NCBI GenBank assembly: GCA_021805735.1
Contig: JAJZEE010000020.1
Location: forward strand, 1-46,560
Direction: 5' to 3'
Length of the DNA stretch: 46,560 nucleotides
Origin: Bacillota bacterium
Lineage (GTDB): Bacteria > Bacillota > Bacilli > Alicyclobacillales > SLC66
Each line of letters starts with the position of its first letter. Within the stretch, counting starts at the first letter, position 1. The notes under the pieces are model-generated. The model was not told the origin of the DNA, made no database searches, and saw only the letters and a program-made list of their open reading frames with translations. Positions 1-46,560 of this stretch are shown here, one piece after another. Position numbers and translations under genes: made by a program.

Positions 1-2
1 CC

Positions 3-752
3 GATGTGAGCGCTCACAGTGAACTCGGATGGATTCTCCAGTGCGTTGTTCACATGGGCGAACTGTCGCGGATGACACAGTTTAAGGAAAAGGCCGAAGG
101 CAAGGATACTGTTACGGCCGGACTGTTTACCTACCCGGCCCTCATGGCGGCAGACATTCTCCTGTACCAGACGTCCAGAGTGCCCGTCGGCGAGGATCAG
201 AAACAACATCTGGAATTGACCCGGGATATCGCCATGCGGTTCAATTCCCGCTTCGGAGAGACATTTGCCGTGCCGGAAGTCATGATGTTGAAAGAAGGCG
301 CGCGAATCATGTCGTTGGACGATCCCGCCAGGAAAATGAGCAAGAGTAACCCGAATCCCCAAAGCCGAATCGAGATTCTCGACTCCCCCGACGATATCCG
401 CAAAAAAGTCGGCCGCGCAGTGACGGACTCTGATCGCGAGATCCGTTATGATCCGCAAGGCAAACCCGCAGTTTCCAATTTGCTGGTCATTTATTCGCTC
501 ACGGCTGATATGACGATCGACGGACTCGTCGCGCAATACGAGGGGAAAGGATACGGCGCCTTGAAGAAAGACTTGGCGGAGGCAATCGTCGCTCACCTGA
601 CGCCGATCCAGGAAAAGTACCGAGAGATACGGCAAAGCGGAATGGCTGAGGACGTGTTGCGGCAAGGAGCCATAACAGCAGCGCAAGTTGCCGAAGAAAC
701 CATGAATCTGGTTCGGGAACGCGTAGGGCTGGGCGGATTCAGACGTCGCTGA
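3..752 (+). CDS. trpS: Tryptophanyl-tRNA synthetase, 3' part (5' end outside window)
   Basis: This class I aminoacyl-tRNA synthetase charges tRNA-Trp with tryptophan in the cytoplasm. The window opens inside the gene: the first readable codons give D-V-S-A-H-S-E-L-G-W, matching the internal family segment normally about 80 residues in, so the Rossmann HIGH-type region is missing. The KMSKS ATP-binding loop is complete at bases 333-347. The segment with GEDQKQHLELTRDIA is also typical of bacterial TrpRS, and the C-terminus looks complete. There is no T-run after the stop, so the hairpin at 790-830 is not a canonical terminator for it. Identification is very secure; only the true start is unseen. 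Confidence 0.97.
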   Translation, partial: DVSAHSELGWILQCVVHMGELSRMTQFKEKAEGKDTVTAGLFTYPALMAADILLYQTSRVPVGEDQKQHLELTRDIAMRFNSRFGETFAVPEVMMLKEGARIMSLDDPARKMSKSNPNPQSRIEILDSPDDIRKKVGRAVTDSDREIRYDPQGKPAVSNLLVIYSLTADMTIDGLVAQYEGKGYGALKKDLAEAIVAHLTPIQEKYREIRQSGMAEDVLRQGAITAAQVAEETMNLVRERVGLGGFRRR

Positions 753-789
753 GCGAGTCTTTATGGGAAGGGTATCCTGTCTGAACGAG

Positions 790-830
790 CCCCTTTATGG
801 ACACTCTTGTAACGATTGTCTATAAAGGGG
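790..830 (+). promoter_or_regulatory. Hairpin masking the DUF1657 ribosome binding site
   Basis: Bases 790-803 pair with 817-830 in a 14-bp stem (13 Watson-Crick pairs and one G-U) with a 13-nt loop. The right arm ends in ATAAAGGGG, which holds most of the Shine-Dalgarno (824-832) of the gene starting at 840. No T-run follows, so it is not a standard terminator. A leader hairpin restricting translation, or a DNA-level palindromic operator, are the two obvious readings; function is inferred. Confidence 0.6.
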
Positions 831-839
831 AGTTGTGTC

Positions 840-1061
840 ATGACGACCGTCGAAAGAGTGGGGGCTGCCTACGCCCATGCACAGTTGTTGCACGCAACAC
901 TCGCGCAATTTTCACTTGAGACCGTTGATCCGGTCAGCAAGCAGATGTATCAGGAGATGGCCAATGCCGCTCAGTCAATCGCAGAGGGTATCAGAAAACG
1001 ACAGGAACAGTTAGCCGATCGTGAAACTGCGATCAAACAGGTTCGCCAACCAGGGGTCTGA
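840..1061 (+). CDS. DUF1657 family small protein
   Basis: This is a 73-residue, helical, charged protein. The central stretch with the pattern L-xx-A-x-L-xx-F-xx-E-T, then KQMYQEMANAAQSI, fits the DUF1657 family of spore-forming Firmicutes. Members elsewhere are often encoded with spoVA-type genes and DUF421 proteins, so a spore-related role is likely, but none of those partners is next to this copy. I chose ATG 840 because AAAGGGGAG sits 7 nt upstream; an in-frame TTG at 816 lies inside the hairpin and has no ribosome binding site. The gene stands alone between trpS and the convergent rex. Biochemical function is unknown. Confidence 0.75.
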   Translation: MTTVERVGAAYAHAQLLHATLAQFSLETVDPVSKQMYQEMANAAQSIAEGIRKRQEQLADRETAIKQVRQPGV

Positions 1062-1223
1062 AACGCAATCTGAACCAGTTCCCGCGTCAAACTCACGGTC
1101 AATCGCACGCCACCAGCGAATCAGAACGCTGTTGGCGTATTCGTCTACGTCCACTCGTCGTTTCGCAGTCATCGCTGATATGCCGAACGATCTGTCCACA
1201 CGTTCCCGCGCATAGTATGATCG

Positions 1224-1850
1224 CTACGAATCGAAGCGCCGCATGAAATAAATCAAGAATTGCAGTTCACTGATCAGATCCACCTGGTGCAAAACCGTGC
1301 CTACGGGCGCTATCACAAATTGCGACGTGAAATTGAGGATCCCAATGATCCCCGCTTCCGCCACAGCGTCAGCCACCGCCTGCGCATACACCCCCGGCGT
1401 CGTCAGAATGGCGATATCCACGGGGGTCGATCGCGCGAACTCAGGCAACTCACTGAGCGGCCTCACTTCGATGCCGTCGATCCGTCTGTGGGTTGCTTCT
1501 GGATCCACGTCAAAAGCGGTCAGAAGTCGCAGCTGACCCACCTGATCATGCCCAGAGACATTAATTCCGGCCCTTCCAGAACCGATCAAGATGATGCCAA
1601 CCTGTTCGTCGTGGCGCAGATACCCCTGCAGAAATTCTATCAAATACGAAACGCTGTACCCGTAGCCCCGTTTGCCAAGTTCGCCGAGATACGAGAAGTC
1701 CCGCCGGACAGTCGCCGACTCAATCTGTAGAGCCGCGCTGACTTCCGTCGAAGAGACGCGTTCCTTGCCGAGCTTGCGCAGAGTCAACAAATAGCGATAG
1801 TACATCGGCAATCGGCGCGCCGTCACGACAGGAACTCGAGCAACCTCCAT
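1224..1850 (-). CDS. rex: Redox-sensing transcriptional repressor Rex
   Basis: Rex is a dimeric repressor that reads the NADH/NAD+ ratio and releases DNA when NADH binds. The 208-residue protein has an N-terminal winged helix (about 10-75, with SSTEVSAALQIESATVRRDFSYLGELGKRG spanning recognition elements) and a Rossmann domain whose nucleotide loop is GSGRAG at 90-95 instead of the common GVGNLG. The C-terminal GILNFT and ...HQVDLISELQFLIYFM segments are typical of the dimer-swapped helix. ATG 1850 is preceded by AGGAGG lying inside the last codons of mobB, 1 nt away, so rex is the last gene of the mobA operon. That placement is unusual and suggests redox control linked to molybdenum enzymes (inference). 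Confidence 0.92.
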   Translation of the reverse strand: MEVARVPVVTARRLPMYYRYLLTLRKLGKERVSSTEVSAALQIESATVRRDFSYLGELGKRGYGYSVSYLIEFLQGYLRHDEQVGIILIGSGRAGINVSGHDQVGQLRLLTAFDVDPEATHRRIDGIEVRPLSELPEFARSTPVDIAILTTPGVYAQAVADAVAEAGIIGILNFTSQFVIAPVGTVLHQVDLISELQFLIYFMRRFDS

Positions 1851-1851
1851 G

Positions 1852-2400
1852 CTAAGCCTCCTGCATTAACCTATCAAGTATCGCCATGAAACCGTCAATG
1901 TCATTTCTATGATACACCGGGAGACTGGAGTCGGCAACCGCAAAGGGCGTCTCAGGAACCGCAAACGCGAGAACGCTCTGCATTGCATCGCCGTGCAGCA
2001 GAAAATCCGGAATAGCGTAGTGACCGCCACAGCGCAAATCTTTGCCCAGTAACACAACCTTACGCATGGCGACTGTTTTATATCCTTCAAGGAACACCAC
2101 GTCCACCGCTCCCAAGGAAGCGACGAGAGAGGGAACTGAAGGTGGTTCATCGCCGCGCCGTTCGATCATATAGTGGCCGAACGTATCCGCGATTGCGACA
2201 CTGATGGCGCCAGCGTCCATATAACGCGCCGTATCCGCGCCCTCCGGACTGGTCTGGAAACCGTGACCATCGTGTTTCAAGCAGCCCACGCGAAGACCGC
2301 GCCGTGTGCACTCCGTCGTCAGTCGGGCAATGAGAGTCGTTTTGCCGGTATGTTTATATCCAGAAAATAAGATGAGCACAGGTTCCTTCGCCGCTCTCAC
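1852..2400 (-). CDS. mobB: Molybdopterin-guanine dinucleotide biosynthesis protein MobB
   Basis: MobB is a GTP-binding accessory protein that helps MobA attach GMP to molybdopterin. The 182-residue protein starts with beta-strand VLILFSG followed by the P-loop GYKHTGKT (14-21), then CLKHDGHGF and the conserved DVVFLEGYK segment (Walker B-like). Length and order fit the family. The start is GTG 2400, whose GTGA overlaps the stop of the upstream moeA-like gene, so the two are translationally coupled. The 3' end carries the ribosome binding site of rex. No odd features. Confidence 0.93.
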   Translation of the reverse strand: MRAAKEPVLILFSGYKHTGKTTLIARLTTECTRRGLRVGCLKHDGHGFQTSPEGADTARYMDAGAISVAIADTFGHYMIERRGDEPPSVPSLVASLGAVDVVFLEGYKTVAMRKVVLLGKDLRCGGHYAIPDFLLHGDAMQSVLAFAVPETPFAVADSSLPVYHRNDIDGFMAILDRLMQEA

Positions 2401-3374
2401 AACAATCCCCCATGGCCCAGTTCCGCAATGTCGGAGCCTGTCAGTCTTTGTCCCGCCAGAACCCGCGGCAACAGATAATCAAACGCTGTCACGGAATCGA
2501 AGATGACACAGCCTGGCAGACCCATCAGCACTACCTCATGCTGATAGGCTAGCATTGACATGGAACCGGGCAACATCGGCATGCCATAAGACACTACTTC
2601 AGTGGCCGCCTTTGCAATGGCGCCGGGACTGCGATCATCCGGATCGACTGACATGCCGCCTGTTACCAACACGATGTCGGCTCCTGCGTCAATCAGCCTG
2701 TCAATCGCCTGCGCGATCACATCCGTGGCGTCATCGACAATTTCCTGTCCGAGCCAATGCGCGCCGTAGGCTTGGAGTTTGGCTCTCAACACAGGCCCAA
2801 ATCGATCTTCAATCCGTCCTTTATAAACCTCGCTGCCTGTCGTAACAATGCCGACTGACGCGCGCCGAAAAGGGAGAATCTCAAGGAGTGGCCCGGTCTT
2901 GGTCAATATCGTTTCAAATGCGGTCAATCGCTCATCGCGAACGATCAGTGGAATCGCGCGCAAGCCCGCGACGGACTGTTTTTCTGTCACTGGAGAATTG
3001 GTGCGTTTGGTTACAACAGCCAACTCGCCGAGCGCGTTCACCGCGAGGAGCGCCTCAACGTCAATGGTGAGCAGCCCCGCATGAGCGGCCTTCACCGTTA
3101 CTTTACCTTCGTTTGGTTCTGAGAACAGCAGACTGCTGTGCGCGATTGCCGCAGCCATGCGACGCGCGGCGTCGTCTTCATGAACCTCGCCCTGTTCCAG
3201 TGACAGCACATAGATGTGTTCTTTCCCGATCGCCAATAACTGATCGATATCGCCCTCTGAAATGACATGACCCTTTTGAAACAACCGCCCCTTGAACTCG
3301 CCGGGAACGATCTTTGTCAAATCGTGGGCCAAGACCATACCTACCGCGTCCTCAACGCGAACTTCTCGCTTCAT
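2397..3374 (-). CDS. MoeA-like molybdopterin-binding protein
   Basis: This 325-residue protein belongs to the MoeA/MogA molybdopterin-binding superfamily, which inserts molybdate into, or handles, molybdopterin. The MPT-binding core is at about 170-320: VGIVTTGSEV, then TGGMSVDPDD at 238-247 with the following RSPGAI, and a PGS..M segment. It is shorter than canonical MoeA (about 400 residues) and its N-terminal 165 residues do not show the usual MoeA domain order, so it fits the 'MoeA-like' subgroup better than true MoeA; I leave the symbol blank. It overlaps mobA by 23 nt at its start and mobB by 4 nt at its end, so all three are one unit. Confidence 0.85.
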   Translation of the reverse strand: MKREVRVEDAVGMVLAHDLTKIVPGEFKGRLFQKGHVISEGDIDQLLAIGKEHIYVLSLEQGEVHEDDAARRMAAAIAHSSLLFSEPNEGKVTVKAAHAGLLTIDVEALLAVNALGELAVVTKRTNSPVTEKQSVAGLRAIPLIVRDERLTAFETILTKTGPLLEILPFRRASVGIVTTGSEVYKGRIEDRFGPVLRAKLQAYGAHWLGQEIVDDATDVIAQAIDRLIDAGADIVLVTGGMSVDPDDRSPGAIAKAATEVVSYGMPMLPGSMSMLAYQHEVVLMGLPGCVIFDSVTAFDYLLPRVLAGQRLTGSDIAELGHGGLL

Positions 3375-4029
3375 CCCAACCGTTTCCCTTCATGCCCTTG
3401 GCAACCAGGCGCAAGGTTTCGTATTGTGCGGGTGAATTGGCCATCAGGAAACTGACGCACTCCGGATCGTAGTCCCGCCATTCTTCTTCTGACACGAAGC
3501 GCACATAAATTTGCGACAAGAGATCAGACACCCTTCTCCGATCGCAACTAAGCATTTTTGTTATCACAGGTTTCAGAGATTTGTGATAAACTCCAAGTAA
3601 CGGATACATTTGCCCGCCAAGCGTCGGAACGATTGCGGTTGCAGTCTGGCGGACCATACCGCCTCTTTGGCCAGCATCCTCTGTCGTCAACCGGGCCAGA
3701 TAAAGCAGAAGTTCCACACGGACAAGCGGCGCATCGACTGCAATCACAAAGGTCCACTCATTGCGGCAGTGCGTTAAACCGCTCTCAAGACCGGCGAGCG
3801 GGCCCTGACCCGGATGCAGATCAAACGCTACCTGAGGAATCGGCAAAGATGGCTGCTCCTTGCGACGCACCACCCAAACATCTTCGACGACTGTTGCCAA
3901 TTTCGAATACAGGACATCGACAAACATTGACGTATCAATCTCCAGGGTTGCCTTATCGCGTCCCATGCGTCGACTGTAGCCGCCTGCCAGGATGACAGCG
4001 CTGAATGTCGGTAATGCGGGTACAGTCAC
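3352..4029 (-). CDS. mobA: Molybdenum cofactor guanylyltransferase MobA
   Basis: MobA transfers GMP from GTP to Mo-molybdopterin to make the guanine dinucleotide form used by DMSO-reductase-type enzymes such as formate dehydrogenases. The nucleotidyltransferase signature LAGGYSRRMGRDK is at residues 14-26, and the metal-binding Asp lies in the VIAVDAPLV segment. Length (225 residues) is normal, with an extended C-terminus. The start is taken as GTG 4029; the G-rich run upstream is an atypical ribosome binding site, so a slightly different start is possible. It is the first gene of the leftward operon mobA - moeA-like - mobB - rex and lies only 39 nt from the divergent diguanylate cyclase, leaving little room for two promoters. 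Confidence 0.93.
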   Translation of the reverse strand: MTVPALPTFSAVILAGGYSRRMGRDKATLEIDTSMFVDVLYSKLATVVEDVWVVRRKEQPSLPIPQVAFDLHPGQGPLAGLESGLTHCRNEWTFVIAVDAPLVRVELLLYLARLTTEDAGQRGGMVRQTATAIVPTLGGQMYPLLGVYHKSLKPVITKMLSCDRRRVSDLLSQIYVRFVSEEEWRDYDPECVSFLMANSPAQYETLRLVAKGMKGNGWDEARSSR

Positions 4030-4068
4030 GAGTCAGCGCCCCCCCAATTATTGAAAGGAGTCAAAGCC

Positions 4069-5205
4069 TTGATCACGGATGTACGTCGCTTGCGTGCTGT
4101 AGACTTGCTGTATCTGGGGCGCTGGGTATTGGCCTTGATCGTTCCTTGCATGGTGGCGGCAGCCCATATTGCGTCCGCTTGGTATGCTGTCATAGAAGGT
4201 ATTCTTCTCCTGTGCGCATTGGCAGTATCGATACCGACAAAATATCGCCCTCTCCCTGACGCCTGGTGGGTCGGCCTTGTGTCACTGGATGTACTTCTCG
4301 TTACTGCAATGATCGCTCTCGCGCAGCCCAGCCTGCCCTACGCCTGGCCACTGTACCTCTGGTGCGTCATCGAGGCGGCTCTCGCGTTGCACAGCAAAGC
4401 CGGTGTCACGGTAACCATCGTCGTCGACCTGATATCGCTGCTGTTTATTGTACCATTTCGAGGGCAGCAGGAGACGCTCGCGCAAGTGTCGACGCGTCTC
4501 CTGATCTTCAACATGGAAGCGCTCCCGATTCTGTTCTCCGTGTTTTGGAAGAAACGAAATCAACGGGAACTCGATTTCCATATTACAGAATCCTCGCGGC
4601 TTCTGCTGAAAGTGACAGAACTCGAGCACATCAACAGACAGATGACCGACTACACGATGGATGTGCAAAACAGAGCCGTGATCGACCAACTGACCGGGCT
4701 CTATAACCAGACGTATTTTCACCACAGACTGTTGATTGAGGTCGAGAAATCTCGACAGAGCAAGGAAGGAATCAGTCTCATTCTGTGCGACATCGACCGC
4801 TTCAAGCACTTTAACGACCAATTCGGGCATTATCTCGGCGACGATGTGCTTAGAGCTGTCGCAAAGGTCATGCTGGACATGGTCACAGACCAGTCTGCCA
4901 TCGTCGCGCGTTTGGGCGGCGAGGAATTTGTCCTCACCATGCCAAACACCGAAGCGGCCGCTGCCTTTCAGTTTGCAGAGGAACTGCGGTCAAGGATTTC
5001 GGACACTGTCGTAAGCGGTCCGATAGGAGCCCTGCGGGTCACAATCAGCGCTGGCGTCGCCACGTTTCCAGGGGCAGCGCAGGATGCATTGGAACTGGTG
5101 AAACTTGCCGATCAGGCGATGTATGCCGCCAAGGACAGCGGTCGCAATCGCGTCTGCTGTGATCCAGCCTCCAACACATTTTCAGTACAGTCGCAGGATG
5201 CCTGA
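4069..5205 (+). CDS. Membrane-bound diguanylate cyclase (GGDEF domain)
   Basis: The protein (378 residues) should make the second messenger c-di-GMP from two GTP. Residues 12-160 are hydrophobic with about five or six membrane segments and no recognised sensor family; a short coiled-coil-like linker (about 170-205) leads into the GGDEF domain (about 206-370). The active-site loop is GGEEF at 283-287 and the metal-binding Asp is in LILCDIDRFK. The inhibitory I-site (RxxD upstream of the loop) is absent: the positions hold T and S, so product feedback inhibition is probably missing. The start is TTG 4069 because AAAGGAG lies 8 nt upstream; an in-frame TTG at 4051 overlaps that site. Signal sensed is unknown. 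Confidence 0.93.
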   Translation: MITDVRRLRAVDLLYLGRWVLALIVPCMVAAAHIASAWYAVIEGILLLCALAVSIPTKYRPLPDAWWVGLVSLDVLLVTAMIALAQPSLPYAWPLYLWCVIEAALALHSKAGVTVTIVVDLISLLFIVPFRGQQETLAQVSTRLLIFNMEALPILFSVFWKKRNQRELDFHITESSRLLLKVTELEHINRQMTDYTMDVQNRAVIDQLTGLYNQTYFHHRLLIEVEKSRQSKEGISLILCDIDRFKHFNDQFGHYLGDDVLRAVAKVMLDMVTDQSAIVARLGGEEFVLTMPNTEAAAAFQFAEELRSRISDTVVSGPIGALRVTISAGVATFPGAAQDALELVKLADQAMYAAKDSGRNRVCCDPASNTFSVQSQDA

Positions 5206-5254
5206 GGCAGGTTAACCTTGCGGGTGCTGTCGAGATAAGGGGCCCCCGCAGTAT

Positions 5255-5860
5255 TCAGTCCATTGCGCAGGCGATAACGCGCGCAGGCGTGACGAGCCAA
5301 TCCACCCTGCGATCAAACGGCTCGGCGGGAAGTCGATCCATGACCTGAAATTCGTAGCCTATGCCCACAGACAGAGCATCTTGACGAATGAGAGGCAGGT
5401 ACCGATCATAGTAACCTCCCCCATAACCGAGCCTGTCTCCACGTAACGTAAAGGCAAGTCCGGGCACGACAATCAGGTCGAACGCTTCAGGCGCTATCAG
5501 TTCCTCTGCACCCACGCGCGGTTCGCGCATACCCCACTCGCCCACTGTCACGTCCTGAAGATTGGTCAGGCGTAAGGCTCGCATGATTTGGCCTGCGCGT
5601 CGTGTTTGCGGCGCCGCTACAAGTTTGCCCGCCTGAAGAGCGGTTTCAATGATTGCATCCGTCGACGCTTCGCTCCGGAAAGCAAGATAGATCAGCACGG
5701 CTTCGGCGTCGTGAAAGAATGTCTGCGCGCAAAAGATGTCCGCCAACCGTCGATCGTAGGCAAGTCTATCGAGTTGTGTCAAAGTGGCGCGCCGCGCCGC
5801 CATTTCTTTGCGCAGTGACTGCTTGTCGTGGGGCGGTAAGCTGCCGGAACCGTTCACCAT
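5255..5860 (-). CDS. 5-formyltetrahydrofolate cyclo-ligase
   Basis: This enzyme converts 5-formyl-THF to 5,10-methenyl-THF with ATP, returning stored folate to one-carbon metabolism. The 201-residue protein has the N-terminal K-xx-LRKEM phosphate-binding helix (about 13-24) and the family signature GDRLGYGGGYYDRYL (141-155). ATG 5858-5860 is preceded by GAGGAGGG 10 nt upstream. It is convergent with the diguanylate cyclase gene, ending 50 nt from it; a weak TGCGGG/CCCGCA stem at 5219-5250 lies between the two stops. The gene appears monocistronic. Confidence 0.95.
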   Translation of the reverse strand: MVNGSGSLPPHDKQSLRKEMAARRATLTQLDRLAYDRRLADIFCAQTFFHDAEAVLIYLAFRSEASTDAIIETALQAGKLVAAPQTRRAGQIMRALRLTNLQDVTVGEWGMREPRVGAEELIAPEAFDLIVVPGLAFTLRGDRLGYGGGYYDRYLPLIRQDALSVGIGYEFQVMDRLPAEPFDRRVDWLVTPARVIACAMD

Positions 5861-5934
5861 CGCTGCCTGCCCTCCTCACCCACAGTATACAGCATGCTAA
5901 GATATCCTCTATAAGAGGTTGTTCAAACAGGGCT

Positions 5935-6798
5935 TTATAAGTCGGCGGCGGCAAACAAAAGTCCAACCAGCAGCACTGCGCACCCGCTGGCAATAGCCAT
6001 CCACATGCCTGCATGCGATTGCAGCCCCAGCCTGTTCACCATGGCGTCAACGGCCGACAGAACAGCGGCGGCGACTGCAAAGCGCAACAAAAGTACGCGA
6101 CTGCTGCGTGCGCGGGCGATTCTTGGGCCTATCCACGCGGCAACGCTCAAACCAATGGTGAATTGGAAAAATGCGACCGTATCGGCTCCTAATTGACAGC
6201 TCCCTGCGGCAAACGCCAACACGATCCACCAGAATCGACTGCTGACGTGAAAGATCGAAACTGATTGGCTTTGCCCGGATATGAACTCCGGGTACCGCAC
6301 TGTGAAGAGAAATAGCAGAGTCCCGATAACCCAACCGGCCAGTACGTCGATCGGCCAATGCACGCCAAGATAGAGCCGACTAAGCCCAATACCCACCGGC
6401 GCGGCCAGCAGTGCGCCCGACCATCGTCCAACACGCTTTCTCAGCCTATCTGCCAGCCAAAGATAACAGGCTGCCGAAACCTCCGCATGTCCGCTGGGAA
6501 ACGCCGATCCTGCGGCCGATTCACGATACAGCGCTCGAAGGGGCAACACCTCAAAGGGCCGTTGCGACGCGACAAACAGCTTCAAAAAATCGGCGCTGAC
6601 CATCCCCAAGAGAACCAGTATAGCAAGATCTGTCGCGTTTTCACTTCCGCCTGCAATCAGGACCACGCAGATCAAGTATACGTACGTATCATAATTACCC
6701 AGCCAGGAGAGCCCCACCGCAACACGATCGGCGGCAGGACTCGCAGCCGTCTGGAATATCAGCAAAAGATGCGCCTGCCATGCCCATGCGCCGGCCAC
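5935..6798 (-). CDS. PAP2-family membrane phosphatase
   Basis: This integral membrane protein of 287 residues carries all three PAP2 motifs: KLFVASQRP (73-81), PSGH (101-104) and SRLYLGVHWPID (140-151), giving the Arg/His/His/Asp active site that hydrolyses lipid phosphates such as undecaprenyl pyrophosphate or phosphatidate at the outer face of the membrane. The C-terminal about 110 residues add more membrane segments not needed for catalysis. GTG 6798 has AAAGGGG 7 nt upstream. Substrate cannot be told from sequence; a BacA-independent undecaprenyl pyrophosphatase or a phosphatidylglycerophosphatase are both possible. Confidence 0.9.
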   Translation of the reverse strand: MAGAWAWQAHLLLIFQTAASPAADRVAVGLSWLGNYDTYVYLICVVLIAGGSENATDLAILVLLGMVSADFLKLFVASQRPFEVLPLRALYRESAAGSAFPSGHAEVSAACYLWLADRLRKRVGRWSGALLAAPVGIGLSRLYLGVHWPIDVLAGWVIGTLLFLFTVRYPEFISGQSQSVSIFHVSSRFWWIVLAFAAGSCQLGADTVAFFQFTIGLSVAAWIGPRIARARSSRVLLLRFAVAAAVLSAVDAMVNRLGLQSHAGMWMAIASGCAVLLVGLLFAAADL

Positions 6799-7005
6799 CG
6801 ATGATCCCCTTTCCTGCGCCTCGCCTCAGCTCACCAACTCATAGACGCTCGTGCTAGAATTACGCGGAACAAGGACAGAATAGAAGCGGGCGCACCGATT
6901 CTCCATCGCCAAATCTGGCAGAGCGGCATCAGACGCTGCGCACAGGAAATGCTCATCTTGTGTCGAATGAAACTTAGAGCCACGTTCACCTTGGAGGATG
7001 ATTCA

Positions 7006-8475
7006 ATGTTTCGTTTCCCAGACTTAACGCAAGACATCAAGACCTTTCTCTCTACGGGGCTCGTCATCAGCCCCTGGTTAGCGGGCATTGATGCGATCGA
7101 CCGTTTCGATGCGGACGTGTTTCATCTGATCGACTATGTCGCTCGCGAAATCGCCGCCGCTCACTGGTCGGAGGAAAACCAGATCAGAGTGTTTCATGAC
7201 TTGCCCACTCCCGAACGCATCCCACGCACCGCGATCTATGAAACCATCGCGTCAACCGCAGTCTATCTGGCCATAGAACAGCACTCCGAGGCGGTCGTCG
7301 ATGAGCCGATCGCCCAACAGGCTCTGCGCATGGTTGAGGATTACATTTCCGAACACGGGCTGGCCTCGCTCGTTTTCATCTACGCCCTGATCACGAGTTA
7401 CGAAAACCACCAGGCGCTCGCGTATTATGGGAGCATCCCTGAACGCCAATTTATCCTTGGCAGTTGGCACCGCCCATGGGTCGACTATTCACTGAGCGAT
7501 GAGTTGATGCTGGGGTCGTTGTCTGGTTCGATGCGCATTGTAGTCCAACAAGGCCGTCGTCACGTCAAACTGACGGAAAACGGGATCAAGTTCATGAACG
7601 AGAACGCTGACATGCTCGAACATAGTGGATATTTGGAACACCGCATGCGTATGCTGCACATTTTGCAGTTCACCATGTTTGATGATTATGACGACATGGC
7701 AGAGCAGGTTATTCCAAATGCGATGGAGTTGCGCAAAGTCCTCGTGGACTTTGCCGGAATCAAACCTGGAATGCGTGTCCTGGAGATTGGGTGCGGCAGT
7801 GGCGCGCTGACATTCGGGGCAGGCCTGGCGGACCGAGTCGGCCCATCCGGGAGGGTCGTTGGCGTCGATCCGTCATCAGGCATGCTGCATCGCGCGGAAT
7901 TGGCGAGGCGCCTGAGAGGTATTGACTGGGTGCAATTCACACCCGGGAGCGCAGAGCGTCTTCCATTTTCGGATGGAACGTTTGACGCGACGATCGGAGC
8001 CGCATTTCTTCATTTTACTGATATGCCCAAGGCTGCGGCGGAGATGGCCCGCGTGACTCGAAGAGGAGGTGTCATAGCCAGTCTGCATCCCCTAAAGAAC
8101 CAGCATCAACCGCCGTTTTTCCGGGAATGGTTTGGGCCGGTGCTGAAACTGTCCCAGGAGCTCACCCGCATCAAGAGGGCCTACTTTCCCGATCCGTCCC
8201 AAGTGATTGCCGCATTCCAGACTGCCCCCCTTACGGACATCAATACGATGGACGTATCACTCCTCACCCTCTTTAACGATCCCGACAAAGTGATCCGGCA
8301 TTTCATCCACGGAATCGGTATGTTTCAGGAGGAATTGACACAAATACCCTGGAAAGCGCGCCATGACATGATCCAGATGTTACTGGACAATGGTCGCAGG
8401 GTCGTCAAACAGCATCAGCAGAAAGATCTGTTCATAGCGCACCCAGCCCAATTGGTTAAGGGGACGGTCATTTAA
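7006..8475 (+). CDS. Class I SAM-dependent methyltransferase with extra N-terminal domain
   Basis: The C-terminal half (about 250-400) is a UbiE-like Rossmann methyltransferase: motif I VLEIGCGSG at 258-266, an acidic GVDPSSGM after strand 2, and FDATIGAAFLHF before the substrate region. The first 240 residues are a mainly helical domain I do not recognise; the stretch RRHVKLTENGIKFMNENADM (about 184-203) resembles the wing and last helix of a winged-helix domain, so it may be a substrate- or DNA-binding module. ATG 7006 is preceded by GGAGG 8 nt upstream. Total 489 residues. It stands alone and its substrate is unknown; the 207 nt upstream show no clear regulatory structure. Confidence 0.85.
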   Translation: MFRFPDLTQDIKTFLSTGLVISPWLAGIDAIDRFDADVFHLIDYVAREIAAAHWSEENQIRVFHDLPTPERIPRTAIYETIASTAVYLAIEQHSEAVVDEPIAQQALRMVEDYISEHGLASLVFIYALITSYENHQALAYYGSIPERQFILGSWHRPWVDYSLSDELMLGSLSGSMRIVVQQGRRHVKLTENGIKFMNENADMLEHSGYLEHRMRMLHILQFTMFDDYDDMAEQVIPNAMELRKVLVDFAGIKPGMRVLEIGCGSGALTFGAGLADRVGPSGRVVGVDPSSGMLHRAELARRLRGIDWVQFTPGSAERLPFSDGTFDATIGAAFLHFTDMPKAAAEMARVTRRGGVIASLHPLKNQHQPPFFREWFGPVLKLSQELTRIKRAYFPDPSQVIAAFQTAPLTDINTMDVSLLTLFNDPDKVIRHFIHGIGMFQEELTQIPWKARHDMIQMLLDNGRRVVKQHQQKDLFIAHPAQLVKGTVI

Positions 8476-8502
8476 TTGGCTGTTGATCGCGAATTGCCGC
8501 AG

Positions 8503-8547
8503 TTATCCACAGATTATGCGGCAGTTATTCACTGAATCTGTGCATAA
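8503..8547. other. Cluster of DnaA boxes between methyltransferase gene and tsaD
   Basis: TTATCCACA at 8503-8511 is the perfect DnaA-box consensus; TTATTCACT at 8525-8533 is a variant; TGTGCATAA at 8539-8547 is the reverse complement of TTATGCACA, another good match. The first two lie in a 15-bp imperfect direct repeat with 22-nt spacing (two helical turns). The cluster is between two convergent genes, so it is not promoter-proximal. No AT-rich unwinding element or dnaA gene is nearby, so it is probably not an origin but a DnaA-binding control or titration site (inference). Confidence 0.7.
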
Positions 8548-8556
8548 CTATTGACA

Positions 8557-9624
8557 TCACCACTGATCAATAGGGATCGATGCTTGCGCAGTCAGTGTCA
8601 AATCATCCAGTTTCCCTTGTTTGTATCTGACAAACGCCGCCGCGCCAATCATCGCCGCGTTGTCTGTGCAAAAACGCAAATCGGGTACGATCAGCCGCGC
8701 CCCGGCGTCGTCGCACACCGTCCGCAATCGTGTGCGCAAATGCGCGTTGGCGGCCACGCCGCCAGCCAGTACGAGCGTATGTTGCGAGGTACTGGAAAGC
8801 GCCAGTCTCGCCTTTTGGACGAGAGCATCTGTAACGGCGCTTTGAAAGCTCGCTGCCACATCTGCTACGCGTATCGATCGATCTGCCTTTCGCTCACGAT
8901 CGAGGTGAAGCATCACAGCGGACTTCAGACCGCTAAAACTGAAATCCAGAGAGTCTCCGTCCAACATGGCCCGCGGAAATCGAATATACGTGGGATCACC
9001 GCCTGTCGCGGCAGCCTGGATAGCAGGTCCGCCCGGATAACCAAGGCCAAGCGCCCGGGCAACTTTGTCATACGCTTCGCCAGCGGCGTCGTCGCGTGTG
9101 CTTCCAAGCCGTTCGATGCTTCCCTGCGCGTTCACATACAGCAGTTCAGTGTGCCCTCCTGAGACCACCAGCGCTAAAAACGGCGGTTCAACATCTTGTG
9201 AGAGCGCTGCTGCGTACAGATGGCCTGCCAGATGATGAACGCCAATGAGCGGCGCGCCGCTGACCTGAGCAAGCGTTTTCGCGGCAGTCACACCCACAAA
9301 CAGGGCGCCAATCAGCCCTGGCCCATGGGTGACCGCGATAGCCTGCAAATCTGCCAAAGTCATGTGCGCATCCGCGAGCGCCTGCTCGATCACGACCGTT
9401 ACCTGTTCCACGTGCGCCCGCGACGCGACCTCCGGCACGACGCCGCCAAAACGCTGGTGAGAACTGATCTGGGAGGCCACCACCGAACTCACCACGATTC
9501 GTCCATCACGGATCACAGCCGCTGCAGTCTCGTCACAACTCGACTCCACCGCCAAAATGTCGATTGAGCGTGGCGTTGCCGTGTCATGCCCGTAACGCGC
9601 CCTCATGATTTCACTCCAACGCAT
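8557..9624 (-). CDS. tsaD: tRNA N6-adenosine threonylcarbamoyltransferase TsaD
   Basis: TsaD transfers the threonylcarbamoyl group to A37 of ANN-decoding tRNAs, the last step of t6A synthesis. The 355-residue protein shows the ASKHA fold: AVESSCDETAAAV near 25-38, metal-binding GVHHLAGH (128-135, with H131 and H135), SGGHTELL, and the C-terminal LAGGVAANAHLR and CTDNAAMIG segments. ATG 9624 has GGAGG 6 nt upstream and overlaps the end of rimI by 14 nt; a second ATG at 9606 (M-R-A-R-Y) also has a possible site. It is the last gene of the thiL-tsaE-tsaB-rimI-tsaD operon, which brings together TsaB, TsaE and TsaD, the proteins that work together. Confidence 0.97.
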   Translation of the reverse strand: MRWSEIMRARYGHDTATPRSIDILAVESSCDETAAAVIRDGRIVVSSVVASQISSHQRFGGVVPEVASRAHVEQVTVVIEQALADAHMTLADLQAIAVTHGPGLIGALFVGVTAAKTLAQVSGAPLIGVHHLAGHLYAAALSQDVEPPFLALVVSGGHTELLYVNAQGSIERLGSTRDDAAGEAYDKVARALGLGYPGGPAIQAAATGGDPTYIRFPRAMLDGDSLDFSFSGLKSAVMLHLDRERKADRSIRVADVAASFQSAVTDALVQKARLALSSTSQHTLVLAGGVAANAHLRTRLRTVCDDAGARLIVPDLRFCTDNAAMIGAAAFVRYKQGKLDDLTLTAQASIPIDQW

Positions 9625-10096
9625 CCTGAACCTCCGCCGAGTTTGGCAATGTCGCCCACATGATCAGCGCATCTTCCTGATTGTCCGTGTAGTATCCGCG
9701 GCGCAGTCCAGCATCGGCAAATCCAAGCTTGCGATACAGTCCCTGCGCCTGATAATTACTGACCCGCACTTCCAGTGTCATTTTCCCTGCACCTTGCGCA
9801 ATCGCCTCAGCTATGAGTCTGCGCAGCAGGCGTTCACCAAACTTTCGCCCGCGGTATGCTGGGTAGACAGCGATATTGGTCACATGCGCCTCATCAATAA
9901 TGATCCACATGCCGCCATACCCAATCATCTCTTCTCCGAGCCACATAACGACGTAGTGAGCAAAGTGGTTTTCAGTCAGTTCTCCCAAAAAAGCGTTGCG
10001 CGACCACGGGGCGGTGAAGGAAGCGCGTTCAATCCGCATCACATGATCGATGTCCCGAACGGTCATCCGGCGAAATGATAGTGCGTTCGGATCCAT
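9611..10096 (-). CDS. rimI: Ribosomal-protein-alanine N-acetyltransferase RimI
   Basis: This GNAT acetyltransferase (161 residues) is of the RimI type, which acetylates the N-terminal alanine of ribosomal protein S18. Visible are the family opening IERASFTAPWSRNAFLGEL, the acetyl-CoA loop YRGRKFGERLL (Q/RxxGxG/A) and ALIMWATL near the end. I start it at ATG 10096 (M-D-P-N-A-L), which has a GGGGGAG/GGAG site upstream; the reading frame continues open to 10288 but that part lies inside tsaB and lacks family similarity. The chosen start still overlaps tsaB by 68 nt, unusually long. A later ATG at 10069 has no ribosome binding site. Confidence 0.93.
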   Translation of the reverse strand: MDPNALSFRRMTVRDIDHVMRIERASFTAPWSRNAFLGELTENHFAHYVVMWLGEEMIGYGGMWIIIDEAHVTNIAVYPAYRGRKFGERLLRRLIAEAIAQGAGKMTLEVRVSNYQAQGLYRKLGFADAGLRRGYYTDNQEDALIMWATLPNSAEVQDALE

Positions 10097-10856
10097 CGTC
10101 TCCACTCCCCCGCTCCTTCCGAAGCCAGCGCGCCTCTGCCTCCGCCATTTGAAGATAGCGAGGTACCAGGGCATGCGCGTTTTCGCCATGACCGCCCTCC
10201 TCACGTCCAGATAACCCCTGTGCGAACCTTTCACAGCCAAGTGCATACAGATCCTCCGCGCGCACTGCGGCGGCCTCTCCACAGACAATGATTCGCTTCA
10301 GACCGTTCTTTTCCTGCCACTCCCGCTGCGCCACGGAAGCGGAATCTCCGACCAGATACACGAGCTCGTTCCCGCCCGTGATCGTACTAAGAGTTTCTCC
10401 AAACGCAGCCCGATCCCTGCGAGCGTCTGCCACCACTTGTGAGAAATGTCCATGCTGCGAGCGGTAAACTGCAGTATAAACGGCTCCGCGGCGCGCGTCC
10501 CACACCGGAACGACCAACCCTGCGCACCAGCGCATCGAGTATGCCGCGGCGGCCAGCGATGAGACAGGAAGCACCGGAATACCCAGGGCAAATGCCAGCG
10601 TCTTTGCAGCCGTCACGCCAATGCGCACTCCGGTGTAAGAACCAGGACCCACACCAGCAATGACGCCTTCCAGGTCAGACAGATTCATATTCAGGTTTGC
10701 CAGCATCTCATCGATTAACGGATTCAAGAGGGTCGCGTGCATTCTGGCCACGCGCGTTGTCCACGCGGCGAACACCTGGCCCGCGCCATCGCCGACTGCC
10801 AGACTGAGGGTAGACGTCGCTGTGTCGATCGCTAACAGGGCCATAGTCTCATCCAC
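10029..10856 (-). CDS. tsaB: tRNA threonylcarbamoyladenosine biosynthesis protein TsaB
   Basis: TsaB is the non-catalytic ASKHA partner that binds TsaD for t6A formation. The family start MALLAIDTATSTLSLAV and the segment GVGPGSYTGVRIGVTAAKTLA (about 70-90) are clear; the protein lacks the metal-binding histidines of TsaD, as expected. At 275 residues it is longer than usual (about 230), with a charged C-terminal tail that overlaps rimI. It overlaps tsaE by 25 nt. ATG 10856 is very close to AGGAG; ATG 10844 (M-A-L-L-A-I-D-T), 11 nt from it, fits the family start better, so the true N-terminus may be four residues shorter. Confidence 0.94.
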   Translation of the reverse strand: MDETMALLAIDTATSTLSLAVGDGAGQVFAAWTTRVARMHATLLNPLIDEMLANLNMNLSDLEGVIAGVGPGSYTGVRIGVTAAKTLAFALGIPVLPVSSLAAAAYSMRWCAGLVVPVWDARRGAVYTAVYRSQHGHFSQVVADARRDRAAFGETLSTITGGNELVYLVGDSASVAQREWQEKNGLKRIIVCGEAAAVRAEDLYALGCERFAQGLSGREEGGHGENAHALVPRYLQMAEAEARWLRKERGSGDDGSERTIISPDDRSGHRSCDAD

Positions 10857-11380
10857 TCCTGGAAAGTTCTGAGAGCGGCATCGCCGCGCGCAGACAAAAT
10901 CACCGTGCGACCAGACTCGCCCGGATTCTGCGTATCCGCTCCGCTATTCTCAGCCCCGATCTCCTGTGCATCCAGTTCGATAAAATGTATATCAATCCGT
11001 TCATCCGGCAGTACGTCTTCGAGCAACTGCGCCCACTCCACGGCGCAGACGCCTTCTCCAAACCAGTATTCGTCAAGCAGATCCAGTTCCTGTCTCGCTT
11101 CGTCTCCCAGTCTGTACAGGTCGATATGATACAGCGGAAGCCGACCGCCCGTATGTTCCTCGATCAATGTGAAGGTCGGGCTCTTCGCAAAATCAGGCAA
11201 CCCGAGACCTCGGGAAAGTCCCGACACAAACGTCGTCTTGCCCGCGCCGAGTCTTCCCCGCAGGGCGATCACCAGTCCGGCTGGCGCGACTCTGCCGCAT
11301 GCTTCCCCAAGCAAACGCGTTTGCGTCGCATCCCTCAGACTCAGGGTCAATCCGTATTCCATGCCTGGACTCGTTGTCAT
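10832..11380 (-). CDS. tsaE: tRNA threonylcarbamoyladenosine biosynthesis ATPase TsaE
   Basis: TsaE is the ATPase that resets the TsaB-TsaD complex during t6A synthesis. The 182-residue protein has the P-loop GRLGAGKTT at 42-50, then KSPTFTLIEEH and LYHIDLYRL, and the C-terminal Trp-rich VEWAQLLEDVLP, all characteristic. The C-terminal 30 residues (acidic, with a GAENSGADTQNPGESG insert) are longer than in most homologues. ATG 11380 overlaps the thiL stop (ATGA), and its own 3' end overlaps tsaB by 25 nt. Confidence 0.95.
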   Translation of the reverse strand: MTTSPGMEYGLTLSLRDATQTRLLGEACGRVAPAGLVIALRGRLGAGKTTFVSGLSRGLGLPDFAKSPTFTLIEEHTGGRLPLYHIDLYRLGDEARQELDLLDEYWFGEGVCAVEWAQLLEDVLPDERIDIHFIELDAQEIGAENSGADTQNPGESGRTVILSARGDAALRTFQEWMRLWPC

Positions 11381-12402
11381 TGGGCATCATTGCCTCCAGC
11401 CGTGGAAAAATGATCATACCCTCGTGGCAGCAACGCCTGGCGACCGTTATCCGACAGCAGATCGACGCCCTGCTCACCGTCCACGACGCGACCGATCAGA
11501 GTGAGACGCACCCCATACGCTTCCATGAGCGGCAGCAGAGTTCCTGCCGCCAGTGGTGTAACCGTACCGACCAGTTGGTAGTCCTCGCCGCCATAAAGGG
11601 CAAAGTCGAGCGGCTTTTGCCCTGCAAGACGGGCAAAGCGACGCGCCGCCGGCAGTATGGGAACGCGCTCGCTGTCAATGTCGAGATGTACGCGGCTGGC
11701 TTCGGAAATGTCCGCCAGTTCGGAACTTAACCCATCACTGACGTCGTTGAGAGACGTGCAGCCTTGACACCGAACGAGCGCCTCGGCGGCTCCAATCTGC
11801 GGCTTTGGACGCGTATGACGCTGCTGAAGTTGCCACCGATCAATGGGCGCCAAAGCAAAGGAACTGCCGGTTTGCATAAGGCGCACATACGCGGCCGAGC
11901 CCCCGACATCCCCGGTAACAAATACAAGGTCCCCCGGCTTTGCGCCACTCCTGCGGAGCGGTTTTGCTCCCATAAGGACGCCCGTAACGGTCACGGTGAT
12001 GACGAGTGGACCTGCGGTGCTTACGATGTCGCCTCCAACGACGCTCACCGCAAACTCATCGGACGCCTCTGCCATGCCACGATATATGGATTCAATCTGT
12101 TCTACCCGTTCTTCTTTGGGAATAGCCAAGGACACCAGGACGTGCCCGGGACGGCCGCCCATCGCGGCCACATCGCTGAGACTGGCGGTCAGAGCCTTGT
12201 AGCCCAAAGAAATCCTGTCGATCCAGTCATCCCGAAAGTGAACGCCGTCGACAAAAGTATCCGTTGTCATCACTATCGGCCCATCATACGCCACAACCGC
12301 CGCATCATCACCGATTCCCACAGTCACGCGCGGATCAGATCGTGAAACCAGATCCCGCAAACGCCTGATCAGGCCAAATTCGCCGATCTCTCGGACAAGC
12401 AT
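11377..12402 (-). CDS. thiL: Thiamine-monophosphate kinase ThiL
   Basis: ThiL phosphorylates thiamine monophosphate to the active cofactor thiamine diphosphate with ATP. The 341-residue protein starts MLVREIGEFGLIRRL and carries the family signatures VGIGDDAAVV (28-37) and MTTDTFVDGVHFRDDW, then SLSDVAAMGG, the metal and ATP sites of the PurM-like fold. I place the start at ATG 12402, preceded by GGGGAA; the frame is open to 12465 but the extra residues are unlike the family. It is the promoter-proximal gene of the operon with tsaE, tsaB, rimI and tsaD. Confidence 0.96.
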   Translation of the reverse strand: MLVREIGEFGLIRRLRDLVSRSDPRVTVGIGDDAAVVAYDGPIVMTTDTFVDGVHFRDDWIDRISLGYKALTASLSDVAAMGGRPGHVLVSLAIPKEERVEQIESIYRGMAEASDEFAVSVVGGDIVSTAGPLVITVTVTGVLMGAKPLRRSGAKPGDLVFVTGDVGGSAAYVRLMQTGSSFALAPIDRWQLQQRHTRPKPQIGAAEALVRCQGCTSLNDVSDGLSSELADISEASRVHLDIDSERVPILPAARRFARLAGQKPLDFALYGGEDYQLVGTVTPLAAGTLLPLMEAYGVRLTLIGRVVDGEQGVDLLSDNGRQALLPRGYDHFSTAGGNDAQ

Positions 12403-12468
12403 CCTGTTCCCCGCTCTCACGCGCTTCTGTAGGACATTATACCCGTAGAAAAAGGTGTGGAGCAACGA

Positions 12469-13734
12469 TCAGGCGCCAACCTGATTGCGCGCTATGAGCA
12501 AAATGCGCAGAGGCAGCTTCAGCATGTCGGTATTCGGCACTCCCGAAATCTGAAATTCGACGGTAGCCGACTGCCCCGGATTGACCCTCTGCTTGGAACC
12601 TGACAAAACAACGACATCATCAAAATACTTATAGGTACCCCTGCTCAGGAGTTCTGCGCCAGGGTAACGTTCGAAAAACAGCATGCCCAACGCCGTCTGT
12701 GGAAACCACGGTTGCAGACCCGCGTTCCGGACGCGGGCGGTGATCGTAAGAAACTGGACACCCGCACCCGCCGTTCCGGTCACCCGAACATGGACGCGCG
12801 ACACGCGAATAGGCAGCATGCCCATGCTGAGTGAAGGGAGCTTCGGGTTGGGGTTGCGCAGAATCCAGATCAGATGGATATAGCGATCGTTTAAATGTTC
12901 GAACGGCGGCGTCGGATTCAAGGTAAATGACCATTGCATCGAGCTGTGCGCCGGAATCATAGTATCCGGTCCGTTCACAAAATATTCCCAATCGCTCGCC
13001 TGTACGGGCGACAATCCGCCCGCCCGGCGCAACACAAACAGCATTCCCTGAAGCTGCTTTCCCTGAACGGGCGACGCGCTGGTATTATAGAGTCGCGCGT
13101 GGAACGTCAGAACGTTCGGAGTAAGCGCAATGAACCCGTGAACGCTTGCGTTGCTTCCGGCCGTTCCCGCATTGGGCGTGTTAGCCGCCGCATGGGAACC
13201 TGGACTGGTTGCGGTTGCGCTGTTGGACACAGCGCCCTGTCGGGCGCCCGCCGCAGTTCCAGATCCCGCGGCAGGGCCGTTTGAAGCGTTTGTGGTGTAC
13301 CCTGGCGCGGCTGCGCTCTGCGCTGATTGCGCCACCACCGTGACATCCTGCGAAGAGATCGGCGCAAGCGTTACATTTAGCGTCTGCAAGGCGCTCTCAT
13401 AGGGCTGCGCCGCTGTAGACCCCTGCGCGAGGGTCTTGTCCGCTCCCTTGATAGAAAACTGCCCCGCACCGTGACTTTGCGCCAACACGACGAAAGCCAC
13501 CATCAGCGCCGCGACGCCAGAAACAGTCGACGCCCACAGCGCGCGCCTGCGCGTTCCCGCCGCCCGCAGTCGACCCCAGACACTGCGCGAAGCGTTGGTT
13601 TGCTGCCGATTGCGAATTTCGGCCAGCACTTTCTTTTGAAAAGACTCTGGCGCGAACGCTTGATCAAGGTGAACGCGAAGTGATTCTCTCAGCGCCTTTT
13701 CAAACTCATGATCGTCTTGTCGATTCACTTTCAC
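12469..13734 (-). CDS. Probable membrane anti-sigma factor paired with the ECF sigma factor
   Basis: The 421-residue protein has a cytoplasmic, charged N-terminus (1-65, helical, with RESLRVHLDQAFAPESFQKKVL), one membrane segment (about 66-85) and a large outside part. The outside part begins with an Ala/Ser/Gly/Thr-rich linker (about 130-210) followed by a roughly 200-residue domain with repeated beta-rich segments that I do not recognise. The layout and the position directly after a sigma factor fit an anti-sigma factor or sigma-linked sensor; no zinc-binding HxxxCxxC motif is seen in the N-terminus, so it is not a ZAS type. GTG 13734 has GGGAGG 6 nt upstream and overlaps the sigma gene by 29 nt, implying coupling. 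Confidence 0.7.
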   Translation of the reverse strand: MKVNRQDDHEFEKALRESLRVHLDQAFAPESFQKKVLAEIRNRQQTNASRSVWGRLRAAGTRRRALWASTVSGVAALMVAFVVLAQSHGAGQFSIKGADKTLAQGSTAAQPYESALQTLNVTLAPISSQDVTVVAQSAQSAAAPGYTTNASNGPAAGSGTAAGARQGAVSNSATATSPGSHAAANTPNAGTAGSNASVHGFIALTPNVLTFHARLYNTSASPVQGKQLQGMLFVLRRAGGLSPVQASDWEYFVNGPDTMIPAHSSMQWSFTLNPTPPFEHLNDRYIHLIWILRNPNPKLPSLSMGMLPIRVSRVHVRVTGTAGAGVQFLTITARVRNAGLQPWFPQTALGMLFFERYPGAELLSRGTYKYFDDVVVLSGSKQRVNPGQSATVEFQISGVPNTDMLKLPLRILLIARNQVGA

Positions 13735-14248
13735 CGCTTCCCTCCCACACAGCCCGCAGCAGTTCTCGGCCACGGTGCAGTCGGGTTTTGATTGCAGACA
13801 GACTCGAATCGGTCACATGCGCAATTTCTTCCACGGAAAGATCCTGAGCGTAATATAACCATATCACCTCGCGATAGATGTCAGGTAAATCCTGAACAGC
13901 TTGCCAAAGCGCGTTACCCTGGGCCTGGGCGATAACCGTCTGTTCTACCGACAATTCGCTTTGCAAATGGGACATGTCATCCATAACCACGGTCTTGCGA
14001 GCGCTGGCGCGAAGAAAGTCCTTGGCGCAATTCGCCGCGATGCGCATGATCCAGGTTTTGTAACTGCTCTCCTGGCGAAAAGAATCCAGGTGATCATACA
14101 CCTTCAAAAAAACATCTTGACTGATGTCTTCAGACGTATGTCTGTCATGGACATATCCGTATACGATCAGAAATACATCGCGACTGTATGCCTCCATGAG
14201 CTCACGCAACAATTCGAAACGTTGCCCGTCGCTTAACGTCGATGCCAC
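13706..14248 (-). CDS. ECF-type RNA polymerase sigma factor
   Basis: This 180-residue sigma-70 family protein has only regions 2 and 4, as in extracytoplasmic function sigma factors. Region 2 holds HDRHTSEDISQDVFLKVYDHLDSFR and SSYKTWIMRIAANCAKDFLR (about 34-80); region 4 holds LPDIYREVIWLYYAQDLSVEEIAHVTDSSLSAIKTRLHRGRELL (about 120-165). GTG 14248 follows AGGTG at 5 nt. Upstream at 14278-14304 is a promoter of the class ECF factors read, implying autoregulation. The next gene overlaps it and is its likely membrane regulator. The triggering stress cannot be told; envelope stress is the usual theme. Confidence 0.93.
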   Translation of the reverse strand: MASTLSDGQRFELLRELMEAYSRDVFLIVYGYVHDRHTSEDISQDVFLKVYDHLDSFRQESSYKTWIMRIAANCAKDFLRASARKTVVMDDMSHLQSELSVEQTVIAQAQGNALWQAVQDLPDIYREVIWLYYAQDLSVEEIAHVTDSSLSAIKTRLHRGRELLRAVWEGSGESESTRRS

Positions 14249-14277
14249 AGCCCCACCTCAATGCGACTATCCCTATA

Positions 14278-14304
14278 GACGCGTTAGAATACCTTCAGGT
14301 TACA
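14278..14304 (-). promoter_or_regulatory. ECF-type promoter of the sigma/anti-sigma operon
   Basis: On the minus strand TGTAAC (14304-14299) and CGTC (14281-14278) are separated by exactly 17 nt, matching the -35/-10 pattern of Bacillus ECF sigma factors (TGAAAC or TGTAAC with CGTA/CGTC/CGAC). It is 30 nt upstream of the GTG start, giving a leader of about 20 nt. The match suggests that the sigma factor transcribes its own operon. Confidence 0.7.
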
Positions 14305-14438
14305 CGAAATCTCTCATAGATTTCCACCTAAACATTTCATTTCTGTTACATTTATTTTTTGATATGCCCAGATTTAGGTTCCCACATAGGCCTTATGTTA
14401 CAATGCAAAGCAGCATGTCACAAGCTGAGGCGGCGAGA

Positions 14439-14684
14439 ATGACTCGAAAACTGGAGATCTGCACCGCCAATGCCGAACTTGGTTCCGGCGACGCGCTGGC
14501 CGTGCTGAGTTATCAGTACCCGAATGTGCAAACAAGAGAATGGGGCTGCCTGGGAAACTGCCATCGCTGCTTTCGCGTTCCGTTCCTGCTTGTCGACGAA
14601 TATGATCCTGTCGAGGCTGCCTCAGTCGAAGAATTAGTCGCGAAAGTGGCAGTCCATCTTTCCGGTGCTGACGCTGATTCATAG
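14439..14684 (+). CDS. DUF1450 (YuzB-like) protein
   Basis: The 81-residue protein begins MTRKLEICTANAELGSGDAL and contains EWGCLGNCHRCFRVPFLLVDE, matching DUF1450/YuzB, a small Firmicutes family with conserved cysteines of unknown role (a thioredoxin-like or iron-sulfur fold has been suggested from the cysteine spacing; not shown here). I chose ATG 14439 with GAGG 8 nt upstream, since the family begins at this point; in-frame ATGs at 14403 and 14415 would add 8-12 residues without a ribosome binding site. It is divergent from the ECF sigma gene and convergent with DUF2922. Confidence 0.8.
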   Translation: MTRKLEICTANAELGSGDALAVLSYQYPNVQTREWGCLGNCHRCFRVPFLLVDEYDPVEAASVEELVAKVAVHLSGADADS

Positions 14685-14712
14685 CAAGGAATGCATGGGT
14701 CAACCCAATGGT

Positions 14713-14748
14713 CTGCAGGGGCGACCGCCATCGCGATCGCCCCTGCAG
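14713..14748. terminator. Convergent-gene hairpin, possible bidirectional terminator
   Basis: A perfect 12-bp inverted repeat (CTGCAGGGGCGA at 14713-14724 and its complement at 14737-14748) with a 12-nt loop lies between the stops of DUF1450 and DUF2922. There is no T-run on either side, so intrinsic termination would be inefficient; the location is the main argument. Confidence 0.45.
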
Positions 14749-14760
14749 CACACGGTACTG

Positions 14761-14979
14761 TTACGCCAGCGCAATGACGGAAGTGTCCGCCGTCGCCAGT
14801 TTGGCTTGCACCTTTTTCACGATTCGCCCATTCGGAAAGGCAAAGATGTCAGCCGCCACTATGGCGTCCATCGCTGCGTCTACGACAGCCGCCGTAACGG
14901 GTGTCCGTGGGTTGGGAATCTGCAGATGCACGGTTTTGTTAAGGTCGGTCAAAAATGAAAGTTCGAGTGATTCTTTCAT
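14761..14979 (-). CDS. DUF2922 family protein
   Basis: The 72-residue protein has the DUF2922 pattern: LELSFLTDLNKTVHLQIPNP, PVTAAVVDAAMDAIVAADIF and a C-terminal AKLATADTSVIAL. These small Firmicutes proteins are commonly encoded next to DUF1659 proteins, as here. ATG 14979 has GGAGGG 9 nt upstream; an upstream TTG in frame is less likely. It follows DUF1659 by 45 nt and is probably co-transcribed. Function is unknown. Confidence 0.82.
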   Translation of the reverse strand: MKESLELSFLTDLNKTVHLQIPNPRTPVTAAVVDAAMDAIVAADIFAFPNGRIVKKVQAKLATADTSVIALA

Positions 14980-15024
14980 GACAATGGTCCCTCCAGACAA
15001 TTCAGGATGCGCTGCTCGTCCACC

Positions 15025-15351
15025 TCATGCCGATGTGGTGCCCGTTGTTGACGAAGATCCTGTACCGGAGCCGGCGCCCGCGCCGCCTCCCGATGCCGCG
15101 CCGGACGAACCGCCGCTGGAAGACGAAGTCGTCGAACTGTCCTGGATCTGAACGGTGTCCACGCGCCCCATAGCGTACACCGGGTCGCCAAACAGCGGCG
15201 CGAGAGCCTGCAGCACTCCATTGATGGCGGTATCTGACGCCTGGACATCGACGTGCGGATACGCTCGATTGTGCAGCTTCGGTTTCCCGGCCGCACTCTG
15301 GCCGACTTGCAACTGAACGAGCAAATGACGGTTAAGCGTACTCACGACCAT
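15025..15351 (-). CDS. DUF1659 family protein with Ser/Gly/Thr-rich tail
   Basis: Residues 1-70 fit DUF1659: STLNRHLLVQLQVGQ, GKPKLHNRAYPHVDVQASD and QALAPLFGDPVYAMGRVDT. Family members usually end here at about 70-75 residues. This one continues for about 36 residues of Ser, Thr, Gly and Ala, an apparently disordered tail rare in the family. ATG 15351 is preceded by GGGAGG 10 nt upstream. It is upstream of DUF2922 in the same direction and divergent from the flippase gene across 220 nt. Function is unknown. Confidence 0.82.
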   Translation of the reverse strand: MVVSTLNRHLLVQLQVGQSAAGKPKLHNRAYPHVDVQASDTAINGVLQALAPLFGDPVYAMGRVDTVQIQDSSTTSSSSGGSSGAASGGGAGAGSGTGSSSTTGTTSA

Positions 15352-15571
15352 TTTCCCAGTTCCTCCCTTTGCTAGAGGTCATAGGGTCGCGGCTGCCGGC
15401 AACCGGAGTGTCCTTGTCCTCTACGCATGCAAGAGAGTGCGCCCGCTCTGCGTGGCGGGTGACAGGCGAGTAAATTCCCTGTGCAGCGCTCCTGCCGTCA
15501 CAGCATCGCAGGCGCGCCGCCCGGTCGTGCGCGAGTCGTACAGCGTTATCATGAGTGTCGGGAGGATCCGC

Positions 15572-16903
15572 ATGAATGCGGTCGCGCGGACTTTAAGAAC
15601 GATCATGTACAAATTTGGGGTGGCGGGCCTGGCCATGGTGTCCGGCCTGTTCCTGGTTCCACGGTATTTGACAGTGGCTGACAACGGCATCTATAAACTT
15701 GTTCTTGTCTATGCACAGTTGTGCGCGACTTATCTTGCAGGATATGGCAATTTTTTTAACTTCGGCCTGAACCGTCAGAAGCTTCCACGCGAAGCCCTCG
15801 TTGGCATCATTATGCGCCTTTATGCTCTCGTTGCGATAGCAGCAGCGGTACTTACAGTGGTATGCCTCCTTCTGGCGCCGGAACGCCCCGTTTTTGGTTA
15901 TGTCGCGTTTGCCGTCGGAACCGTGCCCTTGGCGGTCTTGTTTGGTTATACGACGAAGCTGGTACAAGCCTTAAACGAAATTGACTGGCTGAATCGACTC
16001 AACACGATACAGGCACTGTGCTTTGTCGTATTTGCAGTAACGATCATGGTGAGCCGCCATTTCGATGCGGCCATGGCGCCGTATCTGCTGACCCTGACTT
16101 TGGGTGGCTGGTTTCTCTCCTATCTGATCGCAGCAATCACCGCGTACGTGGTGGCCGCGCGTCTTTCCGGAGTAAAGCTTCTTCCCTCAAAGCATCCGGA
16201 ACTTCGTCGGCAAGTATTTGCCTACGGTCGGAAAACTTCCCTGCAGCAACTACTTACTCAATTCAATCTGCGCGGAGACCTCATCCTTGTCGGGGTTTTG
16301 GCGGGAACCACGGCTGCAAGTCTGTACGGCATGGCGGTCACTGCTTCAGAGGTGCTGTGGCATATATCGTCAAGTATCTCGTTGCTCATCTACGCGCGGG
16401 TTGCGGCAGAAGAACGCGGCGGCTCGATCGCCCTCATAGAACGCACATTTCGCTTTACGCTGGCGTTGCTGGTAGCAGCAGCCGCCTTCATGATGCTCGT
16501 CTTCCCCCCGCTCATTCATTTTGTGCTCCATAGTCGCTATGATCGCTCCATCCCCGTCTTTGAAGTGTTGCTGCTAGGCACCATCGCCTATGGCACGACC
16601 GCTCTGTTTTCGCAGTTCTTTACAGACCAACTCGGGAAGGTAAAGTTTCCTCTCTACATGCAGGCGGCGAGCATCGCCGCCAATGTGCTCATCTGCCTTT
16701 TGCTGATACCCCGGGTGGGCATCATGGGCGGCGCGCTCGCTTCCTCGTCGGCTTACGTCGTGAGTTTGACGCTTTGCATCATCTACTTTAAGCAGCAGAC
16801 CAAACAACCGCTCAGTTCTCTCTTTAAGGTGACCCGCGCGGACCGCGACTTAATCAGACGCCTGCTGCCGCGCCCGCGCAGCATCCACGAAGGCGGCAAA
16901 TAA
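15572..16903 (+). CDS. Polysaccharide biosynthesis flippase (MOP/Wzx-like)
   Basis: This 443-residue membrane protein has about 12-14 predicted membrane helices and the family look of oligosaccharide/lipid flippases of the MOP superfamily: MYKFGVAGLAMVSGLFLVPRYLTVADNGIYKLVL at the N-terminus and a second-half NIL-type amphipathic region. It should move lipid-linked sugars across the membrane for envelope polysaccharide. ATG 15572 has GGAGG 6 nt upstream, and I discard the 45-codon extension upstream because it lacks a ribosome binding site. Its last 54 nt overlap the 3' end of the convergent amidotransferase gene. No glycosyltransferases are nearby, so the exported glycan is unknown. Confidence 0.85.
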   Translation: MNAVARTLRTIMYKFGVAGLAMVSGLFLVPRYLTVADNGIYKLVLVYAQLCATYLAGYGNFFNFGLNRQKLPREALVGIIMRLYALVAIAAAVLTVVCLLLAPERPVFGYVAFAVGTVPLAVLFGYTTKLVQALNEIDWLNRLNTIQALCFVVFAVTIMVSRHFDAAMAPYLLTLTLGGWFLSYLIAAITAYVVAARLSGVKLLPSKHPELRRQVFAYGRKTSLQQLLTQFNLRGDLILVGVLAGTTAASLYGMAVTASEVLWHISSSISLLIYARVAAEERGGSIALIERTFRFTLALLVAAAAFMMLVFPPLIHFVLHSRYDRSIPVFEVLLLGTIAYGTTALFSQFFTDQLGKVKFPLYMQAASIAANVLICLLLIPRVGIMGGALASSSAYVVSLTLCIIYFKQQTKQPLSSLFKVTRADRDLIRRLLPRPRSIHEGGK

Positions 16904-17578
16904 GCGCCTGTGCCCCGGATTTTCACGCCACAAATTTTCGGGATGCCATTGCACGCCGAGAACAAACGCCCTGGCCGGATCTTCGATCGCTTCGATCAAC
17001 CCATCGCGGCTGCGGGCAGAGACGACATACCCCGGCGCAAGGTCGCGCACGGCCTGGTGATGGAATGTATTGGTTGCCAACTCCCGCTCACCGCAGGCTC
17101 TCTGCAGGAGCGTGCCAGGCACGATATCCACGACGTGAGCCAAGTGATTGCGCGGCGCATTCTGGGCATGCTGCATGTCACTGTTCCATTCGCGCAGTAA
17201 ATCCTGGTACAGGGTTCCTCCCATCACGGCGTTCAGAATCTGAATCCCTCTGCAAATGGCAAATACAGGTTTGTCAAGCACCAACATGCGTTCCAACAGC
17301 AGTTGCTCCATCCGATCCCGGATCGGAGACACTTCTCCGAGCCCCTGTCGCGGTTCTTCGCCGAACATCTGAGGCGCGATATCTTCGCCGCCGGTGAGCA
17401 GGAGGCCATCCAGTTGCAGCGCCATGTCAGCGACAGCCTCCGGGGAAACGGTCAGTGGCAACGCCATCGGGAGGCCGCCTGCCTCATAGATCCCCTCTGT
17501 GTAATCCTGGCCGACAAAGATACCCGGGATATTATTCCTTACATAGTGATATACCGTAACGCCAATTAACGGACGCAC
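16850..17578 (-). CDS. Peptidase C26 / gamma-glutamyl-GABA hydrolase-like glutamine amidotransferase
   Basis: The 242-residue class I glutamine amidotransferase resembles PuuD, which cleaves gamma-glutamyl-linked compounds. The nucleophile Cys lies in FAICRGIQILNAVMGG, with the His-Glu pair in GVQWHPE near the C-terminus, and LLLTGGEDIAPQMFGEEP near the middle. I place the start at GTG 17578 (V-R-P-L-I-G-V-T), with AGGAG 7 nt upstream; a longer form from 17605 lacks this. The 3' end runs 54 nt into the opposite flippase gene. Substrate is not determined; in Firmicutes these often act on gamma-glutamyl polyamines or gamma-glutamyl peptides. Confidence 0.88.
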   Translation of the reverse strand: MRPLIGVTVYHYVRNNIPGIFVGQDYTEGIYEAGGLPMALPLTVSPEAVADMALQLDGLLLTGGEDIAPQMFGEEPRQGLGEVSPIRDRMEQLLLERMLVLDKPVFAICRGIQILNAVMGGTLYQDLLREWNSDMQHAQNAPRNHLAHVVDIVPGTLLQRACGERELATNTFHHQAVRDLAPGYVVSARSRDGLIEAIEDPARAFVLGVQWHPENLWRENPGHRRLFAAFVDAARARQQASD

Positions 17579-17619
17579 AACCGATCTCCTCTCTTGCCAT
17601 GACACACATCATGCCTTTG

Positions 17620-18900
17620 TCACTCGTGTCCCCAACTCGCCAAGTACTGTTTCTGCTCTTGCGTCAATTCATCAATCGCGGCTCCCACCGCCTGCAACCG
17701 CATGCGCGCGACTTCCTCGTCGATGTCATGGGGCAACTTGTGAACCCCTGCCGGCAAGGAATCCTTCATCACGTAAAGTAAAGCCAACGCCTGCAGCGCA
17801 AACGTCATATCCATGACTTCCGCGGGGTGGCCATCTCCGGCGGCCAGGTTGACCAGTCGCCCCTGCGCCAGAAGATACATCCTGCGCCCATCTGCAAAAA
17901 CGAATTCCTCCACGTTGGGCCGAACCGCGTTCACTTGCTGCGCGCGAGTCCGCAAGTCGGGAATGCTGATCTCCACATCAAAATGACCTGCGTTGGCCAG
18001 TATGGCCCCCGACTTCATCACGTCAAAATGCGCTCCCGTGATGCAATCCCTGTTGCCAGTCACGGTGACGAAGAAATCTCCGACGCGGGCAGCCTCTGCG
18101 ATTGGCATCACAGTGTGGCCGTCCATGATCGCTTCAACCGCTTTGATGGGATCGACTTCGCAGACGACCACCTTGGCGCCGAGCCCGCGGGCTCTTAGCG
18201 CCACGCCTTTCCCGCACCACCCGTAGCCGACGACAACCACTGTCGTGCCTGCGACCAAAAGATTGGTTGTGCGCATGATTCCATCCCACACAGATTGGCC
18301 CGTTCCATAGCGATTGTCAAACAGGTACTTGGAGTAGGCGTCGTTAACCGCGATCATGGGAAATTGCAAGATGCCCTGCTCGGCCATGGCGCGCAAACGC
18401 AATATGCCCGTCGTCGTTTCTTCGCATCCACCGACGATTTCAGCCAGCTGATCCGGTCGATCGCGATGAAGCGTCGATACGAGATCGCCGCCGTCATCGA
18501 TCACAAGCTGAGGATGAAAATCAAGCGCAGCCTGAATGTGACTCCCGTACTCCTGTGCGGTGGCGCCATGCCAGGCGTACGCGACGACGCCATCATGGAC
18601 AAGCCCGGCAACGACATCGTCCTGCGTAGACAGAGGGTTTGACGCAACAACTGCAACCTCCGCCCCGCCTGCCTGAACAACCTTGGCCAAGTAAGCCGTT
18701 TTGGCCTCGAGATGCAAACAGATCACCACGCGCTTTCCAGCAAACGGACGATCACGCGTAAACTGTTCTTCAAGACTGCGCAACAGCGGCATACGCCCCC
18801 GCACCCACGCGATCTTGCGCAACCCCTGTGGATAAAGTTCATAGTCGCGAATACGCGACTGCTCTGTGACACGCGTTTGCGCCGATGTAACCTCGCTCAA
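17620..18900 (-). CDS. ahcY: Adenosylhomocysteinase
   Basis: This NAD-dependent enzyme reversibly splits S-adenosylhomocysteine to adenosine and homocysteine, clearing the by-product of methyltransferases. The NAD-binding Rossmann motif [15 protein letters not shown] is clear, and VTGNRD and [13 protein letters not shown] (substrate and NAD contacts) follow; the N-terminal [14 protein letters not shown] is typical of the bacterial type. I start at TTG 18900 with GGAAGGTGG about 10 nt upstream (426 residues, the family norm); an in-frame TTG at 18936 would give 438 residues. The gene is separated from the small membrane protein upstream by 77 nt, which include AT-rich promoter-like sequence. 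Confidence 0.94.
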
Positions 18901-18977
18901 TGCGTTGGAACCACCTTCCTGATGAGCATTCGTCAAGCTTTAGATTACTATGTTTTACGCCAAAGGTATAGTGAAGG

Positions 18978-19265
18978 CTACCATCCCGCATACACCGTCA
19001 ACAGATAAATCGCGGGCGGCAGAGCAAACAGGGCGTAGAGAATTCCGCGCAGCCACATACCGCCGGCCAGTTCCTCCCGAGCCTCCGCGTCTCTGTTGAA
19101 CAAGGCTCCAGCCGCGATCACCCATACGAGAATGCCGCCCGCCAGTTCAAGCGGCCCCAGAGCAGCGCCCACAAACCGATACATGGCGCCCGTCCACCAC
19201 ATATTCAGGAGACTGTACCCATAGGCGCTCAAGATCGCCAGGCGCAGCGAACGTTCCGACAGCAT
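18978..19265 (-). CDS. Small membrane protein coupled to permease gene
   Basis: The 95-residue product has about three hydrophobic segments (roughly 8-27, 31-55 and 75-93) and no recognisable family motifs. ATG 19265 forms a TGATG overlap with the permease stop and has GGGGGG 8 nt upstream, so the two are translationally coupled. Partners of this permease family in other Firmicutes are membrane proteins of the YcgQ type; this one is much shorter and lacks the C-terminal DUF1980 domain, so equivalence is only a guess. A role as permease subunit or modulator fits the context. Confidence 0.6.
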   Translation of the reverse strand: MLSERSLRLAILSAYGYSLLNMWWTGAMYRFVGAALGPLELAGGILVWVIAAGALFNRDAEAREELAGGMWLRGILYALFALPPAIYLLTVYAGW

Positions 19266-20263
19266 CAGACCCACCCCCCTGTGGAAACCTGGTTGACAAG
19301 CAGCGCACAGGCAAAAATAAGGATGAACGCAGTTGTCAAACCGACTGTCACCGTACGTTTCGAGAACACCTGAGGCATCAGGAGCAGATTGCGTAAATCG
19401 GTTAGCTGGCCCGCAAGCATAAAGGCCATGACTGCGCCGGGCGAGAACAGTGTTGTCAGACTGGCCGCAACAAACGCGTCCGCTTCAGAACAGAGGGATA
19501 ATACACTACCGAGACTCATCAGCAACAAAATCGACCACACAGAGTGTTGCGTGAATCCCGTGACCACTTGCATTGGCCACAGCCCCTGCGCCACAGCGGC
19601 CAACAGAGCGCTGGCCACAAAGAAGGGTCCTACCGCAAATAGTTCGCCTACTGAGTGATCAGCGGCGTGTCGCCAGGCGGTCCAACCACGCCGTTTTGTC
19701 CTGGGATGCGCATCAACCTCCCATTTTTCGGTAAGCGCGTCTTCCCCAAACCGCACGACGAGACCCGCGACAATAGCGATGACAAACGCGCCGCCCGCTC
19801 TCCACAACACCCACGACCACTGTTGATGAAACGCCGCGAATGTCGAGAGTAAGGCCACAAGGTTGACTGTTGGCGTACCGAGCGCAAAAGTAAATACAAC
19901 AGACTCGCCAACACCCTTGCGGCGCATGGTACGGGCCACCGGAATCGTTCCGCAGTCGCAGACGGGCAGAAAGAGTCCGAGTACGCCGGCCGTCAACCGA
20001 CCGCTCAGCGAATCGGACAGAAACGCAGACAACCCGTTTGCGCCTACGAAAGAATCGATCAGCGCCGACAATGCAACCCCGATCACGATGAACGGGAACG
20101 CTTCCCAGACAATACTTTGAAACAGCGTCTTTACCATCTGTATATGTGACGCGTACTGCACATGGGATGTCTCGTAAAATCCGATCGCAAGGATACAGAG
20201 GACGATCAAACCGGCTAACGTCGTCGTCCTGAGTTTTGCCCCTACCAGTGCGCCGTGAGTCAA
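19265..20263 (-). CDS. UPF0718/ArsP-type permease
   Basis: The 332-residue membrane protein belongs to the DUF318/ArsP permease family (YcgR-like). The marker GLFLPVCDCGTIPVARTMRRKG in the first half is the family's conserved cysteine-containing loop; it is followed by membrane segments, a cytoplasmic linker (VRFGEDALTEKWEVD), and a second set of membrane segments with SLCSEADAFVAA. The family exports organic arsenicals or other small metabolites in some bacteria; the substrate here is unknown. I start at TTG 20263 (GAGAGG 10 nt upstream); the open frame extends to 20353 but that part falls in the intergenic inverted repeat and has no membrane character. Confidence 0.8.
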   Translation of the reverse strand: MTHGALVGAKLRTTTLAGLIVLCILAIGFYETSHVQYASHIQMVKTLFQSIVWEAFPFIVIGVALSALIDSFVGANGLSAFLSDSLSGRLTAGVLGLFLPVCDCGTIPVARTMRRKGVGESVVFTFALGTPTVNLVALLSTFAAFHQQWSWVLWRAGGAFVIAIVAGLVVRFGEDALTEKWEVDAHPRTKRRGWTAWRHAADHSVGELFAVGPFFVASALLAAVAQGLWPMQVVTGFTQHSVWSILLLMSLGSVLSLCSEADAFVAASLTTLFSPGAVMAFMLAGQLTDLRNLLLMPQVFSKRTVTVGLTTAFILIFACALLVNQVSTGGWV

Positions 20264-20322
20264 TGCCGACCCGCCTCTCTGAACTGAAGTGACTGTCCCG
20301 GAAAACACCTTCCCTGCCCGCC

Positions 20323-20391
20323 GGGATCGTATACTGTGCCGCTGCTCAAACACGGCGGCGCCGAACTCGCCTCGGCACAGTATACGATCCC
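20323..20391. repeat. 19-bp perfect inverted repeat with 31-nt loop
   Basis: Bases 20323-20341 (beginning GGGATCGTATAC, ending GTGCCG) and 20373-20391 are perfect reverse complements. Each arm also contains GTATAC, itself palindromic. No T-run follows either arm. It lies just upstream of the permease gene on the minus strand, so it could be an operator pair, an attenuator-like leader stem or a remnant of a small repeat element. Confidence 0.75.
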
Positions 20392-20509
20392 AGCCAAGCG
20401 GGTCTGTTTGTACACCCTATTCAGAGTTCGGACAACTCATGCCATCAGGCGCTCACAGGAACCGGCGAGTTAGTCCATCGGTGCTTGTAAGACTGTCTAA
20501 CGCGTGTAT

Positions 20510-20536
20510 TTATATGGACTCCCTCCTTATATGGAC
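20510..20536. repeat. Pair of TTATATGGAC direct repeats
   Basis: Two identical decamers at 20510-20519 and 20527-20536 are separated by 7 nt (CT-rich). The same TATGGACAC element appears at 796-804 in the DUF1657 leader, which may be chance. A 17-nt period could suit a factor binding same-face sites. Confidence 0.4.
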
Positions 20537-20539
20537 ACG

Positions 20540-20569
20540 AAAAAACGGGCCTGAAGTTTTCTTCAGCCC
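20540..20569 (-). terminator. Intrinsic terminator after mazF
   Basis: On the minus strand GGGCTGAAG (20569-20561) pairs with CTTCAGGCCC (20556-20547) around an AAAA loop, with one bulged G, followed by G and TTTTTT (20545-20540). It lies 55 nt after the mazF stop and ends the mazEF transcript. Confidence 0.8.
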
Positions 20570-20623
20570 ATCGGTAACCATTCCGTGTATACTGGAATAT
20601 CGTAATTCAATCGTTACATTCAG

Positions 20624-20974
20624 TTAGAAGTCGATCAAGGATAGACTGATCTGCAGACACTCATCCACTCTGCGCATCAGTTCATCGTCCAGGTGGGTGA
20701 TCTTTTCTGTCAGTCGCTGTTTGTCAATGGTCCGAATCTGTTCCAGAAGCACGACTGAGTCGCGTTCAAGCCCATACTCCGATGCGATGATCTCCACATG
20801 AGTAGGCAGTTTTGCCTTTTGAATCTGCGCGGTAATCGCTGCCACAATCACGGTGGGACTAAATCGGTTGCCGATGTTGTTTTGAATGATCAAAACGGGA
20901 CGAAATCCACCTTGCTCAGACCCCACAACGGGAGACAGATCCGCATAATAAACGTCACCGCGCTTGACGTTCAT
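20624..20974 (-). CDS. ndoA: mRNA interferase EndoA (MazF toxin)
   Basis: EndoA cleaves mRNA at specific single-stranded sites and is the toxin of the MazEF pair. The protein of 116 residues matches the length of the Bacillus enzyme, with [35 protein letters not shown] and [15 protein letters not shown] segments. ATG 20974 has GGGGTG upstream; the frame is open to 21034 but those residues belong to the antitoxin region. It lies 4 nt after the antitoxin stop and before a strong terminator. In Bacillus these genes follow alr; here an alr gene is not visible. Confidence 0.96.
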
Positions 20975-20978
20975 GCGT

Positions 20979-21251
20979 TTACACCCCGCTGACAAGTCGT
21001 CGCGCAATGACTTCGGCTTCCGCCTCGGCCTCAAATGCTTCAGACGCCAGCCGCAAGTTGATCACTGCCATCTCTTGATAACCCTGTTGCAGAAGTTCGC
21101 GGATCCTTTGTTTTTTCCGTTCTCGCACATACATCGCCGTCGCCTGTCTGATCAGATCGCTCCTGCTATTCCGTTCCTGGGCCACTAAACCATCAACCTC
21201 ATCCAATAGATAGGGTGGCATGCTCACGGCAATCCGCCTTGACCTCGACAA
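20979..21251 (-). CDS. ndoAI: Antitoxin EndoAI (MazE, ribbon-helix-helix)
   Basis: The 90-residue CopG/RHH antitoxin binds and blocks EndoA. It has an N-terminal beta strand [20 protein letters not shown] and the RHH helices [20 protein letters not shown], then the family segment [32 protein letters not shown] near the end, which closely follows Bacillus EndoAI. I start it at TTG 21251 with GAGGGGG 8 nt upstream; the open frame reaches 21314 but the extra residues are unlike the family and no ribosome binding site precedes them. A -10 element (TATAAT) lies about 37 nt upstream. Confidence 0.93.
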
Positions 21252-21287
21252 TGCTAGATCCCCCTCACGACCCCAATTCCCTTTCGT

Positions 21288-21293
21288 ATTATA
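21288..21293 (-). promoter_or_regulatory. -10 element of the mazEF promoter
   Basis: TATAAT on the minus strand with only a weak -35 match. It would start transcription about 30 nt before the TTG of ndoAI. Confidence 0.5.
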
Positions 21294-21418
21294 ACGCACT
21301 TCGGAGAAAGACATCCAGTTAAAGGTGAAGTTTCTTCATTATTTTTCTGAAACTTGGCGATTCGCGATAGACATGCGGATTCACCTCACCCTGCAAGCAT
21401 ACCACAATTTCGCAAGAA

Positions 21419-21452
21419 GGGGGGCGCAAGCGCTGTGCGTCCGGTACCCCCC
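21419..21452 (-). terminator. G/C-rich hairpin after the lipoprotein gene
   Basis: GGGGGG (21419-21424) pairs with CCCCCC (21447-21452), with CGC/GCG pairing in the loop; on the minus strand it is followed by TTCTT. It lies 30 nt after the lipoprotein stop. The short T-stretch makes it a weak intrinsic terminator candidate. Confidence 0.4.
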
Positions 21453-21482
21453 TCAGCGAACAGAGGCGCCTGTTCCTCGCCG

Positions 21483-22502
21483 CTACTTCCCATAGTCGCC
21501 CATTGTGGATGCAGCCACCTGAATCATGTCACTCACCTTCATATCGGAGGTCAGTTGAAACTCAACGCCTCGGTGCAGCCAGTACATTTGATGAACGCCG
21601 CCAGATCCGATAAGCACCGCAGGAACACCGTACAGAGTCAGCAATTGTCCGGCGCCAAGATCCAGTCCCCCAGGTTGTGGTCTGCTCTCCACAATGGTGA
21701 ATGGTTCAGGTCCGGCATAGCGGACATACACGGTTCCGTTCAGTTCCGATTCATCTTCCAGGCTGTCGTTCGCCGGTACAAATGTCGGCTCTATCACCCC
21801 AAAGCCCTGCTCCACGGTACTCACAGGCATTTCAATCGCCTTCAGAGTGGTTGCCTGGTCAGGAGAAAAAGCTCCTGCGTCAAACGTAACGCCCTTTTGA
21901 AATGTCAGGTAAGTCATCGTAATCACAGGTTGCTTCTCTTTGTCGTACAGAATGATCTGTTTCGGCGCATAAGACCCCTGTTCGAGTTCCACCTTTTGGC
22001 TGCTGATGAGAGGATTGAGTGGATCAGTCGGCACCGTGAACGACACGACTTTGTCTTTCACAGAATACTGCGGTTCTGCAACTGCCAGAATCTTGCTGAG
22101 CAGCGAGTGGTACAGATACAGATGACCCTGCCGCTCGGCCCAATCCCCCTGAAACCGGATGACCCGCTTGACGCCGGGACTGATCAGGTAAATACCTTGC
22201 GCGTTGTGGACAATGATCTGCGAGATGTCCTTGTTTTCATTACCTAACGCAATCCGGTACAGATTGGGCGCCTGATACCACGTTTCGACATAATAGCGCT
22301 GAACGCCGTCCTGAATATGGACTGTCATAAAAGCTGTGCTCTTGTAACTGTTCATGCCGCTTTGCACAGATTGCAACTGTTTGGCCATTTGGGTTGCGCT
22401 CAACTGGCCGCAACCCACCAACGCCGCGCCGAGCCATAGTGTAAACAGAAAGGCGACCCAGTTTTTAGTTCGCACACGATCACCCCAATACCGTCGTATC
22501 AT
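21483..22502 (-). CDS. LolA-like lipoprotein (YdcC family)
   Basis: This 339-residue protein has a lipoprotein signal: a charged N-terminus, the hydrophobic VAFLFTLWLGAALVG stretch and the lipobox cysteine (C31) in LVGC. The rest is an outer-membrane lipoprotein carrier-like beta fold, with YYVETWYQAPNLYRI and the SDMIQVAASTM end, as in Bacillus YdcC, which lies near the ndoAI/ndoA genes and is linked to sporulation. ATG 22502 overlaps the nnrD stop (ATGA); a GTG at 22475 with GGGGTG 5 nt upstream would also keep the signal. Likely exported and lipid-anchored outside the membrane; its exact job is unknown. Confidence 0.82.
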   Translation of the reverse strand: MIRRYWGDRVRTKNWVAFLFTLWLGAALVGCGQLSATQMAKQLQSVQSGMNSYKSTAFMTVHIQDGVQRYYVETWYQAPNLYRIALGNENKDISQIIVHNAQGIYLISPGVKRVIRFQGDWAERQGHLYLYHSLLSKILAVAEPQYSVKDKVVSFTVPTDPLNPLISSQKVELEQGSYAPKQIILYDKEKQPVITMTYLTFQKGVTFDAGAFSPDQATTLKAIEMPVSTVEQGFGVIEPTFVPANDSLEDESELNGTVYVRYAGPEPFTIVESRPQPGGLDLGAGQLLTLYGVPAVLIGSGGVHQMYWLHRGVEFQLTSDMKVSDMIQVAASTMGDYGK

Positions 22503-24076
22503 GTCAAAGAGACCGTTACCTTGTCCATTGCCCGGGAAATTTGTCGAAAGGCCCGTCCCGTCCATGTCAGCAGATCAGAGGCGGTGAGTGACTCTTGCGT
22601 TTCCCTATCGGCGCACGCGAGGTCAGCAGCAAGTCCGTGCACGTATACGGCGAGAAGCGCAGCGTCCAAAGCAGAGTATCCACCGGCTAATAGTCCCGCC
22701 ACAAAACCTGCCAGAATATCGCCCGTACCAGCGGACGCCAGTCCCGAGTTTCCAGTCGTGTTGATAAACGCCACGCCGTCCGGGGCGGCAATGACCGTAG
22801 CCGCTCCCTTTAGCACGACATGCACGCCAAACTGTGCGGCAAATTCGACTGCATGCTTCACGCGGTCACCCTGCACTTCGGGAACCGCCAATCCCGTCAG
22901 GGCGGAAAACTCCTTGGGATGCGGCGTGATCACGGTAGCATGCCGCCTGCGCGCAAACCACTCCTGCATACCACCCGGCAAAGAAGCCAAAGCCTGTAGG
23001 AAATCCGCGTCAAGCACCAGGGGTATGGCAGCCTCCGCGAACGGAACCAGCGCGCTTGACTGTTGACTCGCCGCCTCCACAAACTGGGGCCCCAGACCCG
23101 GGCCGCACAAACCGCACGAAACATTGCCGAACAACGCCGCGCAGGACTTTGCTCGAGCCGTATCCCAATGATCGTTCTCGCCAGGATACCGCCTGATCAC
23201 GGTTTCCTGTGGAAAACTTTGGCGCACCGCCATGCTCAGTCCGTCAGGGGCAAAGTACTGAACGAGTCCAGCTCCCGCCCGATAAGCCGCCTGTACTGCC
23301 AGACGGGCGGCTCCATACATGCCGTCGCTGCCCGCCACGACGCCCACGCGGCCAAACGTTCCTTTGTGACTGTCAACAGGGCGTCTCAGGTAACGCTTTG
23401 TACAGTCAGGACCGGTCAACAAGAACGTTCTGGTTCCTGCGTCAATGGCCAACGCCTCGGGCATGGACAGATCAGCGATCACCACGGCGCCCGCATACTG
23501 CTTACCAGGGAACTGGTAGAGACCAGGCTTGGCAAAGCCGTAGGTCACAGTAACGTCGGCGCGAACGGCCGCTTCATCGACCAGCCCGGTATCGGCGTCC
23601 ACTCCAGTCGGAAGATCGATAGAAATCACCCTTTTGCCCGCGTCCACTATGGCCTTCGCGAACAACCTCACGGTACTGGAGAGTGGCAATCGACTGCCGG
23701 TTCCCAGCAAGGCATCGACAATCAGATCGCTGCCTGACAAGTCATCACCTGCATCGGCTACCGCGCCGCCAAGCGCGCGGTAGGAGCGCAACTGCGCAAA
23801 CGTCAACGGAGACAAGGCAGACTCTTCTGAAGCAAGCCATACTCGCACATGACAGCCGCGAGCGAACAAATGCCGTGCCGCGACAAGACCATCCGCGCCG
23901 TTATGCCCCTTTCCAACAACGATGTCGACCCGTTCCCGTCCAGTGGTCAGTTTGGCAGTGACAACATCCGCTGCGGCGACGCCAGCCAGCTCCATCAACG
24001 CGACAGCAGACACTCCAACCTCCCCGATCATGACTTGGTCGATCTTGCGCATTTGCTCCGCAGTCACCAGTAACAC
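22499..24076 (-). CDS. nnrD: Bifunctional NAD(P)H-hydrate epimerase / ADP-dependent dehydratase
   Basis: This 525-residue protein repairs damaged NADH and NADPH hydrates. The N-terminal YjeF_N domain (about 1-215) holds the epimerase: MLLVTAEQMRKIDQVMI, GKGHNGADGLVAARHL and IDLPTGVDADTG. The C-terminal ribokinase-like domain (about 230-510) is the dehydratase, with VITPHPKEFSALTG, VLKGAATVIA and NSGLASAGTGDILAGFVAGLLAGG. Both domains look intact. GTG 24076 has GGAGGG 6 nt upstream. It is co-transcribed with the YdcC-like lipoprotein and follows the hairpin at 24157-24204. Confidence 0.95.
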   Translation of the reverse strand: MLLVTAEQMRKIDQVMIGEVGVSAVALMELAGVAAADVVTAKLTTGRERVDIVVGKGHNGADGLVAARHLFARGCHVRVWLASEESALSPLTFAQLRSYRALGGAVADAGDDLSGSDLIVDALLGTGSRLPLSSTVRLFAKAIVDAGKRVISIDLPTGVDADTGLVDEAAVRADVTVTYGFAKPGLYQFPGKQYAGAVVIADLSMPEALAIDAGTRTFLLTGPDCTKRYLRRPVDSHKGTFGRVGVVAGSDGMYGAARLAVQAAYRAGAGLVQYFAPDGLSMAVRQSFPQETVIRRYPGENDHWDTARAKSCAALFGNVSCGLCGPGLGPQFVEAASQQSSALVPFAEAAIPLVLDADFLQALASLPGGMQEWFARRRHATVITPHPKEFSALTGLAVPEVQGDRVKHAVEFAAQFGVHVVLKGAATVIAAPDGVAFINTTGNSGLASAGTGDILAGFVAGLLAGGYSALDAALLAVYVHGLAADLACADRETQESLTASDLLTWTGRAFRQISRAMDKVTVSLT

Positions 24077-24156
24077 AAATTTCCCTCCGGTTTATAGAGA
24101 TATATTCGTTTGATCGTACAAGTAGTACCTTCGTCCAGTATGGCGCATGACACTCT

Positions 24157-24204
24157 CGCGACACAAGAAACGGGCGTCGCCGGACGCCCGTTTCTTGTGT
24201 CGCG
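24157..24204 (-). terminator. Perfect 22-bp hairpin terminator after the LCP gene
   Basis: Bases 24157-24178 and 24183-24204 are perfectly complementary with a GCCG loop. The core hairpin (CGGGCGTC stem) is followed on each strand by TTTCTTGTGT, and preceded by the complementary A-rich tract, so it should terminate in either direction. It lies 86 nt after the LCP gene stop, before nnrD. Confidence 0.75.
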
Positions 24205-24289
24205 CAAGTATCAAGCCTTGCTGTGAATCATCAACTTTGCAGAAGCTTTGTGGATCACGCTTGTGTTGACTGCACCGCGCCCGCTGCCG

Positions 24290-25645
24290 CTATGGCGCAT
24301 AAACCACCACCGCGTTTGGATTCGGGCTGCCCGGTTCCACGATGCCGTTGCCTGTGGCGAGTGTTCGCGCCACCTGCCAACCCCAAGCGATGTCGCCGGC
24401 CGGATACATGATTTGGACTGGATACGTGCCGTTGCCCGCCCCCAACGATGTCACCTGGAACCCGGCCGCCTGCAACTTTGAAACTACGTCCGAAGATCCA
24501 TATACCTGCACAGGAATGGTGCTTGGCGCAGGAAGCGCCTGAAGCCCCGTCGACGAACCGGTAGATCCGTACGGTTTTAGCATTTGCTGGATGTGCGCCG
24601 GGTTTAGCACATCATAGTACGCGCCCGTGATGTAGTTCTCCTGATTGACTCCTGAGAGTGGCGCGCTGGCCAACTGCATGGAGTCTCCGATATTGCCAAG
24701 CGTAATATGAGTCACTTTCGCACCAGGGAGATCCAACGCCAGCGCGATCAGATCGGAGGTGTTCATATCCGTTGCGATATCTTTTTTCCACGTTCCGATG
24801 AGCCCGCCAATACTCGATATATCCGTGCCTGGACTCAGCAGCTTGGTTTTGAGCGCCTGCAATACCTGGGCCTCAGCGTTCATCCGCTGGAAGTCATTGA
24901 CGCGAATCGTACTGCTCGCCTGGTTTTGGCGGATACGGATGTACGCCAGCGCCTGCTGGCCGTTTAGGGTTTGCCACCCAGGATACAGGTTGGCGCCGCT
25001 GAAGCCCGGATCGTAAAGGCGGCCGGGAACGTCAACCCGAATACCCCCCACCGCGTTGATGGCATCCTGGAATCCCTGAAAGTCCGTCACAATCCAATGA
25101 TTGATCGGCAACCCCGTTAACTGCGAAACGGCCTGGACGGATAGCTGCGCAGCCTGGTTTGGCTGCATCTGGGCGCCGATGAAAAAGAGGCTCTTGATCT
25201 TCGGAATCGGATTGTTGAACTGCGGCTGCGCAAACAAGACGTTGCGCGGAATGGAAATGAGAACCACCTGATGTTTCACAGGGTCGATATGCACAACCAT
25301 CAAAATGTCAGCCTGCCCGCCGCCCGAACCGAGATCAAGCGGACCTGCCGGATTGCGCGCGTTGTTGCCGATCAGCAGGATATTTTCCTGGGGAGCGCCC
25401 GCAATATTCCGGATGATGCCCCCCAATCCACCACCCGGCGATTTTATCGCCGCGTACACGGCGGCTATCGCCGTTCCAATGACCACCGCGCCAATCGCCG
25501 CGCTGACGCCCGCAACAATCCTGCGACGCCTCCGCGATTTCACCTTTTTGCCCACACTTTCGTTTCCAGCGCCCTTGCCGCTGCCATCTCCGCTCCCGAT
25601 ACCAGTCTTGGCGGTTTTCTTGCCGGAACTCGGTTTTTTATTCAT
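24290..25645 (-). CDS. LytR-CpsA-Psr (LCP) family cell-wall glycopolymer ligase
   Basis: LCP proteins attach teichoic acids or other glycopolymers to peptidoglycan. The 451-residue protein has a Lys/Ser/Gly-rich cytoplasmic N-terminus (1-45), a membrane anchor (about 46-66), the LCP domain (about 85-310) with NILLIGNNARN, GGGQADILMVVHIDP, VLISIPRNVL and ALAYIRIRQN (substrate Arg/Asp contacts), and a C-terminal LytR_C domain (about 360-440). ATG 25645 is preceded by GAGG 8 nt upstream; the frame remains open to 25690 without a ribosome binding site. An extended -10 promoter lies upstream. Co-located envelope genes are elsewhere in the window. Confidence 0.93.
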   Translation of the reverse strand: MNKKPSSGKKTAKTGIGSGDGSGKGAGNESVGKKVKSRRRRRIVAGVSAAIGAVVIGTAIAAVYAAIKSPGGGLGGIIRNIAGAPQENILLIGNNARNPAGPLDLGSGGGQADILMVVHIDPVKHQVVLISIPRNVLFAQPQFNNPIPKIKSLFFIGAQMQPNQAAQLSVQAVSQLTGLPINHWIVTDFQGFQDAINAVGGIRVDVPGRLYDPGFSGANLYPGWQTLNGQQALAYIRIRQNQASSTIRVNDFQRMNAEAQVLQALKTKLLSPGTDISSIGGLIGTWKKDIATDMNTSDLIALALDLPGAKVTHITLGNIGDSMQLASAPLSGVNQENYITGAYYDVLNPAHIQQMLKPYGSTGSSTGLQALPAPSTIPVQVYGSSDVVSKLQAAGFQVTSLGAGNGTYPVQIMYPAGDIAWGWQVARTLATGNGIVEPGSPNPNAVVVYAP

Positions 25646-25959
25646 CGAATCAACCTCGCTATCGTGAGTGAACCCTGCCCGTATACGCACTCGTATGAAC
25701 GCACATCTCCCAAAATGTCAGACGCCAAAAAAATGGGTCATGCCGAAGCAACCTGTATTATAGCATAAAGTGCAACGGATTCTCTGAACTTTTGTAGACA
25801 GTGCTTTTCGCGTGTCATTTGACAATCAGTTCAAAACTCGCGATATCTGTAGTGTACAAATCGATCTGTTATATAATATACTGTATCAATCAGATGGGTA
25901 ATCCCATTCGTGTACCATAACATAAATCGATTCGAACAAGAGAGAGGAAGTGGAGAATC
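25646..25959. promoter_or_regulatory. Divergent promoter region between LCP gene and aceA
   Basis: This 314-nt gap carries promoters for both sides. Leftward: TGCTATAAT, an extended -10, on the minus strand at 25765-25757, about 110 nt from the LCP start. Rightward: a perfect TATAAT at 25872-25877 with a weak -35, and TTGACA at 25819-25824 with only a partial -10 (GATATC) 17 nt on, so which drives aceA is open. A weak -35 could mean an activator is needed. No coding sequence is seen. Confidence 0.55.
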
Positions 25960-27261
25960 ATGGAATATGCAGTACACGCAGCGGGAACAAAAAGGCGACA
26001 GGCGGCGCTCCTCGCAAACGCCTGGGAAACAAATCCACGGTGGAACGGCATTGACCGCCCCTATAAGGCCGAGGAGGTGGTGCGTCTACGCGGATCGGTC
26101 ACGATAGAATACACGTTCGCTCGCATGGGAGCAGCCCGCCTGTGGCAGCTTCTGCACGAAGCACGGTTTGTGCCCGCCCTTGGCGCGCTGACTGGCAACC
26201 AGGCCATGCAACAGGTTAAGGCTGGCCTATCCGCCATTTACCTGAGTGGCTGGCAGGTTGCCGCCGACGCGAACTTGAGCGGTCACATGTATCCTGATCA
26301 AAGTCTCTACCCAGCCAACAGCGTGCCGCATGTCGTCAGGCGGATCAATCAGACCCTGCAACGCGCCGATCAAATCGATCATGCGGAAGGCCGCAATGAT
26401 ACACATTGGTTTGCGCCGATCATAGCAGACGCCGAAGCGGGCTTTGGCGGACCTCTCAACGTGTTCGAACTGATGAAGGCGATGATCGAAGCGGGGGCAG
26501 CCGGTGTGCATTTTGAAGATCAGTTGGCCTCCGAGAAAAAATGCGGCCATATGGGCGGCAAGGTGCTGATCCCCAGCGCACAGGCCGTGCGAAACCTGAT
26601 TGCCGCGCGCTTTGCGGCCGATGTGATGGGCGTCGATACCCTCATCGTCGCCAGAACAGACGCCAACGGCGCCATGCTGATCACAAGCGACATCGATCCT
26701 GTCGACCGGCCATTTTTAACCAAAGAGCGAACAGCGGAAGGTTTCTTCCGGATGCGCGGAGGTCTCGACGCGGCAATCGCGCGGGGCCTGACCTACGCAC
26801 CTTACGCGGATCTGATATGGTGTGAAACGGCAGAGCCGAATCTCGAAGAGGCTCGCCGTTTCGCAGAAGCCATTCACCAGCGTTACCCAGATAAACTTCT
26901 GGCCTACAATTGTTCTCCCTCTTTCAACTGGCGAAAAAAACTCGATGCACGCACCATCGAGACATTCCAGGATCAACTCGCGGACATGGGATATCGTTTC
27001 CAATTCGTTACGTTGGCCGGGTTTCATGCGCTGAATCACAGTATGTTTGAACTCTCGCGGTCCTACAGGGAACGTGGAATGGCCGCCTATTCAGAGTTGC
27101 AGCAATCCGAGTTTGCCAGCGAAGCTGACGGGTACTCGGCGACGCGGCATCAGCGAGAAGTGGGAACCTCCTACTTTGACGAAGTGGCGCAGGTGATTGC
27201 CAACGGTCAGTCCTCCACGACGGCGTTGGCCGGATCGACGGAAGAGGAGCAGTTTGCCTAG
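25960..27261 (+). CDS. aceA: Isocitrate lyase
   Basis: Isocitrate lyase splits isocitrate to glyoxylate and succinate, the first step of the glyoxylate shunt for growth on acetate or fatty acids. The 433-residue protein has the catalytic loop KKCGH (193-197, Cys195), metal-binding [17 protein letters not shown] and YNCSPSFNW segments; all key residues are present. ATG 25960 follows AGGAAGTGGAG. No malate synthase gene is visible in the window, so the second shunt enzyme must be elsewhere. The following 46-residue zinc-ribbon gene begins 28 nt after its stop. Confidence 0.97.
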
Positions 27262-27289
27262 ACTACGACACGGAGAGGAGTGCCGGCCT

Positions 27290-27430
27290 ATGCCAGAGGA
27301 AGAACAGCGCGGCGAAGAAGAGATCTCTGATCAGGGGGAACAGTGCGTGGAATGCGGGGCGAGAACGTCCGCACCCCACGCCTGGGGTGGTCGCTTGTGC
27401 GACCATTGCGCAAGGGAAGCGCAGGAGTAA
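27290..27430 (+). CDS. 46-residue zinc-ribbon-like protein
   Basis: The product has an acidic, Glu-rich first 15 residues and two cysteine pairs (CVEC and CDHC, 17 residues between) that would bind one zinc in a treble-clef or zinc-ribbon manner. GGAGAGGAG lies 10 nt before ATG 27290. It directly follows aceA and is probably on the same transcript, and is convergent with queC. I do not recognise a named family; small zinc-ribbon proteins of this kind often act as adaptors or are of unknown role. Confidence 0.55.
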   Translation: MPEEEQRGEEEISDQGEQCVECGARTSAPHAWGGRLCDHCAREAQE

Positions 27431-27445
27431 ATGCCCTGAATCGCC

Positions 27446-28126
27446 CTAAACTGACGCGTACTGCAGGGGATCTGACTGACCCGCCTCTGCGAAACCCTTC
27501 AGACGCAAGCGACAACTGTCGCACACGCCGCAGGCTATGTCACCGCCGAGATAACAGGAGGATGTCAGTTCGTAGGGTACCTGCAATGTCGTGCCAAGGC
27601 GAATAATATCCGCTTTCGACATAGACAAGAGCGGTGTTTCAACAGAGATCGGCAACCCGTTCACGCCCGCTTTGGTTCCAAGGCGGGCGGTTTTCGTGAA
27701 AGCCTCGATAAATTCCGGGCGGCAGTCTGGATAACCGCTGTAGTCCAGCGCATTGACGCCCAGATACACCGCGAAGGCGCCCACGGTCTCCGCAAAAGCC
27801 GCCGCCACTGACAGAAAGATCAGGTTGCGCGCCGGAACGTAGGTGACAGGAATCTGATTCTCCACCACGCCTGTCATGGGCACATCCAGCGCATCATCGG
27901 TGAGGGCGCTTCCGCCGATCGTCCGCATGAACGGCAATTCGACAATCCTGTGTTCCGCCGCATGGTAGTGTTGCGCGACGCGACGCGCCGCTTCAATTTC
28001 GACGCGATGGCGCTGCCCGTAGTCAAACGTAAGGGCCCATACGCGATACCCCGCAGCAAGCGCAATCGCCATGCATGTCGTACTGTCAAGTCCTCCGCTC
28101 AAAATGACAACAGCCCGCTTCTCCAT
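27446..28126 (-). CDS. queC: 7-cyano-7-deazaguanine synthase QueC
   Basis: QueC converts 7-carboxy-7-deazaguanine to preQ0 with ATP and ammonia, on the way to queuosine in tRNA anticodons. The 226-residue protein has the PP-loop SGGLDS (10-15) and the zinc site C191, C199, C202, C205 near its C-terminus. ATG 28126 has AAGGAGG 8 nt upstream. It is the last gene of queD-queE-queC, with 26 nt after queE. A queF gene is not visible here. Confidence 0.97.
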   Translation of the reverse strand: MEKRAVVILSGGLDSTTCMAIALAAGYRVWALTFDYGQRHRVEIEAARRVAQHYHAAEHRIVELPFMRTIGGSALTDDALDVPMTGVVENQIPVTYVPARNLIFLSVAAAFAETVGAFAVYLGVNALDYSGYPDCRPEFIEAFTKTARLGTKAGVNGLPISVETPLLSMSKADIIRLGTTLQVPYELTSSCYLGGDIACGVCDSCRLRLKGFAEAGQSDPLQYASV

Positions 28127-28152
28127 CCCAAGATCCTCCTTCCACTGACCGC

Positions 28153-28851
28153 TTATACCCCGCGCTGTTTAGGGCGCCAGATCACTTTGTGAATCTGCAG
28201 ATTCAATTTGACGCGACTGAGTCCGCGTTCCAGAATCCGCTGCACCAGTTCCCGAGGTTCCATCTCTCCCCACACCGGACTAAAGAGCGGCGTGCCATCG
28301 GGTCGATAGGTCTCAAGGACATGGCATGCGAGTTCAAAATCCTGATCGGTGGCAATCACAAACTTCAGTTCATCCTGCGGTCTCAAACATTCCAGGTTGG
28401 GCAAATGCATCTTGCCGGACTCCCCTGAAGTTGGAAGCTTGTAGTCCACGATATACCGCACTTTATCCGACGCAACGCTCTCTAAAAACGGGGCAATATC
28501 GATCGCGCCGCTTGTCTCCACATGGATATCGACGATGTGCGCCAGCGCCGCCAGCGCATTTAACAGAGCAGCAGAACGTTCCCGGTACATGAGCGGTTCG
28601 CCGCCGGTCAGACAAACCCGTATGGCTTTATAAGCAGAAACGCGCTCAGCAATTTCGTTTATTGTCAGAGTCATCTCTGCTCGATGCGGGGCGTAACTGT
28701 ATGTCGTGTCGCACCACGAGCAACGTAGAGGACAGCCGAACAGGCGCACAAATACTGTTGGGAATCCCGCGGCAGTGCCTTCACCCTCGACGGTCTCAAA
28801 GATCTCCACGAGTGGCAGCGTCACTTCCGTCGGATCGAGCGCCTGCGTCAT
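28153..28851 (-). CDS. queE: 7-carboxy-7-deazaguanine synthase QueE
   Basis: QueE is a radical SAM enzyme converting 6-carboxy-tetrahydropterin to 7-carboxy-7-deazaguanine. The cluster-binding cysteines C40, C44 and C47 are in CPLRCSWC, and the GGEP motif follows in CLTGGEPLMY. The N-terminal LVEIFETVEGEGTAAGFPTVFVRLFG is typical of the family. ATG 28851 overlaps the queD stop (ATGA), so queD and queE are coupled. The 232-residue length is normal. Confidence 0.97.
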   Translation of the reverse strand: MTQALDPTEVTLPLVEIFETVEGEGTAAGFPTVFVRLFGCPLRCSWCDTTYSYAPHRAEMTLTINEIAERVSAYKAIRVCLTGGEPLMYRERSAALLNALAALAHIVDIHVETSGAIDIAPFLESVASDKVRYIVDYKLPTSGESGKMHLPNLECLRPQDELKFVIATDQDFELACHVLETYRPDGTPLFSPVWGEMEPRELVQRILERGLSRVKLNLQIHKVIWRPKQRGV

Positions 28852-29309
28852 GCCTCCATCTCCCTGCGCGTAATCTCGACCGACGACGTGGGCGTCTCAT
28901 AGAGAACAATACGCTCCACACGCTTGTCCTGACAGCTGGCCTGGAGCGCTTCGTCGATACGCTGAAACATCCACACGACCATATTTTCCGCTGTCGTATT
29001 CATGGGGGGTAAGACAGCGTTCAGATATTGGTGATCAAGACGGTCGACAACCGTCTGCTTGACGATGGTCTTGACGTCTGCAAAGTCGATGGCGATTCCC
29101 GTTTCATCCGGCGGCGCGCTTACGCTGACAATCAGACGATACGTATGGCCGTGCAGACCGACGCACTTTCCCTCATAGGCATATAGGTGATGGGCCGCGT
29201 CAAACGTAAATTCTTTTGTCACCAACACCCGCTTATTATGGTAACGCAACTCAGATCGCGCAATGTCGGCATCCAACCGCAACAGTCTTTCGGGCGCCGC
29301 AAAATCCAT
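28848..29309 (-). CDS. queD: 6-carboxy-tetrahydropterin synthase QueD
   Basis: QueD makes 6-carboxy-tetrahydropterin from dihydroneopterin triphosphate, the first queuosine-specific step. The 153-residue protein has zinc histidines in FDAAHHL and GLHGHTY, catalytic Cys49 in KCVGLHGH, and TTAENMVVWM near the end. I start at ATG 29309 (M-D-F-A-A-P) with GGGAG 7 nt upstream; the frame is open to 29840, but that part crosses the divergent kimA gene and is not coding. It heads queD-queE-queC and is divergent from kimA. Confidence 0.95.
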   Translation of the reverse strand: MDFAAPERLLRLDADIARSELRYHNKRVLVTKEFTFDAAHHLYAYEGKCVGLHGHTYRLIVSVSAPPDETGIAIDFADVKTIVKQTVVDRLDHQYLNAVLPPMNTTAENMVVWMFQRIDEALQASCQDKRVERIVLYETPTSSVEITRREMEA

Positions 29310-29406
29310 GTGATCACTCCCAAAGGCAACAAACACCCTGCGGTTTCGCTGCAAACGTTCTTTCAGAAACCACCGGGGTACGATGACGCTCACTGTAAGC
29401 ATCTCA

Positions 29407-29424
29407 CACTTTAGGCCCAAAGTG
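29407..29424. promoter_or_regulatory. Small palindrome between queD and kimA
   Basis: CACTTT (29407-29412) and AAAGTG (29419-29424) flank AGGCCC. It lies 24 nt before the kimA -35 and could be an operator for either divergent gene. The arms are short, so chance is possible. Confidence 0.35.
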
Positions 29425-29448
29425 AAGCAAAGTTCCCCGCAGTACTGC

Positions 29449-29477
29449 TTGCTCCTTTTCTGACATCGTGCAATAAT
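29449..29477 (+). promoter_or_regulatory. Candidate kimA promoter
   Basis: TTGCTC (29449-29454), 17 nt, then AATAAT (29472-29477): four of six and five of six matches to the sigma-A boxes. The start would be about 66 nt before the kimA TTG, too short a leader for a c-di-AMP riboswitch. Confidence 0.5.
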
Positions 29478-29549
29478 GTCCTGAAATGAAGCCGCACACC
29501 GTTCTGGACGAAATGCGGGGAAAGGTCGGGATGAATCCTGCCTTCGACG

Positions 29550-31361
29550 TTGAAACGGATTCTTATAGGCCGTCCGAGAAAATTGCGAGAGTTGCAAGAC
29601 CAACGCCTTTCGAAACTGAAGGCGTTGCCAATCCTGTCCTCCGACGCGCTCTCTTCCGTAGCGTATGGCTACGAAGCAGCACTGGCCGAGTTGGCGTTCG
29701 CCGGGGTAGCTGGACTTTGGATCGGCTTGCCGATCGCGGCCCTCATCGTGATCCTCCTGATTACCCTGATCCTGTCCTATCTCCAGGTCATAAAGGCATA
29801 TCCAGGGGGCGGCGGGGCATACGCCGTCGCATCCGACCAATTCGGTCCGGTGGCTGGTCTTGTTGCCGGATCGGCCCTGCTCATCGACTACACGCTAACA
29901 GTGGCCGTGTCAGTGTCGTCGGGGATCGCGGCCATCACGTCCGCCTTTCCCAATCTGCTCCCGTGGACCGTGCCCATGTGCATTATTTCGATTCTGGTCA
30001 TCATGATCATGAACCTTCGGGGGTTGCGCGAATCCGCGTCTGCATTTATGTGGCCGACGTACGCTTTTGTATTTTCCATGCTGGTGTTGATCGTGGTTGG
30101 ATTCTTTCACCTGCAGCACGCAGGATGGCGCTATCCGACTACGCCTCACATGGGTTCGCTGCCAAAAGACATCACCCTGATCGTCCTGCTGCGGGCGTTC
30201 GCTTCCGGCTGTTCGGCGCTCACAGGCATCGAGGCCATTTCAAACGCCACGCCCCAGTTTCGCGACCCAGTCATTAAGAACGCGCAAAAGACTTTGCTTT
30301 GGTTGGGCCTCCTGTTAGGATTGATGTTCGCTGGAACGGCCTATCTGGCGTACATTCACGGACTGCAGTACAACCCAAACGTGACCGTTCTGTCCAGACT
30401 GGCCGCAGTCAATTTCCAGTCCGGCTTCTTTTACTACTTCATACAGTTTTCCACGTTTGCGGTTCTCATTTTGGCCGCCAATACATCGTATAGTGGATTT
30501 CCTCTCCTCGCCGCATTGATGGCAAGGGACAAATTCATGCCGCACATGTTCATGTTGCGCGGCGACCGCCTCGGGTACAGCAACGGGATCATCGTGTTAA
30601 GCACACTCGCAATCATCATGATTGTGATCTTTAACGGACAGACCAATGCGCTCATTCCACTGTACGCGATCGGAGTCTTTCTCTCGTTCACGCTGGCGCA
30701 GACGGGACTGGTCAAGCGTTGGGCGAAGATGAAACCGGACGGGTGGGTGTGGCGAGGGGCCATCAACACGTTCGGAGCTTTTCTGTCCGCGATCGTCACG
30801 GTGGTCTTCTCAGTGGCCAAATTTACGCAAGGCGCCTGGATCGTACTGATCGTCCTGCCGCTTCTCATTATGTGGGGCCTCAAAGTTCGAAAACACTATG
30901 AGGCGGTGGCCAATGATTTGCGCATCGACATGGCGCGGATAAAACCTTGCCCGCACAAGACGATTGTGATTGTGCCCATTGCGGGTGTCAATCGCGTGGT
31001 GGCGAGCACGCTATCGTACGCGCTTTCCATCTCTGACCAGGTGATTGCCTTCTATGTAGGCTTTGAGGATGACGCCATTGTGCGCATGGAAGACAAGTGG
31101 GAGCAATGGAACACGGGTATTCGACTGGTCACCGCTCGCAGTCAGTATCGTTCCATCGTCCGCCCGCTCATGCGTTTTCTGGCAACGATCGAAAACTGGG
31201 AAGGTGAGCCGGATCATGTTATCGTGGCCATCCCTCAGTTTATCGCGAAACACTGGTGGCAGAACTTGCTGCATAATCAGACGAGCCTGATGCTGAGAAC
31301 TATCCTGCTGTATCGAAAGGACATTGTCGTCACGACTGTGCCCTATCATTTGACAAGGTGA
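29550..31361 (+). CDS. kimA: KimA-type potassium importer (APC superfamily, YdaO)
   Basis: The 603-residue protein follows Bacillus KimA (YdaO), a high-affinity potassium/proton symporter, almost throughout: MKRILIGRPRKL, LSSDALSSVAYGYEAAL, YPGGGGAYAVASDQFG, SALTGIEAISNATPQF, RGDRLGYSNGIIVLS and the C-terminal soluble domain with VNRVVASTLSYALSISDQVIAFYVG. It has about 12 membrane segments and a c. 160-residue cytoplasmic C-terminus. TTG 29550 gives the family start exactly, but no good ribosome binding site precedes it. In Bacillus it is controlled by a c-di-AMP riboswitch; none is recognisable here. Potassium transport is inferred from this similarity. Confidence 0.88.
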   Translation: MKRILIGRPRKLRELQDQRLSKLKALPILSSDALSSVAYGYEAALAELAFAGVAGLWIGLPIAALIVILLITLILSYLQVIKAYPGGGGAYAVASDQFGPVAGLVAGSALLIDYTLTVAVSVSSGIAAITSAFPNLLPWTVPMCIISILVIMIMNLRGLRESASAFMWPTYAFVFSMLVLIVVGFFHLQHAGWRYPTTPHMGSLPKDITLIVLLRAFASGCSALTGIEAISNATPQFRDPVIKNAQKTLLWLGLLLGLMFAGTAYLAYIHGLQYNPNVTVLSRLAAVNFQSGFFYYFIQFSTFAVLILAANTSYSGFPLLAALMARDKFMPHMFMLRGDRLGYSNGIIVLSTLAIIMIVIFNGQTNALIPLYAIGVFLSFTLAQTGLVKRWAKMKPDGWVWRGAINTFGAFLSAIVTVVFSVAKFTQGAWIVLIVLPLLIMWGLKVRKHYEAVANDLRIDMARIKPCPHKTIVIVPIAGVNRVVASTLSYALSISDQVIAFYVGFEDDAIVRMEDKWEQWNTGIRLVTARSQYRSIVRPLMRFLATIENWEGEPDHVIVAIPQFIAKHWWQNLLHNQTSLMLRTILLYRKDIVVTTVPYHLTR

Positions 31362-31371
31362 GAGAGGATTC

Positions 31372-31830
31372 ATGATCATCTGGGTCGACGCCGACGCTTG
31401 CCCGCGCCATGCACTCACCATCACCCGCGAAATCGCGGCGACATTTGGCCTCGCCGTATGGACTGTCAGCAGTTATCGCCATGAATTCACACATGAGCAG
31501 CATATCACCGTGGACGCATCGCCGCAGGCCACTGATCTCGCCATCCTCGCACGATTGACGGGGGGCGATGTCGTGGTTACGCAGGATTATGGACTCGCCG
31601 CGCTTGTGCTCGTTCGCGGCGGGCATGCCATGTCCCCGAGCGGCAAGCGTTACACCAGCGACAATATAGATCAGATGCTTTTTGAAAGAGATCTTGCGGC
31701 AAGGGCGAGGCGGTCCCGGAAAGCGTTTCACGTGAAAGGCCCCGCCCCCAGAACTGGCGAGGATGACAGGCGATTCGCCAACCAGTTGGAGCTTCTGCTT
31801 GCTGAAGTGACTCCACTCGAAACAAACTGA
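31372..31830 (+). CDS. YaiI/YqxD family protein (DUF188)
   Basis: The 152-residue protein belongs to UPF0178: MIIWVDADACPRHALTITREIA, then DLAILARLTGGDVVVTQDYGLAALVL and a PSGKRYTSDNIDQML segment, a PIN-like nuclease fold by family. Acidic residues at D6, D8 and D54 region would form a metal site, but activity is unproven. ATG 31372 has GAGAGGA upstream and starts 10 nt after the kimA stop, so it is probably co-transcribed with kimA. Confidence 0.88.
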   Translation: MIIWVDADACPRHALTITREIAATFGLAVWTVSSYRHEFTHEQHITVDASPQATDLAILARLTGGDVVVTQDYGLAALVLVRGGHAMSPSGKRYTSDNIDQMLFERDLAARARRSRKAFHVKGPAPRTGEDDRRFANQLELLLAEVTPLETN

Positions 31831-31974
31831 TCGGGGAAAGGTCCTGCACTCTGGCCTTTGACCATAGCAGCCAGAAGTCTCTGCGACCATTTCGCTATGC
31901 TAAGACACCTGTCGGATGGACATCCTAGAGGACGAAGTGCAGCAAGCGCCTGCACCCCGACCAGGAGGTTTCGC

Positions 31975-32781
31975 ATGCACAAATCGTCACTAGCGTTATT
32001 GACGGGCGTGGTGACAGCCAGTCTGTTCGCCGCTCTCGGAGTTACGACGCGCGCTGCGGCGACAAGGCCCACTGACCAGCCGGACTACGCCCATTTGTTT
32101 CCCCATGTGTTCGCGCGCCAGGGTCCGCCCCGCAGGCAGGTTTCCCTGACGTTTGACGACGGCCCTGACTCACGCTATACACTGCAGATTCTTGATATCC
32201 TGAAACGCGAAGGCGTGCAAGCCACGTTTTTCGTCCTTGGGGAACAGGTGCGACGCTATCCGAATGTCGCTCTGCGGATCGTCAGGGAAGGCCATGCGCT
32301 TGGCAACCACAGTTTTGACCATCGCAACCTTCGCAAGGTGGACAAACAGGCGCTGACCTGGGAAGTCGCCGCCACAGAGCGCGAATTATTCCGCGCAACA
32401 GGTTACCACGCGCGTTTTTTTCGCGCACCTTACGGCAGTGTTGACTGCAAGGTCATCACTCAGCTTGGGCGCATGGGCTACACGGTCGTCAACTGGTCCG
32501 TCGATTCCAGAGACTGGCGCAGCATTCCCGCTACGCAAGTCGTCAAAAATGTACTGTCGGAAGTGCGGCCGGGCGCCATCATTCTGCAGCACTGCGCAGG
32601 CAACGAAAGAGAGATCTTGACAGGAACTGTGGCAGCCCTGCCAGTGATTATTCATCGCCTGCGCGCGGACGGCTATCAGTTTGTTACAATTCCTACACTA
32701 CTGGGGCCGGACGCTCGCGCAGTCCATGCAAAACCTGCGGTAAAACGGACTTCTCTGTCGTCCGTCAATCCGTTGCGATAA
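31975..32781 (+). CDS. Polysaccharide deacetylase (NodB/CE4)
   Basis: This 268-residue exported enzyme removes acetyl groups from N-acetylated sugars such as peptidoglycan. After a signal peptide (about 1-29) come the CE4 motifs: TFDDGPD (59-65, base D61 and metal D62), HSFDH (112-116, metal His pair), RAPYG (150-154), then WSVDSRDW and ILQHC. The catalytic and metal residues are all intact. ATG 31975 has AGGAGG 6 nt upstream. It follows the DUF188 gene by 144 nt and is convergent with the DUF1641 gene; a mismatched stem at 32804-32833 lies between the stops. Confidence 0.94.
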   Translation: MHKSSLALLTGVVTASLFAALGVTTRAAATRPTDQPDYAHLFPHVFARQGPPRRQVSLTFDDGPDSRYTLQILDILKREGVQATFFVLGEQVRRYPNVALRIVREGHALGNHSFDHRNLRKVDKQALTWEVAATERELFRATGYHARFFRAPYGSVDCKVITQLGRMGYTVVNWSVDSRDWRSIPATQVVKNVLSEVRPGAIILQHCAGNEREILTGTVAALPVIIHRLRADGYQFVTIPTLLGPDARAVHAKPAVKRTSLSSVNPLR

Positions 32782-32826
32782 ATTCCACTGATCTCCAGCA
32801 TTACCCGCAGGCGCGTGTTAATCCGC

Positions 32827-33315
32827 CTACGGGCGCACTCCCCGAATCGCTTTCCCCATACCCTGCAAAAAACCGAGCAAGAGAGCGAGCGACGCGCTGA
32901 CGTCAGGATCGCGAAAAGCCTGCCACAAATCAATCATACCCAACCGGGATGATGTCTGATCCGGTCGCGTCAGCGCCGCCTGAAGTCCCGCTGCGACACT
33001 CGACAGCGCGACTTCAAGCTGTTCCGGATTGATCGCGCTCAGACCCTTCGCCAATTGGACCACATTTTGAATGGTCTTTTGACCTCCCTGCCCGTTCAAC
33101 TGCGAAAGAATAACCGCCAGCGCATTGTCGCCTGCAGCAAACAGACCCGAAGCGAGCGCCAGAACGCCCGCGTCGTGAAGAGCCTGCAACAGGTTCAGTC
33201 CGGCGCTGACCGCGTCCTTATGAGCGGCGAATTCTGCTGCAATATCCCGCAGAGCCTGCTCAGAGGAATCCACTGGATCAGCGCGATGAACGCTCTCAAT
33301 CGGCTGTGCCATCAT
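32827..33315 (-). CDS. DUF1641 protein, formate dehydrogenase partner (YrhD-like)
   Basis: The 162-residue protein fits DUF1641, whose Bacillus member YrhD is encoded with the formate dehydrogenase YrhE. It is helical and Leu/Ala-rich, with LLQALHDAGVLALASGLF and GQGGQKTIQNVVQLAKGL (about 42-92). ATG 33315 has GAAGGG 8 nt upstream and starts 2 nt after the stop of the formate dehydrogenase gene, so coupling is likely. A stem at 32804-32833 overlaps its stop. Its function is unknown; a role in maturation or stability of the dehydrogenase is plausible. Confidence 0.85.
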   Translation of the reverse strand: MMAQPIESVHRADPVDSSEQALRDIAAEFAAHKDAVSAGLNLLQALHDAGVLALASGLFAAGDNALAVILSQLNGQGGQKTIQNVVQLAKGLSAINPEQLEVALSSVAAGLQAALTRPDQTSSRLGMIDLWQAFRDPDVSASLALLLGFLQGMGKAIRGVRP

Positions 33316-33317
33316 CC

Positions 33318-36266
33318 TCACGTCCCTTCTCTAGCGTCTTCTGTCAGCGGCCGATAGTCCGGGCGCCGCCACTTGTCTTCGACAAGCACGCCACGCTGAG
33401 GCGTGGGCCTTCCGAATCGCGGGTTGTTGCGAGGCAGTGGACGATCGCCCACATCACCCAACACTTCCATCCTGACTGCAAGTTCCTTATAGGCCGGCGT
33501 ATGCGTAGCGCGGTCGCTTTCGCTGCCGGTGAGATAGTTGACGGCGTCCAGCCCGCTGCTGTTCATCGGCAGATACAATTCGGCGCCGCGAACGCGATCT
33601 GTCACCAGCGCCCGCACTTTCACCGACCCGTGCGCAGAAGCGAGCCTGACCAGCGTTCCGTCCTGCACTCCGCGCTCCCGCGCCAGTTGCGGACTGATCT
33701 CAAGAAACGCGCCCGGTGTCTTGCGCCTGATTCCCTCCGTCCGACAGGTCATGTTGCCCTCGTGAAAATGCTCCAGGAGCCGGCCGTTGTTCAGGTGCAG
33801 ATTGTACTCTTCGTCGGCTGCAAGCGGCGGAATATACTGCAGCGGATAGAGTCGCGCCCTGCCGTCCGGAAGGGCGAAACGTTCCGTATAAAGGAGAGGG
33901 GAATCCGTTCCGTCTTCGTGCACCGGCCATTGCAAACTGCTGAACCCCTCCAGGCGCTCATAGCGCACACCGGCAAAGAGAGGCGCCAAACTCGCGGCCT
34001 CATGCATGATCTCGGCTGGGTGAACATACGACCAGTTGGCTCCGAGCCGATTGGCGACGCTCTGGAGAATCTCCCAATCCGGACGCGACTGTCCCAGCGG
34101 CTCCAGAGCCCTGTACAACCTTTGCATCCGCCGTTCCGTATTGGTAAATGTGCCATCCTTCTCAAGACTGGGGCTCGCGGGCAATACGACATCGGCAAAC
34201 TGCGCCGTGCGTGTCAGGAAGAGTTCCTGCACGACGAGAAAGGCAAGCTTCGAGAGCGCCTCCTGAACATAATTTGCATTGGAATCGACGATGCCCATAT
34301 CTTCACCGACGATGTACATCGCCTTCAGGGCGCCAGCGTGGATGGCGTCAACCATCTGGTGGTTGTCAAGACCGGGCGCCGACGGGAGCCCTACGCCCCA
34401 TGCACGCTCATACCGCTCGCGCACATCGGGATCGTCGACTCTCTCATAGCCGGGGAAGAAATTCGGCATCGCTCCAAAATCGCTGGTTCCCTGCACGTTG
34501 TTATGTCCGCGCAGCGGATAGGCCCCTGTGCCAGGGCGACCGTAGTTTCCGGTCACCAGCAGCAGGTTGGATATCGCAGTGCTGGTGTCGCTAGCGCCTG
34601 TATGTTGGGTAACACCCATCGCCCACAGCACCACTGCGCTCTTGGCGCGATGAATCCGTTCGGCGACCTCGATCAGGTGCGCCCCGCTGACGCCTGTGAC
34701 CGCTTCCGCGTATTCCAGCGTGAAAGGCGCCAGACTTTCACGGTACACATCGACATCGTTGACACGTTCCCGCAAAAACGACTCCGCAGCCCATCCCTGA
34801 TCCAGCACATACTTGGCGACGGCCGACAGCCACACCAAGTCGGTTCCAGGCCGCGGGCGTATGAAGACATCCGCGCGACGCGCCATCTCATGTTCTCGCA
34901 AATCGGCGACGATGAGTTGCTGCCCGTGCAACTTGTGCGCCCGTTTCACGCGTGTGGCCAGAACAGGATGCGACTCCGCCGTATTGGATCCGACAATCAG
35001 TACGAGTTCCGATTGAGCGATGTCCGCGATGGAGCCTGCGTCGCCTCCGTATCCGACAGTTCTCCATAGCCCCATCGTCGCGGGAGACTGGCAGTACCTT
35101 GAGCAATTGTCCACATTGTTTGTGCCCATCACGGCGCGGGCGAATTTTTGCAACAGATACGCCTCTTCATTGGTGCACTTGGACGATGCGATATAACCGA
35201 TGGCATCCGCTCCGTCCGCAGCGCGAATTTCCGAAAGACGTTGTGCGATATGGTCGAGCGCTTCCTGCCAGGTCGATTCGTGAAACTGGTCTCCGCGCCG
35301 AATCAACGGCCTTTGCAGGCGGTCAGGGCTGTTGATGTGGCCCCAGCCGAATTTACCCTTGACGCACGTGGAGATCCCATTGGCAGGAGCGTCAGTCTGC
35401 GGTTCGATTTTGAGAATCTTGCGGTCTTTGGTCCAGACTTCGAAACTGCATCCAACGCCACAATAGGCGCATACCGTCTTCGTGCGCCTGATCCGTTTCT
35501 CGCGCATGGATGCTTCCACTTCCGACACGGCGAGAATGGCCCCATATCCCGGTTCGACCGCTTTTACAAGCTCAATCATCGGACGCAAGACGTCAGCTTT
35601 CATCCCTGTCATAAAGCCTGCTTCGCCCAGCATGGATTTTTCCATGAGCGCGTTGCAGGGACAGACTGTCACGCAGTGACCGCACGATACACACGAAGAC
35701 TCGTCGATGCTGGCGCCGCCATCCCACAGAACACGCGGGCGATCCGCGTTCCAATCGATGCTGAGCGTCTCATTGACCTGCAGGTTCTGGCATGCTTCCA
35801 CGCAACGACCACACAAAATACACTGATCCGGGTCGTAGCGATAAAACGGATTGCTCTCGTCCACCGGGTAGGGCTTTGCGGCAAACGCAATCGCCTGATG
35901 CTCAATCCGCATGGAGCGCACTGTATTGTGGATTTCGCAATTCCCGTTGTTGTTGTCGCACACCGTGCAGTACAGTTCGTGGTTGTGCAATACCCGATCC
36001 ATTGCCTGAACCTGCGCCTCCATGACGCGGTGTGTATCTGTCCGCACCGTCATGCCCGCCGCGACAGGGGTCGCGCACGTACGTACCTTTACGCCGCCGA
36101 CTTCAGCGATACACATGTCACAAGTCTGCAGCGCACCCAGTTGCGGGTGATAGCACAGGTGGGGCATGCTGACGCCCGCTTGCAAAACGGCTTCGAGCAC
36201 ACTCGCAGACAATGCGGCCCGGTGCTTCTCGCCATTGATGTCGATCGTGGTGAATGACTCCGACAA
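33318..36266 (-). CDS. fdhA: Formate dehydrogenase alpha subunit (Mo-bis-MGD, YrhE-like)
   Basis: This 982-residue molybdoenzyme should oxidise formate to CO2. It carries an N-terminal ferredoxin-like [2Fe-2S] site (C38, C49, C52, C64), a His-ligated cluster (H96, C100, C103, C110), two four-cysteine clusters (C149-C159 and C192-C202) and the catalytic domain with C266, C269 and C273 for the proximal cluster. The Mo ligand is cysteine, not selenocysteine, in NNVDNCSRYCQSP. The MGD-binding C-terminal domain is complete. TTG 36266 has AAGGAGG 8 nt upstream. No beta or gamma subunit is adjacent; only DUF1641 follows. The mobA-mobB operon about 30 kb away supplies the cofactor type needed (inference). 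Confidence 0.95.
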   Translation of the reverse strand: MSESFTTIDINGEKHRAALSASVLEAVLQAGVSMPHLCYHPQLGALQTCDMCIAEVGGVKVRTCATPVAAGMTVRTDTHRVMEAQVQAMDRVLHNHELYCTVCDNNNGNCEIHNTVRSMRIEHQAIAFAAKPYPVDESNPFYRYDPDQCILCGRCVEACQNLQVNETLSIDWNADRPRVLWDGGASIDESSCVSCGHCVTVCPCNALMEKSMLGEAGFMTGMKADVLRPMIELVKAVEPGYGAILAVSEVEASMREKRIRRTKTVCAYCGVGCSFEVWTKDRKILKIEPQTDAPANGISTCVKGKFGWGHINSPDRLQRPLIRRGDQFHESTWQEALDHIAQRLSEIRAADGADAIGYIASSKCTNEEAYLLQKFARAVMGTNNVDNCSRYCQSPATMGLWRTVGYGGDAGSIADIAQSELVLIVGSNTAESHPVLATRVKRAHKLHGQQLIVADLREHEMARRADVFIRPRPGTDLVWLSAVAKYVLDQGWAAESFLRERVNDVDVYRESLAPFTLEYAEAVTGVSGAHLIEVAERIHRAKSAVVLWAMGVTQHTGASDTSTAISNLLLVTGNYGRPGTGAYPLRGHNNVQGTSDFGAMPNFFPGYERVDDPDVRERYERAWGVGLPSAPGLDNHQMVDAIHAGALKAMYIVGEDMGIVDSNANYVQEALSKLAFLVVQELFLTRTAQFADVVLPASPSLEKDGTFTNTERRMQRLYRALEPLGQSRPDWEILQSVANRLGANWSYVHPAEIMHEAASLAPLFAGVRYERLEGFSSLQWPVHEDGTDSPLLYTERFALPDGRARLYPLQYIPPLAADEEYNLHLNNGRLLEHFHEGNMTCRTEGIRRKTPGAFLEISPQLARERGVQDGTLVRLASAHGSVKVRALVTDRVRGAELYLPMNSSGLDAVNYLTGSESDRATHTPAYKELAVRMEVLGDVGDRPLPRNNPRFGRPTPQRGVLVEDKWRRPDYRPLTEDAREGT

Positions 36267-36296
36267 ACGACATTCCTCCTTGGCTCCCGGATGGAG

Positions 36297-36320
36297 TCTG
36301 GGATGAAATCTGGGATGAAA
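36297..36320. repeat. Tandem 12-bp repeats upstream of fdhA
   Basis: Two exact TCTGGGATGAAA units (36297-36308 and 36309-36320) lie 31 nt upstream of the fdhA start; on the minus strand they read TTTCATCCCAGA twice. They sit where a repressor or activator site would be. Confidence 0.6.
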
Positions 36321-36327
36321 TGGACCA

Positions 36328-36354
36328 TTGAAAGCGGCGCCGGGGTGCTATACT
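36328..36354 (+). promoter_or_regulatory. Candidate promoter of the MBL gene
   Basis: TTGAAA (36328-36333), 15 nt, then TATACT (36349-36354) preceded by TG, an extended -10 that can compensate for the short spacing. It faces the MBL gene, starting about 90 nt before its TTG. Confidence 0.45.
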
Positions 36355-36375
36355 TGATAGCGTATCATAGTTTGA

Positions 36376-36403
36376 CGGCGATGAGACGCCGGATAAGACG
36401 GCG
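36376..36403 (+). promoter_or_regulatory. MBL leader with two competing stems
   Basis: CGGCG occurs at 36376-36380 and 36399-36403, and CGCCG at 36387-36391 can pair with either copy, giving two mutually exclusive short hairpins in the 5' leader. Stems are only 5 bp, so regulation is speculative. Confidence 0.3.
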
Positions 36404-36450
36404 AAGGAACCTCCTGGAACAGACGCGGCTTTGAAAGGAGACGAATAGTC

Positions 36451-37086
36451 TTGGAGATAGCGCCAGACGTTCACTTACTTGAGGAAACCAAGGGCAGCTA
36501 CGTGTATGTAATTATGGGACAGGAACCAGTTCTCATAGATACATTCTTCCCGGGAAAGAGCGAACAAGTCATAGCCGGACTCGAACGAATCGGATTACGA
36601 CCGCATGATATCGCGCACATTTTGCTCACTCACAGCGATGTGGACCATGTCGGCAACGCCAGGCGTTTGCAGGAACTCTCCGGCGCGAAACTGTGGGCCC
36701 CCCGCGAGGAGTTGCCGTTGATCCAAGGCGCGCAGAAAGACAGCGGATTGCGCCGCGTCATCAAGGCCATGATCAAAGTGGACGCGCCCGCCATCGACGC
36801 CGTCTACGATGCGGGGATGCGAATCGGCGGCCTGGAAGTGATACCGTCACCAGGGCATACGCGCGGTCACGTGTCTCTTCTATATGGCGATGTTTTGCTT
36901 GCGGGCGATCTTGTGACGACCCGCAGAGGCAGACTGAGACCATCGCCCGGACCATTGACCTGGAACAAAGAGGCGTTAAGGAAATCAATCCGCCATGTTG
37001 GAACGCTGCCGTTCGACTGGATTTGCCCGGCGCATGGCGAACCTGTTCGTCGCGGCGCCCTTTGGGAAGGCCTTCTCAACATCTGA
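36451..37086 (+). CDS. MBL-fold metallo-hydrolase
   Basis: The 211-residue protein has a metallo-beta-lactamase fold with metal-binding THSDVDHVGN (H61, D63, D65, H66), where the second His of the common HxHxDH is Asp, as in some hydrolase subfamilies. PSPGHTRGHVSLLYGD, LLAGDLV and CPAHGEP supply the other ligands. TTG 36451 has AAAGGAG 10 nt upstream. It is divergent from fdhA across 184 nt. A stop follows the normal C-terminus, but the next codons in the same frame encode a His-rich stretch (see 37096-37332). Substrate is unknown; glyoxalase II-like or lactonase roles are possible. Confidence 0.9.
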   Translation: MEIAPDVHLLEETKGSYVYVIMGQEPVLIDTFFPGKSEQVIAGLERIGLRPHDIAHILLTHSDVDHVGNARRLQELSGAKLWAPREELPLIQGAQKDSGLRRVIKAMIKVDAPAIDAVYDAGMRIGGLEVIPSPGHTRGHVSLLYGDVLLAGDLVTTRRGRLRPSPGPLTWNKEALRKSIRHVGTLPFDWICPAHGEPVRRGALWEGLLNI

Positions 37087-37095
37087 CCGTTCCCC

Positions 37096-37332
37096 ATGGC
37101 TGAACATGTTCATCACCACGCGGATCACGGCCATGAAGGCGATCATTTTGTCCATCATCATCGTAGAGCGCACGGCGCTCACTTTCGCTTGGCGCCGTTT
37201 TCGTTCCCGTGCGCACAAACCGGCCGCTCCAGTTATCCGCGCGTATCCGAAAAAGGTATGCTAACCAGCGCCACGCGGCCGGAGCCCACGAGATACACCT
37301 CTTCTCCCGGTTCAAATAGCCAGGTGTCGTAG
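37096..37332 (+). CDS. Candidate His-rich small protein, in frame with the MBL gene
   Basis: ATG 37096 opens a 78-codon frame whose first 29 residues contain 12 histidines (MAEHVHHHADHGHEGDHFVH and onward), strongly non-random and metal-binding in look. It is in the same frame as the MBL gene, three codons after its TGA stop, and has no ribosome binding site. Its last 100 nt lie antisense to the end of manA, and residues after about 31 look non-coding. It may be a real metallochaperone-like peptide, a read-through tail of the MBL protein, or a decayed C-terminus. Low confidence as a gene. Confidence 0.35.
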   Translation: MAEHVHHHADHGHEGDHFVHHHRRAHGAHFRLAPFSFPCAQTGRSSYPRVSEKGMLTSATRPEPTRYTSSPGSNSQVS

Positions 37333-38201
37333 GGTTGCGCCCTGTGCGGCAAACTGTGAGGTTTGACGTCTCCATCAAGAGCAATGACACAAAACATGGT
37401 GGACGAATCTCTTCCCGAATCATCGGCGTGCCAGTGTCCGTCCACAGTGAGCGCGGCGAACCCAAAGAAGGGATTGTCGTCATAGACGGTCAGGGCGCTA
37501 TCGGCGCGCCATTCGCTGTGGGCTGCGCCATAAAGCGTTCCGGAACCATGGCTGAAAAATCCGGCCCTGTCGGGATGCATTGTCGGCAACTCCGGCTGTG
37601 GAAACGCCGTTACGGCAATGCCCTCTTCAATATGAAGCGTCCTCGGCTTGCCATTCTCCAGCCTGCCATAATCGTATAGCCGATACGTCGTATCCGACGC
37701 CTGTTGTACTTCGAGCGCCACAATGCCCGCGCCCAAGGCATGAACTGTGCCTGGGGGCACGGGGAAGTAGTCGCCCGGTTTTACTTTGACATAGCGCAGA
37801 AATTCCTCCATGCGACCTTCTTGCAAAGCCTGTCTGAGTTCCGCCGGAGAATCCAGCGTATGACCGTAACAGATGCGGGCTCCCGGTTGCGCGTCAAGAA
37901 TCAGCCATCCTTCTGTCTTGCCCAAATCGCCAACAGACCTGGCCTGATCGTCATTGGGATGCACCTGGACTGACAGATCAGCATTCGCGTGCAACAGTTT
38001 GATCAGCACTGGGAACCAATGGCCGGTGCGGGAGTCTGTCGGCAGCGTGCGCCCCAGTTCGTCGCGTGTTTCTCCGGCTGGGTGTCCGGACAATAACCAC
38101 GCCTCCCCAATCGCTGTTCCACCTGGCGCCTCCTCAAATCGCGCGCTGATATACGAACCGCCCCAAACGCGGGGCTTAAACACAGGCTGGATCTTCCTCA
38201 C
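37233..38201 (-). CDS. manA: Mannose-6-phosphate isomerase, class I
   Basis: This zinc enzyme interconverts mannose-6-phosphate and fructose-6-phosphate, feeding nucleotide-mannose and glycan synthesis. The 322-residue protein opens VRKIQPVFKPRVWGG and has zinc ligands in SVQVHPNDD and PGTVHALG. I start at GTG 38201, though its ribosome binding site (GAGGGAG) is rather distant; a TTG at 38228 gives 9 more residues. It follows rfbD by 33 nt and shares its direction, and its last 100 nt are antisense to the His-rich frame. Confidence 0.93.
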   Translation of the reverse strand: MRKIQPVFKPRVWGGSYISARFEEAPGGTAIGEAWLLSGHPAGETRDELGRTLPTDSRTGHWFPVLIKLLHANADLSVQVHPNDDQARSVGDLGKTEGWLILDAQPGARICYGHTLDSPAELRQALQEGRMEEFLRYVKVKPGDYFPVPPGTVHALGAGIVALEVQQASDTTYRLYDYGRLENGKPRTLHIEEGIAVTAFPQPELPTMHPDRAGFFSHGSGTLYGAAHSEWRADSALTVYDDNPFFGFAALTVDGHWHADDSGRDSSTMFCVIALDGDVKPHSLPHRAQPYDTWLFEPGEEVYLVGSGRVALVSIPFSDTRG

Positions 38202-38234
38202 AATCGCATCTCTTCTCCCTCTCAGCAAAAACTT

Positions 38235-39173
38235 TCACACAATACCATCTATAGTGCCCGCCGCAATTAAATTCATATATTCGCTCAAAGCTTCCCGCCA
38301 ATCACGCAGTATCGGCAACCCTTGCGTCCGCAGGGCAAGCGGTTCCAACACGGAATGCGCGGGCCGTTTGGCTGGTCGTGGATACTCACTGGTCGGAATT
38401 GGCCTGACGGTCACCCTGTCGGCGAAACCCGCTTCCAGAAAAATGGCCGCGGCGAATTCGTGCCATGAGCACGATCCAGAACCCGCCATATGATAGGTGC
38501 CAAACGTCGCCAACTCACTGGAATTCGACAACACCAAATTCCAGATACCCTGCGCGAGATCCCGGGACCACGTTGGGCACCCGATCTGATCCGCCACCAC
38601 AGCCACCTCAGCGAGTCCGTCCGCGCGCTCTCCCATTTGGCGGCGCGCGAGACGGAGCATTGTCTTTACAAAGTTGCCATTGCCGGGCGCGGTGTTCACG
38701 CCGTAAACCCAGGATGTGCGTACGATACAATGACGTGGCGCGAGATGCCGGACGAATTCCTCACCAGCCCATTTGGATCTGCCATATTCATTGATGGGGT
38801 TCACAATGTCAAACTCTGTGTATGGTGTCTGTTTCAGTCCATCAAACACATAATCAGTGCTGACATACACGAGAGTGGAACCCAGGCTGCCACACGCCTG
38901 CGCCAGATGTTGCGTACCAAACGCATTCACTGCGTACGCATCCAGACGGCCCTCACCTTCCGCCAAGTCAACCTTTGTATACGCCCCGGCATGGATCACA
39001 ACATCGGGCCGCACGGTTTCCAACACGCTTCTGACATCTCGCGCATTGCGGACATCCAAGGCAGCACGGTCAAGCGCGAGCACTTCCAGCTCCTCAGCCA
39101 TGGGCGCCCGTTTTGCCGTTTGCACCAAGTCATGCCCCAGTTGGCCGGTAATCCCCGTCACCGCCACGCGCAT
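38235..39173 (-). CDS. rfbD: dTDP-4-dehydrorhamnose reductase
   Basis: RfbD (RmlD) reduces dTDP-4-dehydrorhamnose to dTDP-L-rhamnose, used in wall polysaccharides. The 312-residue short-chain dehydrogenase has the N-terminal NAD(P) loop TGITGQLG, STDYVFDG, catalytic Tyr/Lys in YGRSKWAGE and VRTSWVYG. ATG 39173 has only a weak AAGAG site. It precedes manA in one transcript; other rml genes (rfbA, B, C) are not in the window. With manA it suggests activated sugars for the envelope. Confidence 0.93.
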   Translation of the reverse strand: MRVAVTGITGQLGHDLVQTAKRAPMAEELEVLALDRAALDVRNARDVRSVLETVRPDVVIHAGAYTKVDLAEGEGRLDAYAVNAFGTQHLAQACGSLGSTLVYVSTDYVFDGLKQTPYTEFDIVNPINEYGRSKWAGEEFVRHLAPRHCIVRTSWVYGVNTAPGNGNFVKTMLRLARRQMGERADGLAEVAVVADQIGCPTWSRDLAQGIWNLVLSNSSELATFGTYHMAGSGSCSWHEFAAAIFLEAGFADRVTVRPIPTSEYPRPAKRPAHSVLEPLALRTQGLPILRDWREALSEYMNLIAAGTIDGIV

Positions 39174-39306
39174 CTCTTACACACACCCTGTTCCTGTTTG
39201 TCCTATTAATTTAGCATATCCCGGAAAAGAAATCCTGCCGCGCCCGAATCCCTGATCGTCAACGCTCGCGGACAACTCCCGGGAACCGGGTGAGCAAGCC
39301 ACTCTT

Positions 39307-40023
39307 CTACAGTCCGCCGTTGCCGCCGTAAATCCGGGTGAGCCAAGCTGTAAGCGTTTCTAGTTTCCCCGTCAACAGCATGACGCCCATAAGAACGAGC
39401 ACAGCGCCCCCCACGCGGCTGATGGCCACGCTGTAGCGACTCATCCACCGCAGCGAACCCAGTGTATACGCGAGAATAAGAAATGGCACAGCAAATCCGA
39501 TTGCATACACGAGCATCAGCACCATGCCGTTTACCTCGCCAGTCGCCGCAATCGCAATCACCGAAGCGAGGATTGGGCCAACGCACGGCGTCCATCCGGC
39601 CGCGAAGCTGACGCCCACGACAAACGCGCCGAGATAGCTGGCTGGTTTGGCCTGCTTGCTGTGCCACTTTGCTTCCCGCATCAGTCGTTCCCATCTGACA
39701 ACCCCCAACAGGACTAGACCCATCACGATGACGATCACACCGCCGATTTCACTCACGATGGTTCTGTACTTTGCAAACAGGATGCCGATCAGGTTGGCGG
39801 AAGCGCCGAGCGCCACAAATATTACAGAAAAGCCCAGCACAAAGAACACAGCGTGAGCGAGTGCCCTGCGTCGAATCGAGGCACTCGCGACACCCGCGCC
39901 GGCGTCGTAGGAAACGCCCGAAATATACGAAATGTACGAGGGATAGAGCGGAATCGTACACGGCGACACAAAAGACACAAGCCCCGCCAAAAAGGCCAAC
40001 CATATTGTAGGCGTGGAGTTCAC
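39307..40023 (-). CDS. ccdA: Cytochrome c biogenesis protein CcdA
   Basis: CcdA carries reducing power from cytoplasmic thioredoxin across the membrane to extracytoplasmic thiol proteins used for cytochrome c maturation and sporulation. The 238-residue protein has six membrane segments and the two redox cysteines, C22 in SFVSPCTIPLYPS and C147 in AAGWTPCVGP. I place the start at GTG 40023 with AGGAGGG 10 nt upstream; the frame remains open to 40149, but this part is cysteine-rich without membrane character and overlaps no gene. It is downstream of the thioredoxin-like gene by 137 nt, and they form a reducing pair. Confidence 0.93.
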   Translation of the reverse strand: MNSTPTIWLAFLAGLVSFVSPCTIPLYPSYISYISGVSYDAGAGVASASIRRRALAHAVFFVLGFSVIFVALGASANLIGILFAKYRTIVSEIGGVIVIVMGLVLLGVVRWERLMREAKWHSKQAKPASYLGAFVVGVSFAAGWTPCVGPILASVIAIAATGEVNGMVLMLVYAIGFAVPFLILAYTLGSLRWMSRYSVAISRVGGAVLVLMGVMLLTGKLETLTAWLTRIYGGNGGL

Positions 40024-40160
40024 TCGCCAGTTTCCCTCCTGCCAATGACTTGCACATGCGCACTCACAACACGAGACTTCCCGAGACTTCACGAAACATA
40101 CTGATGGCAGGCACATCGGAACGACCATCGGGCCTGTTTGGTCCACCACACCTGTCTGCT

Positions 40161-40733
40161 TCAGCCTGACCCGAGCAACTGCGCCACTTTGGCGCGCATC
40201 ATGACGGGCGGCATAAAGCCAACCACGCGGCTGATGATAACACCTTTGGAATCAATAAAAAAACTGGTCGGCATATCTATGACTCCGTAGGTCGATGCGA
40301 CGGCGCCGCTGCTGTCGAGCAAAACCGGGTAAGGAACTCCAAAAGCGCGCACATACTCCTGTACTCCGGACAGCGTGTCGTCGATCGCCATATTGACAGC
40401 TAGAAACTGCACTTTCCCACCATACTGTCGATACATGTTCACTAGATCTGGCGTCTCCATCTTGCAGGGTGGACACCAGGAGGCGAAAAAGTTGATAACC
40501 ACCGGGCGGCCGCGCAGGGATAAGAGTGATACGGTCCGACCCTGCAGATCCGTCAGAGTGAAATTTGGCGCCATGTGACCTGCCAGGGGCAACGCTGCAG
40601 ACTGTCCGGTCGCCCGACTTGCGACGGGTATGGCGCTCTGTGCGCTCGACTGCTGTTTCTCCGCAAACAGATAGCCTATAACGGCGATCAGGACCAGTAC
40701 AACCAAACCCGCGAGGGTCTGCTGCCGTTTCAT
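40161..40733 (-). CDS. Membrane-anchored thioredoxin-like protein (TlpA/ResA)
   Basis: The 190-residue protein has an N-terminal membrane anchor (about 8-24) and a thioredoxin fold outside, with the active site CPPC at 87-90 in NFFASWCPPCKMETPDL, and the cis-Pro region MPTSFFID. This matches ResA/TlpA, which reduces apocytochrome c or other exported disulfides, with electrons from CcdA encoded next to it. ATG 40733 has GGAG 5 nt upstream. It heads the pair with ccdA. Its precise substrate is not known. Confidence 0.92.
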   Translation of the reverse strand: MKRQQTLAGLVVLVLIAVIGYLFAEKQQSSAQSAIPVASRATGQSAALPLAGHMAPNFTLTDLQGRTVSLLSLRGRPVVINFFASWCPPCKMETPDLVNMYRQYGGKVQFLAVNMAIDDTLSGVQEYVRAFGVPYPVLLDSSGAVASTYGVIDMPTSFFIDSKGVIISRVVGFMPPVMMRAKVAQLLGSG

Positions 40734-40851
40734 GAAATCTCCATCCTCTTTTCCCTTGTTGCGCCCTGCGCGGCGGAGACGGCGAAGAACGCCGCCAGTT
40801 TATTCATTCGCCGCAGATGTCGAACACGCCGCAATGATCAAAGCTTGCCTT

Positions 40852-42783
40852 TCACGCCAGATTGTCAATCGGCACTGGCTCCACGCGATCGGCCAGTTCG
40901 ATGCCAAAGATGCGGGCATAAAAGTAGAGTTCGGCTTCCAGCGTTCTCTTGATATTGTTCGCCTGACGAAAGCCATGCCCTTCCCCTTCAAATGGCATAT
41001 ACGCCACTGGCACGCCTTTCTCACGCAGCGCCTCCACCATCAGTTCAGCCTGATTGGGCAGGACAATCTTGTCGTCGAGTCCCTGAAAGAAAATGACGGG
41101 ACAGGACAGCCGCTCCGTAAAATGCAGCGGCGACCGCTCCACATACACATCGCGAGCTTCTGGATACGGGCCCACCACACTGTCCATGTACCGCGATTCA
41201 AACTTGTGCGTCTCCTTAGCGAGCAGTTCGATATCGCTGACGCCAAAGTAGCTGGCTCCCGCCGCGAACGCATCGCGAAATGTGAGCACGGCGAGTGTCG
41301 TATACCCGCCGGCGCTGCCGCCGCGAATGGCCAACTGGTCAGCGCGCACATCCCCGCGTTCGACCAGATACAACGCTCCATTGGTGCAGTCATTGACATC
41401 AACGACACCCCAATTGCCATTCAGTCGCTGCCGATAAGCTCGGCCGTATCCCGTACTTCCGCCGTAATTCACGTCAAATACGGCAAAACCGCGACTGGCC
41501 CAATATTGGATCGATAAATTCATCGTGGTCGAAGTCGCGGCTGTCGGCCCGCCGTGAGTGAACACAACAAGCGGCGGCCTGTCCGATGGAGCGGCGTCAT
41601 AATCGCGATTTCTTGGAGCATAAAAGAATCCGTGCGCCGTCAGTCCGCCTTCCGTAGGAAACTCGACGGCTTCGGGCAATGACAGATATTCATCGTCGAC
41701 GACGATGTCGCTCGACTTGCGCAGAATCTCGATTTCGTCGCTGGTCGGATTGAACCGCACCACAGACCACGCATGAGTCGGCGAACCCGCTGCAAACACC
41801 GCGTAGCCGCCAGACGCACACAGTCCGGACATCTGCGTATACAGCGTGTCTACGTGCTGCAATGAAGGAACGTCCGCAACGATCTTACCCAAGTGCCAGA
41901 CGCCGTTCATGTTATAGACGCACACAATTTCCGAGGGAGCCGTAAACGCGTATGTAGACATCCCAAATACCCATTGGGGCAAGCCAAATTCTGCGTCTTT
42001 CGCAACAACACAGGCAACGTGTCCATCGGCGTAACGGTAGATGTTCCACCAGTTCGAGCGGTCAGACACGAAGAAGAGCACACCGTCCGGCGACCACTGC
42101 GGCTGGAAAATGGATTCCTGCGGACCGCCCGCGACCAGACGTTGATTGCCGAGCGTTCCATCTTCCCCCATATCCGCGATCCAGAGTTCTGTTCCATCCC
42201 ACGGCATATTGGGGTGATTCCACGTCAACCACGCCAGTTGTTCGCCGCTGGGACTCAAGCAGGGAGACGAGTAAAAGTCGTTGCCCACGGTCAAAACAGT
42301 CGGTTCCCGCTGCCCATCGACTGCCAGGCTGACGAGTGAATTGACAGCCTCGCCCGCGCCCCGGTGATCTTCCTGCACGCATATGAGCCGGTTACGCCTG
42401 CGATCAAACTCAAAATCAGCGTATCGCAACTCACTGTCAGACGTGATTGCAATCGGCGCTTCTCCCTCTTTATGACGGTATACCCGGTTGTCCGAAAAAT
42501 TGGAACAGTAAGCCACTTGGTCGGCTGCAGTATAAGCGCCGCCGCCATATTCATGAACACGCGTCCTCACATTGAAAGGACTTGGCGTCACGTCTGTGGT
42601 TTGCCCGTTTTGATCCCGCCTCACCAACACAGAGCGGCCGCCTTCAGTCGGTCTGCTCTCGATCCAGTATGTATCGGCGCCGTCGCAGAAAATCTCCTGC
42701 AATCCAACCGTTCCGGACACGATCAAGTCTGAAGTAATCGGTGATTCCCAAGATCCGTAGGGCGCCTGCTTCATTGTTGTCAC
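40852..42783 (-). CDS. Prolyl oligopeptidase family (S9) serine peptidase
   Basis: The protein (about 643 residues) has an N-terminal beta-propeller (about 30-370) and a C-terminal alpha/beta hydrolase. The catalytic Ser is in IRGGSAGGYTTLA, the Asp in FFQGLDDKIVLP and the His in EGEGHGFRQ, the standard triad of dipeptidyl or acylaminoacyl peptidases. No signal peptide is seen, so it is probably cytoplasmic. I start it at GTG 42783, 9 nt after GGGAGG; a form from 42804 has no ribosome binding site and ATG 42774 is a further in-frame option. It appears monocistronic or follows the small frame at 42825-42965. Confidence 0.93.
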   Translation of the reverse strand: MTTMKQAPYGSWESPITSDLIVSGTVGLQEIFCDGADTYWIESRPTEGGRSVLVRRDQNGQTTDVTPSPFNVRTRVHEYGGGAYTAADQVAYCSNFSDNRVYRHKEGEAPIAITSDSELRYADFEFDRRRNRLICVQEDHRGAGEAVNSLVSLAVDGQREPTVLTVGNDFYSSPCLSPSGEQLAWLTWNHPNMPWDGTELWIADMGEDGTLGNQRLVAGGPQESIFQPQWSPDGVLFFVSDRSNWWNIYRYADGHVACVVAKDAEFGLPQWVFGMSTYAFTAPSEIVCVYNMNGVWHLGKIVADVPSLQHVDTLYTQMSGLCASGGYAVFAAGSPTHAWSVVRFNPTSDEIEILRKSSDIVVDDEYLSLPEAVEFPTEGGLTAHGFFYAPRNRDYDAAPSDRPPLVVFTHGGPTAATSTTMNLSIQYWASRGFAVFDVNYGGSTGYGRAYRQRLNGNWGVVDVNDCTNGALYLVERGDVRADQLAIRGGSAGGYTTLAVLTFRDAFAAGASYFGVSDIELLAKETHKFESRYMDSVVGPYPEARDVYVERSPLHFTERLSCPVIFFQGLDDKIVLPNQAELMVEALREKGVPVAYMPFEGEGHGFRQANNIKRTLEAELYFYARIFGIELADRVEPVPIDNLA

Positions 42784-42824
42784 GCCGCCATTCCTCCCGA
42801 CCACTGTATGTTCATTCTACATCA

Positions 42825-42965
42825 TCAGTATACGGCAAATGCCGCCTCCCGGCTCATCGTTCCACTCAGAATCAGGATATCATGAATCTGTGGGGGTACG
42901 TACTGATCGAGCAGGGGATTATTCCGGTTCCATAGAAAATCCACCATGCCATCATTGACAACCAT
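42825..42965 (-). CDS. Hypothetical short ORF upstream of the S9 peptidase
   Basis: A 46-residue frame from ATG 42965 reads MVVNDGMVDFLWNRNNPLLD and onward to GTMSREAAFAVY; the composition looks protein-like (aromatics and hydrophobics spread evenly). A longer form from GTG 43013 would give 62 residues (VRNKNGTGVLILERPV...). Neither has a convincing ribosome binding site and I recognise no family. It ends 41 nt before the S9 gene and is head-to-head with the Lhr helicase gene. Confidence 0.3.
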   Translation of the reverse strand: MVVNDGMVDFLWNRNNPLLDQYVPPQIHDILILSGTMSREAAFAVY

Positions 42966-43046
42966 GACTGGTCGTTCTAGGATAAGAACACCAGTTCCGT
43001 TTTTGTTTCTCACAAAGCAGGGGCGCAAAGCGAGGGTGATTGAACA

Positions 43047-46000
43047 GTGGCGCACGTTAACAGTGAAAGTCTGCATCCAGCGCTCAGACTCTGGTTTCAG
43101 CAACGATTCGGGCAACCCACAGTTGTTCAGTCGCGCGCTTGGGAAGCGATCGCACGCGGGCTCCACACATTGGTCGCCTCTCCGACGGGATCCGGAAAAA
43201 CACTGGCCGCCCTTGTTCCGCTGCTTGACCGCCTGCTGAGGCAAGACACTGGCGCGGCGCGCGTCGGCGTTACTATTCTGTATATCACTCCGCTTAAAGC
43301 TCTCAATAATGACATGCATCTACATATCAGAAACTACATTGCTGAGATCACGCATACAGCCGCCTTACATGAAGTTCCATACGCGCCTGTTCGAATCGGG
43401 GTTCGTACAGGTGATACAAGGGCGGCGGAGCGATCGTCGATGCTCAAAACGCCGCCGCACATACTGATTACGACGCCCGAATCTCTTTACGTTCTGCTCA
43501 CATCGCCCCGAGGCTCCGCTTCGCTCAAAACTGTAGAAACTGTCATCGTTGATGAAATTCACGATTTGGCGGCCAAGAAACGCGGTACTCACCTGTCACT
43601 GTCTCTGGAACGCTTGACAACCCTTTGCGACCGACCGCCGCAACGAGTCGGTTTGTCCGCCACGCAAAAACCCCTGGAACGAGTCGCACAATTTTTGGGC
43701 GGCTGGGAAGACAATCATGACGATACGGCAACACGGTGGAAGCCGCGTTCCGTGACGATCATTGATCAGATGTCAGACAAACACCTGCAATTGCAAGTGC
43801 GTATGCCAGACTACGCGCAGGCAGATCAGGTCCATCGGAACTCTGTGGAGAACCGTATCTGGACACCGCTCGTTAAGGCCATTATGGATTTGCTTCGCGA
43901 TTGCCGCACGGCCATTATTTATGTCAATAACCGCCGCCTGTGTGAACGTTTGACACTGCGGCTCAACGATCATGCCGGCACGATCATCGCTCGTGCGCAC
44001 CACGGCAGCGTTGCGCGTGAAACGAGGCTTGAGGTTGAACGCCAACTGCAGTCGGGCGCTTTGCGCTGCCTGATTGCCACATCCTCCCTGGATTTGGGCA
44101 TTGACGTGGGGAACATTGATATGGTCATTCAGATCGATTCCCCCAAAAGCGCAGCTGTGGGCATTCAACGTTTCGGCAGAGCGAATCACACTGTGCAAGG
44201 CGTAAGCAGAGGGATCATTCTCGTAAAGAATCGAAGTGAATTGCCTGAGATTGCCGTTCTGGTCGACCGTATCCGGCGGGGCGATATCGAACCTATCGAG
44301 ATTCCCCGCGAACGCTCTGACGTCCTGGCGCAACACATAGTGTCGATGGCAGCCGTCATGGATTGGCGCTGCGAAGATCTCTTTGGAGTTGTAACACGCA
44401 GTGACTGTTACCGGAATTTTTCCAGGGAACGGTTGTTCGCGATCCTCGAAGTGCTCGCTGGTCACTTCCCATTTGTACGCCCGCTGATCGACTGGGATCG
44501 CGCAGCAGGCGTGATTGCGAAAAGGTCCAATACGCAAATGGCCTCCCTTCTTGGTGCGGGCGCCATCCCGCAAAGTTCGGCTTATCCCGTGTACCACGCG
44601 GACAGCAAATTGCATCTGGGAGAACTCGACGAGGAGTTTGTATTTGAGAGTCGCGCAGGGGACGTATTTCAACTCGGCACATCTTCGTGGATGATCCAGG
44701 CCATTCGACATGATCGCGTGTTGGTCACACCCAATGTGAACCGGTACAGCGAGATCCCGTTTTGGAAGGGGCCGTCGCACGGTCGTTCCCACGAGATCGG
44801 TACAGCTGTCGGCGCGTTGTTGGGCGATCTTGCGGAGCGACTCCGAGGAGCCCATGGGGACCTGCATGCGTCTCCGTATACCGAAACGCCGAATTCCGAG
44901 TTTCGGCGCACGGAACTGCGCGAAAGGCTACACAGTTCATGTTGCTTTGATGATACGGCCGCCGAAACTCTCGCGTCGTCCGTGGCCAATCAGATGAGCA
45001 CCGGCGCCATGCCTACACATCACCGCCTGATTGCAGAGTACTTCACTGACGAAACGAAACAGACGCACCTGATTATTCATAGTGTTTTTGGCCTCCGATT
45101 CAATCGGACACTCATGATGGCATGGCAGCAACGCTTCCAGGAACGCATCCCCTACCGCTTTTACAGCTACTCCAGAGATAACGGCATACAGTTTGTATTT
45201 CCCCAATGGGATGAATCCTGGCTGCGCATTTTGTGGGAAGTCGACGCCGACAATCTGACCGATCTCCTGAACACCGCATTGCCTGGATCGCCGTTATTTG
45301 CGGTCGCTTTTCGCCAGATCGCAGAGACCGCGCTGCTGCTTGCGCGCGGGTTCACTCGGACGCCCATTTGGCTCAAGCGTCTGCGTACAGAGGAATTGCT
45401 GCGGCAAGCACTTCCCTTTGCCAAAACTTTTCCCTTTATCAACGACGCCTTCAGTGAGTGTTTTAACGACCATCTGGACGTGCCTCGAGTACGCGCGGCG
45501 CTTAATCACATTCACGAGGGATCCCTCACGTTGGATGTGGTCAAACGGTCTTATCCATCCCCTTTTGCCCGTCAATTCCTCTCCGACTTTGTGGAAGAAA
45601 AACTGTATGAATCCGATACATTGGCGACTGATCTTCAGTTGGAACTATTGGCGGCAAACAGCGATCTGGCAACCCGCATTTTCGGCGCTGACGCTCTCTT
45701 GCAAGCGATCGACGACACCGTTTTGCAGGAGGAGCAAAAAAGACTGGATCCGGCCTGCAAAGGGGCGTTGACAACGCCCTCTGATTTGTACAATCTGCTA
45801 AAACGGCGCGGCGATCTGACGGACAGCGAACTGCAGGCATGCGGCGGGAACAGCGTCTCTGATCTAATGCAGACTCTCGTGCAGGAGGGAAGAGCTGCAC
45901 TGACGACGATCGCCGGCGAAAATCGCTTCATTTGCAGCGATGAAGGCCACAGGTATGAACAATTGGCGCGCGAAGTCGAATCAGCGACGTTCGTGTTGAC

Positions 46001-46560
46001 CCGCTTCTGCGACACGCGCCTCTCGTTTACTGCCACTGATCTTGTCGAGCGTTATGGGCTGTCGACGACGCAAGTTCAGTACATGATCGACCACTGGCAG
46101 CGACAGGAACGGATTCAACCTGCCCCTTTCCCGCCTGATCGGACAGCATTTGTAACCAAGTCGATGGCAGATCGTCTCATACAGCGGACCATGCAAAAAC
46201 AGCGCAGACAGGTAACGACTTGCGATGCATTTACTCTGTTGCCCGCCCTGCTGCAACTGCACCGGTTGACCGCAGACGACCGGAGGGAAGGGGCGGATGG
46301 CCTACGGTCAGTGATCGCCGATTTGCAAGGTTTATTTTTGCCAGTGTCGCATTGGGAGACGATTGTGTTTCCCTCCCGCCTTAACGACTATCGAAAAGAA
46401 TACCTGGACCTCCTGTGCGCGTCCGGCGACGTCTTTTGGGTGGGAAAAGGCACACTGAGTGAATCATCAGCGCCGAGTGAACAGAAAGTCGCGTTTTTTC
46501 TTGCGCGCAGCAAGGAACTGTATACTCCCTACCTGTCACAAACACGTTCCCGACCTACAG
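43047..46560 (+). CDS. Lhr-type DEAD/DEAH-box helicase, 5' part (3' end outside window)
   Basis: At least 1,171 residues are open to the window edge. The helicase core holds Walker A in VASPTGSGKTLAALVPLL, DEIH in VIVDEIHDLAAKKRG, GLSAT, and in domain 2 LIATSSLDLGIDVG and GIQRFGRANH (motif VI). The following winged-helix and long C-terminal parts, ending with YRKEYLDLLCASGDVFWVG, match the Lhr (large helicase-related) family, linked to DNA repair; the C-terminal region is uracil-DNA-glycosylase-active in some relatives (established for E. coli Lhr). GTG 43047 has GAGGGTG 8 nt upstream. A helicase with nuclease partners is common in archaeal and actinobacterial relatives; none is seen here. 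Confidence 0.9.
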   Translation, partial: MAHVNSESLHPALRLWFQQRFGQPTVVQSRAWEAIARGLHTLVASPTGSGKTLAALVPLLDRLLRQDTGAARVGVTILYITPLKALNNDMHLHIRNYIAEITHTAALHEVPYAPVRIGVRTGDTRAAERSSMLKTPPHILITTPESLYVLLTSPRGSASLKTVETVIVDEIHDLAAKKRGTHLSLSLERLTTLCDRPPQRVGLSATQKPLERVAQFLGGWEDNHDDTATRWKPRSVTIIDQMSDKHLQLQVRMPDYAQADQVHRNSVENRIWTPLVKAIMDLLRDCRTAIIYVNNRRLCERLTLRLNDHAGTIIARAHHGSVARETRLEVERQLQSGALRCLIATSSLDLGIDVGNIDMVIQIDSPKSAAVGIQRFGRANHTVQGVSRGIILVKNRSELPEIAVLVDRIRRGDIEPIEIPRERSDVLAQHIVSMAAVMDWRCEDLFGVVTRSDCYRNFSRERLFAILEVLAGHFPFVRPLIDWDRAAGVIAKRSNTQMASLLGAGAIPQSSAYPVYHADSKLHLGELDEEFVFESRAGDVFQLGTSSWMIQAIRHDRVLVTPNVNRYSEIPFWKGPSHGRSHEIGTAVGALLGDLAERLRGAHGDLHASPYTETPNSEFRRTELRERLHSSCCFDDTAAETLASSVANQMSTGAMPTHHRLIAEYFTDETKQTHLIIHSVFGLRFNRTLMMAWQQRFQERIPYRFYSYSRDNGIQFVFPQWDESWLRILWEVDADNLTDLLNTALPGSPLFAVAFRQIAETALLLARGFTRTPIWLKRLRTEELLRQALPFAKTFPFINDAFSECFNDHLDVPRVRAALNHIHEGSLTLDVVKRSYPSPFARQFLSDFVEEKLYESDTLATDLQLELLAANSDLATRIFGADALLQAIDDTVLQEEQKRLDPACKGALTTPSDLYNLLKRRGDLTDSELQACGGNSVSDLMQTLVQEGRAALTTIAGENRFICSDEGHRYEQLAREVESATFVLTRFCDTRLSFTATDLVERYGLSTTQVQYMIDHWQRQERIQPAPFPPDRTAFVTKSMADRLIQRTMQKQRRQVTTCDAFTLLPALLQLHRLTADDRREGADGLRSVIADLQGLFLPVSHWETIVFPSRLNDYRKEYLDLLCASGDVFWVGKGTLSESSAPSEQKVAFFLARSKELYTPYLSQTRSRPT

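Follow-up and report, generated by a model that had tools for sequence, protein, structure and literature searches.

DnaA boxes in the gap downstream of tsaD

The window, by which we mean the whole 46,560-nucleotide stretch of Bacillota DNA that was analysed, contains the t6A synthesis gene tsaD (gcp) at coordinates 8557–9624 on the minus strand, with a match above the TIGR03723 cut-off. Open reading frames for rimI-like, tsaB, and tsaE genes (9611–11380, minus strand) are situated upstream of tsaD and are transcribed in the same direction; the rimI and tsaE names derive from reading of the sequence, and the tsaB region was also matched by the TsaD query. A methyltransferase-like ORF, named by sequence reading alone, is transcribed convergently from the plus strand (6949–8475), and the gap between the two genes is 81 nt (8476–8556), rather than the 80 nt given in the original prediction.

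Motif scanning identifies three boxes for the replication initiator DnaA in this gap. The first (TTATCCACA, 8503–8511, plus strand) is an exact consensus match and is unchanged in the congener G002; the second (TTATTCACT, 8525–8533, plus strand) has one mismatch, and its G002 counterpart (TTATGCACT) differs solely at a degenerate position; the third (TTATGCACA, 8539–8547) is again exact and is on the minus strand. The second and third boxes are arranged head-to-head, 14 nt from start to start with a 5-nt gap, and the offsets of the three boxes are 0, 14, and 36. Two exact boxes and a one-off variant between convergent genes, with a 22-nt repeat period, are what had been predicted, and the period is seen as two direct repeats (8495–8516 and 8517–8538, plus strand) that are 77% identical. 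The outer boxes and their flanks form a 15-nt inverted repeat as well (8501–8515 and 8535–8549; 93% complementary), and both types of repeat are composed of DnaA boxes together with flanking sequence. A terminator reading of the gap was dropped, as no intrinsic-terminator-like site was found in the region 8300–8700 and the folding of the gap is ordinary (z = −1.28, with 21 of 200 shuffles as good).

In 20,000 dinucleotide-shuffled versions of the gap, no case with at least two exact and at least three total boxes arose. Across the whole window there are 29 boxes with at most one mismatch against a shuffle mean of 22, and 6 of 100 shuffles reach 29, so there is no clear enrichment; the gap is notable for the clustering of its boxes and not for box number window-wide. 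The genome (3.76 Mb) contains 87 exact copies of TTATNCACA versus 61 of a reversed control motif. The gap thus has at least three close DnaA boxes in an intergenic position away from dnaA, as in the DnaA-box clusters of Bacillus subtilis, and the dnaA gene of the same genome is on a different contig (C64) from the cluster. The only other exact box in the window is a single TTATCCACA at 18827–18835 (minus strand), and elsewhere in the genome contig C50 has an exact inverted DnaA-box pair within a transposase-like ORF (L291:1349–1415).

A counterpart in Bacillus subtilis

The original prediction places one of the B. subtilis clusters beside gcp, which is tsaD, and this is correct. In PMC4447404, B. 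subtilis DnaA binds in vitro to a region downstream of gcp and ydiF; this region, with its 10 sites, belongs to a group of eight bound with high affinity, and approximately 16-fold more gcp-ydiF DNA is recovered with ATP-DnaA than with ADP-DnaA at 55 nM. The two loci have DnaA boxes at the same place, 3′ of tsaD/gcp in a 3′–3′ gap, and the window cluster is orthologous in position to gcp-ydiF as described in that source. They differ in that the B. subtilis region has 10 sites and ydiF as its neighbour, whereas the window has three boxes, including an inverted pair, and a methyltransferase-like neighbour. As judged by sequence comparison, the window contains a real, selected DnaA-box cluster that is the positional orthologue of the gcp-ydiF cluster.

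Six clusters outside oriC are described in B. subtilis, and their joint deletion leads to early initiation (PMC5295017; PMC13220808); one review judges the clusters to be without a significant role in initiation (PMC5295017), and reviews treat them as minor, titration-like sites. B. subtilis is described in a review as being without datA, DARS, Hda, and SeqA. In a literature search, outside which lie Okumura 2012 and Ishikawa 2007, no paper was found that pairs 'DnaA box' with 'tsaD', and gcp, ydiF, and DnaA were found together in PMC4447404 alone.

Conservation of the cluster across the Bacillota

For comparison of tsaD 3′ flanks, a cluster was defined as at least three boxes (at most one mismatch), at least one of them exact, within 150 nt and starting from −30 to +450 nt relative to the tsaD stop codon. 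Among tsaD loci of the window's class, 82/119 have such a cluster, representing 35 of 50 families, whereas other equally long 480-nt windows of the same loci have one in only 7 of 1269 cases and the reversed control motif gives one at 1/119 tsaD flanks. Box density in the class (at most one mismatch) is 15.0/kb in the first 200 nt past the stop codon and 8.6/kb in the next 200 nt, versus 0.3–2.0/kb in all remaining 200-nt bins. Outside the class but within the phylum, the cluster is present at 46/70 tsaD loci, with 1/70 for the reversed motif, and phylum-wide it adjoins tsaD in 72 of the 107 families sampled. A recount reproduced both the 82/119 and 46/70 totals; six further tsaD flanks, kept outside these totals, include two with the cluster (2/5 in the class, 0/1 in another class).

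The class loci were hand-chosen, with about one to four per family and more from the window's own family (f1) and from f2; 30 came from a set of 41 genomes (in which G013 of f1 has no full tsaD) and 90 from a set of 299 genomes. Of these 120 loci 119 were used, L009 being excluded because the tsaD stop codon is absent from its contig. In one of the loci examined (L024, from the relative G029) the tsaD match contains an in-frame TAG. The other-class loci are from 70 of 144 genomes of the same phylum, and consist of the 30 best-scoring loci and 40 chosen for family spread.

The cluster is by no means universal. It is absent from 37/119 class loci, 24/70 other-class loci, and 4/16 loci of the window's own family, and it is uneven inside a single genus, in which G099 and G222 lack it and G277 has it. 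In a set of named loci (the best 80 of 587 matches, grouped by record title, with many metagenome-assembled, and with L194 and L205 dropped for short 3′ flanks), 16/66 Bacillota and 0/12 others have the cluster. Positive examples among these best 80 include Paucisalibacillus, Halolactibacillus, Kroppenstedtia, Macrococcus, Thermovorax, and Sporomusa, and the 50/66 Bacillota without it include Streptococcus, Enterococcus, Pediococcus, the sampled Lachnospiraceae, and three Paenibacillus. The lower fraction accompanies a sample rich in cluster-less groups, and it genuinely restricts how far the cluster can be called 'conserved'. The box pattern of the Thermovorax locus (L211) equals that of L150, and the Macrococcus pattern (L227) resembles L042 (family f10); from such likenesses the class and phylum sampled were read as Bacilli and Bacillota.

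Within the window's genus the boxes can be compared with their surroundings. Between the window's genome (G000) and G002 none of the 24 specified box bases differ, while changes are present at 2/3 of the N positions, 3/18 spacer bases, and 20/30 flank bases (box versus flank, p = 1e-7; box versus spacer, p = 0.07), and this identity of the specified box bases is retained even though the downstream gene of G002 is unlike that of the window.

We considered whether the boxes match by chance or simply result from AT-rich intergenic sequence, to which the whole-window box number (within chance) and the lineages without a cluster would conform; this explanation is barely credible against the shuffles of the gap, the near-versus-far and reversed-motif controls, and the retention of box bases while the flanks changed. 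The expectation that site and neighbouring tsaD have been kept together over a very long distance, and not by chance, is therefore upheld, with many lineages lacking the cluster; since the boxes occur class-wide and phylum-wide with low control values, the opposite outcome, that relatives have no boxes beyond chance, can be set aside. The replication-control role that the original prediction also gave the locus is a putative one. Sporulation was rejected as the cause of the conservation, as four of 12 Spo0A-negative genomes examined (G277, G080, G184, and G439) have the cluster. Thirteen genomes were below the Spo0A cut-off and 12 of them were examined at tsaD; 32/57 Spo0A-positive class genomes have the cluster. 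The set was enriched for cluster-negatives and gives no rate.

Neighbouring genes and other t6A loci

The cluster follows tsaD, whereas the genes on its other side turn over. Of 128 cluster-bearing loci, 77 are followed by a co-directional ORF and 51 by a convergent one. The next ORFs of the loci compared fall into 81 blastp groups of which 64 are singletons, although this grouping is from crude ORF calls and some are spurious (e.g. the ORF of L019). An ABC-F ATPase gene (ydiF-like) is the neighbour in 37 loci, of which 32 have the cluster, and ydiF-like ABC-F genes are also found beside the site elsewhere in the window's family; a methyltransferase-like gene adjoins the cluster in four further loci of that family (L002, L004, L005, and L006). 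Other neighbours, with names read from sequence, are an alkaline-phosphatase-like protein, Lgt, MurC, 5-FCL, and a histidine kinase. With so many groups and so many of them single, regulation of the neighbouring gene was rejected as the cause of the conservation.

A broader role in transcription, in which DnaA at the cluster controls or insulates neighbouring transcription (for example as a roadblock separating tsaD from the next gene) or links DnaA to t6A synthesis, is quite unlikely but has some points in its favour. The orientation of the next ORFs (77 co-directional and 51 convergent) is one of these. Another is a second cluster upstream of tsaC/ywlC, also a t6A gene, in 20/30 class genomes (downstream in 1/30), and ywlC is given in the literature as a gene that DnaA regulates. 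The position of the tsaD cluster argues otherwise, as it is at the 3′ end of the gene string made up of tsaD and the rimI-like, tsaB, and tsaE genes, and not at the tsaD promoter; moreover, its neighbours vary in both identity and direction, and the tsaC cluster is missing from the window's own genome and from G016. The eight gene sets that PMC8203912 lists as directly DnaA-regulated in B. subtilis include neither gcp nor ydiF, making a non-transcriptional role plausible.

A cluster was also sought at yqeG/sda, where it is present upstream in 10/30 class genomes and downstream in 0/30. The 30 genomes used for both tsaC and yqeG all have the tsaD cluster, and the yqeG locus of the window's genome (L385) is cut by a contig end and was counted as a miss. 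Of the three B. subtilis sites compared (tsaD, tsaC, and yqeG), the two better-kept ones adjoin t6A genes. Counted from where the matched region begins, several of the tsaC/ywlC loci (L326–L355) have boxes near −37, −25, and −7.

Spacing of the boxes and comparison with oriC

In the 72 of 107 families that have the cluster, one strand, as read relative to tsaD, carries most of the boxes (707 versus 186). Same-strand spacings have their main peaks at 9 nt (56 of the 72 families), 12 nt (53), and 21 nt (46), against a mean of 8.9 per distance; lesser same-strand peaks are at 42–43 and 52–54 nt. The three main peaks recur in subsets, with 26, 27, and 21 of 34 families in the class without the window's family and 31, 27, and 27 of 37 families in other classes. 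In a helical-phase test using one locus per family (whichever has most boxes), power at 10.5–11 bp is 0.44–0.49, compared with no more than 0.13 when boxes were placed at random 60 times, indicating that successive boxes tend to share a face of the helix at about one per turn. A layout phased in this way would suit a head-to-tail DnaA oligomer. Titration by itself would work at any spacing, so the conservation of this geometry suggests something beyond it. The window itself does not have the 9/12/21-nt same-strand array, having two boxes 22 nt apart on one strand and one inverted, and with only three boxes and no such array strong cooperative binding in the window is doubtful.

The boxes at Bacillota oriC regions (the dnaA–dnaN gap) are the same, and both types of site have boxes about 43 and 54 nt apart on one strand, as would be expected if the tsaD cluster were a cryptic or former second replication origin. 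The short spacings differ, with those of oriC gaps (n = 43) at 8 and 11 nt, alongside 43–44 and 54–55, rather than 9, 12, and 21. The DnaA-trio, with the motif as given in the literature and scored as present at four or more of six, is found in 32/43 oriC gaps but in only 1/76 tsaD gaps; the window gap scores 1/6 and the oriC of the same genome 4/6. The second-origin reading is highly improbable and was rejected, given the near absence of the trio and short spacings unlike those of oriC.

Variation in the window's family and comparison with DARS and datA

The window's family retains a reduced, inverted form of the cluster. The layout +0, −14, −36 is present in the window and its two congeners, and other family members have +0, −13, −25 or −26; +0, −12, −24; or mirrored 14/36 layouts. 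In G007 and G014 the cluster is 1.8–1.9 kb from tsaD with two genes inserted between them, and both were still counted as negative, making up two of the four cluster-less loci of the family; the displaced cluster of G014 adjoins the 3′ end of an ABC-F gene, and in G007 one more ORF intervenes. These displaced sites (L288:12483–12541 in G007 and L289:8643–8701 in G014) contain five boxes oriented +,+,−,−,− or +,+,+,−,−, with 12- and 14-nt steps. G010 has no cluster 3′ of tsaD, and three same-strand boxes 21 nt apart are present about 5 kb upstream of the gene (L290:1809–1859). In G006 none was found in 16 kb.

In the window's family the head-to-head pair, with its 14-nt step and 5-nt gap, has the same arrangement as boxes one and two of Escherichia coli DARS1 and DARS2. 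A scan of E. coli K-12 located the DARS1 and DARS2 cores at +0, −14, −26, in agreement with a review description, in which the two share box spacing and box I is opposite to boxes II and III (PMC5742627). A tsaD-linked cluster could thus be an active DnaA-switching element, resembling datA (ATP hydrolysis) or DARS (ADP release), at which the geometry builds a specific complex. The fixed spacing and helical phasing seen phylum-wide would fit such an element, as would G007 and G014, which match all three DARS offsets (0, 14, and 26), but we regard it as unlikely. The third box in the window is at 36 rather than 26, and the exact triple with the first box inverted occurs in the standard flank of just 1/189 tsaD loci (L084), in addition to the displaced G007 and G014 sites; DARS was thus rejected as a class-wide architecture, and for the same reasons the window site was not filed as DARS, its geometry serving as a lead. 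Further, ATP-DnaA is the form favoured by the B. subtilis site (PMC4447404), whereas a DARS would call for the reverse, and the review noted above describes B. subtilis as having neither datA nor DARS.

The resemblance to datA is of a more general kind. Both are DnaA-box loci outside oriC, with datA reported to restrain initiation, and the essential datA boxes are described as sharing one direction, as do most of the tsaD-array boxes; datA differs in its described need for IHF, in having another gene neighbourhood, and in lacking a 9/12/21 array among its boxes with at most one mismatch. On the K-12 map, DARS1, DARS2, and datA were recognised by box pattern at what we take to be their places. 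The boxes of the datA region (L386, 4392000–4400000) are about 2.7 kb from tsaE, also a t6A gene, which is possibly a coincidence.

Proposed role and distance from dnaA

The explanation that we think probable is that this is a B. subtilis-type DnaA-box cluster, passed down together with tsaD across a large part of the Bacillota, that restrains initiation by titration. DnaA, preferably in its ATP form, would assemble cooperatively on helically phased boxes, and the site, being replicated early in the cycle, would then withdraw active initiator from oriC. Early replication would presumably double the DnaA sink soon after initiation, and the loss of active DnaA from oriC would restrain re-initiation. 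The boxes, their conservation and spacing, the turnover of neighbours, the near absence of the trio, and the oriC-proximal position in closed class genomes with the cluster were all computed here, and DnaA binding, the ATP preference, and early initiation following deletion of six clusters are from the B. subtilis literature. By analogy, the reduced three-box version in the window would be predicted to bind DnaA and to act likewise.

The conserved geometry may leave room for a more active mechanism than binding alone. A tentative and more far-reaching proposal, which could be right although we would not expect it to be, is that the cluster beside tsaD regulates DnaA across the phylum and is a functional counterpart of datA/DARS, with a phased array, a DARS-like inverted core in the window's family, and an old link between t6A and replication that includes the tsaC cluster. 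Its presence in two thirds of the families sampled, at fixed helical spacing and beside changing neighbours, points to selection for a particular DnaA complex, and one cluster, with spacing rules, would thereby be singled out for DnaA control in bacteria without datA, DARS, Hda, and SeqA.

Distances between tsaD and dnaA were measured in 47 genomes, on the main contig and with some genomes consisting of 2 or 3 contigs. In the 28 closed genomes of the class, the 18 with the cluster have tsaD at 5.3–16.6% of the chromosome from dnaA, and of the 10 without it seven are within 17%. The remaining three, G222 (25.2%; L388), G099 (34.3%; L387), and G123 (35.3%; L399), are the only class genomes with tsaD more than 17% away and all lack the cluster. 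This is a hint that the site is perhaps kept only near oriC, from three far genomes that are too few and include two of one genus. In other classes, the 13 genomes with the cluster have tsaD at 10.1–36.4% from dnaA, and the 6 without it at 9.6–30.8%.
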